Source: a virus. Taken from it: DNA of 28,860 nt. Each line of letters starts with the position of its first letter. Within the stretch, counting starts at the first letter, position 1. Both the position numbers and the translations under genes were made by a program. The stretch covers positions 1-28,860 of the IMG/VR virus record IMGVR_UViG_3300049794_000033. One strand, 5' to 3'. Shown here piece after piece: positions 1 to 28,860 of this stretch. The notes below the pieces were generated by a model. That model made no database searches. It was not told the DNA's origin and saw only the letters and a program-made list of their open reading frames with translations.

Positions 1-2
1 GG

Positions 3-203
3 TTCGGCGCGCGCAACCCGGTGTTGATTCAGTACCTCATCGCGCGCGGCACCACGGACGAATTGGTCGCCGACGTGGTGTTGTCCAAACTCGATGCTTT
101 GGAAAGTGCGATTGGCGGATTCACCGAAACGGGCATGGGTCAAGATTTGAAAGAAGATGCCGACTCAATCATGGCGGACTTGTATGCGAGGTTGGGCCTA
201 TGA
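3..203 (+). CDS. Hypothetical protein, 5' end outside window
   Basis: The reading frame is open to the left edge of the window, so the true start is probably upstream; an internal GTG lies at 21. The visible 66 residues are acidic and predicted helical, ending in LYARLGL. No domain is recognised. Its TGA stop overlaps the ATG of the next gene in a 4-nt ATGA (200-203), which implies the two are co-transcribed and translationally coupled. It belongs to the only plus-strand group in the window and runs towards the minus-strand lysis genes. The coding call rests on the coupling and the open frame, not on homology. Confidence 0.55.
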   Translation, partial: FGARNPVLIQYLIARGTTDELVADVVLSKLDALESAIGGFTETGMGQDLKEDADSIMADLYARLGL

Positions 204-505
204 GCGAGCCCAAAGAGGACCGGCTATGGGTATATCTCCAAGACGCCGCATGGGAAGGCCGCCCAGAGTTCTCGTGGAAACGAGTCGCGGATAAGGCACG
301 CGAGCTACTTCAGGACCACGGGCCTATGTGCAATTGCCAAAAGTGCGAACAGGGCTTGACGAAAGAGCCTGCAACTCGCGCGTGTGACCATTGCCACAAG
401 GTATTCCTCGAGCGATATATCCAAGAGTTTCCGCAGGACGCACCGACCCCGTCCACCTGGTACTGCGCCAATTGCTACCGCAAATATCTAGAGGGCGAAC
501 TCTAA
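200..505 (+). CDS. Small cysteine-rich, probably zinc-binding protein
   Basis: A 101-residue protein with three cysteine clusters: CNCQKC (residues 44-49), CDHC (62-65) and CANC (89-92). Spaced CxxC pairs of this type usually form zinc ribbons or treble clefs, so a structural zinc site is inferred; no catalytic residues are evident. The N-terminal 40 residues are helical and charged. It starts with an ATG inside the ATGA overlap with the preceding gene. Its TAA stop (503-505) overlaps the stop of the convergent lysozyme gene (502-504, TAG on the minus strand). Function unknown; small Cys-pair proteins of phages are often host-takeover or nucleic-acid-binding factors, but nothing here shows which. 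Confidence 0.75.
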   Translation: MSEPKEDRLWVYLQDAAWEGRPEFSWKRVADKARELLQDHGPMCNCQKCEQGLTKEPATRACDHCHKVFLERYIQEFPQDAPTPSTWYCANCYRKYLEGEL

Positions 506-1128
506 GGTTGCCAAACCAGGACCTCGGGGTCCTCGTCCGCTACCACTGATTCCGCAGCGTTGTGGAGCAGTTGAAAATTGAGCCGGTTGCGCGTAACGAG
601 GGTCCCCGCTTCGGGGGTCATCTTGCACTCCTTCGCAGCCTCAGCAAAATCTCCGTTCCGCAACGCGGAACAGCATCTCGGAAACTTGGTGACTAGCCCC
701 GCGAACCCCATAGCCCACACCATAGAGTGCGCCGCCAACTGCGCATCTGCGGGCCACTCCTCGAAGTCAACGAAGTAGTTTTTCAGCAGCTGGTCATTGG
801 CGTAGAGTCGAGCGGTAATAAGGTCAGAGATAGCCTCACTCGACAGTCGAATATTATTTTCGGGCTTCCCTAGGGCATAAACCCACCCGATCTTCGCGCA
901 TTTCGGGTCATATTTGACGGCGAGCCACGCGGCCTTGATTTCATCCTGCGTCGCGGGGCGCCCGGCCCCAACGAGCGTCCACGGAAGGTCCAATGCGTCG
1001 CGCACCGGGTCAATCTTGTTCCCCATTCCAACTGTCACGTACCCGAGGATGTCGGCGTAGGGGCCGGTCACGACCCCCTCGAGATTTTTATTGTAGTCGA
1101 CCCAAGCTGCCCTCACTGCGTCGCGCAT
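502..1128 (-). CDS. Endolysin, T4-type lysozyme (GH24-like muramidase)
   Basis: A 208-residue protein that should cleave the beta-1,4 bond between N-acetylmuramic acid and N-acetylglucosamine in peptidoglycan at the end of infection. The catalytic pattern is visible: E17 in LEG, D26 in YAD and T32 in VTVGMGN. This is the Glu-8-Asp-5-Thr spacing of T4 lysozyme (E11, D20, T26), followed by GMGN in place of the usual GxGH. The C-terminal part has FPRCCSAL and NGDFAEAAKEC, resembling the helical lobe of phage lysozymes. There is no signal peptide, so export would depend on a holin. The ATG at 1128 is preferred over longer in-frame starts because AAAGG lies 10 nt upstream and the longer N-terminus overlaps the preceding gene. 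It is the last gene of the lysis cassette. Confidence 0.85.
   Translation of the reverse strand: MRDAVRAAWVDYNKNLEGVVTGPYADILGYVTVGMGNKIDPVRDALDLPWTLVGAGRPATQDEIKAAWLAVKYDPKCAKIGWVYALGKPENNIRLSSEAISDLITARLYANDQLLKNYFVDFEEWPADAQLAAHSMVWAMGFAGLVTKFPRCCSALRNGDFAEAAKECKMTPEAGTLVTRNRLNFQLLHNAAESVVADEDPEVLVWQP
518..533. other. Short perfect hairpin at the convergent gene junction
   Basis: Arms AGGACC (518-523) and GGTCCT (528-533) enclose a TCGG loop. It lies 13 nt past the plus-strand stop and just inside the 3' end of the lysozyme gene. Neither side has a T-run, so a classical intrinsic terminator is not supported, though it is the only stem seen where the two transcripts meet. Confidence 0.3.
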
Positions 1129-1141
1129 AATGACACTACCT

Positions 1142-1333
1142 TTATTTGAGGAGTAGGTTGGCCTCGGCGTCGGCTGCCAGTCGGATGGCTCGCCGCTCGA
1201 CACGTTCGGCGATATCCTCGATATTCTCTCCGGATGCAAGGGCGAGGACCGCGTCAACCAGAAGAACAAGACCATATTGCTCGACCATCGCGACCACGAC
1301 ACCCTGCAGATTCTCTGCTTTACCCTCGTTCAT
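1142..1333 (-). CDS. Small helical protein of the lysis cassette
   Basis: A 63-residue protein starting at the ATG that overlaps the stop of the upstream gene (ATGA, 1330-1333), with AAGGATGG just upstream. Residues 11-34 are hydrophobic (VVVAMVEQYGLVLLVDAVLA) but carry Glu and Asp, so this is more likely an amphipathic or soluble helix than a clean membrane segment. The C-terminal half is a charged helix. Its position between the exported small protein and the lysozyme suggests a lysis accessory role (antiholin or regulator), but this is inference from location only. Confidence 0.65.
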   Translation of the reverse strand: MNEGKAENLQGVVVAMVEQYGLVLLVDAVLALASGENIEDIAERVERRAIRLAADAEANLLLK

Positions 1334-1515
1334 TTTCCACCATCCTTGTCCAGCGCGTCTGCGCACGCGTTGTATTTAGCGAGTCGGAGCTCACTTGTAC
1401 CGGCATCGCGCGCGTCACGGATGCATGCCTGCAGCGCGCTCGCATACTGCACGTTCGCCGCGCTGCATGCCGTCCCCAACATCAAAATACCGACCGTTGC
1501 CACTCCCAACTTCAT
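1330..1515 (-). CDS. Small exported protein, possible outer spanin-like
   Basis: A 61-residue protein with a short basic N-terminus, a hydrophobic stretch (residues 3-16) and a cysteine at 17 in LGTAC, giving the look of a signal or lipoprotein signal peptide. The -3 position is Gly rather than the usual Leu/Val/Ile, so lipidation is uncertain. The mature part is helical with C31 and C51, which could form a disulfide in the periplasm. It is coupled by ATGA overlaps on both sides (1512-1515 and 1330-1333) inside the lysis cassette. An outer-spanin-like role is possible by size and place, but the usual proline-rich body of Rz1 is absent. Confidence 0.65.
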   Translation of the reverse strand: MKLGVATVGILMLGTACSAANVQYASALQACIRDARDAGTSELRLAKYNACADALDKDGGK

Positions 1516-1718
1516 TTGGAATCCTCCGATATTGATTTCTCACCGAGCGCCCGCCCCAATGAGGTTGCGAGCGCCGTCAAAGTTCCGAGCACTGGTATGA
1601 GCCAAGTGCCGGCATCCGTGGGGTACCGCCGCGCCAATGCGACACTGCCCCAGATGGCTGCGATGGTCACTACCAATGAAATGAGAGTTTGCCCCCGACC
1701 GAGAAACCATTGTTTCAT
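1512..1718 (-). CDS. Two-helix membrane protein, holin candidate
   Basis: A 68-residue protein with two predicted transmembrane segments (about residues 11-29 and 37-54) separated by a short RRYPTDAG loop, and a charged hydrophilic C-terminus (GEKSISEDSK). Size, two-helix topology and placement one gene cluster ahead of the lysozyme match a class II holin, which would permeabilise the inner membrane for endolysin release. Both ends are joined to neighbours by ATGA overlaps (1715-1718 and 1512-1515). Holins share little sequence similarity, so this call rests on topology and context. Confidence 0.65.
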   Translation of the reverse strand: MKQWFLGRGQTLISLVVTIAAIWGSVALARRYPTDAGTWLIPVLGTLTALATSLGRALGEKSISEDSK

Positions 1719-2155
1719 TTGGCGACCTTAAGCAAATACATTACGACTGCCACGACATTCGCGATGCCGATTACGGGCAGCGCCCACTTGACGACATCGA
1801 GAACCGCTTTCATGCGAATCAGGAACTTCACCATCGTCATAATTTCGGCCCGCTCGTCAGCGTCGAAACTCCCTTTGATGTCATTTCGGAGCGTGGTCAC
1901 ATCATCCTCCAACTCGCTCAGTTTAGCCTGTCTGTAGGCATCTCGGGAGAAGAGCTCGCTATATTGCCCCTCTAGCTTCACCTGCCCGACCTGGAGTGCT
2001 GTCACCTGCGCGAACACCTGGCCGGCCTGTTTGGTCCGTTCACGTTCACGACGCTCGTACGCCTTATCGCGGTCGCGCACCAGAGTGGTGAGGTCTGCCG
2101 CGGAGTCGCGGCGGCCATCTCGGGTACTCGGAGGGTCGTGGTCTCGTTCGGCCAT
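1715..2155 (-). CDS. Coiled-coil protein with C-terminal membrane anchor
   Basis: A 146-residue protein: hydrophilic N-terminus, a long charged helix likely to form a coiled coil (about 25-110), and one hydrophobic segment near the C-terminus (about 119-142, LPVIGIANVVAVVMYLL). The layout resembles XhlA-type phage lysis accessory proteins, which carry a coiled coil followed by a C-terminal membrane helix; no diagnostic motif confirms this. The topology is the reverse of a classical inner spanin. GAGG lies 7 nt before the ATG. It opens the lysis cassette directly after the tail-spike gene. Confidence 0.65.
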   Translation of the reverse strand: MAERDHDPPSTRDGRRDSAADLTTLVRDRDKAYERRERERTKQAGQVFAQVTALQVGQVKLEGQYSELFSRDAYRQAKLSELEDDVTTLRNDIKGSFDADERAEIMTMVKFLIRMKAVLDVVKWALPVIGIANVVAVVMYLLKVAK

Positions 2156-2203
2156 TTCGTTGCCTCGATAGCATGATTCATAGCGGCCCCCGAGTCGAAT
2201 ATT

Positions 2204-4258
2204 TCATACGCGATAGAGGTCCCATAGATACGACAGCCACTTCGTGGCCTCGTCATCCGATAATATGTGGTCCACCCGAATATCGCGGGCTAGATTGCCA
2301 TCTAATTCCTGGCCGGCACTGGCCGTCCTGAAAAGTAGCGCCCCGGTCGTCCCCGTCTCTGTCGACTGTATGCCGCTGGCCCCCGTATTGACCGCGCGAT
2401 TCGCGTGGTTGATATTTATCAACGGCTGCGTGCCAGTTCCGCGCATCGTCTGAATTATCTCGAATGCAGCAGATGTGAGCGTCGGGTCCCATGAATTCGC
2501 CAAGAACACATTGTTCACTACGCCGTCCGAATAGATGTAGTGGACATTCGCCACCGTCAGCTCTTGAATCCCGCAGAAAAACCCGTCTTTGCGGTACTGG
2601 CAAATACCGCCGCCATTCCCGGTAACGCGCTCTCCGACGATGATTTCAGTGAACGCGGCGCCCGCCGTCCCGATATTGGACGCGCATTCGAGCCACTGAA
2701 TTGTCCCGCTCTGGTCAGCGCGCACAGCAGGCTTCCCGTTACGCCAATTGGATGTGAGCATCGGCCGGTTCGCAGAAACAGCTTGCGTGAAATGGTGCGC
2801 GCCGCTCGAAGCATCCGTCCACACGCCGGTGGTCGGATTGTAATTGAGCGCGTCCAAATCTTTCTCGATGCCAGTGAAGCTTGCGATGGTCTGGACTTCG
2901 GCAATTTTCGCGGCTGCAATCGAGGCCATGAGCGCATTGCCAAGTGCGTTCGGATGCACTCTATCTGGAAAATGTGAAGACGGCGCTGTATTTAAAATAG
3001 TATTTGCAGGGAAGTCTACGTATCCGTGGTATGCTCTGTCCGGATTGGCCTTGAGCATTGCATTCAACAGGCCGCGCTGGGTTTCAGCGGTAGGAGAGGC
3101 CAGCCAAAGCGCATCCTGGCGCCCCGTCACACCACATACGTAGACCTTGAAATTAGTGCCCTTCCAAACGGCTTTCTGAACATACGCCAAAATCAGCGCA
3201 TAGATGTCAACCGCCCCGCCGCCCGCGACGAGGTTGTTGGTTCCAATTAGGATTACTACGTAGTTTAATCCTCGTGCGGTTTCGAACAACGGCGCGCATT
3301 GCTTCGAATATCGGATGTTGCATGCGCCGGCATCGGTGCCGCCCAACCCGAGGTCCGCGATGTCCCATGTCGACGCACCCAACGTCTGCTGCACAAGATA
3401 CGGCCACGTGTCCGTGAACGAGCCGACGCCGCTGCCCTGCGTGATGGAATCGCCATCGAACACGATGCGATTCTTCGTCGACGCTGCGGCGAACGCGATG
3501 CTGTATTTGATTGCGATATGCGCGCGTGCACCGGCTGTTTCAGTCGCATCCAAATCATGGTCGTAGGCGACAATCATGTATATCTTACCGACGAATGGCG
3601 CGACCAATAGGGAGTCGCCGGCCCCCATGACCGACATGCCAGCCGTGCCTGAATCAGATGTCGACAGATCGACATTGATATTGACCTCACTATTCAGCGG
3701 CTGCTGCACACCGTTCACATTCAAGCGAGGAATGGTCGGGCCGGCGACGTAGCGAAATTCGAGCGCGGTCGCGGATGCCATTGCAAATGAGGGGTTGACT
3801 CTATTCTGCACCGACAACCCGTCGTGCGTACATTCTGTCAAATGCAAACCGGGGATAGGCGTCGCCTGCAAACAGAGAAAGGGCGACACCGTGCGGAACG
3901 TGATGAGCGCGCCACCAGCACCCGCCGTCTCGGCCACGATGATGACGGTACGCACGACACCCGACGCAAATAGAGATACCGCCGACTCAAGCCGCGTCGT
4001 CCCATCACCAACGAGTACCGGCAGACCATTGACTCCGATGCCGAGAGCAGGGCGCTTCGTGGGGTCGCTTTGGGCGACGCTGGTGACGATGCCCGCGCCT
4101 GACTGGTCGTCTAGTGATGAGACATTCCCCGAGCCGTCGGTATGTGTGGCCGAGGCGTCGGGCCGCAACAGCAGCACCATGCCCGTCGTCGGCAATGGCG
4201 GAGCGACTGCCGTATTTTGCCAATATGCCCAGACCCCCGCGCCACCAAGTCCGCTCAC
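2204..4258 (-). CDS. Tail spike/receptor-binding protein with SGNH esterase and two LamG-like domains
   Basis: A 684-residue protein with a central SGNH/GDSL hydrolase domain (about 262-452). Block I is GDSITQGSG with nucleophile S271; the block II glycine is at GG 306-307; block III is GTNN 339-342; block V is DRVHPN with D432 and H435. SGNH enzymes of this type deacetylate or de-esterify polysaccharides, so removal of acyl groups from host capsule or O-antigen during adsorption is inferred. Flanking regions (about 26-255 and 465-684) each show the concanavalin-like/LamG pattern 'DxSG...rP...nG.pav..dg' and end with 'LsddE...L' type helices. The start is GTG, overlapping the stop of the upstream structural gene (GTGA, 4255-4258); the first Met is residue 27 but would lose part of the first domain. 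It sits at the end of the tail operon, as receptor-binding genes often do. Confidence 0.85.
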   Translation of the reverse strand: MSGLGGAGVWAYWQNTAVAPPLPTTGMVLLLRPDASATHTDGSGNVSSLDDQSGAGIVTSVAQSDPTKRPALGIGVNGLPVLVGDGTTRLESAVSLFASGVVRTVIIVAETAGAGGALITFRTVSPFLCLQATPIPGLHLTECTHDGLSVQNRVNPSFAMASATALEFRYVAGPTIPRLNVNGVQQPLNSEVNINVDLSTSDSGTAGMSVMGAGDSLLVAPFVGKIYMIVAYDHDLDATETAGARAHIAIKYSIAFAAASTKNRIVFDGDSITQGSGVGSFTDTWPYLVQQTLGASTWDIADLGLGGTDAGACNIRYSKQCAPLFETARGLNYVVILIGTNNLVAGGGAVDIYALILAYVQKAVWKGTNFKVYVCGVTGRQDALWLASPTAETQRGLLNAMLKANPDRAYHGYVDFPANTILNTAPSSHFPDRVHPNALGNALMASIAAAKIAEVQTIASFTGIEKDLDALNYNPTTGVWTDASSGAHHFTQAVSANRPMLTSNWRNGKPAVRADQSGTIQWLECASNIGTAGAAFTEIIVGERVTGNGGGICQYRKDGFFCGIQELTVANVHYIYSDGVVNNVFLANSWDPTLTSAAFEIIQTMRGTGTQPLININHANRAVNTGASGIQSTETGTTGALLFRTASAGQELDGNLARDIRVDHILSDDEATKWLSYLWDLYRV

Positions 4259-5058
4259 AACAACCCCCGCAGCACATGCGCCTCATACGACCATGTCCGC
4301 GCCGTCGTATCTGGACTCGTTACCTGCAGTGAAATGCCCGCTCCACTGACGACCAGCGTTGGTGGCGTTGGGAATGTCGCGGCGCCCCCGCCAATCGTCT
4401 GCGAGAGAATCGTTCCGCTGATGGTGGCCACCGGGCCCGCCGCACCAAAATACAGCGCCGTGAACTTCCACGCAGCGATGGTCGTCGCGCCAGGCGAACC
4501 GACGTTGACTTCGAGAATGACGTCGACGGATGCAACCTCACCGACGGCGATGGTATAGAGGAGCGCAGTCGATGCCGCAGCAGTGCTCGTCGCTATGCTA
4601 CCCGTCGCCGTCTGCGGTTTTGATTTGGCGTCATTGCCCAGCACCGTCAACGTGGCGTTGTTGTTGACGACACCGGTAAACGTCGGATTGGCGAGGGATA
4701 GGGCGCCGGACTCCAAATAGTTGATGGCAGTAACTGAGCTGCCACTCGAGTCGGTGACAGTCACAACTAACCCGATGCCAGCGATGACACTGGCGTCATT
4801 AGACAGCGTCGACTGCGGAAATACGATTTGCCACCCGTTGTATTGTCCGGGCGCCCAACTGTATGTCAGTTGATGCAGACCCGGATACCCCGGTGCGAGC
4901 AGCGTCATCTCCGCGCGTTGGATTCCTTGCATGCTCTGTAGAGCGAATATCAGCGGATTGCCTGGAGTAAATAGTCCGATGGCGCCTGCTGCAACGTTGG
5001 TCGGAGCCGCTGCTCCGTCCTTGATGCTGATGAGCGCATTCGATGCAGTGAGGCCCAT
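4255..5058 (-). CDS. Virion structural protein, duplicated N-terminal domain (copy A)
   Basis: A 267-residue protein whose first ~118 residues clearly match the N-terminus of the 344-residue protein at 15222-16256. Shared blocks include IGLFTPG, FALQS, GIxRAE, YPGLHQ and (W/V)xPGQ. The remainder is different: an Ala/Thr-rich linker and a beta-sandwich-like C-terminal domain (about 165-267) that resembles the terminal domains of many phage spike or fibre proteins. GGGGAG precedes the ATG. It is placed between a spike-base-like protein and the SGNH spike, so an adaptor role linking spike to virion is inferred. No enzymatic motif is seen. Confidence 0.75.
   Translation of the reverse strand: MGLTASNALISIKDGAAAPTNVAAGAIGLFTPGNPLIFALQSMQGIQRAEMTLLAPGYPGLHQLTYSWAPGQYNGWQIVFPQSTLSNDASVIAGIGLVVTVTDSSGSSVTAINYLESGALSLANPTFTGVVNNNATLTVLGNDAKSKPQTATGSIATSTAAASTALLYTIAVGEVASVDVILEVNVGSPGATTIAAWKFTALYFGAAGPVATISGTILSQTIGGGAATFPTPPTLVVSGAGISLQVTSPDTTARTWSYEAHVLRGLL
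4705..5058 (-). repeat. Duplicated N-terminal protein domain, copy A
   Basis: This segment encodes residues 1-118 of the structural protein and is a diverged paralogue of the segment at 15900-16256. The similarity is easily seen in the protein sequence, including PGYPGLHQ versus PRYPGLHQ and TYSWAPGQ versus TFVWTPGQ, and not as DNA identity. This suggests an old duplication or independent acquisition of one module. Confidence 0.8.
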
Positions 5059-5086
5059 TTGAATCTATCTCCCCGGTGATTTGAAA

Positions 5087-5515
5087 TTATAACAACAGAA
5101 CGCCAGTGGCAGTGGTGCCGCTTTGGCGAACGACGGCGATGGCAAGCGGAAGAATGGTCCCCGCGAGCAACCCGCTCAACGTAGTATCGGCGGTATCGTC
5201 CGCGAGCCGCACGACTACCGCGCCAGTTGTCGCGACATAGAGCCAGCGACTGCATACCGAGAGCACCTGGTCACCTCCGCCAACACTTATAGCGACACCA
5301 GCGCGGGCTGCCTCACCGCTGGTGCGCAGGCGTCCGCGGCGGTCGACACGCATCATCGCTTGACGACCTTGACCACCGGACTTGGCATTCCCTAACCCAT
5401 TGGCCTGCGCCCACACATCTGGGCTCACGCCTGGCGCCGGGCCCGGCGCCGTAGCCGATGCCGCAGCCACATTCAATCCTTCACCATCGTAGCTACCCGA
5501 GATTCCCGCGCTCAT
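5087..5515 (-). CDS. Spike-base-like structural protein
   Basis: A 142-residue protein. The C-terminal ~60 residues (YVATTGAVVVRLADDT ... GTILPLAIAVVRQSGTTAT) match the pattern of the small spike-base protein known from the Rhodobacter capsulatus gene transfer agent (Rcc01079 family): beta strands, an A-G-T-I-L-P turn and an S/A-x-G-T-T-A-T ending. The N-terminal half is Gly/Ala/Pro-rich and probably extended. It lies directly upstream of copy A of the duplicated domain and the SGNH spike, which fits a spike-attachment role. The family call is by pattern recognition only and should be confirmed by profile search. Confidence 0.65.
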   Translation of the reverse strand: MSAGISGSYDGEGLNVAAASATAPGPAPGVSPDVWAQANGLGNAKSGGQGRQAMMRVDRRGRLRTSGEAARAGVAISVGGGDQVLSVCSRWLYVATTGAVVVRLADDTADTTLSGLLAGTILPLAIAVVRQSGTTATGVLLL

Positions 5516-8022
5516 GATTTCTTCTCCTGACTGCCCGACTCGAACATCCCGCCCATCATTGTAGCAAGTTTCAGCGGTTTTGAGCGGCTACCACGCTTGC
5601 CGCCGCCGGGTGGCGGAGGCCCTGGTTTCGGCGCCATCTGCGCATACATCTGTTGTTCTTGCTGAATCAAATCAGCTTGCAAACTCGGGTCTGTCGGCAT
5701 GTCGAATAGAATGCCGAGCCGCACCGCCGTCTGAAATGGGACGGGCGCGGACCGGCTGCTGCATTTGGCGAATACGCGCTGACGCGCCTCTTCGTAATAT
5801 GCCGGATAGACGCTCTTCATTGCGTCCGCTTCTTCGAGTGTACCGTGCCCTCGTAGCACGTCCCTCAAAATACCGTCGGGGCCTTTCTCCACTGCATCGA
5901 CACTGCGGAGAAACTCTGTCATCGCAGGCTTGCTGACAGGCGGCCTCACATTTGGAGTGAGCGTCGGGTTCGGGCCCGTATCGGTGTATCCCGGCGGGAG
6001 TTTCGTTCCGAGGTAGCGGACGGCCGCGGCGACCTTCTGATTTACCGCCGCAGCAATCTCCGGCGCATGTCCTTGTAGTGGCGCCGTCTGTTTACCCAGA
6101 TGTGATTTGACAGTTTCGGGCGCGGCGCTCAACGCCGCCACCCGTTTCGCTTCCTGCTCGAATCGGCCATGTGAAAAATCGCGCGGCTTCACCGGCGGGA
6201 GTTGCTCTGTAGAACCGCGCGCGAGCGCTGTATCGATTGCACCGTCAAGCCTCGCCATCGAACCGGCATGCATCTCGCTCAGACCACCAAATGTTCCAAG
6301 CTTGTCCAACAATACGGCGAGTGTAGCATTGCCGCGTTGTCGCATTTGGTGGTGCGCGGCGCCGAGGAGCATACCACCAATACCCCCCGCTAACACATGA
6401 CCACCCTCACCACCCAGCACTGCCCCGGTAAACCCTGCGCCGTAATCGGACGGCGACGCCATACGATTGCGAAGTTTCGCAGTAGCCGCGTCCGTCGCCA
6501 CATCGTTGATGAATCGCGTCTCGGAATAACGCGCCTTTGCGGCCAGGTAGTCTGCTTTCCACGTCTCGTTTCCAGCCTCTTTGGCAGCGCGCTCTCCGGC
6601 GTTCATGATGGTGTCCTCGATGGTGCGCCCCGCTGCTTTGCGCCCCTGAGCGAGCACCGTATCGGTGTTCCAGTTGATGGTCCGCTCCAACCCTCGCCGT
6701 TGTTCCAACAAGTCGCGAATGGGTATTTGGTAGTCCGCCAACGGCGTGCCCGTTGCCTCAAGACCAGCTTGCGCGCGTGGGCCATAGATGTCGGAAATCT
6801 CTCGCATCTTGTTGCGGATATCGGCGGCAGCAGGATGGTACCCCAATCGAGATTCGAACTGTTCGGCGCGTGCTTCGAGGGCGTTGAGTGCATCGCCAAT
6901 TCGGACGCCGCCGGCACCAACTTTCTCGACTGTCTCGGTCAATCCGTCGACTGCGGCGCTCTCCGCTTTTGCAGCCTTCGCGGCAATCTTCTCGATGTTG
7001 TCGCCGGCCTCGACGATGCCCTCCGAGCGTAATCTATTTGCGATTCGCCCCTGCGCATTCTCGCCGCCAAACCTGTCTCTCATCTGCTCCAAGAAACTTT
7101 TCTTATTTGCACTAATAGCGCGGATGTATTGCTCGTCCGCAGCAGCGCTCAATTTCCCATGACCGGGCAGCGCCTCACCGATTGCACTAAACGCTTTGCC
7201 GAGTAGCGGCTCGGCGCCCCCCAGCACACCGCCGAGTGCACCTGCAAGCAATGCCCCATGCCCCGCCGATGCCATGATGCCCTCAGCAGTCAGCTCCCGA
7301 TTCTGCAGTGTCGCCGCAGAAACCTCACTCCCCGACGAGAACAATCCACCTTCGACAATCGCGGTAGCCGCACCTTTGATGGCTTTCTGGCCGGCTCGTT
7401 TGAGCAATCCCTCAGCAGACGTCCCTACCAATTTGGTAGCGACTTCACCGGCAAATTTTCCCGCCCCACCGATGCCGCGCGGGATGCTCCCAAGAATATC
7501 CGCGATGCCCGCCTCATCGCCGAATACCATCGGGGCAACGGCACCGGCAATCTCTCCCGTTATCGCTGCACCGGGATTTACCTCTTGGTAATTGCGAAGA
7601 TGTTCGCGGACTCTCTCCGCTGTCTCGGTTCCCTTGAATAAACCAGCGGCTTCCACTGCCAGCGGGTCAGATAGCCCCGCAGTCAGTCCGCGGGCTGCAC
7701 CCTCGCCACCAGCAATCAATCCGCCAGTAAACCCACCGTATTCTTTTTCCAGCGCACGCTGGTGCGCCTCTTCCTCGCCGAGAAGCTTGTGGCCACCTTT
7801 GAGTGCTGCGGACGCTTGCTCGGCAGGGACGTCTTTGACAATGCCCGTCGCAGGGTCGGCCATTGGCACCGAACTCCCTCGCACCCATCCGAAACGACCG
7901 CTGGAAATGGCGGCATCAACATGCGCTGACGGCACATCGTGCAATGCACCATCGCGGTCCACGAGTTGGATAGTATTTGCGGGCGGAGTGAGCTCGCTGG
8001 TTGCTGGTTGCGGCCCGGGCAT
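5512..8022 (-). CDS. Large internal virion (DNA-ejection) protein
   Basis: An 836-residue protein. The N-terminus holds two copies of a ~30-residue motif (about 18-48 and 52-82) of the form 'D...G...DVPa....AA...G', known from other phage internal proteins. Several Gly/Ala-rich hydrophobic stretches with small-xxx-small spacing (about 97-115, 154-168, 251-283 and 527-557) look like glycine-zipper membrane-active helices, interspersed with long charged helices. Size, position after two other internal proteins and this composition fit an ejection protein that forms part of the conduit across the host envelope, like the gp14-gp16 set of T7-type phages. No transglycosylase motif was recognised. 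The ATG directly follows the TAA of the upstream gene. Confidence 0.7.
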   Translation of the reverse strand: MPGPQPATSELTPPANTIQLVDRDGALHDVPSAHVDAAISSGRFGWVRGSSVPMADPATGIVKDVPAEQASAALKGGHKLLGEEEAHQRALEKEYGGFTGGLIAGGEGAARGLTAGLSDPLAVEAAGLFKGTETAERVREHLRNYQEVNPGAAITGEIAGAVAPMVFGDEAGIADILGSIPRGIGGAGKFAGEVATKLVGTSAEGLLKRAGQKAIKGAATAIVEGGLFSSGSEVSAATLQNRELTAEGIMASAGHGALLAGALGGVLGGAEPLLGKAFSAIGEALPGHGKLSAAADEQYIRAISANKKSFLEQMRDRFGGENAQGRIANRLRSEGIVEAGDNIEKIAAKAAKAESAAVDGLTETVEKVGAGGVRIGDALNALEARAEQFESRLGYHPAAADIRNKMREISDIYGPRAQAGLEATGTPLADYQIPIRDLLEQRRGLERTINWNTDTVLAQGRKAAGRTIEDTIMNAGERAAKEAGNETWKADYLAAKARYSETRFINDVATDAATAKLRNRMASPSDYGAGFTGAVLGGEGGHVLAGGIGGMLLGAAHHQMRQRGNATLAVLLDKLGTFGGLSEMHAGSMARLDGAIDTALARGSTEQLPPVKPRDFSHGRFEQEAKRVAALSAAPETVKSHLGKQTAPLQGHAPEIAAAVNQKVAAAVRYLGTKLPPGYTDTGPNPTLTPNVRPPVSKPAMTEFLRSVDAVEKGPDGILRDVLRGHGTLEEADAMKSVYPAYYEEARQRVFAKCSSRSAPVPFQTAVRLGILFDMPTDPSLQADLIQQEQQMYAQMAPKPGPPPPGGGKRGSRSKPLKLATMMGGMFESGSQEKKS

Positions 8023-9624
8023 TTATTCCTCGTCATCCGATGAGGATTTCTCACTAGGGCCGCTATCTACTCCGCCACCAAGTTTTTTGGCCGCTTCTAT
8101 TGCGTTCATTTGCCCGCGCGCCACCAGTGCCCGCAACGCCATTTTCTGATTGATGCGCGCTTGCGAGTCTTTGGGCTGGATCATGAGCGCCCCTGCTGCA
8201 TGTTCCATATCTTCGGTTCGACGCATTCCGAGTCCGACGTGCGCGTATCCGTAAATAGGTACATTCGAAGCGCCAATCGCTTGTTCTTTGCGCGCGCCCT
8301 CGGTGCCTTGAAATAGAACGCCTGCGCCCGGAAGATGGCTCAATCCCGCGGTCACCCGGTCCCACGCGCCGAGAGATTCGGGCGCCTGTTTGGAGCTCTC
8401 CTCCAGTCGAGTAGCGGCGAGTTCCTCTTTATCAGCCTTGCCGCCTTTACCCAAACCGGCTTTCCCGAGCGTCGGAAGACCTTGCGTCGGCGCCACGCCA
8501 CGCAGTGCGAGCGCGGCTTGGAGAGCCTGATTCAGCTCGATGGGTCGCCCCGTTTTTGGGTCCACCATTCCAGATTTATAGAGCTCGAACGCGCGCTTTT
8601 GGTCCGCTTCGGTGATACCGCCCGCAACACCGCCATTTTTCCACATTTCCAGGCCGCGATGCTCTTTGGCTTGTTCCAATTGGATGGCCGCCGACTGCTC
8701 CCTAGCCTGCGCCATTCGCACCGGACTGCCGCTGCGCGCGGCTTCGGCCATCATCTGCAGTTTGAACTGCTCTTGCATTTGCGCCTTGGTAGCCATATCC
8801 GCAGCGTCAGTGTCGCCGAATTGTTTTAACTTCTGCGCGTAGATATTATACGCCGCCTCGGCCCTTTTGCCCTTTTGCGCAATGTTGGCCTTCTGCGCGG
8901 CAATATCCTGGTCGATGCTTCGATTCATCAAATCTATAGCCGGATTGCCGTGCCCTTGCCCTTGCGACAACCCACCAAAAATAATCCCGATTACGCCGAG
9001 CATCTTTTCGCCGGCAGACTTGCTCCCCCACCAACGTCCCGGGTCCTCTTTCTGATTTGCCGCCTCGTCCTGCAGCCGCTTGTAATCAGCCATTTGGGCA
9101 TCAAGTGCATCATTGCGTTTTCGGCGCGCGGCATCCTGCGCAAACATCTGCTCGCCGAGTTGTTTAGCCTGCGTGTCATAAAGAGCCGCCATGCGCTCGT
9201 CGCCCTGCATTTGCGCACCGGCAACCGCGGCCGGCGCCTCTTGTTTCGCAGCCAGCGCCGTGTTGTATTCGCCGACGACGCCGGGCGACGCGGTGGGCGC
9301 CCACCTCCCTGCGACCGCGTGCGTCGGCGGCATCTTCCACTGAGGAACCGCCGCGGATTCCCCACCCGCCGCGCCACCGCCTGGAACGTCGTTGAACACA
9401 CCCGCAGCGCGCGCTACGCCACCTGGTGCTTCGGGCCGCGGAGTGATGGGGCGCGTGAGCTCCTGCCGGATGGCCGCCTCGCGCTCACCCCCCGGCATCG
9501 AAAGATTCGGCGGTGGGGCTTCATGGGATTCGAACGCCGGTTTCGGCGCTGGTGGGGCTGGTGCATCTAGCCAACCTTGGGCCTGCAATTTCGCCAACAT
9601 CTCCGGATCAATGGGAGCTGCCAT
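8023..9624 (-). CDS. Internal virion protein
   Basis: A 533-residue protein: a Pro/Ala-rich N-terminal ~125 residues, then mostly helical charged sequence. Residues around 200-245 contain GVIGIIFGGL followed by NRSIDQDIAAQKANI, a hydrophobic glycine-rich helix followed by an 'IDxDIxAQKxNI' stretch typical of internal proteins in podovirus-like phages. The C-terminus is acidic (SSSDDEE). The ATG at 9624 is chosen because it lies 1 nt after the TGA of the preceding gene and has a G-rich Shine-Dalgarno-like stretch; a longer in-frame start at 9696 would overlap that gene by 71 nt. It is the middle of three consecutive large internal/ejection proteins. Confidence 0.7.
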   Translation of the reverse strand: MAAPIDPEMLAKLQAQGWLDAPAPPAPKPAFESHEAPPPNLSMPGGEREAAIRQELTRPITPRPEAPGGVARAAGVFNDVPGGGAAGGESAAVPQWKMPPTHAVAGRWAPTASPGVVGEYNTALAAKQEAPAAVAGAQMQGDERMAALYDTQAKQLGEQMFAQDAARRKRNDALDAQMADYKRLQDEAANQKEDPGRWWGSKSAGEKMLGVIGIIFGGLSQGQGHGNPAIDLMNRSIDQDIAAQKANIAQKGKRAEAAYNIYAQKLKQFGDTDAADMATKAQMQEQFKLQMMAEAARSGSPVRMAQAREQSAAIQLEQAKEHRGLEMWKNGGVAGGITEADQKRAFELYKSGMVDPKTGRPIELNQALQAALALRGVAPTQGLPTLGKAGLGKGGKADKEELAATRLEESSKQAPESLGAWDRVTAGLSHLPGAGVLFQGTEGARKEQAIGASNVPIYGYAHVGLGMRRTEDMEHAAGALMIQPKDSQARINQKMALRALVARGQMNAIEAAKKLGGGVDSGPSEKSSSDDEE

Positions 9625-9625
9625 T

Positions 9626-11434
9626 TCAATACCCCGCCCCAAATTGCATGTTAGGGTTGTAGCTTTCGGCCGGACCGGTAGCGCCTCCGGGGACAACCCA
9701 ATGCGCGCCCGTTTGAGCGTCCGTCATTCCGTAGCCTTCCGAGCCGAGCTTTTGCGCGTAGGCGTTGGCCCTATTTACATCGACGCCACCTTGCGCATTC
9801 GTAAAATTGCCACTTCCCCCGCCCTTTCCCGCAGCCGCCGCATCTAATTTAGATGCCCCATATTTTTGCGCTATCCCCGCCAACGCGTCGAACGTCCCCC
9901 CCGCAGCAGCTCCCGCACCAGGCGGCGGCCTTGCTGCAGGGGCGCTGACCAGCGTGGGGGCTATTCCGCCGGGCGGACCTGACATGCCCGGGGCGCCAAT
10001 GGGCATGTCTCCGTACCTCATATCTCCAAATCTCATGTCGTCGTTGATTGGCCCGGCACCGTGCGGCCGTTGCACTGCCTGATGATGCTCACTTGGAGTT
10101 AGCGGCCCTGTCAGCACTTTCTGGAGTTCGCCGGTGCGGTCATTTTTCGCGAGGATAAAGTCCGGTTCCTCCCGCAATGTCCACCTCGCCCCGCCGCCAC
10201 CTGGTTCCTGAAGCTTCGCATCCCCGTACACATTATCGCGCTGCATATTGTCCAACCGCTCATTGAGACGCGCAACCGACGCCAATGCAAATGACGTAGC
10301 TTCCGGAATCTTGACACCCATCCCGCCCGCGGGATGCGGGCCCACCAATTTCGACCCGGCGTCCGTGGATGCCAAATCTTGAGCCATAATTCCAGTCTGC
10401 GTCCCCGACGGTTGCCCCGGCACGTTGTACTCATACTGGCTCGCGTGCAGCGCACCGAGAGCCTCATCGAGTTTTGGGCCCGCATCTCGGATGTTGTCTT
10501 TCGCGCGCGCATCAGACATCATCATCGCGCTGCCTGCCGCGCCAATGAGGCCCGAAGCGGCTTTGGCGGCGGCTGCGGCATTGCCCTCATTCAGGCCATA
10601 GGCATTGTTTTGGTTGTTCATTTGCGCTTGCATGTTCTGAGCATGCGCGTTGAACGCCAACTGTTGATACGCCAAATCGCCCTGTTGATTGAGCGCGTTT
10701 TGACCCGCTTGGAGCTGCGCTTGATTGTACGCGTTTCCCTGCAGCCCCGCCGCGCCTTGCATCCCAAGTCCTAAATAGCCCTGTTGTTGTTGGGCGTATT
10801 GGTTCTGCATTTGATTCGACATGCCGGCGTATTGCGACTGCGCTTGCTGCATCTCCTGAGCGCGGAGTTGCGCAGCTTGGCCTGCTGCTTGCTGCGTGTT
10901 CTGCGCATTTGCTGTCAACGCGTTTTTCTCCGCGTTCGCGATTCCTGCTTGACCGCGTGCCGAAGCGGCCATAGCCATGTTTGAGTTTATGGCGGCGTCG
11001 GTTCCTGCTTGAAGCTGCGCTTGCGCGGCACTTGGGCCGTTCCCCCGAGCCGCCTCGAACATCTGCCCCATTGCGGTCCGCTGATTCAGTTGCGCATCAC
11101 TATTTCCCTGTTGTGCGTTCCCGAATCCAGCATTGGCTCCCCCGATTTGCTGGTTGTACGCGTCGACCCCGGCCCCGTTTATTTGAGGCCCTTTTTGCTT
11201 CAACGCGCGCGCGGCCGCTGCTCTATAGTCGTGAGCCATACCACCCGCGGCCAACGGAGTCCCGCCGAAATAGACATTGTCGGGCGCGGATGCTTGGCCG
11301 AAGATACTGCCGCCGAAATCGTTGCCTTCGTTGCCATAGGCACCAGGGTCCTGCCGACCGTAGGTTTGATTTGGGTCGTACGAGCCGGAAAACGCGTCGT
11401 TTCCCCCCGTCCAATCCATAGTTGTCTGACCCAT
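9626..11434 (-). CDS. Internal virion protein with embedded S74-like chaperone domain
   Basis: A 602-residue protein. Residues ~85-300 are Gln/Ala/Asn-rich helices, typical of phage internal virion proteins. Residues ~307-395 match the start and core of the intramolecular chaperone (peptidase S74) domain of tailspikes: SDARAKDNI with S307, D308, R310 and K312, then QYEY, GIMAQDL (348-354), VKIPEA and a final helix SVARLNERLDNM. S74 domains usually sit at the very C-terminus and self-cleave just before the Ser; here ~205 residues follow, rich in Pro/Gly with RFGDMRYGDM repeats. Whether it cleaves is unknown. AGGAGT precedes the ATG strongly. Confidence 0.7.
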   Translation of the reverse strand: MGQTTMDWTGGNDAFSGSYDPNQTYGRQDPGAYGNEGNDFGGSIFGQASAPDNVYFGGTPLAAGGMAHDYRAAAARALKQKGPQINGAGVDAYNQQIGGANAGFGNAQQGNSDAQLNQRTAMGQMFEAARGNGPSAAQAQLQAGTDAAINSNMAMAASARGQAGIANAEKNALTANAQNTQQAAGQAAQLRAQEMQQAQSQYAGMSNQMQNQYAQQQQGYLGLGMQGAAGLQGNAYNQAQLQAGQNALNQQGDLAYQQLAFNAHAQNMQAQMNNQNNAYGLNEGNAAAAAKAASGLIGAAGSAMMMSDARAKDNIRDAGPKLDEALGALHASQYEYNVPGQPSGTQTGIMAQDLASTDAGSKLVGPHPAGGMGVKIPEATSFALASVARLNERLDNMQRDNVYGDAKLQEPGGGGARWTLREEPDFILAKNDRTGELQKVLTGPLTPSEHHQAVQRPHGAGPINDDMRFGDMRYGDMPIGAPGMSGPPGGIAPTLVSAPAARPPPGAGAAAGGTFDALAGIAQKYGASKLDAAAAGKGGGSGNFTNAQGGVDVNRANAYAQKLGSEGYGMTDAQTGAHWVVPGGATGPAESYNPNMQFGAGY

Positions 11435-11445
11435 GATAAATACTC

Positions 11446-14400
11446 CTATCCGCGTTGTCCGGGCGGCAAATTTTGATTGCGGCCTTGGTCGTCAACTCCC
11501 ACTTCGAGTGAGATGCTGGCCCATGAAAACCCTTGTCCTGTAGTATAGCCCCCAATGGGCTGAGTGTCCGTCAATGTCACCTGAATGGCCTTCGCTTTTT
11601 GGTTACCGACCAGATGCTCGATATCCACTTGCGGGATTCGGTCGAAGGTGGCGATTTGCGTATCGGTCCAAGAATTGGTCTCGGTGTAGTAGCTGGCGCC
11701 GGCATAGTCGAATTGAAAACTCACGGAAAGTTGCGCCGGGTCCAATCGGCTGCTTTGAATCTGCGCACGCCAAAACCGGGCGAACCCACTCAGAGCCGGC
11801 TTGAACCAAGCGCTTGTAAACGACGCTGTAATCCAACGGGTCGCGGGCACCAGAGGGTGGGAGTCGACATATGCATTCGCGACGAGGACTCCGCTGTTCT
11901 CACGGTAGATAGCGCCGGTGATATCAGCCCAATAGACAAGCGGCATGTTGGCCGTCCCGGTGAGCGTATCACCCCGACCCCCTGCTACCCATGTCGTGCG
12001 GGCCGCGGCGAAATCTCCGCCCAAGTCGAAACTGAAATGCGAGTCGACACTCCAGCATTGAGTGATATAGTCGTACACGAGCCGGGCCCCAGTGCCGACC
12101 GTCGGCGAATCATTGGGCGCCATTTCGAAATATACCCGCCCTTGACTAGGGTGCGCGAGAGCGCCAGTGCACACGGGATTGGCGTCGATGAGGTCCTCGA
12201 CATTCCCGCTGATGTAGTGAACTTGCAAGTCTCGAGACAGGAGGAAAATACCTCCGCCGCCATTGGGCGCCCCAGTAGGTGAGAGGAACATGCACCCGAG
12301 CTCCGTCACCACGATGCTCCGCTGGTCAACGGCGCCCACGTTGGCGGGGACAGGCTGCGGCGGATTCGTCCAATCGTTGGAGGCACCGGTGTCGAAGGGC
12401 CCCTCTCCGACGATGTACTCGATGCCAAGTTGGTCAGTGCCGCGACGAACGAAGACGATGAGTTTCTCGTCCATAGAGGCGAGCGCCGTGACTGCACCAG
12501 ATGCAAATAGATTCATCTGCTCGTTGAAGCCCGGTACCTCCCCAGACGTAAACGCCTTTGACGGCCATATGACTGTCGGGTCATCGCATCCACTCAAGAA
12601 AAATCGATTCTTGTGCGTGACGCAGATGCGCGCGCTCGGCGGGAGGAAATTGTCGAGGATACCGCCCGTCGTGTAGAGCAATTCTCTGCCAGGTACGCCG
12701 CCCGTTGAGTCAAAAAACGTAATACTGCTCGCGGACGTATCATTCTCCCGAGAACCTATAAGATAGTAGGAAGTGCCGCCAGCAACCGTGGCGTAGACAC
12801 AAATCTTGACCTTCGGCGCAGCATTTTGCGAGACCGCATTGCCAAAAAAGCTTGCGGCTTGTGGCCGCTGACGCCAGGTGATACCCAACGTCGGAAGCGT
12901 CAAGGTCACATTATTGTTGACGCATGCCACACCTATCGGCGGCGACGCCGCACTTCGGTGAATATTGCCGCCCGCGTCCGTCCACTCGTATGTCGCAATA
13001 TAAGAGAAAACGCCGTTCATCGAACCGGCGCCAGTGGTGAGAGTAATGGCTTCTGGATACCATAGAAACCCCATTTCAGACGGTGTCTGCCCGTCGTAAG
13101 TGAACGGCGTGCCGGCAGATAGGCCGAGTGTGTAATTACCGGCCAGCGTGTTGCCGAAGTATCGAAGCTGCGATGCTAGGTCAAAGGGTTGGATGAACAT
13201 GCCTATTCGAGTCAACGATGTATTCACAAATGTCAACGTCGCTATCGTAGTAGCTGATGTGGCGACTAGTTGGCACGGAAACGTAAGACCAATGAGGTCC
13301 GGCGATACGACATTTGCGGAGCCGGCCGCTTTCGCCAATCGTGGCGCCACGGTAGCCACCAAGCGGGCGGGCGCGTCGGTTGCCGCGGCCGCGGACGACA
13401 GCCCAAACCAGTCGAAGCACACGAGCGATTGCGTCCCTTGTAGCGCGCTCACGACGAGAACCATCGCATAGCAGCGAATTCCGACAGCTTGGTTAATAAC
13501 AACAGGTTTGCTTCCGAGTGTCACGCCCGGCGTGCGCTTGGCGGCGCCAACCGCTGTAGCGACACCCGCAATGACACTAACTTGTTGGCCGTAGAGCGAC
13601 GTCAGATGCGGCGCTGGACTGCTGTCAAATATGGTGTAAAACACAACCGACGAGGTGCTCGACACGCGCGCGATACCCATTTGCGCGTATCCGCCAGGCG
13701 GATAACTACCCCAATTGACAGGGGTAGTTTGCGCAAAAGAGGCGTCATTGAACGACCACGCTTCGGGGACGAAAAAAGCCCCGCCGGTTCGAACATATGC
13801 CACCCAACATTGCTCATTGAGTGTGGCCAGAACACCAATTGAAGCGATGGCCCCAACACCTGCGCTCGTGAACGTGTGCACTACACCGAACGTAGAGACA
13901 CTCACCGTCACGCATTTATTGTTTCCGCCGGCGCTAGTGACATAAGCGAGGACGAATCTCGTGGTGTCCCCAACCACGGGCGTGATGTCGTACTGACATA
14001 AAAAGGAGGCGATGATGGTATTGTCGAATAGGGTAATAGTACTCCACCCGGCGTTGACGTTCGTCAAGTCCAATCGACTCAAATATAGTCCTGGCGTGGC
14101 GCCTGCTAATCGTTGCCATGCCGCAATCGCGAAGTTACCGCACACAATGATTTTGGGGAAACCAGGAATTTGATTGACCCCGCCGTACGTGTCAATCGTT
14201 AGTGATGGTTGCACAACCGCGGCGCTCGACGCATCAATAACAGAGGTATTTATAGACCCAGTAAATAGACCTGTAGCCGGGTTGACGACTACGTTGTTGG
14301 TAGCAATTGCCACGTAATAGTTTTGATTTGCAGCGTAGGCCATATCTGCCCCTTGGAATAAGCCGGCGTTAGGGCCCGTTGCGATAACAGGAATATGGTC

Positions 14401-14727
14401 AAGCGCCACGGCTTCGGGGGCCGAATCAATAAGTTGCCACACCCCTTCGCCGTCGCTGTATTGAGAAAATGTATATCCGTTGAAGTGAAGTGGGCTTGCA
14501 CCATAGTTCACGCCGCGCACCGACCCAGACTCCGAGCGCGAGATGATACCTTTCTTGAGCGTGCTTGAAAGGCGCTTGCACCCAACACGCTTTCGGATTG
14601 CGCCGTTTTTCGTTCGTACGCAATTGGTCATTTGGACCGCACCGTCAATGACCAAACTTCGCGCGTCTGCCTCTTGATTCAACCCGCTCGACAGTGGCGC
14701 TTCAATCAGTGCTTTTCGGAGCGGCAT
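11446..14727 (-). CDS. Large tail nozzle-like structural protein
   Basis: A 1093-residue protein. The N-terminus (LNQEADARSLVIDGA...MTNC, then GAIRKRVG) has the 'gvnqq.d......a....N.....G...kRpG' opening found in T7 gp12-type tail nozzle proteins and related stabilisation proteins. The body is beta-rich and repetitive, suggesting a propeller-like fold; the segment around 700-800 (THKNRFFLSG, LIVFVRRGTDQ) is a recurrent pattern in these proteins. It is longer than T7 gp12 (about 790 residues), so extra insertions are likely. It lies downstream of the adaptor gene with two structural genes between, in the normal head-to-tail order. GAGGAAA lies just ahead of the ATG. Confidence 0.75.
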   Translation of the reverse strand: MPLRKALIEAPLSSGLNQEADARSLVIDGAVQMTNCVRTKNGAIRKRVGCKRLSSTLKKGIISRSESGSVRGVNYGASPLHFNGYTFSQYSDGEGVWQLIDSAPEAVALDHIPVIATGPNAGLFQGADMAYAANQNYYVAIATNNVVVNPATGLFTGSINTSVIDASSAAVVQPSLTIDTYGGVNQIPGFPKIIVCGNFAIAAWQRLAGATPGLYLSRLDLTNVNAGWSTITLFDNTIIASFLCQYDITPVVGDTTRFVLAYVTSAGGNNKCVTVSVSTFGVVHTFTSAGVGAIASIGVLATLNEQCWVAYVRTGGAFFVPEAWSFNDASFAQTTPVNWGSYPPGGYAQMGIARVSSTSSVVFYTIFDSSPAPHLTSLYGQQVSVIAGVATAVGAAKRTPGVTLGSKPVVINQAVGIRCYAMVLVVSALQGTQSLVCFDWFGLSSAAAATDAPARLVATVAPRLAKAAGSANVVSPDLIGLTFPCQLVATSATTIATLTFVNTSLTRIGMFIQPFDLASQLRYFGNTLAGNYTLGLSAGTPFTYDGQTPSEMGFLWYPEAITLTTGAGSMNGVFSYIATYEWTDAGGNIHRSAASPPIGVACVNNNVTLTLPTLGITWRQRPQAASFFGNAVSQNAAPKVKICVYATVAGGTSYYLIGSRENDTSASSITFFDSTGGVPGRELLYTTGGILDNFLPPSARICVTHKNRFFLSGCDDPTVIWPSKAFTSGEVPGFNEQMNLFASGAVTALASMDEKLIVFVRRGTDQLGIEYIVGEGPFDTGASNDWTNPPQPVPANVGAVDQRSIVVTELGCMFLSPTGAPNGGGGIFLLSRDLQVHYISGNVEDLIDANPVCTGALAHPSQGRVYFEMAPNDSPTVGTGARLVYDYITQCWSVDSHFSFDLGGDFAAARTTWVAGGRGDTLTGTANMPLVYWADITGAIYRENSGVLVANAYVDSHPLVPATRWITASFTSAWFKPALSGFARFWRAQIQSSRLDPAQLSVSFQFDYAGASYYTETNSWTDTQIATFDRIPQVDIEHLVGNQKAKAIQVTLTDTQPIGGYTTGQGFSWASISLEVGVDDQGRNQNLPPGQRG

Positions 14728-14736
14728 GATTTTTCC

Positions 14737-15216
14737 TCAGAAAATGTAAATATCGTAAGTGCCAGAGTTCCCGCTGAAGAGCGGCACTACCGAATCGGCA
14801 CCAACGCCAGCCGGGTAAGCGCCATCTGTAAATAGCGGGTACCCGCTACTAGCAGTAGCATGCACGCAAAAATAGCCTTGCCACTTTCGCCCCAACCCAT
14901 GCGCAAGAGCCTGCGTTTGCCCGGCAGTAAATGTCACGGAGCGAAGAATGTTCCCCGGTATCAATTGATTGGTGCTAACCACCCCGAGCACGGACAAAAC
15001 GCTTTCCTGCATTTTGTTCATGACGTCATACAACTTGGCGGCGTCTGCAACATCAGAGGCGGTAAAAAATACGCGCCGGAGTGTAACCCACGTTTTCGTA
15101 ATGACACTAAGCGGCGCGCCTGCGGGGACCGGCTTGGTCCCCGAATCAGCGGTCACCTCTTGGGAGAGGATAGATGACGCACGCGGCGCCGAATTTTTGG
15201 TAGCCGGGGCCGCCAT
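14737..15216 (-). CDS. Small virion structural protein, jelly-roll-like C-terminus
   Basis: A 159-residue protein. Residues 1-85 are helical with a polar N-terminus; residues ~90-159 are predicted beta (VTFTAGQTQALAHGLGRKWQGYFCVH ending in YDIYIF), a pattern common in small phage decoration or fibre-tip domains ('aG.t..v.HgLgr..qG'). It lies between the paralogous structural protein and the nozzle gene. No catalytic motif. A decoration or tail-knob attachment role is inferred from context. Confidence 0.65.
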   Translation of the reverse strand: MAAPATKNSAPRASSILSQEVTADSGTKPVPAGAPLSVITKTWVTLRRVFFTASDVADAAKLYDVMNKMQESVLSVLGVVSTNQLIPGNILRSVTFTAGQTQALAHGLGRKWQGYFCVHATASSGYPLFTDGAYPAGVGADSVVPLFSGNSGTYDIYIF

Positions 15217-15221
15217 GATGC

Positions 15222-16256
15222 TTAGACCTGGTTGAAGATGCCGACCGTGAGAACAGATTGGTCAGCGGTATTCGCGGTGCCTGCCGCCACGGATGCTTGC
15301 ACCGTGGTCGTCGCCGTTCCGAGCGCTCCCGGCGTCGGAGCCGCTGCAGTCTCATAGCGAATGGTCGATGTCACCGTACCCCCGCTGGCCGTTTTATCGC
15401 AGACCACGAGGCTTTGCGTGGCGCTCAAAATAGGCACATTGGTGATGGCGCGATTTCCCGACGCACTCAACGTCACGCTCTGAAACACGGCTCGCGGGTA
15501 GAGCGTAAACGATGCAGTTCCGACTGCATTGGTTGACCCGGTGTTGGTGACCACCCACGTGGTGCCGGCAAACACTGTCCCGCGCGCGATGAGGATTTCA
15601 GCCTTGTTCGGGATGATTGCGCTTTGTTGCCAGCTGCTCGCCTGCACAGCGCTGAACTTCGCGCCCGCAGCACCGACCGCCGTGATGACGTAGAGTCCGA
15701 CGTCGACGGCCGCGCCGGCAATCCCCGGCGGGAGCAGGAATGTGTCACCGACTGCGGGTGTCACACCATCGGCCATAGTACTTGTAATAGCGCCATTGGC
15801 ATTTCCCAGAAGGGAACCCGCCGTATTGGTGTATGCAGGAAGCGCTGCGACGATGACATAGTCAGCCGCCATTTGGAAGTCGATCGAATCGCCCCCAGTT
15901 TTCGATTCGATATAGTTGGCCGCCGATGCGATGCCACTGACACCATCGCTGACCGTAACTGCAACGAGAATCCCGCTCAACGTTGACGCCGAACTGACTT
16001 CGGTGTTGGCCGGCATGACTACCGTGAACGCGTTCACCTGCCCAGGCGTCCAAACGAACGTGTTCTGGTGAAGGCCAGGATAACGCGGGCAGATAAGCGT
16101 GTATTCTGCACGTGCGATACCCGTAGTGGATTGAAGTGCAAATGTCACGGTAGCGCCGGGAGTAAACAAGCCAATGCTCGTTCCCGATATAAGATTTACT
16201 GCGGGCAGCGGCCCATCTTGGATGCTGATTTGAGCGTTCGTTGTCGTGAGTGCCAT
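15222..16256 (-). CDS. Virion structural protein, duplicated N-terminal domain (copy B)
   Basis: A 344-residue protein in three parts. Residues 1-119 are the paralogue of the N-terminus of the 4255-5058 protein. Residues ~125-245 resemble a widespread tail-associated module of the form 'VDGVt.a.GDtfLl.....NGlYvVt..G', seen here as DGVTPAVGDTFLL, VGLYVITAVG and ARGTVFAGTTW. Residues ~250-344 are a beta-rich C-terminal domain. AAAGGA lies 9 nt before the ATG. It is transcribed right after the adaptor gene, so a role near the portal vertex or in attaching tail appendages is likely. The shared N-terminus suggests both paralogues bind the same or equivalent virion site. Confidence 0.75.
   Translation of the reverse strand: MALTTTNAQISIQDGPLPAVNLISGTSIGLFTPGATVTFALQSTTGIARAEYTLICPRYPGLHQNTFVWTPGQVNAFTVVMPANTEVSSASTLSGILVAVTVSDGVSGIASAANYIESKTGGDSIDFQMAADYVIVAALPAYTNTAGSLLGNANGAITSTMADGVTPAVGDTFLLPPGIAGAAVDVGLYVITAVGAAGAKFSAVQASSWQQSAIIPNKAEILIARGTVFAGTTWVVTNTGSTNAVGTASFTLYPRAVFQSVTLSASGNRAITNVPILSATQSLVVCDKTASGGTVTSTIRYETAAAPTPGALGTATTTVQASVAAGTANTADQSVLTVGIFNQV
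15900..16256 (-). repeat. Duplicated N-terminal protein domain, copy B
   Basis: This segment encodes residues 1-119 and is a diverged paralogue of 4705-5058. Conserved blocks are ISIxDG, IGLFTPG, FALQS, GIxRAE, YPGLHQ and PGQ. The downstream domains of the two proteins are unrelated, so this is a mobile or duplicated attachment module rather than whole-gene duplication. Confidence 0.8.
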
Positions 16257-16287
16257 GGTTGCAAATTCCTTTGGGCTACGCGCCCGA

Positions 16288-17037
16288 TTAGTAGCCCGGA
16301 CGGCCTATCCAGCCGTCATTGAGAGTGACATCCTGCACGCGTTGAGGATTCTCGGCGTCGTGCGTGACCAGCATCGACATGATGCGGGCCTCTTCCTGCT
16401 GCTGCCGCCCCATCAGTAGGTTAGCGTGGTCGAACCGCTCTTGTTTGATGAGAATTTTGATGGCGGCGTCGAGCACCGCGTACTCTTCAAACCCATTGAT
16501 GCCGTCGAACTGGTCTGCGCCGGAAACCAACGGCGCCAATACGGGGTAGTACCACAAGGTGCAGTTGAACTGACCATTTGGCATCGGAATCAATTTGATT
16601 GAATCTGTCCCCGCATTGGCAACAGCGCCGGAGGCCTTGCCGGTGAATTGGTAGAAAACCGGCTGGGAATAAATCCAACCGGGGTACCATTTGAACCGGT
16701 TTCGTTCAGACCACATGAATGGTCTTGCAGAGATGACGATTTGCTGGCCAAATGTGACGTCCAGCCCTTTTCCCTTGTAGAAATCGGACACGTTTATGAG
16801 CTGGCCGGCGCCAATTTTGTAGACTTCCGTCCCATTTACGGTGTTGAAGTTGACCGAGCTTAAATAGTAGGGCTGGTCTTGCTGCGCGATAATCAAATCA
16901 TACAGCTTTGCCAACCCCTCATTGATGTTATCCGTGAGCTCGGCGGCGGAATACAGCGCGCTGTTAGACGCCACTTCGACGTTCGCGCGTTGCTTCACGC
17001 GTGCCGTCAACGTGGTGAGACTTACTAAGCGCGCCAT
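16288..17037 (-). CDS. Head-to-tail adaptor (T7 gp11-like tail tubular protein A)
   Basis: A 249-residue protein. The N-terminus is helical with 'YSAAELTDNINEGLAKLYDLI', matching the 'f...el...IN.sl..LYDll' start of phage adaptor proteins, followed by a beta-rich centre (YYLSSVNFNTVNGTEVYKI) and a C-terminal helical part with 'EEYAVLDAAIKILIKQE'. This architecture is typical of adaptor proteins that bind below the portal and connect it to the nozzle. Position after the capsid and decoration genes and before the nozzle gene agrees. The stop and the next start are separated by short spacers, implying one operon. Confidence 0.8.
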   Translation of the reverse strand: MARLVSLTTLTARVKQRANVEVASNSALYSAAELTDNINEGLAKLYDLIIAQQDQPYYLSSVNFNTVNGTEVYKIGAGQLINVSDFYKGKGLDVTFGQQIVISARPFMWSERNRFKWYPGWIYSQPVFYQFTGKASGAVANAGTDSIKLIPMPNGQFNCTLWYYPVLAPLVSGADQFDGINGFEEYAVLDAAIKILIKQERFDHANLLMGRQQQEEARIMSMLVTHDAENPQRVQDVTLNDGWIGRPGY

Positions 17038-17040
17038 GGT

Positions 17041-17286
17041 CTATTCCGGGCCCTCTGGCGCCATTTCCATGTCGTCTTCACCGGGTGGCTTCACGGTGAG
17101 ATTGAGGGCAGAGAACGCATCGCGCACGCCGGCCGCATCTTTGGCGTGGATGGCGTCGAGGAGCGCTTGCGCGGCGCCGAGCCCATCGTCCTCGCCGAGC
17201 GCGTCTTCCTCCGCGGGCGTCGTCGGCGCGTCTTTGCCCATTAGCATTCCGAGCGGGTCATCTTTGGTGATGTCACTTTTAGCCAT
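17041..17286 (-). CDS. Small acidic protein downstream of capsid genes
   Basis: An 81-residue acidic protein; the ATG at 17286 (MAKSDITKDDPLG) is chosen over a longer in-frame start because that would overlap the upstream gene and because AGGGA lies upstream. Residues ~40-65 (AQALLDAIHAKDAAGVRDAFSAL) form an amphipathic helix of the type 'aLldAi.agDaa.v..Af' found in many small proteins next to phage capsid genes. The ends are rich in Glu, Asp and Pro. Function unknown; possibly an assembly factor. Confidence 0.65.
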   Translation of the reverse strand: MAKSDITKDDPLGMLMGKDAPTTPAEEDALGEDDGLGAAQALLDAIHAKDAAGVRDAFSALNLTVKPPGEDDMEMAPEGPE

Positions 17287-17297
17287 TTGACATATCC

Positions 17298-17804
17298 CTA
17301 CGGCTTCGAGAAGCCGACGCTGGAATCGCGCAGCCAAAGATGAAAACCAATGCGATAGGTCGGACCGAAATCCGTGAGTGTGCCGCCCGAAGTGGCCACA
17401 TTAAATGTGAATGTCGGAGCCTTCCCACCAGTCCCCAACAACGTTGGAAGCGTGAGAATTCGTGCGATGTTGGTGAGCGTGCCACCCGACGGCGGGATGA
17501 CGTGCGCCTCCCAATCCGTGGCATCGATGTAACTGTCATCGAGTGTCATTGTATAGACACCCGCCGAAACCCAAATGACGCCGGGCACTGATGAAATCCC
17601 CGGGCGGGCGGCCGCTTGCAAAGCCATGATGCCTTGCTGATTTGGCGCATACCCGAACCCAAATCCCTTGACGCTAGTTGGGTCGAATGCGCCGTTGGCG
17701 GCACCTGCGCCACCTACACCAGTTGGCGCGGCGAACGAGCCGAAAATGTGGGCCTGGCGCTTTCCAAGCAGCAGGTGGCCGCGGTCGAAATTATGAGAGC
17801 TCAT
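17298..17804 (-). CDS. Virion protein, capsid decoration candidate
   Basis: A 168-residue, Gly-rich, beta-rich protein directly after the major capsid gene. Features such as GVYTMTLDDSYID, then a strand-rich middle and a final FGPTYRIGFHLWLRDSS, look like a small beta-sandwich structural protein of the type often encoded beside the capsid gene. It has a strong GGAGG ribosome-binding site lying in the loop of a short hairpin (17807-17821), consistent with a separately tuned, high translation rate. Decoration (cement) or fibre-tip function is inferred from position and fold type only. Confidence 0.65.
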   Translation of the reverse strand: MSSHNFDRGHLLLGKRQAHIFGSFAAPTGVGGAGAANGAFDPTSVKGFGFGYAPNQQGIMALQAAARPGISSVPGVIWVSAGVYTMTLDDSYIDATDWEAHVIPPSGGTLTNIARILTLPTLLGTGGKAPTFTFNVATSGGTLTDFGPTYRIGFHLWLRDSSVGFSKP

Positions 17805-17806
17805 TT

Positions 17807-17821
17807 ATTTGGCCTCCAAAT
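17807..17821 (-). promoter_or_regulatory. Hairpin presenting the RBS of the decoration-like gene
   Basis: On the mRNA strand the sequence reads ATTTGG-AGG-CCAAAT, a perfect 6-bp stem with a 3-nt loop. The Shine-Dalgarno GGAGG is part stem, part loop, and the start ATG follows 2 nt after the hairpin. Such a structure can control ribosome access. It sits in the 37-nt gap after the capsid gene. The stem is seen; the regulatory role is inferred. Confidence 0.4.
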
Positions 17822-17841
17822 TGTTTAGTGGCTTAGCCAAA

Positions 17842-19077
17842 TTACCAGGTGCCGTGGAGGTTGTACCCAGGAGCTTCGCACCCATACTGGAAGTACCCAC
17901 CCATGCGCCATTGATAGCCGTCGTTGTTGGCTTCGCGCAGCATTTTCAGGCCGTCGTCGTCGAGGATGCGCGGAACGCCCTTCGCGCTCTTCAACACCCA
18001 CGTATCCATTTCGAGGAGCGCGAACTCTCCTCGCGGAATGTTCACGTCGGAGAACACTTTGATGGTCGAATCGGGTCCTTCGATGCAAAGTGCACGGAAG
18101 CCGATATCGCCATCGGTGGAATTCACCGGCTCGTAAATCACCTTGCTCCCGAGGCTTTTTACCAGGTCAGCGCGGTCCAAATTGTTGATGAAACACGTGA
18201 GGTCCTCGGCACCCTCGCGGCTGGCTAATTCGGCCGCATCGATGATGGTCTCCTCCTTGTTTCCGCCGTTGCCGTTATAGCGAATACCGGCGAGACGCAC
18301 GACGTCGACGGACCGGTCTACTCCAAAATGGGAGTCGCCCGTCGTGGGCGCCGTAGCCGGAACCCAGCGAAAAACACCCGCTGGGCCGAGGCTGTAGTCG
18401 CCATTTCGAAACAGATAATCCGTAGTAGACGCGCCCGTGATGGTATTGATATTTGCGTTGAACGTGATGGTGCCCGCGGTGCGGTCGACGGCGACAACGG
18501 TCAGCGGACCGTTTGCCTTCACACCCGCGAGCGCGCCGCCGTTGTTGTAGCCATCATCCGCACTGAAATCAACCTTCATTGCGACTTCGAAACCGACAAT
18601 ATCAGCGGCTTGCAAGAGAGTCCCGACCGCGGTCGCCGTCGTGCTATTCGCCAACCGCCCTCTCTGCCCGCCACCATTACGCCATGCGCCAATCTGGAGA
18701 GAGCGGTTCAAATTCCGCATCGAACCCTCCATTTCGCCGCGCAGCGTATTGTAAATGGTGTTCTCGTCACCGTCGCCGGCTGCCAATGCCTCACCGCTGA
18801 TTCCGGACACCTGGTAGTCTTTAGCGCGCGTCAGGAGGAAGCCAACATCGCTGGACGACGTCGCATTCGCCATTGCTATTTGCAAGTTGAATGAGCCGCC
18901 TTGGGGGGCACCATAGCGAAGAGAAATTCGAGCATTATTGCCGCCGAACTTCTCATCTTTTCGAAGTTGCCCGATGAAGGGCGCCTTCTTATAGAACATT
19001 TGGTGAAAGACTTTTTGGTCGTAGCGCGTCTTCAAAATGTTAGTGAGCGCTGCTACTGTTGCATCACCAGCCGGCAT
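17842..19077 (-). CDS. Major capsid protein (HK97-fold type)
   Basis: A 411-residue protein in the normal capsid position, directly after the scaffold gene. The N-terminus (VAALTNILKTRYDQKVFHQMFYKKAPFIGQL) is the 'l...Lk..Y...v......k..pl...l' opening of many podovirus capsid proteins, followed by the charged loop region (KFGGNNARISLRYG), a central domain and a C-terminal beta/helix part (GEFALLEMDTW, ILDDDG, NDGYQWRMGGYFQYGCEAPGYN) resembling the A-domain end. It should self-assemble on the scaffold into the icosahedral shell. CGAGG precedes the ATG at a good distance. The separate scaffold upstream and the absence of a protease gene point to scaffold-exit rather than proteolytic maturation. 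Confidence 0.85.
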   Translation of the reverse strand: MPAGDATVAALTNILKTRYDQKVFHQMFYKKAPFIGQLRKDEKFGGNNARISLRYGAPQGGSFNLQIAMANATSSSDVGFLLTRAKDYQVSGISGEALAAGDGDENTIYNTLRGEMEGSMRNLNRSLQIGAWRNGGGQRGRLANSTTATAVGTLLQAADIVGFEVAMKVDFSADDGYNNGGALAGVKANGPLTVVAVDRTAGTITFNANINTITGASTTDYLFRNGDYSLGPAGVFRWVPATAPTTGDSHFGVDRSVDVVRLAGIRYNGNGGNKEETIIDAAELASREGAEDLTCFINNLDRADLVKSLGSKVIYEPVNSTDGDIGFRALCIEGPDSTIKVFSDVNIPRGEFALLEMDTWVLKSAKGVPRILDDDGLKMLREANNDGYQWRMGGYFQYGCEAPGYNLHGTW

Positions 19078-19095
19078 GGGAAACCTCGAAACAGT

Positions 19096-19119
19096 GGAAA
19101 GATTTAACTACTTCTTTCC
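19096..19119 (-). promoter_or_regulatory. Inverted repeat at the scaffold/capsid gene junction
   Basis: Arms GGAAAG and CTTTCC (19096-19101 and 19114-19119) flank a 12-nt A/T-rich loop covering the scaffold stop codon. A 6-bp stem is weak and there is no T-run after it, so it is not called a terminator; it could be an RNA processing site or chance. Low confidence. Confidence 0.25.
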
Positions 19120-20070
19120 GGCGCTTCGTGCGATTCGGTCTGCCTCAGAGGCTTTGCGGAGAATAGCTAAATCGGCTTCAAACTCCTCCTCCTTGGTCTT
19201 CTGTCGCTCTTGCACCGGAATCCTCTTCCCATTTGCTGGTTGGGCGACCTTGGGTGCCGGTGTTACTGCGACCGTCGACGCGGGGGGCGGGGCGCCGAGG
19301 AGCAATCCGCGGCGCTCTGTTCTCTCAGTATGTACCTGTTTTGCCTTACCTTCAAGATAATCCGCGACTTCGCTCGCGGAGTATGCCTTGTCGTTTTTCT
19401 TCGCCCAATCGGCGACGGCGGCTACCTGATGAAAAATCTCAGTCTGAGAGAACTCGGCATTCAAGTGCTTGAATTTCGACTTCATCTCATCGCCAGTAAC
19501 CCAGAGGGTAAACTGTCTCAGCTTCCCCTCATCCTGAGTGCGCTGTATCTCGGCGAGGCGTTTCGCTTCCTCTTCTTCGCGCGCTTTCGTCGCCCCGGTA
19601 ATCTCCGCGAGGCGTGCCTCGAACGCCTCTTTTTGCTCGGTCATTGCCTTTTGCATCTGTATGATTTGCGCTTCGGGAGTCCCCTGGGCGACGAGCTCAC
19701 GCAGGTGAGCATTGACATCGACACCCGGCTTCAACAGCGGATTACCCTGCTTATATTCCGCAAGTTCTCGGCGCAGCTCCGCTATCTCCGCGGTGCGCGT
19801 CTTCTCCGTCGCAACCTGCGCCTCCGCGTGTTCCCGACGCTCACGTTCGAATTTTTGCCGGTCTGCATGTAGTGCATCGGACTTTCGCTTCACACGTTCG
19901 AGCCGCGCGCGCTCCTCGGCGCGGCCGCGAGCTGCCTTCGCGGCTTCACCTGGCGTGAGGGGCTCCGCGGGCATCTCAGGCGTCTCTGCCGGTGATGGAG
20001 GCGCCGCTTCGGAGGTGGCCGCCGCGGCGGATTGATTCGGTTGCGTGTCAGGTATCACGTTCATCGTCAT
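19108..20070 (-). CDS. Capsid scaffold protein
   Basis: A 320-residue, highly charged, helix-rich protein between portal and capsid genes. It has a Pro/Ala-rich disordered N-terminus (about 1-45), a long Glu/Arg/Ala-rich coiled-coil region (about 45-190), a more mixed central part (about 190-250) and a basic C-terminus ending in SAGKK. Phage scaffolds typically bind capsid protein through such a basic C-terminal helix and leave the shell during DNA packaging. The identification rests on composition and gene order, both typical. The ATG overlaps the portal stop (ATGA, 20067-20070). Confidence 0.8.
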   Translation of the reverse strand: MTMNVIPDTQPNQSAAAATSEAAPPSPAETPEMPAEPLTPGEAAKAARGRAEERARLERVKRKSDALHADRQKFERERREHAEAQVATEKTRTAEIAELRRELAEYKQGNPLLKPGVDVNAHLRELVAQGTPEAQIIQMQKAMTEQKEAFEARLAEITGATKAREEEEAKRLAEIQRTQDEGKLRQFTLWVTGDEMKSKFKHLNAEFSQTEIFHQVAAVADWAKKNDKAYSASEVADYLEGKAKQVHTERTERRGLLLGAPPPASTVAVTPAPKVAQPANGKRIPVQERQKTKEEEFEADLAILRKASEADRIARSAGKK

Positions 20071-22037
20071 GTCGGCATTACTCCGTTAGCGCCGGGAGGC
20101 GGCATAGGTGCACCAGGAGCCGGCGGGCCCCCGGCAGTAGGCATCGGCGGGGCGCCAGGGATTGGCCCACCTGGCGACATTGCACCGGGTGGTGGGGCCG
20201 GTGGCGGAGGCGGCTTGAGGAGCCGATTGCATTGATTGACGAAATCCTGGACCTGACTCAAATAGGTATCATCCACTTCTTTGAGCTCCGCCATGTTTCG
20301 CATCTCTGTCGCGATTTCTACGGCCTCCGGCAAATTGAGAAATGGGTGCGGCGCATACCCACCTTCGCCGCGGAGCATTCTCCCGACCATCTTCTCAACA
20401 AGCTTGCGGCTAGCCTCTTTTCGCTTGCGTATTTGCATCAGGTCACCCATACCGACCATCTCGACAACATCCTGCGGGGAGAACGCGCCGATTTGCATCA
20501 TGTCTTGCGCAGTGCTCAATTTACCGGGCAATGTCCCTGGCAACGCCGATGTCGTCTCTACGTACGTGACGAAGTCATCCGGGTCTTCCAGCTCCGCCCA
20601 ATCGATGCTTTGAAATCCGTCATCCGCCTTGGTGCGGACCTCATAGGTCCCGTGTTTGGCGAGGCACTTGGCGGCGTTGGCGATCAACAAGCCATCTTTC
20701 TGAACGACCTTTTCGAATCTCTTCCCCTTCTCGAGGAGCGTCTCTGTCTGCTGGTCTGCATAGACGCGCTGCGCCTCGCCGGAGTCGAGCCCCACCGGGC
20801 GCTGCGCCGATGCTGCCTGCTCATTTACACCGGCGAGCATGTAGTATCGCCCGACGAGACCCCAGAGGTGTTGATAGACTTCGGGGCTGATGATAGTCGG
20901 GGCCTGATACAACGGCGCAGCGCCCTGATAGCGGATGATGGTGCTCAAGTCATTATTTATATGTGAGAGAGTGATTTTACTCCCCATGTCCACCAAATAA
21001 TGGCCCGTTATCAGGTGGTGGCCATTTTGAATCTGGCGCACGAGTTTATTTATTTCAGCCTGAATTCCAGCGCCGCATTCAACGAGACCTTGCCCATAGA
21101 AACCCACGATGGGGTTTTTCCACCGGTAACAACTGAACTCACTACAGTACTCGTCAAGCTTGCGGTCGATGAGCGTGCAATTCTCGACGCCGACAACATA
21201 GCGGCCGTCTGACGCCCCGACTCCGCTTGGCCGGTGCCAGGCCTCCTCGACCATCACTCGATTGACTGTTTGCTGATACCCAAATTCGGCGTCGTTGTCT
21301 CGTAGCCCCTTCAACTTATCGAGGAGGTCGACCTTATATGCAATGGTTGCGTCGTCACCATCCGCATACCAGTTTTGCCCCTCAGTGACATGTGTTTGAG
21401 CGCGGTGCATCAGCACACCGCGGTCAACGTAATAGCGGAGATAAATACATCTCGGGCCATCCCACAACGTCCCGCCATCCGTCATCGCCTCACCGTCATC
21501 TACGATGACTTCGTACGGCATCATCCGGAGGACATCGACGTTCTTCTCATCGTAATTTGGGCGGATTCGGCTGAACCCAGTTCCAAATACGCACGCGTCG
21601 AGCCCCTTCATGACCGACTTTTCATAATACTCCGTTTGGCGCATGACGCCGTCAATACCGTACTCCAATTGCTCGGCGGCTTGTTGTCGCTCGTAGTCGC
21701 CACCAATTGTCGCCACCGAGACGCGCGGCTCAGATTTGCTAAATATCCGAGCGGCGACTGCGTCACACACATTGGCGCTGACATTGAGACTGAGCTTCGA
21801 CCCACCAACACCGGGCGTTGAGCGGACGTAGGAGTCGACCGCGAGCCCACCACCACCGGGCGGCATCCCGCCAGCATACATGCTTCCGTAGAGGAGCATG
21901 TCGCGCTTGCGGTCCTGGTTCCGGACGATATGGTCCAACACCACCCGCAATTTCTCGTGCGCTTTCGGGTCTTCGGTCTCGGTATCATCGTCGGGGCGGA
22001 CCCACCATAGTTTTTCAGTGGGGGAGAGGGTGGGCAT
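20067..22037 (-). CDS. Portal protein with proline-rich C-terminal tail
   Basis: A 656-residue portal, the ring at one capsid vertex through which DNA is packaged and ejected. It follows the large terminase gene after one small gene, and the body matches podovirus-type portals: 'NVCDAVAARIFSKSEPRV', 'GTGFSRIRP', 'PIVGFYGQGLVECGAGIQAEINKLVRQIQ' (the long helix region) and a C-terminal helical part. The final 49 residues (608-656) are almost entirely Pro, Gly, Ala and Met and should be disordered, which is unusual for a portal C-terminus. The overlap with the scaffold gene suggests coupled translation. Confidence 0.85.
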   Translation of the reverse strand: MPTLSPTEKLWWVRPDDDTETEDPKAHEKLRVVLDHIVRNQDRKRDMLLYGSMYAGGMPPGGGGLAVDSYVRSTPGVGGSKLSLNVSANVCDAVAARIFSKSEPRVSVATIGGDYERQQAAEQLEYGIDGVMRQTEYYEKSVMKGLDACVFGTGFSRIRPNYDEKNVDVLRMMPYEVIVDDGEAMTDGGTLWDGPRCIYLRYYVDRGVLMHRAQTHVTEGQNWYADGDDATIAYKVDLLDKLKGLRDNDAEFGYQQTVNRVMVEEAWHRPSGVGASDGRYVVGVENCTLIDRKLDEYCSEFSCYRWKNPIVGFYGQGLVECGAGIQAEINKLVRQIQNGHHLITGHYLVDMGSKITLSHINNDLSTIIRYQGAAPLYQAPTIISPEVYQHLWGLVGRYYMLAGVNEQAASAQRPVGLDSGEAQRVYADQQTETLLEKGKRFEKVVQKDGLLIANAAKCLAKHGTYEVRTKADDGFQSIDWAELEDPDDFVTYVETTSALPGTLPGKLSTAQDMMQIGAFSPQDVVEMVGMGDLMQIRKRKEASRKLVEKMVGRMLRGEGGYAPHPFLNLPEAVEIATEMRNMAELKEVDDTYLSQVQDFVNQCNRLLKPPPPPAPPPGAMSPGGPIPGAPPMPTAGGPPAPGAPMPPPGANGVMPT

Positions 22038-22041
22038 GGTT

Positions 22042-22353
22042 TTATTCTAACTCGAAAACCTTCGGGTCTAGCATCCTGTCGCATTGCTCGGGCGATAAAT
22101 CCCAGATTCCGAGCTTGGCTCGAATCTCTTCTCGTGCAGCCTCTACACGCGCATCACGACGCGCTTCGGGCGTATCCTCCGAAGCAGCCCGTTCCTCGAG
22201 TTTCTCCAACGGCGTAAGGCGCCTCGGCGCCGGCCCGAGGGTGACGCCGAATGCGCTGGTGACTCCGAGCTCCCGCATGACGCTGACTCGCTGGCGGAGC
22301 CGCTGCTCCTCTTCCGGCCACGGAAAATAATCCCAACCCGTCAAACTGCCCAT
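22042..22353 (-). CDS. Hypothetical protein between terminase and portal
   Basis: A 103-residue charged protein: an aromatic N-terminus (WDYFPWPEEE), then Arg/Glu-rich helices. Its ATG lies inside the end of the large terminase gene, overlapping it by 13 nt, and its stop is 4 nt before the portal start. No family recognised. The tight packing between two packaging genes suggests a head-assembly or packaging accessory role, which is inference. Confidence 0.7.
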   Translation of the reverse strand: MGSLTGWDYFPWPEEEQRLRQRVSVMRELGVTSAFGVTLGPAPRRLTPLEKLEERAASEDTPEARRDARVEAAREEIRAKLGIWDLSPEQCDRMLDPKVFELE

Positions 22354-23756
22354 TGCACATTCTCCTCTTCCTCATCGCGGCACGCAAGCCGCTCAAGTTC
22401 CGCCGCCATTTCCGCAATCGCCTCCGGCGACCCCTTCGCGGGGCGCTCCTCTTTGGGCTGCTCATTGTAGGCGTTGCATGCGCGCCACCCATAGAGGACA
22501 CCGTCGCTTGCATGGTTCTTGAACCCCGGCGCCTCCTTCGCCCCATCGGCGGTCTTGGGCAATTCCAGCCACTCATCCACCAAATCTGTACAGCTACCAT
22601 CGGAGCACACCTTGATGGTCCCGCGCGCCAAGGCAGAATTGAGCAGACTCACATAGCCCATCTTGTTGGTCTTCTCGGCCGCTTCGATAGGCAGATGCCG
22701 GCGCTTACGTATCTCGGCCTGAAACAATTTCCCCATGCCGCCGACATCGCCCACAATCTTGACGAACTGATAAATCTTGTCGAGGTCTCGTACTTCGTCT
22801 GCCACATCGTCAGTCAACCCGGTGAGTCGATAGCTGCGCCGCACATAGATACATGGGTCATTGTCACGCCACCCAAGTACGTTGATGCTGTTCTGGTCGT
22901 TGACACCGAAATCCAACGCGCAAATATAGTATTGGAGAATCGGGATATCTTTCGCGGCAATATAATTCCGGTCCTCGGAAAATTGGCCATAAATCAAGCC
23001 GCCGCCATCTCGTACCCAAATACCATCTCGCAATTGCTGGCGGGTAATGGGGTCAAGAACATCGAGCGTCAGCATATACTCGCCGAGGTCCAGACTCGGA
23101 TTGTCTCGAGCCAACGCGGGCACGAAGGCGCCTTTGGCGCCGACCTCGACGAATCCGCGGCGCACCCAATCATGGCCGATGCCGCCAGGGTTGGCCGAGA
23201 ATCGAGCGCGGATAGGGACATTGGAGCCTGCGAGACGCCGCAGCCGTGATGTCAAATATCGAACGCGAGATTCAGGGAATTGGGTAGTTTCATCCACTGC
23301 CAAATACTGAATCTCCGCGCCCTGATACCGGTCCTTGTCATTCTCAGATTCAAGGTAGCCAAATGTAATGGTGGCCCCTGATGGGAACGTGAGCCGGCGG
23401 TCATCTTCATTCCATTTGATGCCGAATCGGTTCCGCCACCATTGCAATCCGCGGTCCATGATGGCGCCGGGGAGTGCTAAGTCCTTGTAAGTCTTACGGA
23501 TTATGAGGGCGGCGTAACCCGGCACATGAACATATTGTGCGGCGCCCATCAGGAGTGCGTCGCTCTTGCCTCCGCCCGCAGCACCCCCGAATAGCGCCTC
23601 GCGGTCCGTCAACCGAAGAAACTCCAGCTGCTTCGGATGCGGAAAATGCGGCACCATGTGCGCTGTCTCGCGCGGCATCAACCCGGATTCAATAAGCCGG
23701 CGTCGCCGAAGCTCGGCCACTGCGGCAAACGGAGTAATGGCGCGAGCGGCACTCAA
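22341..23756 (-). CDS. Terminase large subunit (packaging ATPase/nuclease)
   Basis: A 471-residue DNA-packaging motor. The ATPase domain has Walker A GGAAGGGKS (57-65), Walker B IQYLAVDE with D155/E156, and coupling motif FSANPGG (186-192). The nuclease domain has the expected acidic triad: D282 in ALDFGVND, D337 in IVGDVGG and D418 in HASDGV. It cuts concatemeric DNA and drives it through the portal. The start is unusual: TTG immediately after the TGA of the upstream 49-residue gene, with AAGAGG 6 nt ahead; the first ATG (residue 27, 23678) has no clear ribosome-binding site but would keep all motifs. Confidence 0.92.
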   Translation of the reverse strand: MSAARAITPFAAVAELRRRRLIESGLMPRETAHMVPHFPHPKQLEFLRLTDREALFGGAAGGGKSDALLMGAAQYVHVPGYAALIIRKTYKDLALPGAIMDRGLQWWRNRFGIKWNEDDRRLTFPSGATITFGYLESENDKDRYQGAEIQYLAVDETTQFPESRVRYLTSRLRRLAGSNVPIRARFSANPGGIGHDWVRRGFVEVGAKGAFVPALARDNPSLDLGEYMLTLDVLDPITRQQLRDGIWVRDGGGLIYGQFSEDRNYIAAKDIPILQYYICALDFGVNDQNSINVLGWRDNDPCIYVRRSYRLTGLTDDVADEVRDLDKIYQFVKIVGDVGGMGKLFQAEIRKRRHLPIEAAEKTNKMGYVSLLNSALARGTIKVCSDGSCTDLVDEWLELPKTADGAKEAPGFKNHASDGVLYGWRACNAYNEQPKEERPAKGSPEAIAEMAAELERLACRDEEEENVQWAV

Positions 23757-23906
23757 TCACGGCCTCTTCTTGCCCTTCGATTTCCTGCCTTTGCCAGCCT
23801 TGCTATATGCAATAGCAGCGGCCTGGTCTTTCGGGCGTCCCGCCTCAATCTCCGTTTTGATATTGGCGCCAATGACGCCTTTGCTACTACCTTTTTTGAG
23901 TGGCAT
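23757..23906 (-). CDS. Small basic phage protein (49 aa)
   Basis: A 49-residue ORF starting MPLKKGSSKGVIGANIKTE and ending in a Lys/Arg-rich tail (KGRKSKGKKRP). The pattern 'MPLkkGkSkk.is.Nik.Em.aGkp.kQAvAIAy' is common in very small phage proteins found near terminase and head genes; here AGRPKDQAAAIAYSKAG is plain. AAAGGG precedes the ATG. Its TGA directly abuts the TTG start of the large terminase, and its last codons contain that gene's AAGAGG ribosome-binding site. The function of the family is not established to my knowledge. Confidence 0.8.
   Translation of the reverse strand: MPLKKGSSKGVIGANIKTEIEAGRPKDQAAAIAYSKAGKGRKSKGKKRP
23763..23768 (-). promoter_or_regulatory. Ribosome-binding site deciding the TTG start of the large terminase
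   Basis: AAGAGG on the minus strand, 6 nt upstream of the TTG at 23756 and inside the end of the preceding small gene. No comparable site lies before the downstream in-frame ATG at 23678, so the TTG start is favoured. Confidence 0.55.
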
Positions 23907-23925
23907 TTGCGTGCCCTTTCGAGTT

Positions 23926-24315
23926 TCAGTTGCTCTTGTCGACGCCTTCCGGCGTCAATGTCTGTTCAAAATCCCGACCTTCGGAGAGGGCATCGGGCGC
24001 AAAAAACGCGAGCCGCGCCACGATGTCTGTCAGACGATTGCCGCTCCAACCGACCTTCTTGATGATGGTGCAGCTACTCTTCATTGTCTGATGCACCTGC
24101 ACCCACTCGCCAGTCACGACGCTCTGTTGCAGCCCGTCACACCGCGCCCAAATTTCCACCTCGTAATCCGTGTCATTCTCCAACCCATATGCAGATACCG
24201 GCACCTTGCAAATCATACATTTGGGCCAATTCGTCACGCCCCCCGCGACCGGGCGAGGGAGGACGATGCTCCCTTGTGGCCGATTTCGCCTGGCGAATTT
24301 GCGCATGAAGCTCAT
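23926..24315 (-). CDS. Cys-motif protein, zinc-binding candidate
   Basis: A 129-residue protein with CMIC (residues 33-36) and C59 in ARCDG, after a basic N-terminus. The block 'P.C..C..PV......N......EI.ARC.G' is reminiscent of small phage proteins with a treble-clef-like fold, where three cysteines and a His hold zinc; the fourth ligand here is not obvious (H75 or C82 possible). Coupled to the upstream gene by ATGA (24312-24315). Function unknown. Confidence 0.65.
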   Translation of the reverse strand: MSFMRKFARRNRPQGSIVLPRPVAGGVTNWPKCMICKVPVSAYGLENDTDYEVEIWARCDGLQQSVVTGEWVQVHQTMKSSCTIIKKVGWSGNRLTDIVARLAFFAPDALSEGRDFEQTLTPEGVDKSN

Positions 24316-24494
24316 GATTGCTCCTTGACGCCCATCGCACGAATGGCGGCAACGACGTCCCTCACAATCTGGTCAACCACCTGACCGAGCACCTCGGCAG
24401 CGCGCTCTTGCGCCATTGCGCCAAATGCCCCATCGCATCGCCTCTCGGCCTCGTGCAGTCGAGTGATGAGCGCGTCGTCAATTTCTATCTTCAT
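24312..24494 (-). CDS. Small helical protein
   Basis: A 60-residue protein predicted to be two helices. The ATG at 24494 (MKIEIDDALI) is chosen because it overlaps the stop of the upstream gene as ATGA; a longer in-frame start would run back into that gene. The opening 'MKIEIDD.L...L' followed by an amphipathic helix and VVDQIVRDVVAAI is typical of tiny phage proteins next to terminase genes, without known function. Confidence 0.6.
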   Translation of the reverse strand: MKIEIDDALITRLHEAERRCDGAFGAMAQERAAEVLGQVVDQIVRDVVAAIRAMGVKEQS

Positions 24495-24709
24495 GCTTTT
24501 GGCCACCCATCCGGCGCCGCTGCGCCCTCTCGTGTCGTCTGTTCGAGGCATAAGTCACATACCCCCGAAGCCCCTCGCGGCAGCCGTCGTGGGCACCATG
24601 CGCATTGAGCACGCCGCGCCCGCAGCACTTCGCGCCGCACCACGAGAATGCTCAATGGCGTTGCCGCGCCGAGGCAGAAAATGAGAATGACGAGCGCGAA
24701 GAAGCTCAT
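24491..24709 (-). CDS. Membrane-anchored small zinc-ribbon protein
   Basis: A 72-residue protein with one N-terminal hydrophobic segment (about 2-24, ALVILIFCLGAATPLSILVV), a basic stretch (RREVLRARR), and two CxxC pairs (C36/C39 CAWC and C51/C54 CDLC) spaced as in a zinc ribbon. The layout implies insertion in the inner membrane with the zinc knuckle in the cytoplasm. Coupled on both sides by ATGA overlaps. This combination is unusual for a gene lying between the small and large terminase genes; the role is unknown. Confidence 0.65.
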   Translation of the reverse strand: MSFFALVILIFCLGAATPLSILVVRREVLRARRAQCAWCPRRLPRGASGVCDLCLEQTTREGAAAPDGWPKA

Positions 24710-25011
24710 TTTCGGGCGGCACCGCTCTTCGCCCCATCGACAAAAGGCTTGCTGCCCTCAAGCGGCGTTTCCCTCATGGCGAGGACATTGCTCATGGGCA
24801 CTTTCTCCGGCATTCCGGCATTGTCCGGGTGGCCCACATAGACGTAGGCATCGTCATGCCAGAGATTGAAATGTTGCTTGCTGCTCAGACGATTGTTCGG
24901 CGCCGCCTGACTCACGACCGCCTTCTCGCGAGTGGGATATTGGTCTACCTCCCGCCCCGGCGCATTGATTGCCTCTTTAAATTCCACTCGGTCCAATTTG
25001 ATTTGACTCAC
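24706..25011 (-). CDS. Hypothetical protein
   Basis: A 101-residue protein starting at GTG with TAGGA upstream. It is polar, without cysteines or hydrophobic segments. The centre (HFNLWHDDAYVYVGHP) is predicted beta, and the C-terminus is basic (AKSGAARK). No family recognised. It overlaps the next gene by ATGA (24706-24709) and lies 6 nt after the small terminase gene. Confidence 0.6.
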   Translation of the reverse strand: MSQIKLDRVEFKEAINAPGREVDQYPTREKAVVSQAAPNNRLSSKQHFNLWHDDAYVYVGHPDNAGMPEKVPMSNVLAMRETPLEGSKPFVDGAKSGAARK

Positions 25012-25017
25012 GTCGTC

Positions 25018-25476
25018 CTACCCTATCTCTTTCTTACCCGCATTGTTCGCATTGCGTTTGAGCTCGGCTGCATCTTGGATGGCCTGCTCCAAATCGGCGA
25101 GCGGCACATCGTCGAGCGACTGCGAGTTTGCGGCCCGAGATTCAATCCGAGCCTTCTCGATAGCGGGGATGATGTCACCCCATCGCGCACGATTGCGGCG
25201 CTGCAGCCACCAGGCCAACCCCTGCCACCCTGGCTGCCCGGTCCGAATTTTCTCGACAACTTCGTCCTCCGCAATGGCCTCAGCCTCTCGTATCTGAATC
25301 GCAAATGCGATGTAATCGGGGTGGCCGGCCTTACCTTTGTGCAGCCAATCACCGAACGTCGAAGGGTTGACGCGCGCTAAGCGGCATGAATTTATCCGCG
25401 TATTGCCGCGCTTGAGCGCATCCACAATCCGGCGGATGACGAGGTCATTGAGGGCGGTAGGTCCGTTGGCGGGCAT
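25018..25476 (-). CDS. Terminase small subunit
   Basis: A 152-residue protein that should recognise phage DNA for packaging. It opens with a helix-turn-helix (about 12-45: 'RGNTRINSCRLARVNPSTFGDWL'), then a helix with 'FAIQIREAEAIAEDEVVEKI' and 'GLAWWLQRRNRARWGD', the 'A..wlLerr.p..W' block typical of phage small terminases, and a charged C-terminus. The ATG at 25476 lies 10 nt after the upstream stop but lacks a clear ribosome-binding site; an alternative TTG at 25512 (12 residues longer) has GAGGG just ahead but overlaps the upstream gene. Several tiny genes separate it from the large terminase. Confidence 0.8.
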   Translation of the reverse strand: MPANGPTALNDLVIRRIVDALKRGNTRINSCRLARVNPSTFGDWLHKGKAGHPDYIAFAIQIREAEAIAEDEVVEKIRTGQPGWQGLAWWLQRRNRARWGDIIPAIEKARIESRAANSQSLDDVPLADLEQAIQDAAELKRNANNAGKKEIG

Positions 25477-25486
25477 GATGTTTGAT

Positions 25487-25657
25487 TTAGCGCTTGCTCG
25501 CGGCGTATGCAATTTCCCTCACGTCAATGAGACGTCCGCTTGGGGAGCGGATGATGTCTTCGACCTCTTTGACGCGAGGGTCCTCGCAGCATGGCGTGGT
25601 GTGTTGCTGATGCGCCGCACACTCGCGCCCACAATTGAAGCACATGAACGCGTTCAT
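25487..25657 (-). CDS. Small Cys-motif protein (56 aa)
   Basis: A 56-residue ORF beginning MNAFMCFNCGREC, with C6, C9, C13 and a CC pair at 23-24, a plausible zinc knuckle, then a charged helical C-terminus. Its ATG overlaps the stop of the HTH-protein gene as ATGA (25654-25657), which supports it as real despite its length. Function unknown; it is one of several Cys-pair microproteins in this window. Confidence 0.7.
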   Translation of the reverse strand: MNAFMCFNCGRECAAHQQHTTPCCEDPRVKEVEDIIRSPSGRLIDVREIAYAASKR

Positions 25658-26169
25658 GCCTTCGGCGCCCCCTTCCTCGGTTTGCCGAGCCCAACCTGTT
25701 TGAAAAACTTGGCCTCGATTAAGTTCTTGACTTTATCGCCCGGTTTGAATGTGCCTTTCTCCAAATTGCACATATGAGGCTGCTTGATTCCGAAGAATGT
25801 TGCAAATTCTGCCTGCGTATAGCCGAGCTCCAAGCGCTTGGCGCGGACCATTTTGCCCCATTTTTTGGACCCGTCTCGACGCCGGTCTTCGGGCGCCCAA
25901 CCCTTGGGTCCACGATTAGATTTGGTGGACCTCGTCTTAGCCGGAGTCTTCATCTTCGGAGTCTTGCGCGGCCCGGCGCTGCGTCGCTTCAACGGCCGCT
26001 TGGCGGCCATCTTCTCAGCCCTCAACGCAGCACGCTTCTCACGCAGCGCCTTGTTTTTCCGGTCTCGTTTGACTTGCGCCTCGTCAATTTCACTTTCAAC
26101 AATCGGCAATATCCCCACTTGAAGCACTCCAGATTCAATCAACGCGTCCGCCATTTCTCCCAAATTCAT
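25654..26169 (-). CDS. XRE-family helix-turn-helix protein with long basic region
   Basis: A 171-residue protein. Residues ~105-150 form an XRE/Cro-type helix-turn-helix: 'MVRAKRLELGYTQAEFATFFGIKQPHMCNLEKGTFKPG', with the 'R...lg.tQ.efA...gi.q..is..E.G' signature. Residues ~33-100 are very rich in Lys, Arg and Pro and likely disordered and DNA-binding. The N-terminus (MNLGEMADALIESGVL) is a short helix. It overlaps the polymerase gene (ATGA, 26166-26169). A transcription regulator is likely; whether it acts on phage or host promoters is not visible. A His/Cys (HMC) replaces the usual serines in the recognition helix end. Confidence 0.8.
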   Translation of the reverse strand: MNLGEMADALIESGVLQVGILPIVESEIDEAQVKRDRKNKALREKRAALRAEKMAAKRPLKRRSAGPRKTPKMKTPAKTRSTKSNRGPKGWAPEDRRRDGSKKWGKMVRAKRLELGYTQAEFATFFGIKQPHMCNLEKGTFKPGDKVKNLIEAKFFKQVGLGKPRKGAPKA

Positions 26170-27701
26170 AAATCACTCCATCTATCTCCGCGCTTTAAAT
26201 CAATAGATAAAATAAGTTTTCCACCTGCAGTGTCAATAGGCCGAGCCCAAATTTCTGCAATCAACGATTGCGCCACATTTAGCATATTGTTGGGCACGTC
26301 ATAAATACAAGCATCGTGGACCTGCGCGACGAGGTGTGGGCCGATGGGACTTTTGCTCAGTTCGATGGTCCTCCGATTCACGATGTCGGCCAGGCCCGAC
26401 TGGATAGGATAGTTGGCCACATCGGTGATTTTGGGGAACCATCCCAACCAACGTATGCGACCCAGGAATGGTGTGCGCATAAATCCACATCGGCGGACTT
26501 GGGCGAGGTTGGCGTCGACCCATCGGTAGTACACGCGGTAAGCGGCATGGAGCTTGTCGAGGATAAGGCTCACGGCAGACATGCTCACATCGAACCCCTT
26601 CGACCGCAGCGTCATGTAGACTTTCTCCGCCTCCGCGCAATAGCTGATGGCGAATCCAAGGTTCTTCGCAATGTCGCGAAACTGCTTGCCGCGCGCGGCG
26701 TCTTTCTTCGCATCGCCGTCGAGCCATCCGCGCGCCGATATCTCTGGAAATACCGCCTTGGCATTGTTGGCATGCACATCTCCGGCGCATGCCGCGATAA
26801 AATTCGGGTCATTGCTCAAATATGCCGCAAGTTTCATCTCCGCCTGCCTCACGTCGTAGTAGATGAACGTATGCCCGGGCCGCGGAACGTAAATCTCGCG
26901 GACTCGCGCTTCCGGTGGCGGGCTTGGCTCGCCGATTGGATACCTCGGCACAGACTGAAACCGACAACTCAATCGACCAGAGACAGTCCCGAACGGCTTC
27001 CAGTTGAAGTGCGCGCGCGCCCCGCGCATGAAAACGCCTTTTTTCCCCGGCGCCCCAAGCGCATCCAAATAGGTGCTCTTGATTTTGCCGACCAGCCGCC
27101 ACGTGAGAAGCGCGGTCGCAAACTCCGCGTGCCGCGTATTGCCGCTCATCCGCAGTCCTTCGAGAGTCTCGTCGGCGGTCGACGCGGCGCCCTTTGGCGT
27201 CAATTTGACATATCGTGCCCCGAGGCTATGCGGGCTGAATAGATGGTACCGGACACTATCGAGCTTGCCGGGATTGAACAGCGGGTCGCCGACGATGTTT
27301 TGGAGTTCTCGTCGGAGGGCCTCGCGACGCACCGATAGAGACTCGGAAAGCTCTCGTTTTCTCTCGAGGTCGACGCCAATTCCGGTCCGCTGCATCTCGC
27401 GGCACACTGCCGCCAACTGCCGGTCATGCTCGTAGACAGCTCGCTCAGGCTGCAAATCGCCTTGCATTCGCTGCCACGCGAACATGGTGAGAATTGCATC
27501 ACTCGCATTGTATTTGCAGAGTGTGTCGCCATCGAGCTTATCCGGCGTCGTGCCCTTCTCATCCTCTGAACTACCTTTGAATATTTGCTTCCACGGCCTC
27601 GAGTCAGTGTAGCAACTAGCGACGTGATCGAGCCGCTGCGGAAGGTGGGATGCGAATGCGTGGTGAGCGAGCAAAGTGTCGTGACAATTCGCAAACTTCA
27701 T
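26166..27701 (-). CDS. Family-A DNA polymerase, C-terminal part with exonuclease motif III
   Basis: A 511-residue replicative polymerase fragment. Residues 1-80 are the end of a DnaQ-like 3'-5' exonuclease: CHDTLLAHHAF, then exo III KYNASDA (Y64, D68). Polymerase motif A is YYDVRQAEM (D283, E288); motif B has R342, K346, F350 and Y354 with E. coli Pol I spacing; NYPIQSGLAD is typical; motif C is VHDA (H462, D463), where most family members have HDE. F350 at the ribose-selecting position is the E. coli-type residue. Exo motifs I and II are missing here and lie in the UDG-exo gene upstream, separated by an 87-codon ORF, so the polymerase gene is split. The ATG overlaps that ORF's stop (ATGA, 27698-27701). 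Whether the pieces reassemble is unknown. Confidence 0.88.
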   Translation of the reverse strand: MKFANCHDTLLAHHAFASHLPQRLDHVASCYTDSRPWKQIFKGSSEDEKGTTPDKLDGDTLCKYNASDAILTMFAWQRMQGDLQPERAVYEHDRQLAAVCREMQRTGIGVDLERKRELSESLSVRREALRRELQNIVGDPLFNPGKLDSVRYHLFSPHSLGARYVKLTPKGAASTADETLEGLRMSGNTRHAEFATALLTWRLVGKIKSTYLDALGAPGKKGVFMRGARAHFNWKPFGTVSGRLSCRFQSVPRYPIGEPSPPPEARVREIYVPRPGHTFIYYDVRQAEMKLAAYLSNDPNFIAACAGDVHANNAKAVFPEISARGWLDGDAKKDAARGKQFRDIAKNLGFAISYCAEAEKVYMTLRSKGFDVSMSAVSLILDKLHAAYRVYYRWVDANLAQVRRCGFMRTPFLGRIRWLGWFPKITDVANYPIQSGLADIVNRRTIELSKSPIGPHLVAQVHDACIYDVPNNMLNVAQSLIAEIWARPIDTAGGKLILSIDLKRGDRWSDL

Positions 27702-27961
27702 CTGCTTAGTTGTCTCCGGCTCACCGCGAACACGGCTGATTTTGCCGCACCGTCAAGGGCACCATACAACGCCTGATTTGGACTCTGTTTGCTCCAAAAC
27801 CATACAGTGTACTTGCCCTTCATATTGGGGCATTTTTCGCGACACTGAACGGCGGCCAACCAGCCGCTCTTCTTCTCAACCCAACGCATACGAACACGCA
27901 CCTTTGAGCTGTCGACGGTGAAGTCTAGAGGGCTAGGGCCCCATATTTGCTCAATCACCAC
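27698..27961 (-). CDS. Unrecognised ORF at the break point of the split polymerase
   Basis: An 87-residue basic, Trp-rich protein (five Trp) starting at GTG (27961, or the adjacent GTG 27958). Predicted order: beta strand (VRVRMRWVEK), beta strand (GWLAAVQC), a CREKC pair, beta strand (KYTVWFW), then a helix (ALYGALDGAAKSAVFAVSRR). It overlaps the upstream UDG-exo gene by 7 nt and the downstream polymerase gene by 4 nt, so it is translated in line with both. It sits exactly where the exonuclease domain is interrupted. The three-strand-plus-helix layout loosely recalls AP2/integrase-type DNA-binding domains that accompany some homing enzymes, but no HNH, GIY-YIG or LAGLIDADG motif is seen; this resemblance is weak. 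Confidence 0.6.
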   Translation of the reverse strand: MVIEQIWGPSPLDFTVDSSKVRVRMRWVEKKSGWLAAVQCREKCPNMKGKYTVWFWSKQSPNQALYGALDGAAKSAVFAVSRRQLSR

Positions 27962-28860
27962 ACCACCCCATGATTCTCCAGTACCAGCAAATCAAAATTC
28001 TGCCCGTTGTGGAACACTACCTGCTCCAACCCCGCCAAATGTTTCGCCACCTCAGGCCCATACGCATCTCGCCACGGCCAAATTTCGACCACGTTCTGGA
28101 ACGAATCTGAGAATCCGATGCTCAAAATGTTACATTCCAACGGTTTGATGCCATTCGTTTCGATGTCGCAGGACACCGCACGAGGAAGCAGATGTTTTAG
28201 GACCTCGGGCCCGCCGACGTGGTAATTGCACTCGTCTTCGAACGGGGCTGTCGCCTCTCCGCGCACGATACGACCCGCGCGCCGAAAATCGAGCTCGGAA
28301 ATGGGTTTCCACGTGTCCGCCCTGAGCACGAAGGCAGGGTGGATGCTCGGTAGCACCAGTCGCATCGCCAAGGCCGCCCGGCCTCGCAGCGTGTCGCCGC
28401 GTAGAATGCCGCCCGTTTTGGACTTGAACGCAGCTTTGATGACCTTTTCGTCAATCTCGGGGGCCGACCAAATAAAACCACGTGCGACAAGAATGTTGCG
28501 CACGCCCAACACGGAGCGCATTGCAGTTTTGCCGAGCGCCACAATAGGCGCAGAACGCGGAAGGGCTGCGAGCTCCGTGAGCAGACGAGGAGCACAACAT
28601 TCCGCGGCACGTTCGTTGTCGTCATCACTCTCTCCGCGGCAAAGCGCCGCATTAGTCACATGGCAGTCACCCCGCGGGACTTTGGCATCTCGGCGGAGTC
28701 GCTCATCGAGAAACTTGCCGGAGAGTCCCACGAACGGCACACCAAGTTTCTCCTCGATGCGCCCCGGCCCCTCACCCACGATGACGAGTCGCACTCTGTT
28801 GGTAGCCGGAGTGGGCGGAACGACAACGGCCCCGGCGAGCGGGCAGATGTCGCACCGCGC
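27955..28860 (-). CDS. UDG family-4 domain fused to N-terminal half of a polymerase exonuclease (5' end outside window)
   Basis: The frame runs off the right edge; a GTG at 28794 is internal. Visible in order (numbered from that GTG): upstream CDIC-PLA, the N-terminal Fe-S cysteine pair of family-4 uracil-DNA glycosylases; GEGPGRIEE and PFVG (7-23), the active-site loop; C52 and C66/67, the other cluster ligands; SIHPAF (150-155), the HPA motif. Then a DnaQ-like exonuclease start: exo I CDIETNG (D210, E212) and exo II HNGQNFD (N263, D268), stopping about ten residues later at VVW. This order, UDG-like then exo then polymerase, is that of the phage SPO1 DNA polymerase. It should remove uracil or guide the polymerase; catalytic status is untested. 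Confidence 0.85.
   Translation of the reverse strand, partial: ARCDICPLAGAVVVPPTPATNRVRLVIVGEGPGRIEEKLGVPFVGLSGKFLDERLRRDAKVPRGDCHVTNAALCRGESDDDNERAAECCAPRLLTELAALPRSAPIVALGKTAMRSVLGVRNILVARGFIWSAPEIDEKVIKAAFKSKTGGILRGDTLRGRAALAMRLVLPSIHPAFVLRADTWKPISELDFRRAGRIVRGEATAPFEDECNYHVGGPEVLKHLLPRAVSCDIETNGIKPLECNILSIGFSDSFQNVVEIWPWRDAYGPEVAKHLAGLEQVVFHNGQNFDLLVLENHGVVW

What the first reader, a model, noticed from the sequence alone, without database searches (positions are those of the whole stretch)
26166..28860. SPO1-type UDG-exonuclease-polymerase gene split inside its proofreading domain
Exonuclease motifs I (DIETNG) and II (HNGQNFD) end the right-hand gene, while motif III (KYNASDA) and the whole polymerase domain are in another gene 250 bp on. 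Joining VLENHGVV directly to FANCHDTLLAHH restores a normal exonuclease domain with only a few residues in doubt, so one ancestral gene was interrupted. The fused order UDG-like/exo/pol is known from phage SPO1 polymerase; splits of a phage replicase by inserted DNA are known in T4-related phages (43A/43B), but a break between exo II and exo III would divide one active site between two polypeptides.
Basis: partly seen in the sequence, partly recalled or inferred. Interest (0 to 1): 0.85.

Follow-up and report, generated by a model that had tools for sequence, protein, structure and literature searches.

The report
Phage replicase with divided proofreading domain
In a lineage of uncultured bacterial viruses the DNA-copying enzyme is made as two separate proteins, cut through the middle of its error-correcting part, and unrelated small genes have been slotted into the cut, so the correcting site can probably work only when the two proteins come together.

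Summary
On the minus strand a family-4 UDG + exonuclease motif I/II gene ends ...HNGQNFDLLVLENHGVVW*, and exonuclease motif III plus the family-A polymerase form a separate gene 253 bp on. It is not a sequencing error: the same break occurs in 9 further IMG/VR contigs. About 29 relatives keep the domain in one ORF, so one ancestral gene was divided. The break maps to a loop at Klenow 435|436. Exonuclease residues D355, E357, D424 lie in chain 1 and Y497, D501 in chain 2; all are conserved, and both halves are under strong purifying selection. Five unrelated small ORFs occupy the site, and two lineages are split with no insert, one of them 88% identical to an occupied sibling. So the break probably came first and cargo later. 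The tree needs at least two changes between split and intact at this loop; Caulobacter phage Kuura is broken 45 residues further on. Most likely two translationally coupled chains assemble one proofreading site; assembly is inferred, not shown. New variant of a known kind (genes-in-pieces replicases).

The parts
27955..28860 (-). Chain 1: family-4 UDG domain + N-terminal half of the 3'-5' exonuclease (motifs I and II); first ~9 codons lie beyond the window end
   Evidence: Pfam UDG 2.4e-19; phrog_17 603-749; AF2 mean pLDDT 85.7; Foldseek to family-4 UDGs and to the intact phiLo polymerase 9qhs
28150..28167 (-). Exo motif I DIETNG (Klenow D355, E357)
   Evidence: alignment to E. coli Pol I
27991..28011 (-). 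Exo motif II HNGQNFD (Klenow D424)
   Evidence: alignment to E. coli Pol I
27955..27961 (-). Break: W-TGA stop of chain 1 overlapping the GTG start(s) of the cargo ORF
   Evidence: sequence; Klenow 435|436
27698..27961 (-). Cargo ORF, 86-87 aa, unknown function; replaced by unrelated ORFs in relatives
   Evidence: no Pfam/PHROG/NCBIfam match; found only in near-identical L002
27698..27701 (-). ATGA: cargo stop overlapping the pol start
   Evidence: sequence; conserved in L003, L004, L005, L008
26166..27701 (-). Chain 2: C-terminal half of the exonuclease (motif III) + family-A polymerase
   Evidence: Pfam DNA_pol_A 4.1e-33; phrog_17 754-1230; catalytic residues D283, E288, R342, K346, F350, Y354, H462, D463 present
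27495..27515 (-). Exo motif III KYNASDA (Klenow Y497, D501)
   Evidence: alignment to E. coli Pol I
25654..26169 (-). Next gene: HTH protein, start also overlapping the pol stop by 4 bp
   Evidence: PHROG transcriptional regulator matches; coordinates

Best explanation
This is a SPO1-type (UDG-exo-pol) family-A phage replicase permanently encoded as two polypeptides. The break is in the loop between the helix after exo motif II and the following DTLLAHH segment (Klenow 435|436). Chain 1 carries the UDG domain and exo catalytic residues D355/E357/D424. Chain 2 carries Y497/D501, thumb, palm and fingers. The two cistrons are probably made by termination-reinitiation at 4-bp stop/start overlaps. 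The chains probably re-associate through the divided exonuclease fold into one proofreading polymerase. The break most likely arose first, as a stop/start overlap without insert (state seen in L106 and L025). Unrelated small cistrons were later inserted exactly between the stop and the start. SHOWN: architecture, conservation, recurrence, empty and occupied states, intact relatives. INFERRED: coupling, assembly of the chains, proofreading activity, and break-before-cargo order.
For: Same break in L002, L003, L004, L005, L008, L025 and L105, L106/L108. Relatives with the domain in one ORF: L024 and ~28 others among L078-L104, L109, L110. The join leaves no residue gap. All five exo catalytic residues are conserved across chains. 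dN/dS is about 0.1 in both halves where computable; the exo piece of chain 2 is generally the most conserved segment, 77-90% identical within the clade. Modelled alone, that piece (residues 1-80) is poorly determined (pLDDT ~36-61) while polymerase and exo-N are confident, as expected if it folds on chain 1. Five unrelated cargoes all start in the chain-1 stop (RTGA) and end in the ATGA of pol. L106/L108 (no insert) and L105 (102-104 aa insert, phrog_18063 1.2e-22) are ~88% identical in the polymerase gene. Tree: window clade + L025 100/99; L105/L106 group with intact L083/L102/L103 99/97, forcing at least two changes.
Against: No protein, RNA or complex data. Every A-site case is a metagenomic contig. 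No two-chain prediction could be run. Low pLDDT of residues 1-80 may also reflect a shallow alignment (11 sequences). Synonymous sites are saturated in several comparisons, so dN/dS is rough. Two changes on the tree could also be one split with later re-fusion or transfer of a split allele.
Confidence: 0.82

Rival explanations
1. The two ORFs yield one fused polymerase: an intron, split intein, ribosomal bypass or programmed frameshift removes or skips the intervening DNA.
For: Phage polymerase genes do host introns and inteins; inteins occur in relatives of this gene (L024, L103, L105). Residues at the joint match an intact protein with no gap.
Against: No Rfam match at gathering thresholds in the window and four relatives. 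Inserts are 82-253 bp, the shortest too small for a self-splicing intron, and each is an ORF ending at the pol start. The chain-1/chain-2 frame relation is not constant: mod 3 = 1 in window, L025, L105 but 2 in L106. Chain ends carry no intein sequence. L106 has no intervening DNA beyond a TGATG overlap.
Confidence: 0.06
2. The exonuclease is dead: after the break only the polymerase chain matters and chain 1 is kept for its UDG domain.
For: Chain 2 alone holds all polymerase motifs. Exo-minus family-A polymerases are common (established knowledge).
Against: All five exo catalytic residues are kept on both sides of the break in the window, L025 and Kuura. Exo pieces have dN/dS about 0.1, and the chain-2 piece is generally more conserved than the polymerase domain.
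Confidence: 0.1
3. A homing endonuclease insertion created the break and has decayed or been replaced by the present cargoes (genes-in-pieces as in T4-type phages).
For: Known precedent: Aeh1 nrdA with mobE and phage 25 gene 43 with a seg-like gene (PMC2988022). Inserts sit exactly between the halves.
Against: None of the cargo ORFs tested matches an endonuclease. Uninserted splits exist (L025, L106/L108). An 88% identical pair differs by presence of cargo.
Confidence: 0.15
4. Sequencing or assembly artefact.
For: Single-base frameshifts do occur in such contigs (L110 looks like one).
Against: Same break in 9 further contigs from several metagenomes; different inserts with precise ends; L106 and L108 are identical stretches from two metagenome datasets.
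Confidence: 0.01

Closest known systems
SPO1-type UDG-exo-pol polymerases (phrog_17; vir526; phiLo polymerase, PDB 9qhs)
   Same: Domain order, family-4 UDG, exo and pol motifs; chain 1 matches 9qhs across UDG and exo by Foldseek; intact homologues join the same tree
   Different: Two cistrons instead of one, cut inside the exo fold
T4-type genes-in-pieces: gene 43A/43B of Aeromonas phages 25 and 44RR; nrdA of Aeh1 (PMC2988022)
   Same: Replication enzyme broken into two ORFs by or around inserted DNA; halves co-purify or remain active there
   Different: 43A/43B belong to a family-B polymerase; there an endonuclease gene or untranslated spacer lies between. Here five unrelated small ORFs, none recognisable as an endonuclease, and uninserted splits exist
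OM43 phages MEP401/MEP402 (PMC10580990)
   Same: Family-A polymerase in two ORFs with a small unknown ORF between
   Different: Their break is inside the polymerase domain, leaving the exo domain whole
Caulobacter phage Kuura (OQ067476)
   Same: UDG-exo I/II gene (annotated hypothetical) separated from an exo III-polymerase gene by two small ORFs
   Different: Break at Klenow ~480|481, a different clade (B, 100/100); the genome-paper passages retrieved do not mention it (PMC9959647)

Membership tests
SPO1-type UDG-exo-pol polymerase | Family-4-like UDG domain at the N terminus | tested here: met
   Pfam UDG 2.4e-19; TIGR00758 3.5e-19, below its whole-protein cut-off; Foldseek 4zbx 4e-10
SPO1-type UDG-exo-pol polymerase | DnaQ-type exo motifs I, II, III with all catalytic residues | tested here: met
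   distributed over two chains
SPO1-type UDG-exo-pol polymerase | Family-A polymerase domain with motifs A, B, C | tested here: met
   PF00476 4.1e-33; residues
SPO1-type UDG-exo-pol polymerase | All domains in one polypeptide | tested here: not met
Genes-in-pieces split by homing endonuclease | Coding region divided into two ORFs relative to related phages | tested here: met
Genes-in-pieces split by homing endonuclease | Endonuclease gene in or next to the break | tested here: not met
   no endonuclease match in cargo ORFs
Genes-in-pieces split by homing endonuclease | Halves assemble into an active enzyme | not testable with these tools
   needs co-expression
Intron-interrupted polymerase gene | Self-splicing intron RNA structure at the break | tested here: not met
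   no Rfam gathering-level match; shortest insert 82 bp
Split intein (trans-splicing) | Intein N and C parts on the two chains | tested here: not met
   chains end ...HGVVW* and begin MKFANC with no extra domain; by inspection and Pfam, no dedicated intein search
Programmed frameshift or bypass | Fixed frame or landing relation between chains | tested here: not met
   frame relation differs among relatives

The most novel reading that the evidence does not exclude
The break is adaptive: chain 2 alone acts as a polymerase without proofreading, and chain 1, supplied in a ratio set by stop/start coupling and by the cargo between them, docks to complete the exonuclease. These phages would then tune or dissociate proofreading (and uracil removal) from synthesis in trans.
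Probability: 0.1. Interest if true: 0.85.

Novelty: new variant of a known kind. Interest (0 to 1): 0.55.

Why it matters
Phage replicases in pieces are known, but I found no described case cut between exonuclease motifs II and III. Here that break is conserved, its loop shows at least two split/intact changes on the tree, and five unrelated cargo genes have entered it. It predicts a proofreading active site completed between two chains, testable by co-expression and, with the isolated phage Kuura, in infection. It also warns that split polymerase halves are missed by annotation: Kuura's UDG-exo half is deposited as a hypothetical protein.

Tried and rejected
Intron: Rfam on window + 4 relatives, nothing. 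Cargo identity: Pfam, PHROGs, NCBIfam; among cargoes at this site only L105's gave a strong match, phrog_18063, unknown function. A genome-contig scan gave one remote hit (L027, 24%). Whether the cargo site is a unique hotspot: no, about 5 of 22 conserved junctions carry variable-length insertions. Artefact: rejected, although L110 itself looks like a frameshift error. Literature searches found no description of this break; the library lacks most subscription journals.

Full report
WHAT IS THERE. The window is a whole IMG/VR record of 28,860 bp. At its right end, on the minus strand, lie three tightly packed ORFs. Chain 1 (27955..28860 and beyond) carries a family-4 UDG domain and exonuclease motifs I and II, and ends HNGQNFDLLVLENHGVVW*. 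A small ORF of 86-87 codons (27961/27958..27698) follows. Chain 2 (27701..26166) begins MKFANCHDTLLAHH, has exo motif III (KYNASDA), and is a family-A polymerase. Chain 1 ends at phrog_17 position 749 and chain 2 starts at 754. The first ~9 codons of chain 1 are outside the window but present in L002.

IS IT REAL. Viral-contig scans found the same break in L002, L003, L005, L008 and L004, in L025, and in L105 and the identical pair L106/L108: 9 contigs besides the window. About 29 other exo-C relatives (L078-L104, L109, L110) keep exo N and exo C in one ORF. Among them is L024, whose 1231-aa ORF also holds a 318-residue intein in the polymerase domain. The join leaves no gap: W of chain 1 and M of chain 2 occupy one alignment position against intact L024. 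The artefact reading is rejected.

WHERE THE CUT FALLS. Aligned to E. coli Pol I, chain 1 ends at Klenow ~435 and chain 2 starts at ~436. D355, E357 and D424 are in chain 1, Y497 and D501 in chain 2, and all five are conserved in every sequence aligned. Chain 1 modelled alone is confident (mean pLDDT 85.7), with its last helix at residues 287-296 ending just before the break. Chain 2 alone is confident in the polymerase part but not in residues 1-80 (pLDDT about 36-61). Yet this is usually the most conserved segment (77-90% identical within the clade), and dN/dS, where computable, is about 0.1 in both exo pieces. The simplest inference is that chain 2's N-terminus folds against chain 1. No two-chain model could be run.

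THE CARGO. Four unrelated ORFs fill the site in the window clade: 86 codons (window, L002), 29 (L003, L005; hydrophobic peptide), 56 (L008; Cys-rich) and 81 (L004). Each starts in the chain-1 stop (TG-GTGA) and ends in the pol start (ATGA). The chance of four such open frames, by shuffling and including the frame requirement, is about 5e-8. A fifth cargo, in L105, begins with ATGA at the chain-1 stop and ends in ATGA at pol, and matches phrog_18063, unknown function. Its relative L106/L108, ~88% identical in the polymerase gene, is split with no insert at all (TGATG). L025 is also split without insert, with a 17-nt overlap. The site is not unique: about 5 of 22 conserved junctions vary in length.

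EVOLUTION. In a 36-sequence tree, window clade + L025 form one group (100/99), while L105/L106 group with intact L083, L102 and L103 (99/97). Starred branches force at least two changes between split and intact. This is either two breaks in the same loop, or one with re-fusion or transfer. Elsewhere in the SPO1-type family the gene is broken at other places: Kuura, L012 and L013 at Klenow ~480|481 (clade 100/100); ctLwi270 at the exo/pol boundary; Vibrio phage VS-ABTNL-3 in the polymerase domain; L078/L079 just before the palm.

MECHANISM. Best supported: two coupled cistrons whose products assemble one proofreading polymerase. The 4-bp overlaps suggest termination-reinitiation (inference). 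The likely order is break first, as a stop/start overlap, then cargo. Recurrent entry exactly at RTGA overlaps suggests insertion through such overlaps, but this is speculation. Against a fused product: no intron match, ORF-filled inserts as short as 82 bp, no intein sequence at the chain ends, and a variable frame relation. Against a dead exonuclease: catalytic residues and selection. Against an endonuclease-made break: no endonuclease match among the cargoes and two uninserted split lineages, though a lost founder cannot be excluded.

COMPARISON. It works like the T4-type genes-in-pieces (43A/43B, Aeh1 nrdA; PMC2988022) but without an endonuclease, and like MEP401 (PMC10580990) but cut in the exonuclease rather than the polymerase domain. 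It is homologous to SPO1-type polymerases but fails their one-chain feature. I found no description of a break between exo II and III. The Kuura genome-paper passages I read do not mention one, and its UDG-exo half is annotated hypothetical.

LIMITS. All A-site cases are metagenomic. Assembly of the chains, proofreading and coupling are inferred. The literature library is partial.

Noticed in passing
L065 (OQ067476.1, Caulobacter phage Kuura) 4950-8354: Isolated phage with the exonuclease divided between Kuura_029 (annotated hypothetical) and Kuura_026, with two small ORFs between; not mentioned in the passages of its genome paper that I read.
   Followed up: yes
L105 pol ORF 4956-7610; L103 ORF 3804-7568; L024 ORF 3806-7501: Inteins in the polymerase domain: L105 and L103 at one site near the end of the domain, L024 at motif A; L106, close to L105, lacks it.
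   Followed up: partly
L078/L079 around 5599-5642: Exo domain intact but polymerase broken near the thumb/palm join (YIDSQVLDV* then an ATG-overlapping ORF); the two contigs are identical over the gene.
   Followed up: partly
L062 (MW202554.1) 1727-4364: SPO1-type polymerase broken at the exo/pol domain boundary with a Cys-rich, NrdR-like zinc-ribbon ORF in the 151-bp gap.
   Followed up: partly
L067 (MF497422.1) 3956-7090: Vibrio phage VS-ABTNL-3 polymerase broken inside the polymerase domain around PVS_28 (matches phrog_8380, unknown function).
   Followed up: partly
L012 7134-8474; L013 7011-7863: Kuura-type split with larger intervening DNA carrying ORFs that look like a cysteine protease and MazG-type proteins.
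   Followed up: no
window 23756-25512 and relatives (junctions): Other gene junctions near the terminase genes vary in length among relatives, suggesting further small-gene turnover.
   Followed up: no
window 2207-4258 (-): 684-aa protein with a GDSL lipase/acylhydrolase domain (Pfam 2.4e-16).
   Followed up: no
L110 about 5186: Probable single-base frameshift error just before exo motif III.
   Followed up: partly
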